Source of the DNA: Verrucomicrobiales bacterium
Lineage (GTDB): Bacteria > Verrucomicrobiota > Verrucomicrobiae > Limisphaerales > UBA1100
NCBI GenBank assembly: GCA_002721895.1
Contig: PBLV01000050.1
Coordinates: forward strand, 1-45,695
Direction of reading: 5' to 3'
DNA length: 45,695 bases
A program made the position numbers and the translations under genes. Shown here in pieces: positions 1 to 45,695 of this stretch. A model generated the notes under the pieces. The model saw nothing but the letters and a program-made list of their open reading frames with translations, made no database searches and was not told the origin of the DNA. The number at the start of each line of letters is the position of its first letter. Positions within the stretch are counted from its first letter, which is position 1.

Positions 1-1543
1 ACTCATAAAAGATGCCATTGCTAAGTTTGAATCTAGCCTGTTCGCTCTCAGGATCGGGGCGCAGTCCCTGGACAAAATCCTCATACGCGTAGGATTGATG
101 GAATTGCACCATCTCCACATTAGCCCGTTTCTTTGCTCCGATGAGCAGGTAAGCCAAACGTCGAGCTAGGAAGGTTTTCCCTACTCCAGGAGGCCCCTGC
201 AGAATCACATTCTTTTTGACGCTTAGAGAGTCTTTGATGTCCTCAAGCAACTTCCGCTCCATGAATAGATGCTTGAGGGCATCATCCATGGTGTATGGCT
301 CTGAGGGGGTGTCGGGCATAACGTCGATTCCTTCTAATAGGGATTGAATGGCTTGATGCTCCTCTTGGGTCACCGGATAATTTGTTGCCCGAGGTTGGCG
401 CAACACATGTAGCGAGCTGAGTTGTGGGTGATCTTTGCAGGTTTGCCTCCGAATAGGCTCTGATAGAACTCTCTTAATGGCCACCATCACTCGCCACTCT
501 TCTCCGGCGAATTTATCTTTGTCCACATTGTACTTTTCGTTATTCGGGTTTTCCTTCCGAAATGCCGGTAAATCTGCGGCTTCTCCAATGGCGATGATTC
601 CTCCGTTGGTGCCATATTCCCAAATGTATATGAGATCGCCTTGCTTTAGGGCCTCCCGTTCTTTCTTTCTCTTAATTGTCCAAGATATTTCCTCTAGCTC
701 ATTGAATGCGCGTCGGTCAAAATATTTTGAATTGAACTGAAATAACCAACGGTTGAGTGAGGGTGCGGGATTCGAATGGATCTTATCCATGATCTGCTGG
801 GGGATTGAGTTGAGATTAATTTTCTCAGCAATGATTTGAGCCGCAGCATGGTTAATTCCAAATAGATAGCCTTGATTTACGCGGCCATTTGAAGTCAAAG
901 GGCCTTTGCTAATATCTAAAGCGACTATGCGGTCATTTATCTCAGACTTTGGGAGGGGGCTTTCAAGTTCATAATAATCTAGATCCGCTTTCCATCCTTC
1001 TTTATGCCAACTTTCTAGCAGCCCTTCGGGTCTTTGCGCAGTGTTGCTATCTGCTTTGGCAATTGATATTCCCACAATCGATTGTACTGATTTCTTCGAA
1101 TGATAATGGAAAATCACATCCCCTTCTTTTACTTGTCCCACATTTGACCAGTGATGGATATTCCTGCCTGTTTTGGTTCTTTTGGGAGCCCATATGTACC
1201 TGCCGGCAATCTCCGCCTCAAAAGAGTTTGAATTTTGAACAACCCACCAGAAATTGCAGCTGTCGTTCGATTCTGTTTTACCAATAATGTTAAACTTTAA
1301 CTCCTTCAACACGCGAAAACACGTAGAGTCGATACCACCACTAAAATCATGGTGCGTCAGTAAAGTGCCATTCAGTTCTTTTGCGGCTAATCCCAAAATT
1401 GCTTTAGGAGGGTATCGTCTGTCTTCATGAACCAAATCGTAACCTCTAGAATCGCCAAACCCGTGTTCTGCCCCATTATCAAATGAAGCAATAGCCGCCA
1501 AAACGTGTTCACGCGTGATACCCTCGGGGATTTTGCGGTGCAT
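1..1543 (-). CDS. McrB-type AAA+ restriction ATPase with sulfur-binding-like and EVE-like N-terminal domains (3' part outside the window)
   Basis: The frame is open from an ATG at 1543 to the window edge (514 codons seen). Residues about 5-90 (TREHVLAAIASF, then RRYPPKAILGLAAKEL and DFSGGIDSTCFRVLKEL) resemble the DNA sulfur-binding domain of ScoMcrA-like nucleases. Residues about 95-225 (YIWAPK, VKEGDVIFHYHSKK, GYLFGINH) and about 260-385 (NRWLFQFNSKYF, LKQGDLIYIWEYGTNGG) look like two EVE/PUA-like modified-base reader domains. A Walker A motif GPPGVGKT lies at about 449-456, followed by VQFHQSYAYEDFVQGLRP, which is typical of McrB GTPases. The role is inferred to be type IV (modification-dependent) restriction; an McrC nuclease would be expected just beyond the left edge. 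The start lies 25 bp after the HTH gene, so the two are probably co-transcribed. The gene is AT-richer than the rest of the window. The domain calls are by eye; McrB is firm, and the sulfur-binding domain is less so. Confidence 0.8.
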   Translation of the reverse strand, partial: MHRKIPEGITREHVLAAIASFDNGAEHGFGDSRGYDLVHEDRRYPPKAILGLAAKELNGTLLTHHDFSGGIDSTCFRVLKELKFNIIGKTESNDSCNFWWVVQNSNSFEAEIAGRYIWAPKRTKTGRNIHHWSNVGQVKEGDVIFHYHSKKSVQSIVGISIAKADSNTAQRPEGLLESWHKEGWKADLDYYELESPLPKSEINDRIVALDISKGPLTSNGRVNQGYLFGINHAAAQIIAEKINLNSIPQQIMDKIHSNPAPSLNRWLFQFNSKYFDRRAFNELEEISWTIKRKKEREALKQGDLIYIWEYGTNGGIIAIGEAADLPAFRKENPNNEKYNVDKDKFAGEEWRVMVAIKRVLSEPIRRQTCKDHPQLSSLHVLRQPRATNYPVTQEEHQAIQSLLEGIDVMPDTPSEPYTMDDALKHLFMERKLLEDIKDSLSVKKNVILQGPPGVGKTFLARRLAYLLIGAKKRANVEMVQFHQSYAYEDFVQGLRPDPESEQARFKLSNGIFYE

Positions 1544-1568
1544 GGCCCAAATTATCGGTATGTTTCGT

Positions 1569-2111
1569 TCAATTTCGAGGAATTTTTCCCTTTTCTTGAG
1601 CCTTAGCCGCCAAGAGTGCTTCTTTTATGGCTGCACGTACCTTGGCCGGCGATTCTACTGACTCATGTGCCACCCTGGAAGTAGCTTCACCACCCAGGAG
1701 CATCATTTTATCCGTACCGATGCCTCCTATAACCGATAACTGTTGGGCGTTAATCTTCGCATCATCGTCCATAAGCTGGGAGAGCAAACGTTCCTGAGCC
1801 ATCTCGATAATTGTTGCCCACTTTGCGGCCTGTTCCTCCTTGGCTTTCTGGATTGTATGTCCATTGGCAAGCTTTACCGCGGTAACTGTGTTGCAGTTGC
1901 AGCGAAACTCACGGCAGATCTGGCGCACACTCATTCCTGAGGCTATGGCTTTGGCGATGGCTTCCTGTCTGTCAGGGCTTGTGCGTTCCAGAGTGTACTT
2001 ATCCTGATCACAGGTAATAACGCGCTCAGGGGCTTTCCTGCGCGATTTGGGGAGCACTACCGATCCTTGTTTTATCACGCATTTGATTTTCGCAAACGAT
2101 GACGGATCCAT
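1569..2111 (-). CDS. HTH domain protein of unknown function, upstream of the McrB-like gene
   Basis: A 180-residue protein starting at ATG 2111. Residues about 44-80 (SPDRQEAIAKAIASGMSVRQ, ICREFRCNCNTVTAVK) form a recombinase/terminase-like helix-turn-helix. The rest is helical and charged (KAKEEQAAKWATIIEMAQER, ending in a basic KAQEKGKIPRN tail). The N-terminus is rich in Lys and Arg. It could be a transcriptional regulator of the restriction operon or a phage-derived small-terminase-like protein; I cannot decide. It is the first gene inside the putative island end and precedes the McrB-like gene by 25 bp on the same strand. Confidence 0.6.
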   Translation of the reverse strand: MDPSSFAKIKCVIKQGSVVLPKSRRKAPERVITCDQDKYTLERTSPDRQEAIAKAIASGMSVRQICREFRCNCNTVTAVKLANGHTIQKAKEEQAAKWATIIEMAQERLLSQLMDDDAKINAQQLSVIGGIGTDKMMLLGGEATSRVAHESVESPAKVRAAIKEALLAAKAQEKGKIPRN

Positions 2112-2465
2112 CCAGACAAATCACAGGGTTTTACCATGAAGAGGAATCACCTTTTGTAAAAATCCCTGTAAGGGGAAAACCAATATTTAAAAGCGGGGCT
2201 GAGTTAGTTTGGTCACCCCCGCCCCCCACCATTTCCGAACAAATCCGAACAACTTTTCCTTCGCTTCTGTTCTTTTCTGTTCATCACCTTCACCGATGAT
2301 GGTTGTGACTATTGCTGGCCTAACATGCCGTGTATGTGTACGTTAGGTGTGTCAGAGTGAACTAAAACGAAAGTAGAAACAATGGACTCAAAAAATGAAC
2401 TAAAAGGTTCGAGTCCTCTCTCGCGTACCATCTCCCCCACGCTCTCCCTCTCCAGTTTATCCAGC
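2112..2465. other. Intergenic region at the island-chromosome junction
   Basis: No convincing gene is present. Apart from the tRNA 3'-end fragment at 2405-2430, I see a short run of C (around 2215-2228) and pyrimidine-rich tracts at 2250-2275 and 2431-2455. The small frames crossing this region have no recognisable protein features. Confidence 0.6.
2405..2430 (+). repeat. tRNA 3'-end fragment, probable attachment site (att) of an integrated element
   Basis: The stretch carries a TpsiC loop (GGTTCGAGTCC, 2406-2416), exactly seven acceptor-strand bases (CTCGCGT, 2420-2426), discriminator A (2427) and CCA (2428-2430). No matching 5' acceptor strand, D arm or anticodon arm precedes it, so this is only the 3' part of a tRNA gene. 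A73 and a 5' partner such as GCGCGAG would fit tRNA-Leu (inference). Integrases that use tRNA genes leave such a 3' duplicate at the far end of the element. The fragment is in plus orientation, so the element should lie to the left, where the restriction-like genes and the AT-rich sequence are. Confidence 0.6.
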
Positions 2466-3035
2466 CTATTTGGGCCGAACCGGGGTGAAGTTGGGAACAG
2501 CACGCAAAGGCGGCGCGGGCCGGGTTTGCGGAATGGCACGCTCGGCGGGAATGGCCGGCTCGATGGGCACGGCTTCAATAGCCTCAACCCCTTCGGCGGG
2601 GTCGGTATGCTCGCCGCCGGCAGCGCCATGGCCGTGGTCATGCCCATCCATGATGGGAACAAAGCTAAGATGGGTGCGCACTTGCGCTTTTCCGTTGAAG
2701 AAGAATTTGCGTTCCACGACCTTGAGCTGCCAAGTCTCGCCAGTCTGCGTGTCCAGCTTGATGACGACGGGCATAAGCTTGCCGCCTTGGGGAAGCTGGA
2801 TGCTCAAGACTTTGTAACGGCCGGGCATGGGGGGCATGAACATTTCGCCGGGGAAGCCGGGCTCGACCCAGCCTTCGTCGGGCATTTCCGGGTCCACCGG
2901 GAAGTCAATCCCAGGCGGCGGCGGGGCCTCGACTCCGGGAGCAGGCAGGATGCGGATGGGGCCTTCCTGCGCGTTGAGGTTGAGAGCCAGCAAGCTGGCG
3001 GCGGTGGTGAAAAGTAGCGCGCTCATCATTTTCAT
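2466..3035 (-). CDS. Secreted proline-rich hypothetical protein
   Basis: A 189-residue protein with an N-terminal signal peptide (MKMMSALLFTTAASLLALNL, cleavage likely near NAQ). It has a Pro-rich segment (APGVEAPPPPGIDFPVDPEM), a central 70-residue part that may be a small beta domain (GRYKVLSIQLPQGGKLMPVV), a His-rich stretch (DGHDHGHG) that might bind metal, and a Pro/Ala-rich tail. I do not recognise the family. It is the first gene to the right of the putative att site and points away from the next gene at 3418. Confidence 0.6.
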   Translation of the reverse strand: MKMMSALLFTTAASLLALNLNAQEGPIRILPAPGVEAPPPPGIDFPVDPEMPDEGWVEPGFPGEMFMPPMPGRYKVLSIQLPQGGKLMPVVIKLDTQTGETWQLKVVERKFFFNGKAQVRTHLSFVPIMDGHDHGHGAAGGEHTDPAEGVEAIEAVPIEPAIPAERAIPQTRPAPPLRAVPNFTPVRPK

Positions 3036-3037
3036 GA

Positions 3038-3085
3038 GCCGAGCCTAACAGAATATTCTTCGAGGTAAAGCCGAGCCTAACAGAA
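3038..3085. repeat. 16-bp direct repeat in the leader of the small secreted-protein gene
   Basis: GCCGAGCCTAACAGAA occurs at 3038-3053 and again at 3070-3085, with 16 bp between the copies. Both lie just upstream of the minus-strand start codon at 3035, so they may be a regulatory tandem site or a small local duplication. Confidence 0.6.
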
Positions 3086-3226
3086 AGCATGCCCCAAAAG
3101 GCACCTGTGTCTCTCAAGGTTACTGGTCTGCCCGGCGGTACTGGAAACCCTTTTTCCCGCAGTGAAAACCGCTTTACCGCTGCGCCCCTGAGGGGGCGGG
3201 CAGTGTCGGACGAGGGCGCGAGGCAT

Positions 3227-3348
3227 TTATTCACATTTAATTTCACGATGGCTTTCGGACACCGGCGAGAAAGGGCGTTTTTCTCAAAATTTCATCCACA
3301 GGCTGTGGGCAACACGGGGTTGACCACCTGTGGAAAAGCTGTGAATAT
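3227..3348. other. Cluster of DnaA-box-like 9-mers (candidate replication origin or DnaA-controlled region)
   Basis: The intergenic region between divergent genes holds TTATTCACA at 3227-3235 (exact match to the TTATNCACA consensus, plus strand). It also holds TCATCCACA at 3292-3300 (one mismatch, plus), TTTTCCACA at 3329-3337 (one mismatch, minus), ATATTCACA at 3340-3348 (one mismatch, minus), and a weaker TTGCCCACA at 3304-3312 (two mismatches, minus). Four lie within 57 bp. The sequence around 3224-3245 is locally AT-rich. No dnaA, dnaN or parAB gene is in the window, so the origin reading is only a candidate. The rest of 3036-3417 shows no gene. Confidence 0.4.
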
Positions 3349-3417
3349 CCTGCGAGCGGTGAATCGGCTTGAAGATTGGTTCGGGCTGGTGCGTCGGTTT
3401 GTAAAGCGAGGTCATGG

Positions 3418-5328
3418 GTGGTTGACGCCGGCACGTGCGCGGGCTGTTCCAAATTCCCCAAACCAAAGATCGTGGACGATTTCTCACAGAACAATGACAA
3501 CGAGCCCCGGCCCGTCGGGCTGGCGGTCATTCATGGTGTCTTGGGATTGGGCCTGTTGTTAGTGGGGTATTTCTTTCCCGTGCACTGGCATTTGCAACAC
3601 CCGGCGGTCGTAAAGCAGGCGGCCTTGCGCGATGCTGACTCAGCTGGTCAGGTTCCCTTTGACGAATCCGTCTTGGATTTCACCGAGCGGGTCATCTCGT
3701 ATGGCAGCAAAAATGGGGAGGTAAACCATTTTGCGCATCCCGCGCGCCTAAGTCTCATCGCGGCGAAACAAATCCATGGCGAGGATGAAAAAAAGGCGGA
3801 GATTCAGGCGCTCTGGGAGAAACTGCCTCCCCCTGCCGCCACGGTCACCGATTATCTTTTGACCAGTGCGGGCCGGGAAGCTTATCGGCGTGCTCTGGGT
3901 GCCAGCCCCTCTGATGAGGTTCTGTCCATCCTGAATGTCTGGGGGGAACGCCCGCAGGATACGAAAATCGACAAGAAAAACCGTCAACTGCTGCAAAACC
4001 ATTACCCCTCCATCCTGCTCACCGCTTGGCTACACCACAACCACAAGCTTGGCCACATGGGCAAGGACGTGGTGCAACTGTGCCAGAAGGGCAACGCGTG
4101 GGAGGCGCTCCATAAGTTTTTCAACGCCATGACAGCATTAGCCGACCGACTGGATGGCTACCAACTGGCCCGGCTGACCGACGTGATGCCGGACATGGAT
4201 ACGTTTGAAAAACTCTCGCAAATCAGCATGGTGCAAACGCTGCTGCCCCCGTTCCACAGCATCGGCAACAACGCCGACTTGCTGAACGAGGGCAAGGGGG
4301 AACACGTCATCACACCCGATGAGCTGAAAAAATTTTACCCGCCACTGGCTCGATATTTTGATCATATCAACACCACCAACAAGGTGCAGGGCATCAAGGA
4401 AATCACCCTGGAAGAATGGGTGCAGTTTGGGCGCATGCCTTTGGAAATCACCGACTTCCCCCTCACCTACACGGCCGTCACTTGGCCCGGCGAACCCGAA
4501 GCCACCCGGCAGGTGGTGGATTACCTGATGAAACATGGCCGGCGTGGTGACGCCGACTTGAAACGCGCCATGCGCCATGGCCATGGCGCTCTCCTGCACT
4601 TGGTGCAAAGCGAGGAGCGCATCAGCCCTCGCGGCAGCGAAGATGCCCTGTCCGCCATGGCAACCTTCAGCCTGAATCATCCCCGCTGGGCGGGATTTGT
4701 GCGCCTGCTGCTCATGGTGCTGGGCGGCGCGTTGCTGCTGCGCCTATTCACGCTTTTAAACCCAGTCACCTTGGCCAGCCCGGCGGATGTGGCCCTCTTC
4801 CGCTGGCGCCGCCGAGCAACGGCCTTTCTCATGCTCACCGTCCTAGTCATCCTCGGTGAGCCCATCCTTTTTCAACCTGCCGCCTCCTCGGAGTACGAGG
4901 TGGCCGTGAAGGTTCCTATCGCAGCCAACCCAAAAGACAACCCAAACAAGGATAACACCATGCTCGGAGCCACCGAAAGCAGCGACACGGCTGCCAACAT
5001 CACCATGATCGTCCTGTTCACCATCGCGCAGGTCATTGTGTACATGACCTGCCTGCGTCGGATGCGTGAAATCCGTGATGGCAGCCAGACACCCCAGCAA
5101 AAGCTCAAGCTGCTGGAGAACGAGGACAATCTCTTCGACCTCGGACTCTACATCGGCATTGCCGGCACCGCGCTGGGCCTTGGCCTCATCATGCTCGACC
5201 TTTTTACCAAGCCCTACGCCGCCTACGTGTCCAACATCCTGGGCATCGCCTGTGTTGCCGTGGTGAAAATTCATCACCTCCGCAACACCCGGCAGGAGCT
5301 CCTGCTGGAAGCCGGCGAGAATAAATAG
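3418..5328 (+). CDS. Multi-pass membrane protein of unknown function
   Basis: About 636 residues. There is no ATG near the N-terminus. I chose GTG 3418 because GAGG (3408-3411) sits six bases upstream; TTG 3376 and GTG 3472 are alternatives. A hydrophobic segment near residue 35-55 (AVIHGVLGLGLLLVGYFF) is followed by a roughly 370-residue soluble, probably periplasmic domain. The C-terminal third has hydrophobic segments near 426-447, 466-485, 527-547, 572-596 and 601-618. I recognise no catalytic motif. The coiled-coil gene begins 22 bp downstream, so the two are likely one operon and may form one envelope complex. Confidence 0.7.
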   Translation: MVDAGTCAGCSKFPKPKIVDDFSQNNDNEPRPVGLAVIHGVLGLGLLLVGYFFPVHWHLQHPAVVKQAALRDADSAGQVPFDESVLDFTERVISYGSKNGEVNHFAHPARLSLIAAKQIHGEDEKKAEIQALWEKLPPPAATVTDYLLTSAGREAYRRALGASPSDEVLSILNVWGERPQDTKIDKKNRQLLQNHYPSILLTAWLHHNHKLGHMGKDVVQLCQKGNAWEALHKFFNAMTALADRLDGYQLARLTDVMPDMDTFEKLSQISMVQTLLPPFHSIGNNADLLNEGKGEHVITPDELKKFYPPLARYFDHINTTNKVQGIKEITLEEWVQFGRMPLEITDFPLTYTAVTWPGEPEATRQVVDYLMKHGRRGDADLKRAMRHGHGALLHLVQSEERISPRGSEDALSAMATFSLNHPRWAGFVRLLLMVLGGALLLRLFTLLNPVTLASPADVALFRWRRRATAFLMLTVLVILGEPILFQPAASSEYEVAVKVPIAANPKDNPNKDNTMLGATESSDTAANITMIVLFTIAQVIVYMTCLRRMREIRDGSQTPQQKLKLLENEDNLFDLGLYIGIAGTALGLGLIMLDLFTKPYAAYVSNILGIACVAVVKIHHLRNTRQELLLEAGENK

Positions 5329-5350
5329 CCATTAAACACGTCCAATAACC

Positions 5351-7246
5351 ATGAATAAGACCCTGCTCCTGATTCTGCTGGATTTCCTTCTGCTGCACAT
5401 GATCCACGACTCCCCGTGGAACAAGGTGGAACAGGAAAACGCCCACCTCAGCGGGGGCACCGAAACCTACGCCAAGCACGCGCAGGAACTACAGTTGGTC
5501 ACCCTGCAGCTCAAGCAGGCCCAAGTCAGGGCCACCGAGCAGGAAGCCATGCTCAACTTCAGCCGCAAATCCGCCGCCGATCAGGCCCGCGGATTTGCCG
5601 AACTGACGGAGGAAAAGGAAAATCTTAAAAGCCAACTGGAAAATGCCAAGAACGCCCATAGCGAAACCGAGAAGGCCCGGCGCCAGGGAATCGCCGATGC
5701 CGCCGCGCAAGCAATTCTGTTGAAGGACACCATCGCCGCCAAGGAAAGGGTCATTAACCTCAAGAACCAAACGATCTCCGAAGCCGAAAAACAAGCTGCA
5801 ACTCGCGACCAGGCGATCAGCGTCCTGACCGATCAAGTCAATACCCTTGAAGGGCAAATTGGTGACCTGAAAAATGATTTCAGCACAAAAATCACCAATC
5901 TCGACAACACCAACAAGGGTCTCGTCCGCAAGAACGGCATACTGACCGCGGAAAATACAAACCTCAAAGATAATCTCAAGGACGTCGAAGATAATCTCAA
6001 GGACGTCGAAGATGATCTCATGGCTGAGAAGACTAAGGCCAAAAATGACCGTGATGCTGCCGCGAATAAAATTACCGGCCTCGAGAAAGAAATTACCGGC
6101 CTCGAGAAAGACAAGGACACTCAGACTAATCGCGCCAACCAACTCGAAAAGGACAAAGGCAGGCTTGTTAACGAGCGCGACAAAGCCCTAGAAGCCAAGA
6201 CCACTGCCGAAACTCAGGTCAAGGCGCTTAAAGTCAAGGTCGGGGAGGAACAAAAGCGCACCGAGGCCGCCCGCACCGAAGCGCAAAAACAGCAAACCCG
6301 CGCCGTCACCGCAGAGAAACAAGCCGTCGAATACCTCGCCCAAGCCAAGGCCGTGGCCGTGGAACGCGACACGGTAAAGGAGATTAATGATCGTCTCCAG
6401 ACTGACATCAAAAAGGTTGCCGAAAATACCGACGCCACCACCAAGGCCACCCTCAAGGAGGTCATCGCCCAGTCCAAGCGCATTCCGCAAAGCCCCAACA
6501 AGCTGTTCAACGAATATCTCGCCAACCGCGTGCCCGTGCAAATGCAGCTCAGCCGTAGCAAGCCCGGTATCGTCTACGTCAATGGCCAACCTCGCCAGGC
6601 CCCCCGCCAAGTCAACAAAACCCCTCAACCCATCTTTGTGCAGGGCCAGCGCTACCTCTACGCCATCATGCACACCGACCAGTCCCCCTTCTCCCTCCAG
6701 CCGCAGGGCTCCACCGCGTGGGAAAAGGCCGTCGGCATTTTCCGTCGCAACGGCAAGAGCATCCCCGTCCATTGGCTCGGGTTTTTAAAGAATGATCCCC
6801 GTGTCCTCGTGGCCCCCCTCCACAAGGACAGTGCCAAGAAGGAATTCCTGAATATCGGCAAAACCTACCCCCTCGCCAAGCGCCCGCAGGATTACTCCAA
6901 GGCCATTATCGTCCACAACGGCGAGGAATACGGCGAAGTGGATTTCAAGGTCGACCCCAAGCTCGGCAACTACGTGCTGATGGACAAGCCCTTCATGGGC
7001 GGTCTGTTCAGCAAACGCATGAACCCCAAGAAGGGTGACGTGGTCATCAGCCGCACCGGCGAACTGCTCGGCATCATGGTCAACGACAAGTACTGCGCCG
7101 TCATCCGCGAAAATGAACTCGACAAGGCCAATGAAAGCTTTGCCGCCTTTGTTGTCCTCAACGACGACGCCCAGGTCAAGGGCCTCAACAGCACCCTCAA
7201 GAAACTCGCCGGGCTCATCAAGGCCAAGCCCAGCGTGCTTCAGTAA
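5351..7246 (+). CDS. Membrane-anchored coiled-coil protein with a C-terminal protease-like beta domain
   Basis: 631 residues. A hydrophobic N-terminus (MNKTLLLILLDFLLLHMIHD) acts as signal or anchor. Residues about 30-370 are almost continuous coiled coil rich in Lys, Glu and Ala, including two exact seven-residue duplications (DNLKDVE and EITGLEK). Residues about 380-631 form a globular domain (IYVNGQ-like start, FVQGQRYLYAIMHTDQSPFS, RTGELLGIMVNDKYCAVI) that faintly recalls a trypsin-like fold but shows no GDSGG serine motif. Any enzymatic role is therefore unsupported. It follows the membrane-protein gene by 22 bp, which suggests a joint structural or scaffolding role in the envelope. Confidence 0.7.
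   Translation: MNKTLLLILLDFLLLHMIHDSPWNKVEQENAHLSGGTETYAKHAQELQLVTLQLKQAQVRATEQEAMLNFSRKSAADQARGFAELTEEKENLKSQLENAKNAHSETEKARRQGIADAAAQAILLKDTIAAKERVINLKNQTISEAEKQAATRDQAISVLTDQVNTLEGQIGDLKNDFSTKITNLDNTNKGLVRKNGILTAENTNLKDNLKDVEDNLKDVEDDLMAEKTKAKNDRDAAANKITGLEKEITGLEKDKDTQTNRANQLEKDKGRLVNERDKALEAKTTAETQVKALKVKVGEEQKRTEAARTEAQKQQTRAVTAEKQAVEYLAQAKAVAVERDTVKEINDRLQTDIKKVAENTDATTKATLKEVIAQSKRIPQSPNKLFNEYLANRVPVQMQLSRSKPGIVYVNGQPRQAPRQVNKTPQPIFVQGQRYLYAIMHTDQSPFSLQPQGSTAWEKAVGIFRRNGKSIPVHWLGFLKNDPRVLVAPLHKDSAKKEFLNIGKTYPLAKRPQDYSKAIIVHNGEEYGEVDFKVDPKLGNYVLMDKPFMGGLFSKRMNPKKGDVVISRTGELLGIMVNDKYCAVIRENELDKANESFAAFVVLNDDAQVKGLNSTLKKLAGLIKAKPSVLQ
5969..6010 (+). repeat. Exact 21-bp tandem duplication inside the coiled coil
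   Basis: Two identical 21-bp units (5969-5989 and 5990-6010) encode the heptad DNLKDVE twice, and a degenerate third unit follows. The unit length equals one coiled-coil heptad, so the duplication keeps the register. Confidence 0.85.
6070..6111 (+). repeat. Second exact 21-bp tandem duplication inside the coiled coil
   Basis: Units 6070-6090 and 6091-6111 are identical and encode ITGLEKE followed by ITGLEKD (reading across the unit ends). This is again one heptad per unit, as at 5969-6010 in the same gene. Confidence 0.85.
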
Positions 7247-7277
7247 TCACCTTCTCAAATTCCGGTCGGACTCACAG

Positions 7278-7320
7278 CTCGCCCCTCCATCAGCGAGCCG
7301 AAATCACAATGAGGGGTGAG
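7278..7320. repeat. Inverted repeat in the intergenic region
   Basis: CTCGCCCCTC (7278-7287) pairs with GAGGGGTGAG (7311-7320) across a 23-base loop. It has no T tract, so a simple terminator is unlikely. It lies in the 181-bp gap between the coiled-coil gene and the cytochrome/PSD1 gene. The rest of that gap shows nothing else. Confidence 0.35.
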
Positions 7321-7427
7321 CCTGCGAATCCATACCGTAGCCCCATCGTTGAGACAACCTCAAGACCCGCCGTCTTGACCAACCATCAACCCGCTGCCAG
7401 ACTCAAACCACTGGCAACCAGAGAGCA

Positions 7428-10400
7428 ATGCGCACCCCTTCAATCATCACGCTGGCCTTGGCCGCGCTGTCCGTGCAGGCCGCCGACTATCTGCGTGATA
7501 TCAAGCCGGTGCTCAAGGCCCGGTGTTATGCGTGTCATGGGGCGTTGAAGCAGAAGGCGGGGTTGCGGGTGGATTCGGCGGCGAATTTGCGCAAGGGGGC
7601 GAAGGGTGAGGATGTGTTGTCGATTGGCAAGCCGGCGGAAAGCGAATTGCTGGCGCGGTTGACCGCGGCGGATATAGACGAGCGCATGCCGCCGGAGGGG
7701 GCACCGTTGAAGCCGGCAGAGATCGCGGCGATTCGCGAGTGGATTGCCGTCGGGGCGCCTATACCAGCGAATGAAACGGCTGAGGCGGATCCGCGTGAGC
7801 ATTGGGCGTTTCAAGTACCGCAACTCGTCAAGCTGCCGGGCGATGCGGGCAATGTGATTGATGTTCTGCTTGAGGACCAACGCTCGGCGCGCGGATTCAA
7901 GGCGCAACCGATCGCCGAGCGCACGATTCGCCTGCGCCGCCTTTATCTCGATCTCATCGGCCTGCCGCCCACGCGCGCGCAATTGACGGACACCCGCCCG
8001 TGGGAGGTGATTGTCGATGAACTCCTCAAGAGCCCCCATCACGGCGAACGCTGGGCGCGGCATTGGATGGATATCTGGCGCTACACCGACTGGTACGGGC
8101 TCGGCGCGCAACTGCGCAACAGCCAAAAGCATATCTGGCATTGGCGCGATTGGATCGTTGAATCGCTCAATGACGACAAGGGCTACGATCGGATGATCCA
8201 AGAAATGCTCGCTGCCGACGAGCTGGCGCCCACCGATCTGAAGGCGCTGCGGGCCACCGGTTTTCTCGCGCGCAATTATTATCTTTTCAACCGCACCACC
8301 TGGCTCGATGCCACCATCGAGCACACCGGCAAGGCGTTCGTCGGCCTCACGATCAACTGTGCCAAGTGCCACGATCACAAATACGATCCCATCACGCACG
8401 AGGATTACTATCGCTTCCGCGCCATCTTCGAGCCGCATCAGGTGCGCCTCGATCCGCTGCCGGGCGTGACCGATTTCGAAAAAGGCGGCCTGCCGCGCGT
8501 GTTTGACAACCACCTCGACATCACTACCCGCCTGCACCTGCGCGGCGATCCGAAAACCCCCGACACCAACCGCGTGATGCGCGCCGGTGTGCCCGCCGTG
8601 CTCGGCAGTTTCGCGCCGGAAATCCAGCCTGTGAAATTGCCCGCTTACGCCTTCGCCCCGGCCGGCCGCGATTATGTAAAGCGCGACCGCCTCGCCACCG
8701 CCAAGGCCGCCGTGGCCACGGCGAAACAGGAACTGGCCAAGGCAAAGCAGCTCGCCGCCAACGCGCCTCCGGAAAAGCCCAAGCCACAAACTGAACCCAA
8801 ACCAAAGCCACCAGCTCCTGCACCAAAATTTTCAGTGCACGATGATTTCAGCAAACGCAACGACCAGCTTTGGGAAGTGGTCGGCAAAGGCTGGAAATTC
8901 GAAAAGGGCGCGGCGCTGCAGACGACGGCCACGCGCGAGACTGAGCGGCTGGCATTGCGCCAGAAACTGCCGCGCGATTTTGAGCTGACCTGCCGCTACA
9001 CGCACACCGGTGGCAGCACGTTTCGGTCCGTGACCTTTCGCTTCGATGTCTCGGCTGACCGCAAGTACGCGAACTACGTGTACACCAGCGCCCACCCGCC
9101 TGGACCCAAGTTGCACGTGGCCTACACGCGCGGCGGCACCAGCACGTATCCGCCCGACGGCCTCGTGGCGCAGCCCATCGTGATCGGCAAGCCCTACACG
9201 CTGCGCCTCGCGGTGCGCGATCGGCTGGTGAACGTGTGGCTCAATGACAAATTTCAAATTGCCTACACGCTGCCCGACCGCAAACCCGACGGGCGGCTGG
9301 AGTTGTCCGGTTTCGATGCGACGGTGGCATTTGACGACATCAAAATCAAATCGCTGCCGGATGACGTGAAGCTCGCTAATTCCAAAAACGCCGCGCCGGA
9401 GGTGAAGCCCGCCACTTCGCTGGAAATCAGCGAAGCCAAGCTCGCCGCCGCCGAGGCGAAAGTGGCGGCGTTGGAAGCGATGTTTGCCGCCGAAAGAGCG
9501 CGAGGCAATGAAGCGGCATTCAAGCTCGCCGAGCAACGGGCAGCCCGTGCCGAGGCGATTTCCCTGAAAGCGGAAGGCGAATACGAGTTGAAGGCATTTG
9601 CCAAGGACGGCAAGAAGGTGACCGCCGCCCGCGCGAAAATTGCCAACGGTGCCAAGAAACTCGCGGCGGTGGAGCAGGGCAAGGGCAGCTTCATGCCGTT
9701 GCGTGCAGCCAAGAAGGCGCTGGAAACGCCCGCGCACAACGAGGGCCAGTATCCGACCGTGTATCCCGCCACCAGCACCGGCAGGCGCACGGCGTTGGCG
9801 CGGTGGATGACGTCGCCGAAGAATCCGCTCACCGCGCGCGTGGCAGTGAACCATGTGTGGCTGCGGCATTTCGGCGAGCCATTGGTGGAGACGGTCGACG
9901 ACTTCGGCCTGCGCGCCAAGCCGCCGGTGCAGCAGTTGTTGCTCGATCATCTCGCGGCGGATTTCATGGCGAACGGCTGGAGCTTCCGCCGCCTGCACCG
10001 GCTTATTGTCACCTCACGCACCTTTCAACTCAGCAGCAGCACGGCGGGCGCTGACGCCAAGACGCTCGCCGCCGATGCGAGTAACCAATTCTACTGGCGC
10101 ATGAACCCCCGCCGCATGGAGGCGCAGGTGGTGCGCGATAGTTTGCTCCAGCTGGCTGGCACGCTGGATACCCAACTCGGTGGGCCTTCGCTCAATCCCG
10201 GCGATGCCGTGCGCCGGCGCAGCCTGTATTTCAAGCACTCGCGCGATCAGCAGGATAAGCTGTTGAAGATGTTCAATGACGCCGATCATCTCCAATGCTA
10301 CCGCCGCACTGAGAGCATCGTGCCGCAGCAGGCTCTTGCGCTTTCCAACAGCAAACTCGCCATCGACATGGCCGGGCAAATCGCGGGTAAGATTGAGGGC

Positions 10401-10598
10401 GACGATTTTGTGGGAGCGACGTTTGAGTTGTTGCTTGGTCGCCAGCCTGATGCCGCCGAACGACGCGAGTGTGAGACGGCGTTAACTGAATTAGAAAAAG
10501 CAGCGACAGCAGCCAAGAAGGCGAATCCCGCCCAGCGCGCCCGCCGTGGGCTGGTGTTGGCCTTGCTGAATCATAACGATTTTGTTTCAGTCAGATAA
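7428..10598 (+). CDS. Secreted planctomycete-type cytochrome c / DUF1549-DUF1553 (PSD1) protein
   Basis: 1056 residues with a signal peptide (MRTPSIITLALAALSVQA). A planctomycete cytochrome c domain carries the haem motif CYACH (C33, C36, H37). DUF1549 follows at about 140-350 (LYLDLIGLPPT, HHGERWARHWMD) and includes a second haem-like motif CAKCHDHKYDP near 311. An inserted beta-sandwich resembling DUF1080/LamG lies at about 465-640 (VHDDFSKRNDQLWEVVGKGW), then a short coiled coil at about 660-740, then DUF1553 at about 785-1030 (NPLTARVAVNHVWLRHFGEP). Proteins of this kind are encoded next to DUF1501 proteins in PVC bacteria and are thought to serve oxidative polymer degradation in the periplasm; the substrate is unknown. 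The next gene starts immediately after this stop codon (TAAATG), so the pair is an operon. Confidence 0.9.
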   Translation: MRTPSIITLALAALSVQAADYLRDIKPVLKARCYACHGALKQKAGLRVDSAANLRKGAKGEDVLSIGKPAESELLARLTAADIDERMPPEGAPLKPAEIAAIREWIAVGAPIPANETAEADPREHWAFQVPQLVKLPGDAGNVIDVLLEDQRSARGFKAQPIAERTIRLRRLYLDLIGLPPTRAQLTDTRPWEVIVDELLKSPHHGERWARHWMDIWRYTDWYGLGAQLRNSQKHIWHWRDWIVESLNDDKGYDRMIQEMLAADELAPTDLKALRATGFLARNYYLFNRTTWLDATIEHTGKAFVGLTINCAKCHDHKYDPITHEDYYRFRAIFEPHQVRLDPLPGVTDFEKGGLPRVFDNHLDITTRLHLRGDPKTPDTNRVMRAGVPAVLGSFAPEIQPVKLPAYAFAPAGRDYVKRDRLATAKAAVATAKQELAKAKQLAANAPPEKPKPQTEPKPKPPAPAPKFSVHDDFSKRNDQLWEVVGKGWKFEKGAALQTTATRETERLALRQKLPRDFELTCRYTHTGGSTFRSVTFRFDVSADRKYANYVYTSAHPPGPKLHVAYTRGGTSTYPPDGLVAQPIVIGKPYTLRLAVRDRLVNVWLNDKFQIAYTLPDRKPDGRLELSGFDATVAFDDIKIKSLPDDVKLANSKNAAPEVKPATSLEISEAKLAAAEAKVAALEAMFAAERARGNEAAFKLAEQRAARAEAISLKAEGEYELKAFAKDGKKVTAARAKIANGAKKLAAVEQGKGSFMPLRAAKKALETPAHNEGQYPTVYPATSTGRRTALARWMTSPKNPLTARVAVNHVWLRHFGEPLVETVDDFGLRAKPPVQQLLLDHLAADFMANGWSFRRLHRLIVTSRTFQLSSSTAGADAKTLAADASNQFYWRMNPRRMEAQVVRDSLLQLAGTLDTQLGGPSLNPGDAVRRRSLYFKHSRDQQDKLLKMFNDADHLQCYRRTESIVPQQALALSNSKLAIDMAGQIAGKIEGDDFVGATFELLLGRQPDAAERRECETALTELEKAATAAKKANPAQRARRGLVLALLNHNDFVSVR

Positions 10599-12008
10599 AT
10601 GATGGAACTGAACCGCAGATTATTCTTGGGCCGCGCCGGACTGGGCTTTGGCAGCTTGGCGCTGGGCTCGATGCTGCGGGGCGGCGAGAGTGGCGTGAAC
10701 GGTCTCGCGCATTTTGCGCCCAAGGCAAAGAGTGTGATTTGGCTTTTTATGCGTGGTGGCGTGAGCCACATGGAGAGTTTTGATCCGAAGCCGATGCTCA
10801 ATCAGCTGGCGGGCAAGTCGATCGGCGAGACGCGCTTTAAGTATGTGCAGGATCGCGACCGGCTGAAGAAGGTGCGCGTGGTGGTGGTGAACGACGCCAA
10901 CGGCCAGCAGCGCAACAAGCTGTACCCGCTGCAGGTCGGCTACAAAAAATACGGCCAGAGCGGCATCGAGGTGAGCGATTGGTTTCCGCACATCGGCGGT
11001 TGCATCGATGACATCGCGGTGATCCGCTCGATGTGGACCACCGACGACAACCATGGCGCGCAGGTGCAGTTTCATTCCGGGCGCCACATGCTCGATCCGC
11101 GCGTGCCGACCATCGGTGCATGGGTGAACTGGGGACTCGGCACGCTGAATGAAAATCTCCCGCAATTCATCGGCATGGGCCCGCGTTATTTTGACCGCAG
11201 CGATGGCCATTATCTAGGCCCGGCGTATGACGAGGTGCGGCTGAAAATCGATCCGCGCAATCCGCTCGACTACGCCAAGCCCGAGGGCGATCTCACCGCT
11301 GAAGAGCAGCGGCTCGGCTTCGGGCTGGTCAACCGCCTGAATCAACTGAGTCGCAATCGTTTTCCGAATGACGCCCGGCTTGAGGCGCGCATCAAATCCT
11401 ACGAGCTGGCATATCGCATGCAGACCAGCGTGCCCGGCGTCGTGAATTTCGATGCGGAAACCGAGGCGACCAAAAAGCTGTACGGCTTCAACCAAAATGA
11501 GACGCGCTCCTTCGGCCAGCAACTGCTCGCGGCGCGGCGGTTTGTTGAGCAGGGAGTGCGGTTCGTCCAGATCATGCACGGCGCGGGCGCGGCGGGCGCG
11601 TGGGATCAGCATTCGAATCTCAAGGCCAAGCATTCGCAGCTCGCCATGCAGGTCGACCGACCCGTGGCCGGATTGTTGAAGGACCTCAAATCAAGGGGCT
11701 TGCTCGACGAGACGCTCGTCGTCTTCGCCACCGAGTTTGGACGCACGCCCGGCTCGCAAAGCAGCAACGGGCGTGATCATCATCCCTATGGCTTCAGCGT
11801 GTGGATGGCCGGCGGCGGCATCCGCGGCGGCGTGACTCACGGCACCACCGACGAGATCGGTTTTCACACCGAGGAACATCCCCACTACGTCACCGACGTC
11901 CACGCCACCCTCCTGCACCAACTCGGCCTCGAGCCCGAGCGCATGGAAGTGCCTGCCCACAAACGCCTCGAGATTGACTTCGGCCACGTGATCCGAGAAA
12001 TCCTGTAA
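10599..12008 (+). CDS. DUF1501 protein with Tat signal
   Basis: 469 residues beginning at the ATG that directly abuts the stop of the preceding gene; a second ATG follows at 10602. A twin-arginine signal ([20 protein letters not shown]) indicates folded export. The core shows DUF1501 hallmarks: [51 protein letters not shown] and [18 protein letters not shown]1501 belongs to the alkaline phosphatase/sulfatase-like fold, and its reaction is not established. Partner of the PSD1 protein. The gene ends facing the second, minus-strand DUF1501 gene; the 178-bp gap between them (12009-12186) holds nothing I can name. Confidence 0.9.
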
Positions 12009-12186
12009 AAATATTCACTATCAAACACTCGACTCTGGCCATACGTTCCGCAACCAACCAACTGCCACGAGACTTTCGAGGATTTTCAGAGCCGGCAAAA
12101 GTGGTGCAACTTCGTTGTTCGCAGAGTGGGCCAACACCCATTTTGGAAATGACGACTTGCATTCAGCGGAGCATTTGCCAAAAGAC

Positions 12187-13581
12187 CTAAGCCACCACTT
12201 CCTTAATCACGCTCCCGTGCACATCCGTCAGCCGCAGGTCGCGGCCGCCGTGGCGGTAGGTGAGGGCTTCGTGATCGAGGCCGAGGAGGTGTAGGACGGT
12301 GGCCCACAGGTCGTAGATGTCGCATTTACCCTCGGTGGCGTGGTAGCCGAGTTCGTCGGTGGCACCGTAGACCGTGCCGCCTTTCACGCCGCCGCCGGCA
12401 AGCCAGACGCTGTAACCGAAGGGGTTGTGGTCGCGCCCGTTGCGGCCTTGGGAGAAGGGCGTGCGGCCGAATTCGCCGGCCCAAATGACGATGGTCTCGT
12501 CGAGCAAACCGCGGCTGCGCAAATCCTTGAGGAGCGCACCAATGCCCTTGTCGACCTGATGCGCCATGGCGGCATGGCCGCGCTGAAGGTCGCCGTGTTG
12601 GTCCCACGGGTTGGGGCCGTTGCCGGCGCCGATGCCTTCGTTGAGGCAGCTGAGTTCGATGAACCGCACGCCGCTCTCGACCAGTCGGCGGGCGAGCAGG
12701 CATTGGCGTCCGTAACCGGCTTGTTGGCGGTCGCGTGAATCGAGCCCGTACATTTTGCGGATGTATTCCGGCTCGTTGCTGATGTCGCACAGCTCGGGCA
12801 CGGCGGTTTGCATGCGGTAAGCGGTCTCGTAATTGCGCACGGCAGCTTCCACGTCGTTGTCGCCGCCGAGTTGCTTGAGAAAACCGCCGTCGAGGTCCTT
12901 CACAAAATCGAGTCGCGACCGTTGCGCCTCGGCGGCTTCGCGTCGCTGAATGTTGCGCACCGCGGGCGTGCGGTCGGCGGCAATGATGCTGCCCTGCGTT
13001 TCCGCCGGCAGATAGCCGTTGCTGAACAAACCCACGCCGCCGTGCGGGATGGATGCGCCGCCCGACTGTAGCACCACGAAGCCGGGCAGGTCCTCGTTTT
13101 GCGTGCCAAGCCCATAGGTCATCCACGCTCCTGCGCTCGGGTGGCCCATGAACGGAAAGCCCGTGTGAAACGCGTAGTTGCCCTGCGCGTGCTCGTTGAC
13201 CTTGCTGGTGAGCGAGCGGATGACCGCCAGCTCGTCCGCGCTCTCGGCGACATTCGGGAAAATGCTGCTGATGGGCACGCCGCTCTGGCCGTATTTGGCG
13301 AACTCAAACGGCGACGCCATCACGTTGCCGTTGCGATTGAACTGCGTGCGTTCCACTTTCACCGGCATCGGCTTGCCGTGCAGCTTGCGCAGCGCGGGCT
13401 TCGGGTCAAACGTGTCCACCTGCGACACGCCGCCGGACATGTAACAAAGGATGACGTGCTTCGCCCGCGCCCCAAAATGCGCCGTCCGCGGCGCAGCCAT
13501 CAAGCCCTGCAGTGCCAACAGACCAAAGCCCGTCGAGCATTGAGTGAGCATTTCGCGGCGGGTTAAGTGATTTTTTTTCAT
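12187..13581 (-). CDS. DUF1501 protein with Tat signal, second copy
   Basis: 464 residues starting at ATG 13581. A Tat signal ([20 protein letters not shown]) is followed by the DUF1501 core: [49 protein letters not shown], and [15 protein letters not shown] near the end. It is the last gene of the minus-strand operon and the paralogue of the gene at 10599-12008. It lies 87 bp after the PSD1 gene, a gap filled by a palindromic repeat. Confidence 0.9.
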
Positions 13582-13590
13582 TTTATTTTT

Positions 13591-13659
13591 ACCACAGAGG
13601 CACAGAGAGCACAGAGTGTTTATTAATTTGTTTCTCTGTGTTCTCTGTGCCTCTGTGGT
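13591..13659. repeat. Palindromic repeat of the CCACAGAGGCACAGAG family, copy 1
   Basis: Two 26-base arms (13591-13616 and 13634-13659) are inverted copies with a single mismatch, separated by an AT-rich loop of 17 bases. The arms carry ACCACAGAGGCACAGAG and its complement. A related copy lies at 25489-25568. It sits between the stop of the PSD1 gene and the start of the DUF1501 gene and would form a very stable hairpin in the operon transcript, so it may attenuate or stabilise the mRNA. Confidence 0.85.
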
Positions 13660-13668
13660 GAATTAATT

Positions 13669-16600
13669 TCATCTCAAATAAATAAATTCCTTTAAATTAA
13701 ACATCGCCTGCGCCAAATCGCGCCAGGGGTCTTGGCCATTATTTGTTTTAATAAAATTCTGGGCACGGGTTAATTCACCGGCGCTTGGCGGGCGGTTGAG
13801 GGTGAGCTGGAAGAGTTTATTAATTTTTTCGACGGGCGTTTTCAGCGCGGTATCATCGCGCACGCGTTGGCCGAGGCGGGTGGCTTGGGTGATGACGAAA
13901 GGTGAATTCATCATCGTGAGCGATTGCGCGGGCACGTTGGTTTCATCGCGGCGGCCGACGGTGCTGGCGGGGACGGGTTGGTCGAACACGGTGAGGAACG
14001 GATCGAGGTTGTTGCGGATGACGCGCACGTAAAGGCTGCGGCGGTTGGTGTTGAAATCGTCGGAGCCGCCATGCGGCCGATGCTCGAGCGCACCGGCGGC
14101 TTGCAGCATCGCATCGCGAATGGCCTCGGCCTCGAGCCGGCGCAGGTGGGCGCGGGCGAGCAGATTGTTTTCGGGATCAGCCTCACGCGCGGCCGGCGGG
14201 GCCAAGGCGTTTAGCTGGAAGGTGCGGGTGAGGGCGAGCTGGCGGATGAGTTTCTTGAGCGACCATCCCTCCTTCACGAATCGCGTGGCGAGGTAATCGA
14301 GCAGTTCGGGATGCGTGGGTTGCCGGCCGAGTTTGCCGAAGTTGTCCGGCGTGGCCACCAGCCCGCGGCCGAAGAGGTGATGCCACACGCGGTTAACGAT
14401 GACGCGCGCGACGAGCGGGTTGTCCGGCTGCAGCATAGCCTCGGCCAGTTCGCGGCGACCGGAATGGTGTGTCTTGAATGGCTTTGCATCGAACGCCTCA
14501 AGGAAGCGGCGCGGGACGACATCACCGGCTTGCTTGTGATTGCCGCGCACAAAGAGCGGCATGTCCCGCGCATCGCCCTCGACCAAGCCCGGCGCGCGTT
14601 GCGGCACCGGCACCGCGGCCTCGAGCTTGCGATAGGCAGCAATTAGCTTGGCGGCGTCGGGCGCGGTGGCGAGGGTGTTGGCGAACAGGTTGGCGCGCAC
14701 GAAGTGGTTGAGAAAATTCGCCTTAAAATCGCTCATCTCATTTTTGCGAAAGGACTCGATGCAATCGCGCAACGTGGCGGTGTACTTGGCGGCCAAAGCC
14801 GCGCGATCGGCGGGATCGGCGCCGGTGAATAGCGGCAGGATGATCTCGGCGGCTTCATCGCGCGGGGCGGGTTGGCCGGGCTTGAGCACCATCGCCTCGG
14901 TCACGCCGAACCACGAGTTGGCGTTGCCGCTGGCGAGCGTCGCCTGTTCGCCGGCGGTGGTGATCTCGAGATGTGCGTCGTCGCCCTCCCAGTATTTGAG
15001 GTTCCACTGACGCCACTGCCAATTGGCGTTGTTGATGCGCGCGGTGGGATAGACCGTGCCGCTGCGTGTGTAGTTTTGAATGACGTAGCGCGACATCACG
15101 TTGCCGCCGCCGCGCACGCGAAACCAAATCGTCTCGTTCGGCCCAATGCGAAAGCGCGGCGAGCCGAGCCAGCCGGTGTGCTTGTCCGAAAGCAGATGCG
15201 TGTAAATTCCGGTGGGCAGAATGTCGCCGATCAGCCGGTCACCCTTGGGCAGCACGCGAAATTGCCCCGCAAGACTGCCCGCCGGCTGATCGTGCCCCAT
15301 GCCGCTGCCGTTCTGCACCCACGCCATCGCCGCGCCGCGCCGGAAATCCCAATGCTGCGCGTATTTGCGCGTGCGTTGTTCTTGCCATCGCGCGAAGCTC
15401 GCCTTCATGTCCGCCTTCAATCGCGCCCATCCCTGCTGGAACGCCTCGCCCTCCGCCGCCTGCAACTGGCGCCAGGCATGCAGCGGATTATTATTGCCGC
15501 CGGCCTTGTTGATGGCGTCGCGCATGGGGGCGTCGGGCTGCTGCAGCCGCTTGGCGAAATCGTCCACCTCCGCCAGCCATTGCTTGGCCAGTGCTGTGCG
15601 GATTTCGGCCTTCAACTTTTTCATGTCCGCCACGTGCAACGTCTTCCGCTCGGGCGAATCAACATTGATCGTCGCCGGCCGTGTGCTCGTCAGAATGCTA
15701 TAAAAAGCGTGGTAATCTTTCTGGCTGATGGCATCGAACTTGTGGTTGTGGCAGCGCGCGCACGAAACCGTCAGCCCGAGGAACGCCTTGCTCATCACGT
15801 CAATTTGATCCTCCGTCGTGCGGGCCAGTTCATCCAGCGCATCAGTCGGCGCGAAGCCCTGGCGAAAGAAACGAAAATGTGCCGGGCCGATTGCCGATTC
15901 ATTGAGCCCCAGCGCGGCATTCACGCGCGGCTTCTCCAGCAAGTCGCCGGCAATGTGCTCACGCAGTAGTTGGTTGTACGGCACATCAGCATTCAGCGCG
16001 CGGATGAGGTAGTTGCGATACTGCGTGGCGTGCGGAATGCGCGGATCGCCTTCGCTGCCGAGCGATTCCGTGTAGCGCACCCAATCCATCCAGTGTCGCG
16101 CCCACCGTTCGCCAAACCGCGGCGAAGCCAGCAACCGGTCCACGGCAGTTTCGATGGCCAATTTGCGATTAACGATGGCCGCCTTGGTGAACGCCAGCGA
16201 TTCCTCCGGTGTCGGCGGCAATCCCGTCAACGCAAACGACAACCGCCGAATCAAAACCTCCGGCGAAGCATCCGCCGCCGCCGCCAGATTTTTGCCACCC
16301 CACTTCGCCAGCACAAACGCATCCACTTCCCCGCGCGCCCAATCCCCCTCAACCCGCGGCGGCTTGGCGTCTTGGATGGGCTGAAAACTCCACCATTGTT
16401 TTCGTCGCTCCAGCGTGGTTTGCCATGAGGTTGCTTTGGTGATTTCTTCCTTCGTTGGTGGTTTCAACCGCGGATCCGGTGCTCCCATGGCGATCCATTC
16501 CTCGAATCGCTTCACCACCTCCGCCGAAAACTTCCCGCCGCCTTTCGGCATTTTCAATTCACGCACCTCATGCCGCAACACCCGCAGCAGAAAACTTCCC

Positions 16601-16839
16601 TTTGGCTGGCCCGCCTCAAACAGCTTGCCGCTGTCGCCTCCTTCCAGCATACCCCCGCGCCAATCCAGAACCAGCCCACCTTTCTCAATCCCCGCCGAGT
16701 TGTGGCATTCATAACAATGCTCCGCCAAAATTGGCCGGATGTTTTTTTCAAAAAACTCCAACTCCTTTGGTGTGGGCGCGGACCACAAGCTGCCGGTCAG
16801 CACAAACGTGATCAGCCACGGTTGAATAGGGAAACGCAT
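13669..16839 (-). CDS. Secreted planctomycete-type cytochrome c / DUF1549-DUF1553 (PSD1) protein, second copy
   Basis: 1056 residues from ATG 16839 (MRFPIQPWLITFVLTGSLWS is a clear signal peptide). The frame stays open up to 17208, but that extension overlaps the TauD gene and looks like random sequence. Haem motif CYECH (C42, C45, H46) with the usual IRPILAEHC context, then WIAMGAPDPR, DUF1549 (FALTGLPPTPEESLAF, RFGERWARHWMDWVRYTES), and a second motif CARCHNHKFDAIS. A middle beta domain (WFRVRGGGNVMSRYVIQNY) and DUF1553 (NPLVARVIVNRVWHHLFGRG) follow. It is paired with the DUF1501 gene downstream in the same order as the plus-strand pair at 7428-12008. Confidence 0.9.
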   Translation of the reverse strand: MRFPIQPWLITFVLTGSLWSAPTPKELEFFEKNIRPILAEHCYECHNSAGIEKGGLVLDWRGGMLEGGDSGKLFEAGQPKGSFLLRVLRHEVRELKMPKGGGKFSAEVVKRFEEWIAMGAPDPRLKPPTKEEITKATSWQTTLERRKQWWSFQPIQDAKPPRVEGDWARGEVDAFVLAKWGGKNLAAAADASPEVLIRRLSFALTGLPPTPEESLAFTKAAIVNRKLAIETAVDRLLASPRFGERWARHWMDWVRYTESLGSEGDPRIPHATQYRNYLIRALNADVPYNQLLREHIAGDLLEKPRVNAALGLNESAIGPAHFRFFRQGFAPTDALDELARTTEDQIDVMSKAFLGLTVSCARCHNHKFDAISQKDYHAFYSILTSTRPATINVDSPERKTLHVADMKKLKAEIRTALAKQWLAEVDDFAKRLQQPDAPMRDAINKAGGNNNPLHAWRQLQAAEGEAFQQGWARLKADMKASFARWQEQRTRKYAQHWDFRRGAAMAWVQNGSGMGHDQPAGSLAGQFRVLPKGDRLIGDILPTGIYTHLLSDKHTGWLGSPRFRIGPNETIWFRVRGGGNVMSRYVIQNYTRSGTVYPTARINNANWQWRQWNLKYWEGDDAHLEITTAGEQATLASGNANSWFGVTEAMVLKPGQPAPRDEAAEIILPLFTGADPADRAALAAKYTATLRDCIESFRKNEMSDFKANFLNHFVRANLFANTLATAPDAAKLIAAYRKLEAAVPVPQRAPGLVEGDARDMPLFVRGNHKQAGDVVPRRFLEAFDAKPFKTHHSGRRELAEAMLQPDNPLVARVIVNRVWHHLFGRGLVATPDNFGKLGRQPTHPELLDYLATRFVKEGWSLKKLIRQLALTRTFQLNALAPPAAREADPENNLLARAHLRRLEAEAIRDAMLQAAGALEHRPHGGSDDFNTNRRSLYVRVIRNNLDPFLTVFDQPVPASTVGRRDETNVPAQSLTMMNSPFVITQATRLGQRVRDDTALKTPVEKINKLFQLTLNRPPSAGELTRAQNFIKTNNGQDPWRDLAQAMFNLKEFIYLR

Positions 16840-16885
16840 CGGCGCAATTACAGGCGAGTGGATGGGTTTGCTCAACTGAAAACGA

Positions 16886-17869
16886 TTACGCTGCCACGAG
16901 GCTGGCGAGGATTTTTCGGGGGCCGGTGAAGGTGCGGCGGCCGTGCATGGCGGTGTAGTTGTCGACGAGGGCGAGATCGCCGGGTTGCCAGGGGAGATCG
17001 AAGGTGCAGTCGTCGGCGAGGGTGCTGGCGGTGGAGACATCGGCCGGATTAAGCGGCGTGCCGTCACCGAAGGTGATGGCCTTGGAAGGATCGTTGCGGG
17101 TGTCTTTCCAGCCGTTGAAGGCGGCGATGAGTTGGTTGAAGAAGCTGTGGCGGCCCGACCCATGTGGAGCGAGATCGCGCACGGCGGGGAGCACGGGCGT
17201 GGTGGCACGGAGGTCGCCGTTGGGTTGCCATTCCCATGTGTAGCCCAGCCCGGTCATGCGCGCTTCGGCGGCTTCACGGGTGTCGGCGCTGAAAGTGCTC
17301 TGCCAACTGCGGCCCATGCCGGAGTCCTTGTCGGCCTCGGCGGGCATGACGTTGGAATATTTTAATCCTTTGCTTTGGCAGTCGGCGGCGAATGCTGGGC
17401 ATTGGGCGGTGAGTTTTTCCCACAAAATATCCGAGCGGCAGATGGGCGTAGCCCCGCCGGTTTCGGGTGCGGTTTGGCAAAAGAAAAACAGTTTGCTTGG
17501 GTAGATGGGGGTCTGCGCCATTTCGTGGTGCAGGAAAATGGTGACCTCGGGCGGCGCTTCATTGGCCGAGAACACGCGCTCGGTAAAGTTGAGGCGGTAG
17601 GCGTTGGAGAGGGAATCGGCATAGGAAAAATTCGGGAAACCAAAAGCGGTGACGGCCGCATCAAAATCCTCGGGCGTGGCTAGCGGCAGGCCGCGCAGCA
17701 GCACCGCCCCATGGACAGCGGCTTGGGCCTCGAGATCTGCAGCGTTTTCCGTGATCCAATTACTGGCGGTCTCAAGTGAATCCGCTTGCACTTCGAGCGC
17801 GAGCGGGAAGGGTTGGCCGTTGTACTCGTGCTGGCCGGGGAGGGTGAGGGGTTGGGTGGTTATGCTCAT
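16886..17869 (-). CDS. TauD/TfdA-family Fe(II)/2-oxoglutarate dioxygenase
   Basis: 327 residues from ATG 17869. That start overlaps the stop of the oxidoreductase gene by four bases (ATGA), which implies translational coupling; the longer open frame upstream is shadow. The iron-binding triad is visible as H114-x-E116 in FLHHEMAQTP and H309 in NYTAMHGRRTF. PGDLALVDNY and a C-terminal Arg-rich GRRTFTGPRK fit 2-oxoglutarate binding. No signal peptide is seen, so it is probably cytoplasmic, unlike its neighbours. Substrate unknown; taurine cannot be assumed. Confidence 0.88.
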   Translation of the reverse strand: MSITTQPLTLPGQHEYNGQPFPLALEVQADSLETASNWITENAADLEAQAAVHGAVLLRGLPLATPEDFDAAVTAFGFPNFSYADSLSNAYRLNFTERVFSANEAPPEVTIFLHHEMAQTPIYPSKLFFFCQTAPETGGATPICRSDILWEKLTAQCPAFAADCQSKGLKYSNVMPAEADKDSGMGRSWQSTFSADTREAAEARMTGLGYTWEWQPNGDLRATTPVLPAVRDLAPHGSGRHSFFNQLIAAFNGWKDTRNDPSKAITFGDGTPLNPADVSTASTLADDCTFDLPWQPGDLALVDNYTAMHGRRTFTGPRKILASLVAA

Positions 17870-19173
17870 CCGAGCAGCCACGGTTTGCGGTGGGTCATGT
17901 GGGTGAGGAGTTTCTGGGCTTCGGCATCGCCGGTGATGGTTTCTTTTTGGGCGTCCCACTTGAGGGCGCGGCCGAGGGTGTTGGAAACGTAGCCAAGGTG
18001 GCCGGGGGTGATAGATCGGTGTGCCCTCTCGGCGGGGCAGATGGTTTCCTTCCGGCTCTTCACGCAGTCCAGAAAGTTGCGGGTATGATTTTGCGACAGG
18101 TACGCCTTGAAGGGGCCGGGGCAAAAGCCGGGATCGAGCAGGGCAGGCTTGGAGCATTCGATTTTGCCGCGTGTGACGTACACCCAACCGCCGGTGCCGA
18201 TCACCTTCAGGCCCATACGGTTGTGCGGCCCCATGCTGGTGCGGATGCCGTTCGGGTATTCGCAATGCACTTCGTAATTGGGCGGGGCGTTATAGGTCTT
18301 GGCCTCGTTTGAGGTGAAGTTTTTGGCCTCCACACGAGTGGGACCGCCGCGGTCTTGGCCGAGTGCCCAGTGGCAAATGTCATTGTGATGGCCGATCCAA
18401 TCCATGAGTTGGCCGCCGCCGTAGGCAAGGTGCCAACGCCAGTTGCGGTGATGCCGGCTGAAGGTGTAGTCGAGCATTGGCGCGGGGCCGGTCCACAACT
18501 GGAAATCTTTGCGCTTGGAATAATCGTGTGCAGTGGTGTCGCCCTGATCTTTGTTGGTGCCGCCGGGCAGGCCGACCTGCACTTCTTTGACGTCCCCGAT
18601 CAGACCGTTGCGGACAATCTCCACCGCGAGGCGAAACCGATGATCCGAGCGTTGCTGTGAACCGGTCTGGAAGATCGCCTTGCGCTTGGCCACTTCACGG
18701 TAAACGGCCTGTCCTTCGGCGAAGAAATGGGTGACGGGTTTTTCGCAGTACACATCCTTGCCGTGGCGCAGAGCGGCGAGCGTCTGCACGGCATGCCAGT
18801 GATCGGGTGTGCCAATAATGACGGTATCGAGATCCTTGCGCGTAACCATCTCGCGGTAATCCGTGTAGTGATCGCAAGGCTTGGTTTTGTATTTGCGGCC
18901 GACCATCTCGGCGGCGGGTTTCCAGCCATAAGCACGGCCGGCAGTCTTGTCACGGAAATGCGATTCGTATGGGTCGCACACGCCGATGACCTGCGTGTCG
19001 GCTTCGTTGAGGAACGAATTCATCACCCCGGTGCCGCGACCGCCACAGCCGATGAGGCCGACGGTGAGACGGTTGCTGGGAGCGGCCTGGGAGCGGCCGA
19101 GCACGGCGGCCGGCACGATGGTGATCGTGGCGACGTTTTGCAGAAAACGCCTGCGATTGATTTGAGTGTTCAT
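17866..19173 (-). CDS. Gfo/Idh/MocA-family NAD(P)-dependent oxidoreductase with Tat signal
   Basis: 435 residues. Tat signal NRRRFLQNVATITIVPAAVL, then a Rossmann fold (LTVGLIGCGGRGTGV, residues 37-50). GTPDHWHAVQ and the family signature CEKPVTH (K145) follow, with the C-terminal alpha/beta domain containing WHLAYGGGQLMDWIGHHNDI. Members oxidise or epimerise sugars and related polyols. Export by Tat with the cofactor bound is usual in PVC bacteria. It starts 3 bp after the isochorismatase-ThuA gene and overlaps the dioxygenase start. Confidence 0.92.
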   Translation of the reverse strand: MNTQINRRRFLQNVATITIVPAAVLGRSQAAPSNRLTVGLIGCGGRGTGVMNSFLNEADTQVIGVCDPYESHFRDKTAGRAYGWKPAAEMVGRKYKTKPCDHYTDYREMVTRKDLDTVIIGTPDHWHAVQTLAALRHGKDVYCEKPVTHFFAEGQAVYREVAKRKAIFQTGSQQRSDHRFRLAVEIVRNGLIGDVKEVQVGLPGGTNKDQGDTTAHDYSKRKDFQLWTGPAPMLDYTFSRHHRNWRWHLAYGGGQLMDWIGHHNDICHWALGQDRGGPTRVEAKNFTSNEAKTYNAPPNYEVHCEYPNGIRTSMGPHNRMGLKVIGTGGWVYVTRGKIECSKPALLDPGFCPGPFKAYLSQNHTRNFLDCVKSRKETICPAERAHRSITPGHLGYVSNTLGRALKWDAQKETITGDAEAQKLLTHMTHRKPWLLG

Positions 19174-19176
19174 CAG

Positions 19177-20805
19177 TTACTTTCGTTTGGCTTGAGGAAA
19201 CGGAATCTTGGCTGCCCAGCACAGGGCGTTTTTCAGGAGCACATTCATCGGCGGCTGTGGGAATTCGTCGATGTGCCCGAGGCTGGTGTAAAACACACGG
19301 TTGCCGCTCTTGGGTTTGTGCGTCCAGGCGATCGCTTCGGGCTTCGCATCCTTGATTGAGCCACGGATCAACTCGGTGGCGCCCTTGGCCAGCGGTGTGG
19401 TTTTGTAAAGCGAACCGGTTCCCTTAAGCTTCGAGAGATCCACGCCCATCAGGATGGGATGGACTCTGCCGACGGCCGGGGAGGTGAGCGTCACCTTGGG
19501 GCCGTGGCCGTGGTGGCCGGTGTAATTGCCACCGAAAATGTCGCGGTCAAACTCCGGCCAATCAGCCAACTCTGGCCCCGGCTTGTCCTTGCGCAGGGCA
19601 AAGGCGTGGCTCGAGGTGCGCACGCCGACGATCGGTTTGCCGGCTGCCACATACTCTCGCAGCAGCTTCATCTTTTCCGGGGCCAACAGGCGCCGCCGCA
19701 CGCTCAGCAACACAACGTCCGCCTCCTTGATGGCCTCCAGCCCGGGCAGATCGTTGCGCTCATTGACATTCGCGTGGATGGTGTTGACCGAAAAGAGATG
19801 CCCGAGATGTTCGGCGGCGAACTTCGGCAGCGTCTGGTTCGTCTTGTACTCACGCTCTGCCATGATGATGAGCAGGTTGGGCCGCTTGTCGTGCTTGAAG
19901 CGAAATGGCTGGCCACCAATCAGCGCGTCACTGGTGATCGTGGGGCAAACATATTTCTCAATGTGTTCCACGATCAAATCCGTGCCCGTAAAATGGCTGA
20001 CAAACGGCGCGCGCTTGGGGTTGTACATCGTGTCGGTCATGTCGCGCATGAGCACCACGTTCTTGCCGTTGCGCGCCATCTGCCGCAGCCCGAACGGCCG
20101 GCCTAGCACACACATGTTGGTGTGCACGCCGAGCAGGATCACATTGCGAATCTTGCGGTGCTCCATCACGCTCCAAATCTCCGAGCCGCTGTCACTAATA
20201 TAATCGGCATCGTGAATCTCCAGACCGTCCATCTGTTTCTTCCACGGGGCGCGCGGGTTGCGACCGCGGGCTTTCAATTCCTCCGCCCATTTCTGGTGCT
20301 CCACCGGATCATCATCCTCACCCCCATCCGATTGATCGATTGGATACTTGCCGGCTTCCTCCGACGGAATCTGTTTACACCAAAGGTCAATGTCCTTGGG
20401 CAACGTCTTGGCCTTGGGCGTATCCAGCACGTGCTTGCGCGCCGGATGATTTTCGTAGGCCTTCACGCAACTGCTCGGCGCGTGAATGATGGTGAAGCCC
20501 AACTTGCGCGCGGCCTTGATCACCTCGTTCATGCGCGGCGCCAATTCCCCACCGCGGCGCGTGGCGTTCAGGCAATGATGCAGATCCCACATGTCGCAAA
20601 CCACAATCGCCGACTCGGCCGGATCCCAATGCTCCTGCCGCCGCAGCGTGTGAAACATGCCCGTGTCCTTGGCCGTCTCCTTCCGTTCCCGCAGCGTAAA
20701 GCGCACGGTGTTGCGTTTAGGTGAAGCAGTCACCAGTGCCGGCGCCAGCGAGGCAGCGGCGGTGGTGGCGAGGAATTGTCGTCGGTTTGGTTGAGGTGAT
20801 TTCAT
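19177..20805 (-). CDS. Isochorismatase-like cysteine hydrolase fused to a ThuA-like domain, Tat-exported
   Basis: 542 residues with a Tat signal (NRRQFLATTAAASLAPALVT). The N-terminal half is an isochorismatase-like hydrolase: D71 in VVCDMWDLHH and nucleophile C232 in GVHTNMCVLGRPFG. The C-terminal half (from about residue 310, RPNLLIIMAEREYKTNQTLP, then VGVRTSSHAFALRKD and FGGNYTGHHGHG) is ThuA/trehalose-utilisation-like, a glutaminase-fold family found beside Gfo/Idh oxidoreductases. The fusion lies between the giant propeller gene (5-bp gap) and the Gfo/Idh gene (3-bp gap). The reaction is unknown. Confidence 0.88.
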   Translation of the reverse strand: MKSPQPNRRQFLATTAAASLAPALVTASPKRNTVRFTLRERKETAKDTGMFHTLRRQEHWDPAESAIVVCDMWDLHHCLNATRRGGELAPRMNEVIKAARKLGFTIIHAPSSCVKAYENHPARKHVLDTPKAKTLPKDIDLWCKQIPSEEAGKYPIDQSDGGEDDDPVEHQKWAEELKARGRNPRAPWKKQMDGLEIHDADYISDSGSEIWSVMEHRKIRNVILLGVHTNMCVLGRPFGLRQMARNGKNVVLMRDMTDTMYNPKRAPFVSHFTGTDLIVEHIEKYVCPTITSDALIGGQPFRFKHDKRPNLLIIMAEREYKTNQTLPKFAAEHLGHLFSVNTIHANVNERNDLPGLEAIKEADVVLLSVRRRLLAPEKMKLLREYVAAGKPIVGVRTSSHAFALRKDKPGPELADWPEFDRDIFGGNYTGHHGHGPKVTLTSPAVGRVHPILMGVDLSKLKGTGSLYKTTPLAKGATELIRGSIKDAKPEAIAWTHKPKSGNRVFYTSLGHIDEFPQPPMNVLLKNALCWAAKIPFPQAKRK

Positions 20806-20810
20806 GTTGG

Positions 20811-23800
20811 TTATTTTTTTTCGGAATCATCCGGCATGACTTGCATGGTACCGTTCATGAGTTTCCAGTGGAGGGGGAAGGTGCAGACGAAGGGGTACGC
20901 GCCGGGCTTGGGGGCGATGAAGCTGAGCTCGGCGGTTTGGCCGGGCTGGAGGAGCTTGGTGCTCCAGAGCACGCGCTTGTCGTCGGGCACGAAATGTTTG
21001 GCGAAACCCTGCGGGTCGGCGGCCATCTTGTCGGCGGCAGCGCCAAGGTCCGCCAGCGCGCCGGGCGCGGCGATGAGCAAGTTGTGCGGCATCTTGTCGT
21101 CGTTCACAAAAACAATCTTCGTCGGCTTGCCGCTCACGATGCTGAACGACGCCTTGTTGTATTTCATCTTCTCAAAAATCGTGCCGATGCGGACGACCTG
21201 CAAATCGAGGTTGCCGAGGCTGTCGCGCAGCGCTTTCGCTTCGGCAGCGGGCAGACGCGCCGCAAGCTTTTCGCCTAGCGCGAGCACTTGCTTGAACGCC
21301 GCGCCATCGCGTTGGGCGAAGGGCGTCTCGGCGGCGACACTCGCGTACTCCGCACCGAGGCTCTTCACTGCCGCGTCGGGCCAATCCTTTTCAGGAATGG
21401 CGAGCGCGGCGGGAATGGCGGTGCGGCGTCCCTTTCCGCTGGCGATGACCTTTGCGAAGTCGGCAAACTTCGTCGCGCCATCGCCGGGCAGCGAATGAAT
21501 CGCGCGCACCGCGGCGGTTTGCGTGGCGTAATTCGGCCCCGCCTCGCCGAGCGCCTTGGCGGGAATGGGCTGCTTGGGAATGCCGGGCCCCTGCCAGCTG
21601 ACGATGAGCCCGTCGCCGCCGCCGCTGTCAAAATACGTCACCACCAGCTTGTGGCCGCCGCCGGAGAGGCGCACCTGCCCGCTGCGCTCGACCATGCCGT
21701 GGTTGCCATCGTTGTTGACCACGAGCTTGTCGTTGATGTACAGGCGCGAGCCGTCGTCGCTGTTCGTGAAGAAAGTGTACGTGCCGGGGCGCGTGATGTT
21801 GAGCGTGGTGGTGAACCGCAGCGAAACCTTCTCGATACTCTCGCCGAGCTTGCCGAGAGCAAAATCCTTCGCGTGCTTGGTGGTGACGGGTTTTCGGTTT
21901 TGATAGTTTTTAATGTTGGCACCGAAATTCGGCCGATACACCTCCACCTTCACCGGCCCGCCCTTGCCGGCGGTGGCGTGATGATGCGCGTGGCCGACCT
22001 GGTTGGTTTGCGTGCGGCGCAGTGCTTCGGGCAGCTCAAACATCAGCGGGCGAATGCGCGCGGCGAGCTGGGCGGCGCCGTTTTTACTTTGCAGCTTGGG
22101 CACGGCGGCGAGCAGGGCGTTGAGGTTTTCGGTGGATTTCATCGCGTGCTCCCAAAGCGGTTTCGAGTCCGGATTGCGCGTGAGCAGGCCAATCAAGCCG
22201 ACCTCGCGGGTGGCATCGTGTTTGGCGCGGAAAGCCAGTGCCTCCAGTTCGCCGGTGACATTCTCCGCGCTCTCGGCCAGCAACGCCGCGACCACCGGGC
22301 TGGTCGACGTGATGGCGGCGGTGTCATCCTCGGCATCAAGCGCTTTCACCGTGGCGAGTGTCACGCGCAACGGCGTGCTGTTGCCGGACTTTGCCAACGC
22401 GGTGGCGGCGGCGAGCTTGTCCGGCGCACCGATGCCCGCGCGCGTGAGGATGGCGCGGTGCACGGCCTCGGTCTTGTCCATCTTCAGCAACGCCGCGTTG
22501 CTTGCGTTGCGCAGCAGATATGCCTGCGTGGCGGCGGAAAGCTTGGCGCCATTGGTGACGGCTTCATTAAGCACGGCGTCGACCTTCAGCGTGTTGCGGG
22601 CGTAGTTGAGAACGTGATCGAGCTGCACATCGGTTTTCTTCGTGGCGGCGGCGACCACCACCTCGGCGGCGGGCAAGCCCTCGAAACTCACGGCGGCTTT
22701 CACCGCCTCGGCGCGGACGACCGGCTCGGCATCGGCGGCAGCGGTTTGCAGCAGCGCAATGCCGCCTTTCACCTTGGGCCCCCACGTGCCGAGCGTGCGC
22801 ACGGCGGCGGCACGGGCGCGGGGATGGGCCGACTGCAATGCGCGCCGCAGCAAGGGCGCATGCACGTGTTGATGCTCGGCGCACACCCACAGACTCTCGA
22901 GCAACGGCTGCGTGTCGGCCATTTTTTTCGGGTCCAGCTTCGCGGTGAAGGCATCGATGGCGGCGATCACCTCCGGCGTTTTGCGGCCGCTCAACTCCAG
23001 CCGCGCGCGGTAACGCGTGCCGTTGTCCGGCGCCTTCAAATGCTCGAGCACGGTGGCAATCGGTTTGCCGCGCATTTTCGCCGGCTTGGCCAGCGGCCGG
23101 CCGTCGACGGTGACGCGGTACACACGCCCGTGCGTGTCGTCGCGGTTGGGGTCGCGCATGTTGTGCTGCATGTGGCCGATGAGGGCGTTGTGCCAGTCGG
23201 CAACGTAGAGCGCGCCGTCGCCGCCCACCTCGATGTCACTCGGGCGAAAGTTGGGGTCGCTGGAAACAACAATCGGCTCCACCTCGCGCGCGGTGATGTC
23301 CGCGCCGTTGTACTCGAACTTGTGCGACAACACGCCGAGGAAACCGATGGCGTTGCAAATAAGAAAGTTACCCTCGTGTTTTGGACCGAAGTGCGTGCTG
23401 CTAAGGATGCCGCTGGCGGGTACGGGTCGCACGCGCTTTTGATAAAACTGTTTCGGCGCACCCATGCCGCGGCCGATGTTCACGTAGCTGCCGGTACCGG
23501 AGGTGCCGTCGGTGGCGAACTGAAAACCCCACCGGTCAAAGGCGTTGCCGTGCGGGTTTGGGCCGATGGGAAAGTGGAACTCAATCTCGAAGGTGCGCGG
23601 ATTGAAGCGGTACACGCCGCTGCGCGTGGAGCGGAAGGTCTTCGTCGGGGTTTCCATGTTCGTCACGTGAAACACACCGCGCGACCAATACAACCAGCCG
23701 CCGGGCCCGATGGTGAGCGCGTTGGCGGTGTGATGCGTGTCCGCGCTGGAAACGCCCTGCGCGAGCCGGATACGCACGTCGGCCTTGTCGTCGCCGTCAG

Positions 23801-25142
23801 TGTCTTTCAAAAAGAGCAGCTCCGGCGCGGCCGCCACGAGCACGCCGCCGCCCCAAAACTCGAAGCCGGTGATGCTGTTTAAATTATCGGCAAAGGTAAT
23901 CATCTTGTCCGCCACGCCGTCGCCATCCTCGTCGGGCAAAATGACGAGTTTGTCGCCCATCGGTTTTTTCGGGTGCCAATGCGGATAGCTCGGCCACGTG
24001 GCCACCCAAAGGCGGCTGTCGGTATCCACCGCCATCTGCACGGGATTGATGAGCTCGGGAAACATCTCCTCGCTGGCGAAGACGTTTACCTTCATGCCCT
24101 CGTGAATCTTCATCTTGCCAATCGCCTCCTTCGCGCCGAGGTACGGGAACGACCCATCCTGGTTTGGCCCGCGGCGGTTCGTCTTCACCTTGAGCGGCTC
24201 CGGCGTGTTCGAGTCATCCACCTTGTAATTCAGTTTGCCCTGTGCCGCCGCCCAAATCGCCTTGTCGCGATTGGCCGTCATCACGTCAAAAATCTCCATC
24301 TCCCGCTGCATCACATCGGCATTGCTCTGCCCATTCCAAGCCAGCCGCGAGCGCCCGCCATAAACATTATAGCCATCGACCGTGCGATAACGACTCCACC
24401 AATGGTGATTCTTGTCGAGTACGGCTTGGCGAATATTGGCCAGTGGTCCGGCGGCCTTGCCTCCTAACAATTGCCCGGAAATGGCTTGTGCCACCAACTG
24501 CTGACCGGTCGCATTCAGATGCACGCCGTTCATGGTGATGGGTTTGTTGGAAGCGGGGAGCGGCGGGCCTTGTTGCGTTAATTGAAACAAGTCCACACAG
24601 CGCACGCCCTCGGAATCTGCGACGTCCAGCATTGCTTTAGCGTACAGTTTCAGTCGGACGTTGTTTACTTTGCCGTCGGGCAAAAACTCCTTTTTCAAAT
24701 CCTCATGCGCGATGGGTGTGAAGAGCACGATGCGCGGGGCGAACTTGCCGTTGTATTTTTGTTGCTTCGTGTGCTTCAGCAGGTTTGCGAGGTCGGTCTT
24801 GAATTTCGCCAAGCCCGCCTCGCCGGCGAAGGATTCGTTGTAACCGAAAAACATGAACACCACGTCGGTCTTCAGCTTCGTGAGCCATTGGTCCGGACTG
24901 CCGAAATTCGCCGAGCGCGGGCGGGTGGTGATGGTGTCACCGGGAAAGGCGAGATTGCGGAACACCAGCTCGTGCTTCGGGTATCGCGCGTGAATGAACG
25001 TCTCCAGCCACCCCGAGTGCTGCATGCGGTCGGCCAGCGTGTTGCCGATGATGCTGATGCGGTCGCCCTTATTGAAGGTAAACGGCGCCGCCGAAAGCGA
25101 AATACCCAGCGCCAATCCGAGAAGACAAAAAATTCGTTTCAT
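20811..25142 (-). CDS. Giant secreted SGNH hydrolase / PVC-type dehydrogenase propeller / HEAT / PA14 / cupredoxin protein
   Basis: 1443 residues from ATG 25142 (MKRIFCLLGLALGISLSAAP is a signal peptide; the open frame extends to 25334 without coding features). Domains in order: SGNH/GDSL-like hydrolase at about 25-270 (GDRISIIGNTLADRMQHSGW, FMFFGYNESFAG, MNGVHLNATGQQ); PVC-type membrane-bound dehydrogenase propeller at about 345-720 (VNVFASEEMFPELINPVQMA, DGALYVADWHN); HEAT-like repeats at about 735-1010; PA14 at about 1060-1195 (TFFTNSDDGSRLYINDKLVV). Last is a type 1 copper cupredoxin at about 1325-1441 with ligands H1353 (MPHNLL), C1420 and a nearby His and Met (VCTFPLHWKLMNGTM). First gene of the minus-strand operon. 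A shorter paralogue is at 36663-39509. Confidence 0.9.
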   Translation of the reverse strand: MKRIFCLLGLALGISLSAAPFTFNKGDRISIIGNTLADRMQHSGWLETFIHARYPKHELVFRNLAFPGDTITTRPRSANFGSPDQWLTKLKTDVVFMFFGYNESFAGEAGLAKFKTDLANLLKHTKQQKYNGKFAPRIVLFTPIAHEDLKKEFLPDGKVNNVRLKLYAKAMLDVADSEGVRCVDLFQLTQQGPPLPASNKPITMNGVHLNATGQQLVAQAISGQLLGGKAAGPLANIRQAVLDKNHHWWSRYRTVDGYNVYGGRSRLAWNGQSNADVMQREMEIFDVMTANRDKAIWAAAQGKLNYKVDDSNTPEPLKVKTNRRGPNQDGSFPYLGAKEAIGKMKIHEGMKVNVFASEEMFPELINPVQMAVDTDSRLWVATWPSYPHWHPKKPMGDKLVILPDEDGDGVADKMITFADNLNSITGFEFWGGGVLVAAAPELLFLKDTDGDDKADVRIRLAQGVSSADTHHTANALTIGPGGWLYWSRGVFHVTNMETPTKTFRSTRSGVYRFNPRTFEIEFHFPIGPNPHGNAFDRWGFQFATDGTSGTGSYVNIGRGMGAPKQFYQKRVRPVPASGILSSTHFGPKHEGNFLICNAIGFLGVLSHKFEYNGADITAREVEPIVVSSDPNFRPSDIEVGGDGALYVADWHNALIGHMQHNMRDPNRDDTHGRVYRVTVDGRPLAKPAKMRGKPIATVLEHLKAPDNGTRYRARLELSGRKTPEVIAAIDAFTAKLDPKKMADTQPLLESLWVCAEHQHVHAPLLRRALQSAHPRARAAAVRTLGTWGPKVKGGIALLQTAAADAEPVVRAEAVKAAVSFEGLPAAEVVVAAATKKTDVQLDHVLNYARNTLKVDAVLNEAVTNGAKLSAATQAYLLRNASNAALLKMDKTEAVHRAILTRAGIGAPDKLAAATALAKSGNSTPLRVTLATVKALDAEDDTAAITSTSPVVAALLAESAENVTGELEALAFRAKHDATREVGLIGLLTRNPDSKPLWEHAMKSTENLNALLAAVPKLQSKNGAAQLAARIRPLMFELPEALRRTQTNQVGHAHHHATAGKGGPVKVEVYRPNFGANIKNYQNRKPVTTKHAKDFALGKLGESIEKVSLRFTTTLNITRPGTYTFFTNSDDGSRLYINDKLVVNNDGNHGMVERSGQVRLSGGGHKLVVTYFDSGGGDGLIVSWQGPGIPKQPIPAKALGEAGPNYATQTAAVRAIHSLPGDGATKFADFAKVIASGKGRRTAIPAALAIPEKDWPDAAVKSLGAEYASVAAETPFAQRDGAAFKQVLALGEKLAARLPAAEAKALRDSLGNLDLQVVRIGTIFEKMKYNKASFSIVSGKPTKIVFVNDDKMPHNLLIAAPGALADLGAAADKMAADPQGFAKHFVPDDKRVLWSTKLLQPGQTAELSFIAPKPGAYPFVCTFPLHWKLMNGTMQVMPDDSEKK

Positions 25143-25483
25143 CGCAAATGAGGTCGCGCAATTGTCCGTCACCGGGACGGGGACGCAAGCCCAATCCCGG
25201 CTGTGGGGCGTGTTTGCCCAACAAAAAACCCACGCCTCGAAATCCACTGCAATCTTCCAGCAATTCCTCAACAGCACGACTCCTTTGACCGGTTGCTCGT
25301 GACGCAGGTGGGAAGCAAAAAGCTTTCGTGACACGCGTTGAGAATCTTGCCCACTATGGCGTGACCGTGATGCGTTTTTTGCCTGTCGTGGCAGTGATGA
25401 ATGTCACATGCCACAAGGTGTGGCGACACCGATGCGGAGATTGCCTCACGGGAGAATCTTGTGGATTTGGAATATATTTTAAA
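25143..25483. other. Divergent intergenic region with GTGGC half-sites
   Basis: This region separates the divergent operon (start 25142) and sulfatase (start 25484) and probably holds both promoters. GTGGCA (25388-25393) faces TGCCAC (25409-25414) across 15 bases, and GCCACA-AGG-TGTGGC (25410-25424) forms a hairpin. These three GTGGC half-sites could be an operator. TATATT at 25472-25477 might be a -10 element, but I see no convincing -35 partner. No gene is visible. Confidence 0.35.
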
Positions 25484-27043
25484 ATGAAATTCACCACAGA
25501 GGCACAAAGAGCCCAGAGAATTTTTTTAAGGATATTCTCTGTGTTCCTCTGTGCTCTCTGTGGTGAATTACAATCCGCCGACAAGCCGAATATCCTCCTC
25601 ATCCTCGCCGATGACCTCGGCTACGGCGATGTCGGTTGTTACAACGACCAAAGCAAAGTGCCCACGCCGCACTTGGATCGGCTTGCGCGCGAAGGCATTC
25701 GCTTCACCGACGCGCACAGTCCCTCCACCGTTTGCACACCCACGCGCTACAGCCTGCTTACCGGCCGGATGGCGTTTCGGCTGAATTACCGCGGCGTTTT
25801 CACCGGCGTGGGCGGGCCGTGCCTGATCAACCCGGCTCGCCTCACACTCGCCAGTTTGCTGAAGCAACAGGGCTACGCCACGGCGATGTTCGGCAAATGG
25901 CACGTTGGGCTGACGGCGTACGACAAGGATGGGAAAGCCATCAATCAAAACGGACTGGCGGCCGTGCGGCGCATCGATTACACGCGGCCGATCACCGGCG
26001 GGCCGCTGGATCACGGCTTTGAGAAATTCTTCGGCACGGCTTCGTGCCCCACCACCGATTGGCTTTACGCTTATATTGATGACAACAAGATCCCTGTCCC
26101 GCCCACGCGTATTGTGGATCGCGGGCCACTGCCCAAGCATCCGTACTCCCGTGATAACCGCCCCGGCATGATCGCCCCGGATTTCGATCTCGAGGAGGTC
26201 GACCTGGTCTTCCTCAAGAAAAGCCAGGAATTCCTCACGCGCCACGCCAAGGAAAATCCCGACAAACCCTTTTTCCTGTTTCACTCCATGCAAGCCGTGC
26301 ATCTGCCGTCCTTTCCCGGCAAGGCATTCAAGGGCAAAACCCAGGCCGGTCCGCACGGCGATTTCATTTTCGAGATGGATCACATCGTCGGCGAGCTGAT
26401 GAAGACCCTCGAGCAAACCGGCCTGACCAAAAACACGCTCATCATTTTCACCAGCGACAACGGCCCCGAGGTGCCCACCACCATCGCCATGCGTCGCGAT
26501 CACCAGCACGACGGCGCCCGCCCGTGGCGCGGCGTGAAGCGCGACAATTGGGAAGGCGGCCATCGCGTGCCGTTCATCGCCCGCTGGCCCGGCAAAATCC
26601 CCGCCGGCCGCACGGCCACCCAGACCATTTGCCTCACCGACCTCCTCGCCACCGCTGCGGCGATCACCGGCGCAAAACTGCCCAACAATGCCGGCGAAGA
26701 CAGTTTCAATATTCTCCCCGCGTTGCTCGGCGGCAAGGATCCCGTGCGCGAATACACCCTGCACCAAACCATCAGCCTCGCTCTCGCGATCCGCCAAGGC
26801 GACTGGAAATATCTCGACCACCGCGGCTCTGGCGGCAACAACTACAATCGCGCCGGCGAATGGGGCATGCGCCAATTTGCTCTGCCCGAGAAAGCCGCGA
26901 AAGCACCCGGCCAGTTGTACAATCTCAAGACCGACCCCGGCGAAACGACCAATCTTTATTACGAAAAATTGAAAATTGCCAAGGCCCTGAAGTCCAAGCT
27001 GGACAGTTTCAAGCAATCCGGCCGAAGCGCCCCGCGCCGGTAG
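25484..27043 (+). CDS. Secreted sulfatase (formylglycine-type) whose signal peptide is encoded by a palindromic repeat
   Basis: 519 residues from ATG 25484. Sulfatase signatures: NILLILADDLGYGDVGCYND (metal-binding Asp pair), CTPTRYSLLTGR with C84 as the residue to be converted to formylglycine, MFGKWHVG, and FTSDNGPE. The Cys-type motif means maturation needs an FGE or anSME enzyme. The first roughly 28 residues ([20 protein letters not shown], then FLCALCGE) are translated from the palindromic repeat at 25489-25568, yet they provide a basic n-region, a hydrophobic core and a plausible cleavage site near LQSA. The open frame extends to 25328, but this start gives the signal-like N-terminus. 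A bidirectional terminator follows. Confidence 0.9.
   Translation: MKFTTEAQRAQRIFLRIFSVFLCALCGELQSADKPNILLILADDLGYGDVGCYNDQSKVPTPHLDRLAREGIRFTDAHSPSTVCTPTRYSLLTGRMAFRLNYRGVFTGVGGPCLINPARLTLASLLKQQGYATAMFGKWHVGLTAYDKDGKAINQNGLAAVRRIDYTRPITGGPLDHGFEKFFGTASCPTTDWLYAYIDDNKIPVPPTRIVDRGPLPKHPYSRDNRPGMIAPDFDLEEVDLVFLKKSQEFLTRHAKENPDKPFFLFHSMQAVHLPSFPGKAFKGKTQAGPHGDFIFEMDHIVGELMKTLEQTGLTKNTLIIFTSDNGPEVPTTIAMRRDHQHDGARPWRGVKRDNWEGGHRVPFIARWPGKIPAGRTATQTICLTDLLATAAAITGAKLPNNAGEDSFNILPALLGGKDPVREYTLHQTISLALAIRQGDWKYLDHRGSGGNNYNRAGEWGMRQFALPEKAAKAPGQLYNLKTDPGETTNLYYEKLKIAKALKSKLDSFKQSGRSAPRR
25489..25568. repeat. Palindromic repeat of the CCACAGAGGCACAGAG family, copy 2, inside a coding region
   Basis: Left arm from 25489 (ATTCACCACAGAGGCACAAA) and right arm ending at 25568 (CTCTGTGGTGAAT) form an imperfect inverted repeat of about 33-bp arms around a T-rich centre. 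The same family occurs at 13591-13659. Here the element starts five bases after the sulfatase start codon and is read in frame, with no stop codon, to supply the signal peptide. Confidence 0.85.
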
Positions 27044-27078
27044 GCCCTTCTGTATCCCACAAAATGTACCTACAAAAA

Positions 27079-27103
27079 AGACCCGCCAATCGGCGGGCCT
27101 TTT
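27079..27103. terminator. Bidirectional intrinsic terminator between sulfatase and peroxiredoxin genes
   Basis: CCCGCC-AATC-GGCGGG (27082-27097) is flanked by a run of A on the left (27074-27079) and TTTT on the right, so it can stop transcription in both directions between the convergent genes. Confidence 0.8.
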
Positions 27104-27125
27104 CAATTCATTGCGCGGTCGGTCG

Positions 27126-27653
27126 TTACTTCGCTTCCACGCCCAGTTCCTTGAGCGTCTTGGCGGCGTTGGCGCCGTCCTGGCCGGCCCGCACTTTCTT
27201 GTCGATCTTCATGATCTTGCCGTCTTTGCCGATGTAGAACGTCCACCGATATGGCAGGCCACGGGAGGCAGTTACCACGCCGTATGCCTTGGCCGTTTTC
27301 TTGGTGGGATCGCTCAGGATCGGGTAATCCAGTTCCAGCAACTTGGCAAAGTTGATGTTGCCCTTGGCGCCTTCGGCCGGATCACAACTGGCCGTGAAGT
27401 AAGCGACGTTAAATTTCCTCAGCTCCTTGCCGTTCGCACGGAACGACTTGCACTGGGCCGTTCAGCCACCGGTAAACGCCTTGGGGTACCAGGCGATCAC
27501 CACGGCTTGTTTGCCTCGGTATGCCGAGAGCTTATACGTTTTGCCGTCACTGCCTTGCAGTGCGAAATCCGGAGCGGCATCGCCGACCTTCAGGTCCGCT
27601 GCGCCCAGAACTCCGGCGGCAAATACTGCTGCGAGGGTGAGAGTCGTTTTCAT
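27126..27653 (-). CDS. Exported peroxiredoxin, predicted selenoprotein (in-frame UGA read as Sec64)
   Basis: One frame from ATG 27653 to the stop at 27126 (175 residues) is interrupted by a single TGA at 27464-27462. A signal peptide ([18 protein letters not shown]) precedes a typical peroxiredoxin N-terminus ([33 protein letters not shown]). The next codon is TGA, then TAQCKSFR. In Cys homologues this site is the peroxidatic Cys (KAFTGGCT-x-xC), so U64 replaces it and C68 is the likely resolving residue. Downstream, [16 protein letters not shown] matches the family C-terminus. A hairpin 14 bases after the UGA fits a bacterial SECIS. The enzyme would reduce peroxides outside the cytoplasm. 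A plain nonsense mutation is less likely because the frame is intact on both sides. Confidence 0.85.
27429..27447 (-). promoter_or_regulatory. Candidate bacterial SECIS hairpin of the peroxiredoxin
   Basis: In the mRNA, GUCGUUC pairs with GAACGGC (seven pairs including one G-U) around the loop CGUGC. The stem begins 14 nt, and the loop 21 nt, after the UGA (27464-27462). The bacterial SECIS model asks for a loop about 16-37 nt from the UGA with a G in the first two loop bases; both are met. Confidence 0.75.
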
Positions 27654-27764
27654 TATCGATCGCTTGGACGAAGCCTAACCACGCTGTGTTCAATATGCAA
27701 GCGTGGGAGCGCCTTTTAGCAATCGCATCCTTGCCGGCCGCCGCGCAATGGGCATACTGACGGC

Positions 27765-30700
27765 ATGAAATACCTTCATGTGTTTTTCGTGCTTACTGTG
27801 TCCGCTGCCTTTCCTGCTTGGAGTGGGCCGGAGGCATTGAAGAATGTTGTTCAGTCGTTGGGGGTGAAGGGAGGGCTCGTGGTACATTTGGGGTGTGGGG
27901 ATGGAGAGTTGACTTTGTCGCTGCGGCCGAATTCGCGGTTTCAGGTGCATGGACTGGATGGGGACGCGGACAATGTGGCGAAGGCGCGGGCGGCAGTTCG
28001 GAAGGCGGGGGTGTATGGACCGGTGTCGATTGACCGACTAACGGGCTCGCGACTGCCTTATATTGACGGGATGGTGAATCTGGTGGTGGCGGAGAATCTC
28101 GGGAATGTGCCGAAAGCGGAGGTGATGCGGGTGTTGGCGCCAAAGGGGGTGGCGTACATTAAAGAAGGCGGAAAGTGGACGACGACGGTGAAGCCGCGCC
28201 CGAAGGATATCGATGACTGGACGCATTTCCTGCACGGGCCGGGCGGCAACGCGGTGGCGGCGGACAAGCGGGTGGGTCCGCCGCGTCATTTGCAGTGGCT
28301 GGGCAGTCCGCGCTGGAGTCGGCATCATGACCGGATGGCGAGCATGAGCGCGTTGGTGTCGGCGAACGGGCGAGTGTTTTACGTGATGGATGAGGGGTCG
28401 CGAGTGTCGATCCAGTTGCCGGCGAAGTGGATGTTGGTGGCGCGGGATGCGTTTAACGGGGTGGTGCTTTGGAAGAAACCGATGAAGAAGTGGCACAGCC
28501 ACTTGTGGCCTTTAAAAAGCGGCCCCACGCAATTAGCACGACGGTTGGTGGCGGTGGGCGACCGGGTTTACGTAACTCTGGGAGTGGATGCACCAGTGAG
28601 CGTGCTGGACGCGGCGACGGGGATGAAGATACACGACCTGCCGGGCAGTGAGCGGACGGAGGAGATCGTGGTGGAAGGCGACTCGGTGTTCGCGTTGGTG
28701 AGTGGCGAGGCGTGGGAGCTGAATTCATTTCTTCCGTTCCACAACGTGGGCGACCAGGCGCGCGTACGGCGAGACTTTGCGTGGAACGAAAAGCCGCGGC
28801 ACGTGAAGGTTTACGACTCGCGAACGGGCAAGAAATTCTGGGAACGTAAAACGGTGATCAGTCCCCAATCACTGACGGCGGATGCGCGCAATGTGTTTTA
28901 CCACGATGGCGAGAAGGTAGTGGCAGTGCACCGGTCGAGCGGCGACGTGGAATGGGAAAGCAAGCCGGTGAACCGGCCTAAGGCGGTGCGTTTTAATTTC
29001 GCGCCCAAGCTGGTGGTGACCGACGGGGTGGTGCTGTACGCGGGCGGTGACCGGACGATGCAGGCATTCGCGGCGGGCACGGGCAAAGTGATGTGGGAGG
29101 CGCCGCATGCGCGCGGCGGGTATCAGTCGCCGGAGGATTTGCTGGTGATGAAGGGGCTGGTGTGGAGCGCGCCGACGACAAGTGGGCGCGACAGTGGCGC
29201 CTTCACCGGGCGCGACTTGAAGACCGGCGAGGTGAAGGTGGAGTTTCCGCCCAACGTGGACACGTACTGGTTCCATCACCGCTGCTACATCGCCAAGGGC
29301 ACGGAGAATTTTCTGATGCCCTCACGCACGGGTATCGAGTTTGTGGACCCCGATAAAAAGGACTGGGATATCAACCATTGGGTGCGCGGCGGCTGCCTTT
29401 ATGGCGTGATGCCCGCCAACGGACTCACCTACGCGCCGCCGCACAACTGCGCATGTTATCCCGAGGCCAAGCTCTTCGGCTTCAACGCACTCGCGTCGTC
29501 CATTCCTTCGCGGGCGATTGGAAAGGTTGATGAAGCAGCACGGCTCGTAAAAGGCCCGGCGTATGGGCAGGCGACGGATTCGGGTGGCAACGGCGATTCC
29601 GACTGGCCCACGTACCGCCAAAACAACCGCCGCAGTGGGGCCTCGTCCACCATCATCCGCGGCGAACTGGCACCCGCGTGGTCCACCCACCTCGGCGGTC
29701 GGCTCAGTGCGGTAACGGAGGCGGAGAACAAGATTTACGTTTCGCGCATCGACGCGCACGAGGTAGTGGCGCTGCACGCGGTCACAGGTAAGGTGGTGTG
29801 GCGCTTTGCCACCGGTGGGCGCGTGGATTCGCCGCCGAGCATTCGCGATGGGCGCGCGTATTTTGGCTGTGCCGATGGCTGGGTGTACTGCGTGCGCGTG
29901 AGTGACGGTGCGTTGGCATGGCGGTTTCGCGCCGCGCCGGAGGACCGTAGATTGATGGCCTATGAACAACTCGAAAGCGTGTGGCCGGTGCACGGCAGCG
30001 TGTTGATTCAGGGCGACGTTGTGTATTTCGTAGCCGGCCGATCGAACTTTCTCGATGGCGGCATGCGGTGGTTTGCGCTGGACGCAATGACAGGCAAGAA
30101 ACACGTGGAGGTGGTGCTGGACGACAAGGAACCGGGCGAGGACAAGGACCTTCAGGAGCGCATCAAGATTTTGCAGATGCCCGTCGGGTTGCCGGACATT
30201 CTTTCCGCGGACGAAAAGTTCATTTACATGAAGTCGCAAAAGTTTGACCGGGAAGGCCAGCGCATCGACCTCGGGCCGCACACCGGCGACTTCGCCGGGC
30301 AGGGCAGCCAGCAAGGCGGCGACACGGCGCATCTCTTTTGTCCCACCGGCTTCCTCGACAGCACGTGGTTCCACCGCACCTACTGGGTGTACGGCCGCAG
30401 TTTCGCCGGCGGGCACGGGGGCTACTATCAGGCGGGCAAGTTCGCGCCTTCGGGTCGTATCATGGTGTTTGATCGCGATCGCGTCTACGGCTTCGGCCGC
30501 AAACCGGAGTATTATAAATGGACGACCATCCTCGAGCATCAACTCTTCGCCACCGACCGCCATCGCAAGGCACCGCCCGCACCGGTGGAGAATGCCCCGA
30601 GGCCCAAGGGCGCGATGGTCGACTTCGGCACGCCCGCCAGCCTCGACCCCAAGGGCAAGGCGCTCACCGTCACCGCGTGGACAATCAGCGAAAAGCCCAC

Positions 30701-31613
30701 CGGCATCGTGCTCGCCCACGGCGGGCCGCTCAATGGCTACGCGCTGCTGGTACACAAGGGCCAGCCCGTCTTCATGGTGCGCAGCAAGGAGAAACTCGCC
30801 GCCGTCCGTGGACAGGCGAAAATCACTGACAAGCTCGTGCATCTAGCCGGTGTCTTGACTCAAGACAACGAGTTGCGCCTCTACATGAACGGCCGGCAAG
30901 TCGCCAAGGGCGAAGGCCCCGGGCTGGTGGCAGGCACACCGGTGCAGGGCCTGCAAATTGGCGCGGATGATGGCAGCCCCGTGGGCCTGTACAAGACGCC
31001 GTTCTCATTCAAGGGCCTCATCGACGAAGCTCGCATCTATCATCGCGCCCTCACTGCCGAGGAAATCGCCAGCGCCGCCGACGATGGCCAGGTGGATGCC
31101 GCCGATCTTGTACTCAACGTCACATTCGACAAGGGCGATGCCAAGGACAGTTCCGGCAAGAATCATCACGGAAAATTTGCCGGACTAAAAACCGTCCCCA
31201 CAAAACTCGGCCTCGCGATGCATTTCCCCGGACGCAACTTTGGCCCCGGTGCAGGCAGCGTCGCCATCGAGCATCACTGGACCAAGGATCTGCCCATCCT
31301 CGTCCGCGCCATGGCGCTCGCCGGCGGCAGGCTTTATCTCATCGGGCCGCCCGACCTCGTCGACGAAGCCGCGACCTTTGAAAAGCTCACTAAGGGCGAT
31401 CCCGCTACGCTGAAACTCCTTGCCCAACAAGACGCCGCCTTGAACGGTGCCCAAGGCTCGCTGCTGCTCGTTGTCGATCCCAAGACCGGCAAACTCATCG
31501 AGAAACGCAAGCTAGAGTCACTCCCCACTTGGGACAGCCTTGCCGCAGCCCTCGGCCGGTTGTATTACGCCACCACCGACGGGCACGTGATCAGCCTGGG
31601 CGGCAACCCTTGA
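27765..31613 (+). CDS. Secreted protein: methyltransferase-like domain, PQQ-like beta-propeller, LamG
   Basis: 1282 residues with a signal peptide (MKYLHVFFVLTVSAAFPAWS). Residues about 25-140 look like a class I SAM-dependent methyltransferase fold (GGLVVHLGCGDGELT, VLAPKGVAYIKEGG), odd for an exported protein. A PQQ-like propeller covers about 165-950, with repeats such as VSVLDAATGMKIHD, VVALHAVTGKVVWRFATGGR and SDWPTYRQNNRRSG. A LamG/concanavalin-like domain lies at about 963-1101 (LTVTAWTISEKPTGIVLAHG, LIDEARIYHRALTAEEI). The protein is likely a periplasmic sugar- or quinone-related enzyme or binding protein of PVC bacteria. The start lies 111 bp from the divergent peroxiredoxin start, a region likely to hold both promoters. 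Confidence 0.82.
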   Translation: MKYLHVFFVLTVSAAFPAWSGPEALKNVVQSLGVKGGLVVHLGCGDGELTLSLRPNSRFQVHGLDGDADNVAKARAAVRKAGVYGPVSIDRLTGSRLPYIDGMVNLVVAENLGNVPKAEVMRVLAPKGVAYIKEGGKWTTTVKPRPKDIDDWTHFLHGPGGNAVAADKRVGPPRHLQWLGSPRWSRHHDRMASMSALVSANGRVFYVMDEGSRVSIQLPAKWMLVARDAFNGVVLWKKPMKKWHSHLWPLKSGPTQLARRLVAVGDRVYVTLGVDAPVSVLDAATGMKIHDLPGSERTEEIVVEGDSVFALVSGEAWELNSFLPFHNVGDQARVRRDFAWNEKPRHVKVYDSRTGKKFWERKTVISPQSLTADARNVFYHDGEKVVAVHRSSGDVEWESKPVNRPKAVRFNFAPKLVVTDGVVLYAGGDRTMQAFAAGTGKVMWEAPHARGGYQSPEDLLVMKGLVWSAPTTSGRDSGAFTGRDLKTGEVKVEFPPNVDTYWFHHRCYIAKGTENFLMPSRTGIEFVDPDKKDWDINHWVRGGCLYGVMPANGLTYAPPHNCACYPEAKLFGFNALASSIPSRAIGKVDEAARLVKGPAYGQATDSGGNGDSDWPTYRQNNRRSGASSTIIRGELAPAWSTHLGGRLSAVTEAENKIYVSRIDAHEVVALHAVTGKVVWRFATGGRVDSPPSIRDGRAYFGCADGWVYCVRVSDGALAWRFRAAPEDRRLMAYEQLESVWPVHGSVLIQGDVVYFVAGRSNFLDGGMRWFALDAMTGKKHVEVVLDDKEPGEDKDLQERIKILQMPVGLPDILSADEKFIYMKSQKFDREGQRIDLGPHTGDFAGQGSQQGGDTAHLFCPTGFLDSTWFHRTYWVYGRSFAGGHGGYYQAGKFAPSGRIMVFDRDRVYGFGRKPEYYKWTTILEHQLFATDRHRKAPPAPVENAPRPKGAMVDFGTPASLDPKGKALTVTAWTISEKPTGIVLAHGGPLNGYALLVHKGQPVFMVRSKEKLAAVRGQAKITDKLVHLAGVLTQDNELRLYMNGRQVAKGEGPGLVAGTPVQGLQIGADDGSPVGLYKTPFSFKGLIDEARIYHRALTAEEIASAADDGQVDAADLVLNVTFDKGDAKDSSGKNHHGKFAGLKTVPTKLGLAMHFPGRNFGPGAGSVAIEHHWTKDLPILVRAMALAGGRLYLIGPPDLVDEAATFEKLTKGDPATLKLLAQQDAALNGAQGSLLLVVDPKTGKLIEKRKLESLPTWDSLAAALGRLYYATTDGHVISLGGNP

Positions 31614-31642
31614 CGTGACGCACGCCCGGCACGCACGCACTA

Positions 31643-32497
31643 TTAACATCCGAACAATTCCTCAAGCCGGGCGCGCATGACGCTGCCATCAACACTTTCA
31701 CCGGTCCAATACTCGATGCCGGTAATGCCTTGATTGACGAGCATGCCAAGGCCGTCAATGACCGTGCAGCCCTTCGCCTCGGCATCCCGAACAAGGCGCG
31801 TGCGGGGCGGATTGGGAATCACGTCCGCCACCACCATGTTGACCGCCAGAGAATCGATCTCCAACGCCAAGCTTGCCTCAGCGTCGGCAAGGCCAATGCT
31901 GGTGGCGTTGATCACCACATCGGTTTCCCCGGGCACGGAATAGTTGCCCTCCCACTTCACGAGATCGGCTTCAACAGAAGTGTTCTCATTGAGCAGGGCG
32001 ACCAGTTCGCCACCGCGATCCTCACTGCGGTTGACCACGGTAATATGCGATGCCCCGGCCAGAGCGCACTCCACGCCAATGGCGCGCGCGGCGCCACCAG
32101 CCCCAAACATCACCAGCCTTTTGCCCGCCGGATCAACCACCTCCTGCAAACTTTTAAGGAAGCCCTTGCCGTCGGTGTTTTCACCGATGTACTGGCCCTC
32201 GCGACGCACGGCGCAATTCACCGCGCCAATGACGCTGGCCGACTCTCCGAGCCCATCCAGATGCTCGATCACGGCCACCTTGTGCGGGATGGAACAGTTG
32301 AACCCGGCCCAGTTCATGGCTCGCGCGCCGGCCACGGCATCGGCCAGCTTCTCCGGTGGCACCTCGGTGTTGAGATAACGGTAATGTAGCCCGTGATGAC
32401 GATAGGCGGCCTCGACCATTTCCACAGTGGGGTTCTCCGCCGCAGGCTGCGCAAACGAGCCAGTAATATGATGCAGGAAATTGTGTTCTTCAGGCAT
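31643..32497 (-). CDS. aroE: Shikimate dehydrogenase (AroE), divergent family member
   Basis: 284 residues from ATG 32497 (MPEEHNFLHHITGSFAQPAA); the frame runs a few codons further upstream. It converts 3-dehydroshikimate to shikimate with NADPH in aromatic amino acid synthesis, in the cytoplasm. Catalytic Lys (K73) is in FNCSIPHKVAV and catalytic Asp (D109) is in GENTDGKGF. The Rossmann motif FGAGGAARAIG is at about 131-141, and GLGMLVNQG near the C-terminus is also typical. The substrate-binding Ser pair of the usual GxPxxHSxSP motif is replaced by GSFAQPAAENPTVEM, so a related dehydrogenase (quinate/shikimate type) is possible. It converges with the propeller gene. Confidence 0.85.
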   Translation of the reverse strand: MPEEHNFLHHITGSFAQPAAENPTVEMVEAAYRHHGLHYRYLNTEVPPEKLADAVAGARAMNWAGFNCSIPHKVAVIEHLDGLGESASVIGAVNCAVRREGQYIGENTDGKGFLKSLQEVVDPAGKRLVMFGAGGAARAIGVECALAGASHITVVNRSEDRGGELVALLNENTSVEADLVKWEGNYSVPGETDVVINATSIGLADAEASLALEIDSLAVNMVVADVIPNPPRTRLVRDAEAKGCTVIDGLGMLVNQGITGIEYWTGESVDGSVMRARLEELFGC

Positions 32498-32636
32498 TAT
32501 GTGTGCCGCGAATAAAACCAAAGCGCACCAGCGGACAAAAGGAAAAAGCCAAGTGTGGGCAGTTTAACGCGGTTCCTGTCCTGTCCCGCGTCCCCGCAAG
32601 GCGACTGTGTTGGTGGTTTATCCTGCCACACCGTGG

Positions 32637-32661
32637 CCAAGGCTCGCTTCGCTCGCCTTGG
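32637..32661. repeat. Inverted repeat CCAAGGC / GCCTTGG
   Basis: CCAAGGC (32637-32643) and GCCTTGG (32655-32661) are exact inverted copies around an 11-base loop (TCGCTTCGCTC). It lies in the 233-bp gap between aroE and the SUMF1-like gene, which otherwise shows no gene. Confidence 0.5.
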
Positions 32662-32730
32662 AGGATTGAGATTCAAGCATTAAGGTTCAAGCCGTCGAGC
32701 ATCAAGATAACAGAGGCCGACCCACCTGCC

Positions 32731-33642
32731 TCACTCACCCGCCAACACACACCGAAAGCCTAAGTAATTGAGGAGGAAGGCAGGGGGGCGGCTGGTACGG
32801 TAGGACGACGACAAATTGCCGGGATGGCCGTTAAGCCATGACGCACCGCGCAACACACGGAACGGTTCGTTTGGTCTGAACTTATCCTCGCACCATTCCA
32901 ACACGTTACCGCCTAAATCATGCAGACCGTGCTGGTTCGCTGCAAAACTCCCCACCGGCGCGGTGTATTCAAACTCATCCACCTTCAAGAGTTCGGAATA
33001 AAAGCGATTGTCATAATTCCCCGCCCCCTTGGGCGGTGGCCACCTCTTGCCCCACGGGAACATGTCTTCAATGCCAAGATGCTTCTCCTCCGGCGTTTTG
33101 CCTTCCTCCTTTCCCAAGCCCACCGCCACACTCCACTCCGCATCCGTCGGCAGTCGATACTTCTGCCCCGCCTTGATTTTGCCCGCCGCCAATTCATTCT
33201 TCGTCAGCCACGCACAAAACGCCTGTGCATCATTCCAGCCCACGTTCACCACCGGATGCGTGTCCGCCTGCTTGAACCCCGGCTCCTTCCAACGCTCGTT
33301 CACCCCCACATTCGCAGCCACGTACGCCGCGTAATCCTTCACCCGTGTCTCCCAGATGCAAAATTGCACTTCCGTCTCCGGCACTGGCTTAAACACCATC
33401 CCCAACGTATTGGTAAAGGCCATTGTAGCCCCGGCCGGTGGCCGGGGCGCCGGGCCATCGGCCCGGTCTACAGCGAGCTTGCCTCCCACCTTGGGCTCCG
33501 GATCGGGGTTGGTTTTTGGTGGCTTCGGCTGCTTCACGCCCACCTTGGATCCGGCATTGGATTCCAGCCCTGTTGGCGCGCCCTTCTTTCCACACCCCGC
33601 CAACACCAAGGTTCCTATCAAAACCAAAGACAATTGCCTCAC
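32731..33642 (-). CDS. SUMF1/FGE-like lipoprotein lacking the catalytic cysteines
   Basis: 303 residues from GTG 33642. A lipoprotein signal ends in LVLAGC, followed by a Gly/Pro/Lys-rich linker (residues about 20-75). The SUMF1 (formylglycine-generating enzyme/C-type lectin) fold begins with FTNTLGMVFKPVPETEVQFC. It shows HPVVNVGWNDAQAFCAWL, YRLPTDAEW, GNVLEWCED, RVLRGASWLNGH and GFRCVLAG. True FGE has two Cys shortly after the RGGSW motif; here the matching stretch is NGHPGNLSSSYR, so it is probably not the enzyme that matures the sulfatase, but rather a binding or structural relative. Part of the linker is encoded by a palindrome (33424-33472). Confidence 0.85.
   Translation of the reverse strand: MRQLSLVLIGTLVLAGCGKKGAPTGLESNAGSKVGVKQPKPPKTNPDPEPKVGGKLAVDRADGPAPRPPAGATMAFTNTLGMVFKPVPETEVQFCIWETRVKDYAAYVAANVGVNERWKEPGFKQADTHPVVNVGWNDAQAFCAWLTKNELAAGKIKAGQKYRLPTDAEWSVAVGLGKEEGKTPEEKHLGIEDMFPWGKRWPPPKGAGNYDNRFYSELLKVDEFEYTAPVGSFAANQHGLHDLGGNVLEWCEDKFRPNEPFRVLRGASWLNGHPGNLSSSYRTSRPPAFLLNYLGFRCVLAGE
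33424..33472. repeat. Compound palindrome inside the SUMF1-like lipoprotein gene
   Basis: TGTAG at 33424-33428 and CTACA at 33468-33472 are complementary ends of a segment with two nested hairpins (CCCCGGCCGGTGGCCGGGG, then CCGGGCCATCGGCCCGG). It is read in frame and encodes a Pro/Ala/Gly-rich piece (DRADGPAPRPPAGAT) of the linker, so the element seems to have been inserted in a permissive part of the protein. Confidence 0.65.
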
Positions 33643-33730
33643 AAGCCCAAGCTACGGTTTTAAAACATTTTAGGCAAGGGGATTGGCCACATGAATCAGA
33701 CGTTCTCGCGCCCAAGATGAATGGTTTTGA

Positions 33731-33898
33731 CCGCCCAACCTTTGTTCTTGAGCTGCCAACCCTTCGTCCCGCACGTAAAACCCTTGGTCGCGAGCGTAAA
33801 ACCCTTGGTCGCGAGCGCAAAACCTTTGGTCGGACGTGCGAAACCCTTGGTCGGGAGGTCAAAACCTTTGATCCCGCGCGCAAAACCCTTGGTCGGGC
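33731..33898. repeat. Eight-copy 21-bp tandem repeat
   Basis: Eight 21-bp units run without gap (boundaries at 33731, 33752, 33773, 33794, 33815, 33836, 33857, 33878). The common core is AAAACCCTTGGTCG with variable flanks; units 3 and 4 are nearly identical. The period is a multiple of three and stop-free in several frames, which explains the spurious open frames with heptads such as RKTLGRE or RPRVLRS. It lies between the divergent SUMF1-like and propeller genes. The rest of 33643-34061 shows no gene. Confidence 0.9.
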
Positions 33899-34061
33899 GC
33901 GAGGTTTGAATTGATAACAGGCCAATATACGGTGGTGGTGGGACGTGCCTGCGAATCCGTTTGTGTGGCGGAATGATTCAAACTGTGCCGGGGCAAAGCC
34001 CAAAAGGGAGCTTGCTGTGGTGTATGAGACCGCTACAGTTTTCTGCCGACGTCACTCGTTT

Positions 34062-36614
34062 ATGAAAAATTTAATTTCAATCTTGTCCGTTGGAGCTGCA
34101 TTGCTGGCGGTGGATGCGTTGGCACAGGAGAAACCGAAATTCCTCAGCCCGGAGGAAAGCCAGAAATTGTTCCAATTGCCAAAGGGATACAAACTGGAGT
34201 TGGTCCTGAGCGAGCCGCACATCAAGGAACCGGCCGTGGTGGTATTTGATGGCGACGGTAGCATGTTTGTGGCTGAGATGCGGACCTACATGCAGGACAT
34301 CGATGGCTCGGGCAAATTCGACAAGGTGAGCCGGGTGTCCAAGCACATGGACACGGATGGCGATGGCGAGTTCGACAAGCACACGGTGTTCATTGACAAG
34401 CTGTTGCTGCCACGGATTCTGTTGCCGCTGGATGACCGCCTGGTTGTAGGCGAAACCAACACGCTGGATCTTTATGCCTACCGCGACACGGACGGCGATG
34501 GCGTGGCCGACGAGAAGAAGCTCTTTTACAAGGGCGGCCCGCGCGGCGGCAACCTGGAGCATCAGCCCAGCGGCTTGATCTGGAGCATGGATAACTGGCT
34601 CTACACCACCTACAACTCCTATCGCCTGCGGCTGGATCCGGTCTCGGGGGAGGTCCGCAAGGAGGGCACGGCCAACAACGGCGGCCAGTGGGGGTTGACG
34701 CAGGACAACTATGGCAAGCCCTGGTATGTGAACGCCGGCGGCGAGCGTGGGCCGGTGAATTTTCAGGTGCCTATCGTGTACGGCGCCTTTAATGCGCGTG
34801 ACCAGTTTGAGCCGAATTACCGCACGGTGTATCCCCTGGTGCCCATTCCGGATGTGCAGGGTGGGCCGCGACGTTTTCGACCTCAGGAAAAAACACTCAA
34901 TCATTTTACGGCAACCTGCGGGCAGGAGGTTTACCGCGGAGACAGGCTCCCGGAGGAACTCCTTGGAAACCTGTTCTTCGGTGAGCCGGTTGGCCGATTG
35001 GTGCGCCGGACCGTTATTGAAAATGATGGAGGGGTTTCCAAATTGAGCAACCCGCATCCGGGATCGGAATTCATCCGCACACCCGACGCCTATTTCCGGC
35101 CAATCAACGCGGTGACTGCGCCGGACGGCACTCTTTACATAGTGGACATGTACCGCGGCATCATCCAGGAAGGCAACTGGGTGCGGCCGGGCTCCTACCT
35201 GCGCAAGGTGGTGCAGCAATACCGGCTCGACGAGGCGATTGGCCGCGGCCGCATCTGGCGACTGGTTCACGACACCACCAAGCGGGGCAAGCAACCACGC
35301 CTGTTGCAGGCGAAGTCCACGGAACTGGTGCGGTATCTGGGCCATCCCAATGGCTGGTGGCGAGACACGGCACAAAAGCTCTTGATCCTGCGCAATGACA
35401 AGAGCGTGGGCCCAATACTGGAGGAACGACTGTCAAAGGCGGGGCATCATCTGGAACGCCTTCACGTGCTGTGGACACTGGAGGGACTTGGGTTGGCCAA
35501 CGCCAAGATTGTGGGGAAAGCCATGACCGACGAGCACCCGCAGGTCCGGATCGCGGCCATTCGCGTGAGTGAATCCCTGCATAAACAGGGCGAGGACTCG
35601 GTGGCGAGTGATGTTGCAAAGATGGTGGCTGACCCGGAGGGCGAGGTGGTGCTGCAGGCGTTGATGAGCGCAAAGCACCTGAACCTGCCCGAGTGGCCCG
35701 TTTGGCTGACATCAGCGAGAGTGACCAACAACAGCCGCGCGATTCAGGAATTGGCACCACAACTGGGCCGCGGCGGTGTGCCCGTGCCCACACGGCCAAA
35801 CTTCACGGCGGCCCAAGTGAAGATGCTCAAGAAAGGCGAGGGAATTTACAAGACGCTGTGTTTTTCCTGCCACGGCAAGGACGGCCGGGGGGCGCCAATC
35901 CCCGATGGCAAGAAGGGCGAGACCTTAGCGGCGTCCTTTATCAACAACCGCACGATCCTGGGACACCCGGATTTGTCCATCAACGTCGTGTTGCATGGAC
36001 TCACCGGGCCGGTGGATGGAGAGACCTATCCCAACCAAATGATTCCCATGAAATCCTACGATGACGAATGGATAGCCTCAGTGCTCTCGTATGTGCGCAA
36101 CAGCTTTGGCAATAACGCACCGTTCATCGAGCCGACGCAGGTGGCCAAGGTGCGTAAGGAGACCGCTTCGCGCAAGACGCCCTGGACCATCAATGCGCTG
36201 CGCGGTTCCGTGCCGCGTTTCCTCAAGGAACGCAAACAATGGAAGCTGACGGCCAGCCACAAGCCGGAAGCCGTCGGCAGTGCCGTGGATGGCAACTTGG
36301 GCACACGCTTTGATACGGGCACACCAATGGTCCCCGGGATGTGGTTCCAGATTGAACTGCCCGCGGCTCGGGAGGTGAGTGGGCTGCGACTCGATGCCAA
36401 GGGGTCACCGCAGGATTATCCGGATGGCTACTCCATCAGCTTGTCACAGGATGGCAAGGCGTGGAGCAAGCCCGTGGCCACCGGTCGCGGCACAGGGCCG
36501 GTCATGGAAATCTTTTTCCAGGGCGCGCCGGCGAAATTTATCAAGATCACCCAAACGGGCAGGCGGACAGGCAAATACTGGAGCATTCACGAGTTACAGA
36601 TTTATGCAAAATAA
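34062..36614 (+). CDS. Secreted PVC-type dehydrogenase propeller / cytochrome c / discoidin protein
   Basis: 850 residues from ATG 34062 (MKNLISILSVGAALLAVDAL is a signal peptide; the open frame extends upstream to 33945 without coding character). Residues about 35-400 are the PVC membrane-bound dehydrogenase propeller (GYKLELVLSEPHIKEPAVVV, DTDGDGEFDK, APDGTLYIVDMYRGIIQ). A HEAT-like helical part covers about 430-580. Cytochrome c follows with C600-F-S-C603-H604 (YKTLCFSCHGKDGRGAP) and a likely distal Met in YPNQMIPM. A C-terminal F5/8-type discoidin domain spans about 725-850 (WKLTASHKPEAVGSAVDGNL). Predicted periplasmic oxidation of an unknown carbohydrate, with electrons passed to the cytochrome domain. 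The next gene starts 48 bp downstream. Confidence 0.9.
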   Translation: MKNLISILSVGAALLAVDALAQEKPKFLSPEESQKLFQLPKGYKLELVLSEPHIKEPAVVVFDGDGSMFVAEMRTYMQDIDGSGKFDKVSRVSKHMDTDGDGEFDKHTVFIDKLLLPRILLPLDDRLVVGETNTLDLYAYRDTDGDGVADEKKLFYKGGPRGGNLEHQPSGLIWSMDNWLYTTYNSYRLRLDPVSGEVRKEGTANNGGQWGLTQDNYGKPWYVNAGGERGPVNFQVPIVYGAFNARDQFEPNYRTVYPLVPIPDVQGGPRRFRPQEKTLNHFTATCGQEVYRGDRLPEELLGNLFFGEPVGRLVRRTVIENDGGVSKLSNPHPGSEFIRTPDAYFRPINAVTAPDGTLYIVDMYRGIIQEGNWVRPGSYLRKVVQQYRLDEAIGRGRIWRLVHDTTKRGKQPRLLQAKSTELVRYLGHPNGWWRDTAQKLLILRNDKSVGPILEERLSKAGHHLERLHVLWTLEGLGLANAKIVGKAMTDEHPQVRIAAIRVSESLHKQGEDSVASDVAKMVADPEGEVVLQALMSAKHLNLPEWPVWLTSARVTNNSRAIQELAPQLGRGGVPVPTRPNFTAAQVKMLKKGEGIYKTLCFSCHGKDGRGAPIPDGKKGETLAASFINNRTILGHPDLSINVVLHGLTGPVDGETYPNQMIPMKSYDDEWIASVLSYVRNSFGNNAPFIEPTQVAKVRKETASRKTPWTINALRGSVPRFLKERKQWKLTASHKPEAVGSAVDGNLGTRFDTGTPMVPGMWFQIELPAAREVSGLRLDAKGSPQDYPDGYSISLSQDGKAWSKPVATGRGTGPVMEIFFQGAPAKFIKITQTGRRTGKYWSIHELQIYAK

Positions 36615-36662
36615 CTGTCTGGACGGGCCGTGTCCCGTGTGGCAAACAAACCCCCTCTCTTT

Positions 36663-39509
36663 ATGAAGAAACTTCTCATAACCGGACTGTGCGCCTTGGC
36701 AGCCTTCACGGCAGGCGCGGCAAAGCTTGAACTCAAGAAGGGCGACCGCGTGGTGCTGATCGGCAACACGCTGGCCGAGCGCATGCAGCATCACGGCTGG
36801 CTGGAAAGCTACGTGCAGGCGGCGTTGCCAAAACACGGGATTGCGTTTCGCAACCACGGCTTTTCCGGCGACAAGGTGAATAGCCGTCCGCGCAACCGCG
36901 GCTTCATCGCCCCGCACGAGTACCTGAAAATTTCCAAGGCCGACGTCATCATCGCTTTCTGGGGCTACAACGAGTCCTACGACAACAACCCCGCCGGCTT
37001 TGCGCAGGAATTGCTCAAGTGGATCGATGATACCCTGAAGCAGAACTACAGCGGCAAGGGCGCCCCGCGCATCGTGCTGTGTTCCCCCATCGCCCACGAG
37101 AATCTCAATACCCCCAACCTGCCCGACGGCCGCGCCAACAACGCCCGACTGATGCAGTACGCCGGTGCCACCGAAGCCGCCGCCGCAATTCGCAAGCTAC
37201 CCTACGTGGATCTGTTTCATCTCACCAAGATGCTCTACGCCAAGCACAAGGAGCCGCTGACCATCAACGGCATCCACCCCAACAGCCTCGGCAACAAGCT
37301 TATCGCGCAACACCTCACCAAGGAGGTCTTCGGGCTGGAAATTTCCCAGAAGGAATCTCTGGTGAAACACATCCGCACCGCCGTGCTGGACAAGAACTGG
37401 TACTGGCACAACCGCTACCGCGCCACCGATGGCAACGACGTCTGGGGCGGACGCTCGCACTTGAAATTCGTGGATGGCCAAACCAATCGCGATGTGCTCA
37501 TGCACGAGCTGGACATGATCGACGTAATGGTGGCCAACCGTGACAAAAAAGTTTGGGCGCATGCGCAAGGCCTCGCAAATGTGAAGGTGGACGATTCCAA
37601 TGTCCCGCCACCGGTGAAGGTAAAGTCCAATGTGGGCGGAGCAGGCCCCGGCAGCAACAAGAGCAAGGAGGGACAAAAAATTTATAGCACACCGCACGAG
37701 ACCGCAGCCCAATTGCAACTGGCCAAGGGACTAAAGGTCAATGTGTTTGCCTCGGAGGAAATGTTTCCCGAGCTGGCCAATCCCGTGCAGATGGCCGTGG
37801 ATACCAAGGGCCGGCTGTGGGTGGCCGCTTGGCCGACCTATCCCAAGTGGGAACCCCTTAAGGAGATGAACGACCGGCTCCTGATTCTTCCTGATGAAAA
37901 TCGAGACGGCGTGGCCGACAAGGCCATCACTTTTGCCAAGGTGCACAATCCCACCGGGTTTGAATTCTGGAATGGTGGTGTGATTGTTGCCAGCGTGCCA
38001 GATATCTTGTTCCTCAAGGACACCGACGGCGACGACGTGGCCGACGTGCGCATCCGCCTTTTCCACGGCTTGGACAGTGCCGATACCCACCACAGCGCCA
38101 ATGCCTTTGTGTATGGCCCGGGCGGCAATTTCTACTATCAACGCGGCGTGTTCCACGTGAGCAACGTCGAGACTCCCTGGAAGAAGAATCAGCAGCATGG
38201 CAACAGCGCCATGTACCGCTTCAACCCGCGTACCTTTGAATACAGCTTCCACGCCAACAACTCACCCAACCCGCACGGCGTCAGCTTCAACTACTGGGGC
38301 TACCACTTCGCCACCGACGGCACTGGCGGCCGCGCCTATCAGGTGCGCCCGGATGGCAAGGGCGGCTTCCGCATGCAGGAACTCCTGCGCAAAACCGTCC
38401 GCCCCGTGCCGGCCAACGGCGTGGTTTCCAGCCCGCACTTTCCCGAGAAGTATCAGGGCAACTTCCTGATCCTTAACTCCATCGGCTTCCTCGGCATCAA
38501 GCAATACACCTTGAAATCCGATGAGAATGGCAACGTGCGCGGCACGGAGACGGAGGATCTGCTCAAATCGCCCAAGGATCGCAACTTTCGCCCGACGGAT
38601 TTCGAGATCGGCACCGACGGTGCGATGTATGTTTCGGATTGGCAAAACATCATCATCGGCCACATGCAGCACAACGTGCGTGATCCCAGCCGCGACCACG
38701 AGTACGGCCGCGTTTATCGCATCACCCACGAGGGGCGCGAGTTGATGCCGTACGTGAAGGTCGATGGCGAACCCATAGCCAAGTTGCTCGACCTCTTGAA
38801 GGAACGCACGAACATCACGCGCTACCGCGCGCGCATCGAGCTTAGCGAGCGTGACACCAGCGCGGTGATGGCTGAACTGGCCAAATGGATCAAGAAATGG
38901 GATTCCAAGAAACCAGAGCATGCCCACCACCTGCTTGAGGCCTTGTGGCTGCATCAGCAACACAACGTGAAGAATGAAAAACTTCTGGTGACCGTGCTTA
39001 ATTCACCAGTGAATGATGCGCGCGTAGCGGCAAGAACGGTGAAACAGTTCTGGGACACCTCCGCCGCCGCGAACGTCAAGTCGGAGCCGCAAACAGCGCC
39101 CGTCAAGCAAAAGTCCGGCATCTTGTCAGACACCCCCGAGCTGACCACCATCCGCATAGGCACCCTTGTCGAGAAGATGAAATACGACACGCCGGAGCTC
39201 ACCGTGAAGGCAGGTAAAAAGATCAAGCTTATCTTCACCAACCCGGACCATCTGCCGCATAACATCGTGCTGGTGAAACCCGGAAAGCTCGAAGCTGTCG
39301 CCACGGCCGCAGTCAATCTGGGTGCCGAGGGTTTCAAAGTGGGATTTGTGCCGAAGACCGACGACGTGATCTGGGCCAGCAAGCTCATCGACCATGGCAA
39401 GGAACAGGTCATCGAATTCACCGCCCCGGCCAAACCCGGCGATTACCCATACGTCTGCACCTTCCCTGGCCACCACATCCTGATGCGTGGCATGCTGCAC
39501 GTGAAGTAA
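36663..39509 (+). CDS. Secreted SGNH hydrolase / PVC-type dehydrogenase propeller / cupredoxin protein
   Basis: 948 residues from ATG 36663 (MKKLLITGLCALAAFTAGAA is a signal peptide). It is a shorter paralogue of the 1443-residue protein at 20811-25142, lacking PA14 and most HEAT repeats. SGNH-like part at about 20-250 (GDRVVLIGNTLAERMQHHGW, AFWGYNESYD, INGIHPNSLGNK); propeller at about 350-720 (VNVFASEEMFPELANPVQMA, DGAMYVSDWQN); cupredoxin at about 830-948 with type 1 copper ligands His (LPHNIVLV, near 865), Cys (VCTFPGHH, near 931), His and Met. The copper domain probably takes electrons from the propeller. It shares an operon with the cytochrome/propeller gene upstream, and a terminator follows. 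Confidence 0.9.
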   Translation: MKKLLITGLCALAAFTAGAAKLELKKGDRVVLIGNTLAERMQHHGWLESYVQAALPKHGIAFRNHGFSGDKVNSRPRNRGFIAPHEYLKISKADVIIAFWGYNESYDNNPAGFAQELLKWIDDTLKQNYSGKGAPRIVLCSPIAHENLNTPNLPDGRANNARLMQYAGATEAAAAIRKLPYVDLFHLTKMLYAKHKEPLTINGIHPNSLGNKLIAQHLTKEVFGLEISQKESLVKHIRTAVLDKNWYWHNRYRATDGNDVWGGRSHLKFVDGQTNRDVLMHELDMIDVMVANRDKKVWAHAQGLANVKVDDSNVPPPVKVKSNVGGAGPGSNKSKEGQKIYSTPHETAAQLQLAKGLKVNVFASEEMFPELANPVQMAVDTKGRLWVAAWPTYPKWEPLKEMNDRLLILPDENRDGVADKAITFAKVHNPTGFEFWNGGVIVASVPDILFLKDTDGDDVADVRIRLFHGLDSADTHHSANAFVYGPGGNFYYQRGVFHVSNVETPWKKNQQHGNSAMYRFNPRTFEYSFHANNSPNPHGVSFNYWGYHFATDGTGGRAYQVRPDGKGGFRMQELLRKTVRPVPANGVVSSPHFPEKYQGNFLILNSIGFLGIKQYTLKSDENGNVRGTETEDLLKSPKDRNFRPTDFEIGTDGAMYVSDWQNIIIGHMQHNVRDPSRDHEYGRVYRITHEGRELMPYVKVDGEPIAKLLDLLKERTNITRYRARIELSERDTSAVMAELAKWIKKWDSKKPEHAHHLLEALWLHQQHNVKNEKLLVTVLNSPVNDARVAARTVKQFWDTSAAANVKSEPQTAPVKQKSGILSDTPELTTIRIGTLVEKMKYDTPELTVKAGKKIKLIFTNPDHLPHNIVLVKPGKLEAVATAAVNLGAEGFKVGFVPKTDDVIWASKLIDHGKEQVIEFTAPAKPGDYPYVCTFPGHHILMRGMLHVK

Positions 39510-39533
39510 CGGACCACCCAAAAGAATTACACA

Positions 39534-39564
39534 CCCCGTGCCTTTCGAGGCAGCGGGGTTTTTA
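39534..39564 (+). terminator. Intrinsic terminator after the SGNH/propeller/cupredoxin gene
   Basis: CCCCG-T-GCCT, loop TTCG, AGGC-A-GCGGGG, then TTTTTA: a GC-rich hairpin with a T tract 24 bp after the stop codon, ending the plus-strand operon. The following gene is on the other strand. Confidence 0.85.
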
Positions 39565-39586
39565 TTTTTAAATATTTAAAGGCCAG

Positions 39587-40756
39587 CTATTCAGTCCCAC
39601 CCAATTCTTCCCCAGGTTTTCCGTCATGTTTTTTCAGTAGCTCGATAATTTCAGTATGCCCACCGGAGTTAGCTAAATCCAAAGGCGTAATCTTCCCATC
39701 TTCATAACTTGAGGAATAGTGCTTTCGGTTTTTTGCATTCACATCAGCACCATTCGAAAGCAATAGCTTCAAAATCTCCGTCTGCCCGTTTCTAGCTGCA
39801 CAATGCAATGCGGTATACCCCTTCTTAATTCCTCCTCCAATGATATTACCTTTCAACAATGCTTCATCTTCCTCCGACAAAAGTTTCCTGTCCGTGCTCC
39901 TGCCCCATCTCCTGACATTCACATCAGCACCTGCAGTCAGGAAGTTTTTCACATCTTCGATGTTTCCTTTTACGACTGCCAATTGGAACTGAATATTTTT
40001 TGTCCTTTGACTGCGGTTCAATCCATTCCTTGTCTCAAAACACAAAATTAAAAAACCCAAAATCAACAAAGCATATTTGATTTTCTTGAGCAAACTCAGG
40101 CTGATAATTGGCTCATCGTATGCTTCATCTTGATGGAATTTTTTCTTCCATGATCGAGCTCGCATAATAAAAAAGCCGATTCCAAAAATAAGGCAAAACA
40201 ACATCCACATGGTTACGGCTCCTCTATCACGGAGATACCTAGACCAAGTAAAAAAACCGGTGCCACCCAGCCCCACCTCATCAGCAATTCCAGCCATAAA
40301 TTTGTAAATTGGGCCGCCATTTTCTCTTGGCTGATAATCTCCTTTTACAACAACAGCCCAACCAAACCATTCCCAACTTGGCTCATCATCGACTGGCGGT
40401 GGGCGAAATGCGGATTCGGATAACCAAAAGGTCAGAATGGCAAATAGAATTGCGACACCTATGCTTTTGTTGAGAAAAATGTGCTGTTTGAAACCTGTGG
40501 CTGCAATACGCTCAGTGACATCACTGATATCGGACAGCTCGGTGATATCCTCGGACAGCTCTAAATCGGATTTTGACTCCCCTCTTGGCACGTTTAATTC
40601 GGAAAACTCCATCTCGCTCAACGGCACCCATTCTTTCATACCTTCCTGGCAAGCCAAATCGGACGGCAGAAGAGTACCGTCTTTCAAACAGGCATTTATG
40701 TCCTCAACACTATATGGACCAGCCTGTTCTCCGTCTCTCGAGATAAATATCTGCAT
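39587..40756 (-). CDS. GYF_2 domain / membrane / ankyrin-repeat protein
   Basis: 389 residues. N-terminal GYF_2 (DUF4339) domain at 1-50 (IFISRDGEQAGPYSVEDINA, EGMKEWVPLSEMEF). Membrane segments lie near 98-113, 180-197 and 225-243. A C-terminal ankyrin domain from about 255 shows repeats (GNIEDVKNFLTAGADVNVRR, GYTALHCAARNGQTEILKLL, LLSNGADVNAKN, ITPLDLANSGGHTEIIELLK). The protein probably mediates protein-protein contacts at the membrane. The gene is clearly AT-richer than its neighbours, which hints at acquisition. Partner unknown. Confidence 0.8.
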   Translation of the reverse strand: MQIFISRDGEQAGPYSVEDINACLKDGTLLPSDLACQEGMKEWVPLSEMEFSELNVPRGESKSDLELSEDITELSDISDVTERIAATGFKQHIFLNKSIGVAILFAILTFWLSESAFRPPPVDDEPSWEWFGWAVVVKGDYQPRENGGPIYKFMAGIADEVGLGGTGFFTWSRYLRDRGAVTMWMLFCLIFGIGFFIMRARSWKKKFHQDEAYDEPIISLSLLKKIKYALLILGFLILCFETRNGLNRSQRTKNIQFQLAVVKGNIEDVKNFLTAGADVNVRRWGRSTDRKLLSEEDEALLKGNIIGGGIKKGYTALHCAARNGQTEILKLLLSNGADVNAKNRKHYSSSYEDGKITPLDLANSGGHTEIIELLKKHDGKPGEELGGTE

Positions 40757-40762
40757 TAATGA

Positions 40763-41572
40763 TCACTTCAAAATCTTCTGAAGCCCCTCGAGATTTTCCT
40801 TTAATGCAATCTCTGTGTCAGTGTCATTCCGGTGATCGAGAATGCCAATGGGGCCTGCATAACCGCTCTTGCGTATGGCAGTAATCATCGCCGCCTCATG
40901 TTGACCGCGGCCAAGCTGCAGAATCTTCGGCTGCGCGCCATCGTTCATACCGTTGAGGTTGAGGCAGAGAAGGTACGGTTTCATTTGGCGCAGCGATTTT
41001 TCCCAGTCGTCAATGTGCCCGTGGCCATGGTGAAGATTGTAGACAATGCCGACGTGCTTGGCGTCGTGATGCTTGTGCAAATATTGGCAAACCGCCACCA
41101 GATTGGCCGGCTCCCCACCCCAACCTCCATGATTGTAGAGTCCAAGTTGGCAGCCCAGTTCCCTGGTTCGTTTAACCAAAGGCAACATTGCTTTTGCCGC
41201 AGCGGCCACACGAGCCTCCTGACTATCGGCTTGAGGGCTACGTAGAGTACGCCATATCTGCGGATGGATTTTATGTTTTTCGAACAATCGAAAGGCCTCC
41301 TCGTGAACACTCCAAAAGGCAAAGAATTCCAGTCCGTGCTTTTTGTACTGCAGAATCTCCTCCTCAAATTCCGACACGTGCTTCGAGCGCCAGTCATAAG
41401 CCACCCGCTTGAGCCCGAGCCGCTTGAGCATAGCCGCGCGCTCCGCCGGCCCGCGTTGCTTGGCATCGAAAGGCACAATGCACCATGCGACGAGTTTGTC
41501 TTTGGCAAAGTTGTCTGCAGCGTGAATTCCGGCGCACAGGCCGGTCAGCAAAATGAAGAATAATTTTTTCAT
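40763..41572 (-). CDS. Exported sugar phosphate isomerase/epimerase-like TIM barrel protein
   Basis: 269 residues from ATG 41572. Signal peptide MKKLFFILLTGLCAGIHA. The rest matches the xylose-isomerase-like TIM-barrel family of PVC bacteria (LVAWCIVPFDAKQRGP, AAMLKRLGLKRVAYDWRSKH, GLYNHGGWGGEP, HVGIVYNLHHGHGHIDDW, GPIGILDHRNDTD). Metal-binding His, Glu and Asp are plausible, but I cannot assign them. The start overlaps the stop of the aminopeptidase gene (ATGA, 41569-41572), so the two are translationally coupled. Confidence 0.82.
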   Translation of the reverse strand: MKKLFFILLTGLCAGIHAADNFAKDKLVAWCIVPFDAKQRGPAERAAMLKRLGLKRVAYDWRSKHVSEFEEEILQYKKHGLEFFAFWSVHEEAFRLFEKHKIHPQIWRTLRSPQADSQEARVAAAAKAMLPLVKRTRELGCQLGLYNHGGWGGEPANLVAVCQYLHKHHDAKHVGIVYNLHHGHGHIDDWEKSLRQMKPYLLCLNLNGMNDGAQPKILQLGRGQHEAAMITAIRKSGYAGPIGILDHRNDTDTEIALKENLEGLQKILK

Positions 41573-42855
41573 CGGTTCATGATCGCCTCAATCTCATCCG
41601 CTTCGATCGGCACCTTGGCCATGAGATTGATGGGGCCGTCATCGGTCACCACAATGTCATCCTCCAGACGCACGCCGAAGCCTTCGTCCGGCAGGTAAAT
41701 GCCCGGCTCAACAGTAAGCACGGTGCCCGGCTGGAACGGCACGTTCAGGTTGCCCACATCGTGCACGTCCAACCCGAGCGGATGGCCGAGGCCGTGCATG
41801 AAATATTTGCGGCAGGCGGGGTTGTCCGGATCCTGTTTTTTGATCTGGCTTTGCTTGAGCAAGCCCAGCTTGAGCAGTTCCTCGTTGGTGTGGGCCTGCG
41901 CTTCCTTTTGCCAATCCTTGTGCAACTTGCCAACCGTCGCGCCGGCGATGCTGGCGCGCAACACGCGCAACACGGCGTTGTACACCTTCTTTTGCCTCCG
42001 CGAAAACTTGCCGCTCACGGGAATCGTGCGCGTCAGATCTGCGTTGTAGTTCGCATAACTCGAGGCCACATCCATCAACAGCAGCTGGCCCTTTTTGCAG
42101 ACCTGATCGTTCTGCAGGTAATGCAGCACACAGTTGTTTTTGCCCGCAGCCACAATCGGCGTGTAGGCAAACTTGCCGCGGCGCTTGATAAATTCCCGCG
42201 CCAATTCGGCTTCCACCTCGTACTCGGCAACCCCCGGCTTAACAAACCGCAACGTGCGGCGGAATCCCCTAGCCGTGATATCCACCGCCTCCTTGAGCAG
42301 CTCGATTTCCAAATCTGTCTTCACCACGCGCAGCTCATGCAGCAACGGCGCCAGCCGCCGATACGTGTGCAGCGGGAAATCCGCCTGGCATTGCTTGATA
42401 AACCGCACGTCGCGCGTCTCTACCTCCACGTGTGCGCGCTTGTACTCGTTGCTGTTCAGGTACGCGCTCTCCGCCTCGCACATCAGCGAACGAAACATCA
42501 CCGGGAACTCCGACAGCCAGCGCACGTTCTTGATGCCCGAAATCTTGCGCGCATCCGGCTTGGTATGCTTGTAACCCTCCCAAATCTGCAGGTGCTCATT
42601 CGGCTCACGCACAAACAGGATTTCGCGCTGTTTCTCATCCGCCGCATCTGGAAACAGCACCAAAATGCTTTCCTCCTGCTCAATGCCGCTCAGGAAAAAC
42701 AAGTCGGCATTCGGCTGCATCGGCAGCGTGCCGTCGGCGTTGGTCGGCAGGATGTCGTTGGCATTGAGTACCGCCAACGATTTCGGCGCCATCTGGCCCG
42801 CGAGACGTTTACGGTTTTGAACAAAGAGCTTGGAAGGAATCGGCTTGTGACGCAT
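41569..42855 (-). CDS. pepP: Xaa-Pro aminopeptidase (aminopeptidase P)
   Basis: 428 residues from ATG 42855 (MRHKPIPSKLFVQNRKRLAG); the frame extends 15 codons upstream, but this start gives the family-like N-terminus. It removes an N-terminal residue preceding proline. The pita-bread metalloprotease fold carries the dinuclear metal ligands D262 and D273 (LLMDVASSYANYNADLTRT), H358 (HGLGHPLGLDVHD), E383 (TVEPGIYLP) and E398 (VRLEDDIVV). Probably cytoplasmic. The gene follows the UxxU protein gene by 64 bp. Confidence 0.92.
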   Translation of the reverse strand: MRHKPIPSKLFVQNRKRLAGQMAPKSLAVLNANDILPTNADGTLPMQPNADLFFLSGIEQEESILVLFPDAADEKQREILFVREPNEHLQIWEGYKHTKPDARKISGIKNVRWLSEFPVMFRSLMCEAESAYLNSNEYKRAHVEVETRDVRFIKQCQADFPLHTYRRLAPLLHELRVVKTDLEIELLKEAVDITARGFRRTLRFVKPGVAEYEVEAELAREFIKRRGKFAYTPIVAAGKNNCVLHYLQNDQVCKKGQLLLMDVASSYANYNADLTRTIPVSGKFSRRQKKVYNAVLRVLRASIAGATVGKLHKDWQKEAQAHTNEELLKLGLLKQSQIKKQDPDNPACRKYFMHGLGHPLGLDVHDVGNLNVPFQPGTVLTVEPGIYLPDEGFGVRLEDDIVVTDDGPINLMAKVPIEADEIEAIMNR

Positions 42856-42919
42856 GTCGTTTGGTGGCGACAGAGTGCGGCAAACCCAGCGCAGCGGCAA
42901 CGGTTTTCAATGACCAACC

Positions 42920-43597
42920 TCACGGCCGATTTTTTTCAGCAACGGAAATCAATTTCTTGAGGGCCAAGTCGATGGTCTTTTCGCCCGGATGCCCCACCCA
43001 CTTGTGGCGGATGATGCCTTGATGATCGATGACGTAAAAAGTCGGCGTCGCGGGATAGTTCCATTGACGGACAATCTCGCCCGAGTCGGCGAAGGATCGC
43101 CAGTTGAGTTTTTCCTTCACCATCACGGCCTTGAGCGTCTTCGGTTCGTGCCGGAACACATCCACGCCGATTAGCGCGAAGGGTTTGCCTTTCAGCTGAT
43201 TCACGAGCGACCGCTCATGTGGCCAGTGGGCCCGTCACGTGAGTCAGTACTCCATCCAGAAATACAGCAGCACAACCTTGCCGCGATAGTCGCTCAGCTT
43301 GAATGACCGGCCGTCTTGATCCCGCCCCTTAATATCCGGCGCCGCCTTGCCCACGGACAGATGCCGGATGCCGTGCAGTTCCATTTTGGCCTGTGCGGCG
43401 ACCGTGCCACCGCGCGGAGTTTTCACGTCATCATATTTCGCGGCTTGTTCAAACAGAGTTTCTATCTCCTTGGCCAGCCCGTCATTTTTGCGCTGTTTTA
43501 AATTCGGCAAATATAATTTTCCAAAAAACATTTGGTTGAATTTAGCCATCCCCGGACGGTCTGCCGCCAGCTGCACTGCACGCAGCCGGTCGTTTAA
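42920..43597 (-). CDS. C-terminal part of a TlpA-like thioredoxin-fold protein with predicted U-x-x-U (two Sec codons)
   Basis: Reading from 43597 (entered by a -1 shift from the gene upstream) to the stop at 42920 gives 225 codons broken only by TGA at 43246-43244 and 43237-43235. Around them the protein reads KVVLLYFWMEY-U-L-T-U-RAHWPHERSLVNQ. Cys homologues in PVC bacteria read FW...WCGPCRA...PHERSLV, so each TGA falls exactly on a Cys of CxxC. Upstream are SVGKAAPDIKGRDQDGRSFK and LSDYRGK; downstream are KGKPFALIGVDVFRHEPKTL, NYPATPTFYVIDHQGIIRHK and GEKTIDLALKKL, all typical of the redoxin/TlpA fold. In the joined 405-residue product the Sec residues would be 298 and 301. A SECIS-like hairpin follows. 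The predicted diselenide protein would act in extracytoplasmic thiol redox chemistry; the described UxxU family SelL is comparable, relation untested. Confidence 0.82.
43202..43219 (-). promoter_or_regulatory. Candidate bacterial SECIS hairpin serving both Sec codons
   Basis: In the mRNA, CAUGAGC pairs with GCUCGUG (seven pairs, one U-G) around the tetraloop GGUC. The loop begins 22 nt after the second UGA and 31 nt after the first, both within the roughly 16-37 nt window of bacterial SECIS elements. GGUC is also found in the loop of the Escherichia coli fdhF SECIS. A single hairpin within range of both codons matches what is known of bacterial SelL genes. Confidence 0.85.
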
Positions 43598-43602
43598 AAA
43601 CC
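43594..43602 (-). other. Candidate -1 frameshift site (GGT TTT TAA ACG)
   Basis: In the mRNA, five U precede AAA: GGU UUU UAA ACG. A P-site Phe tRNA on UUU can slip back one base onto UUU, after which UUA AAC GAC (Leu-Asn-Asp) is read, giving the expected protein continuation. It could equally be a one-base deletion in a homopolymer, natural or from sequencing. Confidence 0.5.
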
Positions 43603-44136
43603 GGCCAACGCCAGGCTAGCCAATCCCTGCATTTCGCGGTGGGAATTTTCCCGCAACACGGCACGCAGGAATTTTTCGAACTCCATTCGGCATCCATACC
43701 GCATCCGATCAATAACCGGCCCCAGCCCGTTGCTACGCAAATAATCGCGCTGCAACAGGGCCACCACCCTGCCCGGCGAGCCATCGGTGATCCCCACCGG
43801 AATGTTGGCATGATTCATCTCCCACGCGATGTGTGATGCCGAGTCCATGGACCCAATCGCTTGGATCGCCTGACGAATGGCCTTCAAGGCCACCGGATTT
43901 TCAGGATGCTTTTCAGCCAAGGCCAAAAATCGCGCCGGGAATTTCCCCAACCGCTCCACATGCAGCCGACGTTGGTCATCTGTTTTGGCCGTGCGAATAC
44001 CGCCGCTCGCCGTGCTGTACTGCTTTAACAGTGCGTTGTATTCCGCAGCCGGCTCCGCCACGGTGGCTGCCCCGCTGCTCGACACGATGAAAAGACTGAC
44101 GATTCCCGTCCCGATTAATCCAAAGTCAATCTTCAC
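43594..44136 (-). CDS. N-terminal part of the UxxU protein (zero frame, ends at a T-run followed by UAA)
   Basis: 180 residues from GTG 44136. It has a signal peptide (GLIGTGIVSLFIVSSSGAAT) and a helical domain (RQAIQAIGSMDSASHIAWEM, MEFEKFLRAVLRENSHREMQ) that in PVC redoxin proteins precedes the thioredoxin domain. The frame stops right after LASLALAGF, where homologues continue with FLNDRL-like sequence; that continuation is found in the -1 frame (LNDRLRAVQLAADRPGMAKF). The following part has no ATG nearby, only a GTG at 43576, so independent initiation is not convincing. Either a -1 frameshift joins the two or one T has been lost. Confidence 0.75.
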   Translation of the reverse strand: MKIDFGLIGTGIVSLFIVSSSGAATVAEPAAEYNALLKQYSTASGGIRTAKTDDQRRLHVERLGKFPARFLALAEKHPENPVALKAIRQAIQAIGSMDSASHIAWEMNHANIPVGITDGSPGRVVALLQRDYLRSNGLGPVIDRMRYGCRMEFEKFLRAVLRENSHREMQGLASLALAGF

Positions 44137-44195
44137 GTAACGGTCTGAATTGTTCCCACGTCAGCTGAATTCGAGCAACGGAAATCAACAGGCGG

Positions 44196-44627
44196 CTACT
44201 TATCCGGCGTCTCGTAATCATGCCGCTCGCGCGCGTCATCCGACAGATACTGCACAAACTCCCAATCATTGCCGTCCGGGTCCATGAAATAGACACGCCG
44301 ACGGTGCGGGTGATCATTGGGCGGGGTGGAATCCTCATAACCCGCCGCCGTCATGCGCGTGCGCAGGGCCTCGGTATCGGCCACTTCAAAGGCCAAATGG
44401 TTCACGCCCGGCTTGCCCGTGTACGGCTCCCAGCGCTCGGCCGGTTCCACGGTGGATTGATTGAGCGCCAGATATGTCTCGTCCGTGCCCACGTGCACCC
44501 AGCGCGTGCCGTCCGCATCGCGCCCGTCATGCCGGATGCCGAATTCCGAAAACGCCGTCCGTACAAACGCCAACGTCGCCTCAATATCGCGCACCAACAG
44601 ATTCGCATGCTCCAAGCGGGCGGGCAT
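44196..44627 (-). CDS. VOC-family (glyoxalase/bleomycin resistance-like) protein
   Basis: 143 residues in one vicinal oxygen chelate domain with two beta-alpha-beta-beta-beta halves. LEHANLLVRDIEATLAFV carries the first metal His, KPGVNHLAFEVADTEAL the second His, and FMDPDGNDWEFVQYLS the Glu. Cytoplasmic. Possible roles include lactoylglutathione lyase-like, dioxygenase or resistance functions; the sequence does not choose. The start is one base beyond the stop of the antitoxin gene upstream, so it may be co-transcribed with the toxin-antitoxin pair. Confidence 0.88.
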   Translation of the reverse strand: MPARLEHANLLVRDIEATLAFVRTAFSEFGIRHDGRDADGTRWVHVGTDETYLALNQSTVEPAERWEPYTGKPGVNHLAFEVADTEALRTRMTAAGYEDSTPPNDHPHRRRVYFMDPDGNDWEFVQYLSDDARERHDYETPDK

Positions 44628-44628
44628 T

Positions 44629-44952
44629 TTAGGCGGCTACGGGTTTGCGTTTGTGTTTGGAAGGGCGCCGTTTGGCAAAAGTCACCTTCACCTCCATGTC
44701 CAACGCCTCGGCAACTTTGCGCAGCATGCTTAGTGAATGTCCCTCGTAGGAAGGCGATTCCAAACGGCTGATTTGCTGCTGTGAGGTGCCCAGTTGATCG
44801 GCCAGTTCCTTCTGCGACAGGCCCGACTTGCGACGCAACTCGGCCAGTTGCAGGGCCACGTCCCACGCCGCGCCGGCGCGTTCAAATCGTTCCGCGAACG
44901 CGGCATCTTTCAGTTGCTGCTCCAGATATCGATCAAAATTTGTTTTGCTCAT
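44629..44952 (-). CDS. XRE-family antitoxin (HigA-like)
   Basis: 107 residues. An HTH of the XRE/Cro type lies at about 33-90 (LAELRRKSGLSQKELADQLG, TSQQQISRLESPSYEGHSLS, MLRKVAEALDMEVKVTFAKR), with a basic C-terminal tail. The N-terminus has YLEQQLKDAAFAERFERA, as in antitoxins of RelE-type pairs. Its start overlaps the stop of the toxin gene by four bases (ATGA), a classic coupled toxin-antitoxin arrangement with the toxin first. It should bind the toxin and repress the operon. Confidence 0.88.
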   Translation of the reverse strand: MSKTNFDRYLEQQLKDAAFAERFERAGAAWDVALQLAELRRKSGLSQKELADQLGTSQQQISRLESPSYEGHSLSMLRKVAEALDMEVKVTFAKRRPSKHKRKPVAA

Positions 44953-45308
44953 CGCAGATTTCGTTTCAACCAGTCATCTCGCCGCGCCCGCGCCGTGCGC
45001 AAATCTCGCGCGGGTATTTTCTGGCCCTTGTTACGAATGCCGTGCACGGCCACGATGCAGCGGCCCTTCACGAAAAACCAAAACACTCGCGTGTTCAATT
45101 TGCCCACATGCCGCAACTCCAGCAGGCCGTCTCCCAAGGGCTTGCTCAACGGTGGCCGGTGATTTTTCCGGTCACGCAGTTTTGCCAAGCCCGCCAATAC
45201 TGCGGCGTGGTCGGCCGGGTCGGTTCGCCGCAGTTCATTGAGAAACGCCTCCACCGGACTTTTCCCATCGACGGTCTCAAAAAACTCTACGGTGAAAACC
45301 ATGGCCAC
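44949..45308 (-). CDS. RelE/HigB-family toxin
   Basis: 119 residues. It fits the phage-derived Gp49/HigB-like toxin family: VEFFETVDGKSPVEAFLNEL, PLSKPLGDGLLELRHVGKLN, TRVFWFFVKGRCIVAVHGIR, KGQKIPARDLRTARARRDDW. Basic, small, typical of ribosome-dependent mRNA interferases. The first gene of the pair with the XRE antitoxin downstream. Starts at GTG 45308 or at the ATG two codons later. Confidence 0.88.
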   Translation of the reverse strand: MAMVFTVEFFETVDGKSPVEAFLNELRRTDPADHAAVLAGLAKLRDRKNHRPPLSKPLGDGLLELRHVGKLNTRVFWFFVKGRCIVAVHGIRNKGQKIPARDLRTARARRDDWLKRNLR

Positions 45309-45314
45309 GCAACA

Positions 45315-45695
45315 TCAAATTTGATGTAACTGAAATGTATCAAGATACTGGCCCACAATTTCCTTCAAGGCCGGCGGTTCGGGCAGGCCGAGGGCTACGG
45401 CGCGGGTGCCGTCTACGGCGGTGGGCCAGGTATCGACGATGGCCTGGATGCGCGCGTCGAAGGCATCTTCAATCGGCCCGAGCGTCAGGCTGCGTTCGGC
45501 GGCCACTTCGGCGAGCACGGCTTCGGCCAGTTCCGGCGTCACCACGTGCGCCGGCAAGCAGTAGCCGCGATCGTCGCCCAGTTGTTCCGACGCCATTTCG
45601 TGCAGGGCGATAAAGCTCTCGATCACAGTCTTGAAGCCCGTCATGGGATGCGGCTGACTACGGTGCACCGGCAGCGCGCAGGGTTCGCCCTTGAG
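45315..45695 (-). CDS. C-terminal part of an NAD-dependent epimerase/dehydratase-family protein, D-erythronate dehydrogenase-like (5' part outside the window)
   Basis: The frame is open to the right edge (LKGEPCALPVHRSQPHPMTG); the true start is beyond it. The visible end, YCLPAHVVTPELAEAVLAEV, then IQAIVDTWPTAVDGTRAVAL and GLPEPPALKEIVGQYLDTF, resembles the C-terminus of DenD-type D-erythronate dehydrogenases (short-chain extended fold), which oxidise C4 sugar acids. The Rossmann part is not in the window, so the assignment rests on the C-terminal pattern alone. It precedes the toxin gene by 6 bp on the same strand. Confidence 0.65.
   Translation of the reverse strand, partial: LKGEPCALPVHRSQPHPMTGFKTVIESFIALHEMASEQLGDDRGYCLPAHVVTPELAEAVLAEVAAERSLTLGPIEDAFDARIQAIVDTWPTAVDGTRAVALGLPEPPALKEIVGQYLDTFQLHQI

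Follow-up and report, generated by a model that had tools for sequence, protein, structure and literature searches.

The window, by which we mean the whole 45,695-nucleotide stretch of DNA analysed (contig PBLV01000050.1, from a Verrucomicrobiales bacterium), carries on its minus strand a gene predicted to encode an exported ResA/TlpA-like selenoprotein with a U-L-T-U active site, in which one hairpin likely serves both TGA codons; we put the probability of this reading at about 90%. A selenoprotein with UxxU and a single hairpin near both codons had been suggested in the earlier note on this DNA, and the suggestion is supported by related loci from two phyla, in which both the paired TGAs and the core of the hairpin are conserved.

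Frame and TGA pair of the window gene

The positions of the features are collected in Table 1. The earlier note had described two TGA codons, three codons apart, as the sole internal stops of the C-terminal frame, and this was borne out on the minus strand from 43615 to 42920, where re-reading gave 231 codons instead of the 225 reported. The residues around the pair read Y-U-L-T-U-R-A-H-W-P-H-E-R-S-L-V. The homologous site had been given as CGPC; the full-length Cys relatives within the family have CLPC or CLTC, and CGPC is present in other TlpA proteins (L042, L094) outside that group. An Rfam search of the window matched no family, and ARAGORN found no tRNA in it.

Table 1. Features of the double-TGA gene, in positions of the window
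Feature	Position	Strand	Remark
Double-TGA gene, N-terminal part	43594..44136	minus	start resembling a signal peptide, then most of a domain that is helical almost throughout; frame differs from that of the C-terminal part
Frame-break zone, one base, approximate	43597..43620	minus	relatives unbroken here, in a single frame
C-terminal frame with two internal TGA	42920..43615	minus	closes at TGA 42922-42920; ORF pieces 43244-43576 and 42920-43204
AhpC-TSA / ResA-TlpA thioredoxin-fold domain PF00578	43004..43354	minus	E 2e-21; ResA fold of the relative L007
TGA 1, predicted Sec at active-site position one	43244..43246	minus	TGA in 29/29 aligned genes
TGA 2, predicted Sec at active-site position two	43235..43237	minus	TGA in 29/29 aligned genes
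SECIS-like hairpin CATGAGC-GGTC-GCTCGTG	43202..43219	minus	stem with four-base loop forms, in isolated folding, in 6/6 TGA genes tested and 0/2 Cys genes
Hairpin core GAGCGGTCGCTCGT	43203..43216	minus	single exact match within the window

Because relatives such as P0001 pass the frame-break zone in a single frame, one base is taken to be missing from the window there. The break may be a true lesion or may have arisen during sequencing or assembly. The window may therefore hold a misread gene or a damaged member of a family that otherwise works. That the gene is a pseudogene making no protein is unlikely in our judgement: this explanation draws on the break and on other broken copies in the family (L028/L029 and L040), but the joined protein aligns with the unbroken P0001 at 90% identity over 73% of the query, a stretch that spans the break and extends to TGA 1, and the hairpin and the frame past the TGAs are intact in the window. 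Relatives with Cys codons and signs of decay had also been considered earlier; the nearest relatives carry TGA instead. The TGAs, being common to relatives, are hence not decay, and damage to the window copy would leave the claim for the family untouched.

Two in-frame TGAs would also be expected if TGA were an ordinary sense codon in this organism, for example for Trp. The probability of this is practically negligible, as TGA ends 11 of the 30 stop-to-stop frames of at least 250 codons in the window, including the neighbouring aminopeptidase P gene, and the two TGAs stand at positions of Cys, not Trp. We keep to the reading of both as Sec codons.

Elsewhere in the window, a 1282-aa frame at 27765-31613 combines an N-terminal methyltransferase domain with PQQ repeats and a laminin-G-like domain, and two adjacent frames of 650 aa and 631 aa at 3376-7246 gave no Pfam match at E 0.001.

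Relatives, codon conservation and the hairpin

At E ≤0.001 a protein search returned 1020 relatives, and the 120 best were compared by their protein tails. In 114 of these 120 the final residue directly precedes Sec 1, with tails such as ...VVLLYFWMEY; truncation at the first UGA by gene callers would keep the family hidden in databases. Three others are full-length Cys forms (P0011, P0013 and P0089), P0003 is one residue shorter, and P0093 ends otherwise. The last exception, P0070, ends ...YFWMEYCPT at the place of the second Sec codon and is a possible CxxU form. Separately, in P0106 and P0097 the truncated redox domain follows other N-terminal domains (beta-lactamase/CubicO and NHL beta-propeller). 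When the query was restricted to the sequence following the first active-site position, four matches were obtained, a single Cys form and three irregular gene calls; this search was not exhaustive because it missed the Cys form P0011.

Genomic loci were collected by a scan of one genome for each of 84,980 species. Two peptide patterns were used, and because both match upstream of the active site, neither the TGAs nor the hairpin were selected for. Among the 64 loci obtained, 23 (L042-L064) were more distant TlpA-type matches, mostly from Bacteroidota; four of these were used as tree outgroups and L042 as one CxxC site. The 41 PVC family loci comprise 32 with TGA-x-x-TGA, spread over 26 genomes, six with TGA-x-x-TGC (L034-L039), two with TGC-x-x-TGC (L001 and L006), and L040, which is without the active site. 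At L040 (3005-3393) there is either an active-site-spanning deletion in a family member or a chimeric contig. L028 and L029 represent the same UxxU region in two MAGs and share a frameshift soon after the hairpin.

The codon alignment comprised 29 genes, namely the window copy and 28 of the 32 UxxU loci; L028 and L029 as identical frameshifted copies, L033 at a contig end, and L041 with a short frame were left out, and these four also retain the hairpin core. Homologues were expected from the earlier note to have Cys or Sec at the two sites, and both columns are in fact TGA in 29/29 aligned genes, with Cys at both in L001 and L006. When 79 conserved four-fold, six-fold or Ile columns were inspected, CGG, TCG and CTC (each 29/29) were the only ones without synonymous change, and these three codons lie at the apex of the hairpin, where they make up its loop and stem. 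Chance is excluded for the TGA pair and hairpin because of the 29/29 TGA columns together with the invariant hairpin codons among the 79. The Glu codon ahead of CGG is GAG in 25 of the 29 genes, and in L004 it is replaced by GGG with the hairpin still folding.

The R-S-L residues encoded here are invariant across the 29 aligned genes, which would fit a core fixed by protein or codon constraint and not as a SECIS. This alternative is extremely unlikely, since synonymous changes occur in each of the remaining 31 conserved six-fold columns, and L001 and L006, which have Cys, show altered hairpin codons or neighbouring codons. Judged by this codon pattern, selection acts on the hairpin at the RNA level.

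The distance from TGA 2 to the start of the hairpin is 15 nt, and the loop begins 31 nt from TGA 1 and 22 nt from TGA 2, in agreement with the spacing described before. A nine-base heart of the core, CGGTCGCTC, is identical across all TGA-bearing genes compared. The energy of the window hairpin was -12.2 kcal/mol (z -1.73) in a 34-nt segment, and TGA genes folded alone gave z from -0.61 to -1.92; folding energy alone says little, because a different, competing fold is best in a 66-nt stretch of the window (z -0.30). The core was present in 28/28 UxxC sister sites (25 plus three added later, with three further Planctomycetota matches without a locus excluded) and in 0/5 CxxC sites (L001, L006, L091, L094 and the more distant L042).

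The 14-mer GAGCGGTCGCTCGT alone occurs at 22 places in 18 of 387 Verrucomicrobiota genomes. A correctly placed TGA stands beside it at three places, all in G007, the genome at the centre of the Verrucomicrobiota search, where a single UxxU gene is accompanied by two UxxC genes; a TAG is also present in one of these UxxC matches. Two places (L106 and L117) have only about 30 nt of upstream sequence and are unlike the family. The other 17 places are without such a TGA and look like chance occurrences. No viral contig scanned for the TGA-TGA-hairpin pattern gave a match.

The sister subfamily has UGPC, UPPC or UGGC (L034-L039 and the UxxC loci among L075-L098) with the identical hairpin core. It was found without a UxxU match in 19 of the 392 sampled Planctomycetota genomes and also occurs in Akkermansiaceae; at L087, two UxxC genes lie about 1 kb apart on a single strand.

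Of the 29 genomes in which SelD was matched, 20 also have an in-frame TGA within SelD. In the 18 of these 20 SelD genes that were compared (L121-L138), the TGA was a Sec TGA by pattern in 16, and 12 of the 18 had a GCGCARGU-type hairpin whose RGU loop lies about 32 nt past the TGA, the folds being judged by eye. This distance is close to the UGA1 spacing in the UxxU gene.

Such spacings bear on the possibility that UGA1 alone is decoded as Sec and UGA2 terminates or is misread, giving a short or mixed product. The spacing of UGA1 equals that of the UxxC sister and is near that of SelD in these genomes, UGA2 lies 9 nt closer to the hairpin, and gene callers report a short protein of about 297 aa. 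We nevertheless regard decoding of a single UGA as very unlikely. The frame past TGA 2 is open and conserved in 28 aligned loci, retains the cis-Pro loop and the C-terminal helix, and has a median dN/dS of 0.34, compared with 0.24 before the TGAs (298 of 406 pairs), values that are rough because dS is near saturation. In addition, position 2 is TGA in every aligned gene and is TGC jointly with position 1 in L001 and L006. Decoding of both UGAs as Sec remains the reading we prefer.

Occurrence of the family and of the Sec machinery

The Sec machinery, which the earlier note had proposed to look for, was surveyed in 34 genomes of relatives, nearly all of them MAGs, to which 35 of the 41 loci belong; L014, L016, L026, L028, L032 and L039 share record and isolate names with included loci. 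Matches over the cut-off were found for SelB in 30, SelA in 31 and SelD in 29 of the 34 genomes, and, among the 26 UxxU genomes, for SelA in 25, SelB in 23 and SelD in 24. With 90 candidates scored per genome, tRNA-Sec exceeded the gathering threshold in 26 of the 34 genomes, with 23 trusted at ≥54 bits. The two genomes with Cys at both sites differed: SelA, SelB, SelD and tRNA-Sec were all below the cut-off in G001 (CLPC), and all four parts were present in G006, the genome of the CLTC form L006. SelB was present in the UxxC genome G028, with neither SelA nor SelD, and in other genomes of the set one or two machinery matches were missing.

According to record names, several UxxU loci, up to three, share one MAG (L003, L014 and L028; L015 and L016; L024 and L026; L019 and L032).

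Among 392 Planctomycetota genomes, 27 had a relative at 1e-20, namely 25 with a TGA form (six UxxU and 19 UxxC only) and two with CxxC; this threshold missed G028, which was counted among the other 367. UxxU was thus found in 6 of the 392 genomes sampled, and the family is scattered among PVC bacteria, not universal. SelB exceeded the cut-off in 235 of the 392 genomes, that is, in 24 of the 25 TGA-form genomes (the lone one without SelB being G243) versus 211 of the 367 others (Fisher p 3e-5, with kinship ignored).

At one of the 41 loci, with flanks of up to 5 kb, sel genes were near the UxxU gene. On this contig of Paludisphaera soli (L025) the order is selB (48-1100), selA (2037-3395), tRNA-Sec (3448-3546, opposite strand), selD (3741-4661) and the UxxU gene (5001-6233). 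In G007, the genome of L007, which is the nearest tree neighbour of the window, selB, selA and a TGA-containing selD lie on one contig; no tRNA-Sec was found there among the 90 candidates scored. With thresholds of E 1e-15 and half coverage, none of the neighbouring genes recurred at as many as three of the 33 loci compared.

Fold, known systems and proposed role

The TlpA-like fold proposed in the earlier note is upheld by the PF00578 match and by a ResA-like model of L007. This model, built from 42 aligned sequences with Sec treated as Cys, had a mean pLDDT of 92.4, and its C-terminal part gave a TM-score of 0.92 to the target when compared with ResA 2h1b, with the cis-Pro loop retained and the C-terminal helix also present. 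Residues 29-259 of the model are almost entirely helical. No Pfam match was obtained for the N-terminal part of the window protein, the N-terminal domain of L025 had a weak HEAT match (E 0.0023, below cut-off), and the solved-structure matches, among those listed, covered the C-terminal part only. An exported PVC protein had been proposed as well; the family loci found are from PVC bacteria, and the signal-peptide-like start, judged by eye from the sequence, is consistent with export.

A tree of 64 C-terminal domains, with bootstrap unsettled, grouped 25 UxxC, three CxxC and one UxxU form (L032) together with support 95/89, leaving the other 29 UxxU forms outside. L001 and L006 fall within an eight-member group with six UxxU forms (support 100/97), and their nesting among UxxU forms points to a Sec-to-Cys change there.

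The protein shares with ResA/TlpA the fold over about 135 residues, the cis-Pro and PF00578, and differs from these Cys-x-x-Cys proteins by its predicted Sec-x-x-Sec and a helical N-terminal domain of about 230 residues. No NCBIfam model matched the window C-terminal part at cut-off: the ResA model NF002854 gave 59.8 bits against a cut-off of 170, and the TlpA cut-off was also missed. The WAxxUGC (NF041054) and TUGYCR (NF053656) families are also ResA-like or thioredoxin-fold selenoproteins, with other Sec motifs, and the window protein scored far below their cut-offs (32.4 of 300 bits and 24.2 of 100 bits, respectively).

SelL, from fish and other aquatic organisms, is a Prx-like protein with a diselenide in its redox motif, and the parts of PMC3316567 available describe it as having two Sec, two residues between them and one SECIS. 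As read from its sequence, the PVC gene has the same layout, with two TGAs, two residues between and one conserved hairpin. In the PVC gene, unlike SelL, the SECIS-like hairpin is inside the frame and there is an extra N-terminal helical domain. The comparison with SelL raised earlier found no counterpart in model matches: NF040769, the SelL-related model of NCBI, matched no UxxU gene of G007 or G023, where its matches are on other contigs, its matches in G002 included none with two TGAs, and it was not among the matches of the window protein at E 0.001.

The earlier note had presented the gene as a second thioredoxin-fold class with a diselenide. The UxxU thioredoxin-fold layout stands, but its novelty is partly anticipated, since UxxU proteins of this kind already appear in the portions seen of three papers. 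PMC2398784 reports UxxU in the Prx-like 2 family of a metagenome and mentions SelL, and tables in PMC9312934 and PMC13188914 contain a PF00578 "Prx-like thiol:disulfide oxidoreductase" with UxxC or UxxU. The gene is thus the Planctomycetes/Verrucomicrobia version of already known UxxU thioredoxin-fold selenoproteins. As far as the tables in those excerpts go, the PF00578 row has the same Pfam domain and UxxU among its motifs and is broad, whereas the PVC family is defined and has UxxU as its common form. The visible part of PMC13188914 also lists a row of TlpA/ResA-like selenoproteins with a UGC motif and further UxxU rows with two Sec, the metal-binding protein NF041115 and the FmdB family TIGR02605; these last two have different domains, and neither model was among the matches of the window protein. 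Planctomycetes and Verrucomicrobia terms were absent from the accessible text of PMC9312934 and PMC13188914, and that of PMC12013277 contained neither UxxU nor a PVC term. PMC4807772, in the section available, gives Sec genes and selenoprotein candidates for two Planctomycetes of an alga, and members of the family may be among the candidates. A literature search covering few subscription papers and no preprints returned no description of a PVC UxxU family.

We propose that SelB with Sec-tRNA would bind the GGUC-looped hairpin, so that UGA1 (loop 31 nt off) would be decoded before UGA2 (22 nt off). The putative signal peptide would carry the protein out of the cytoplasm, where it may act as a thiol/selenol-disulfide (or peroxide) oxidoreductase with a diselenide between both Sec residues in its oxidised state; the helical N-terminal domain may bind a partner or substrate. 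The UxxU family and its UxxC sister (UGPC, same hairpin) probably had a common Sec-containing ancestor, with the second active-site position occupied by Sec in the first lineage and by Cys in its sister.

The odds are slightly in favour of a wider account, in which an exported Planctomycetes/Verrucomicrobia family, nearly always with double Sec and hidden in databases, recodes two UGAs through a nine-base heart frozen across two phyla, and would perform an extracytoplasmic diselenide redox step that is seldom Cys-replaced. The gene offers a bacterial case of two Sec codons nine nucleotides apart with apparently one SECIS. The natural UxxC, UxxU and CxxC relatives, together with Paludisphaera soli JC670, in which the gene is beside the sel genes, allow comparison and make the benefit of the diselenide and the decoding of a second UGA so near the SECIS testable questions, in a scattered PVC redox family recorded mostly as protein fragments ending at the first UGA.
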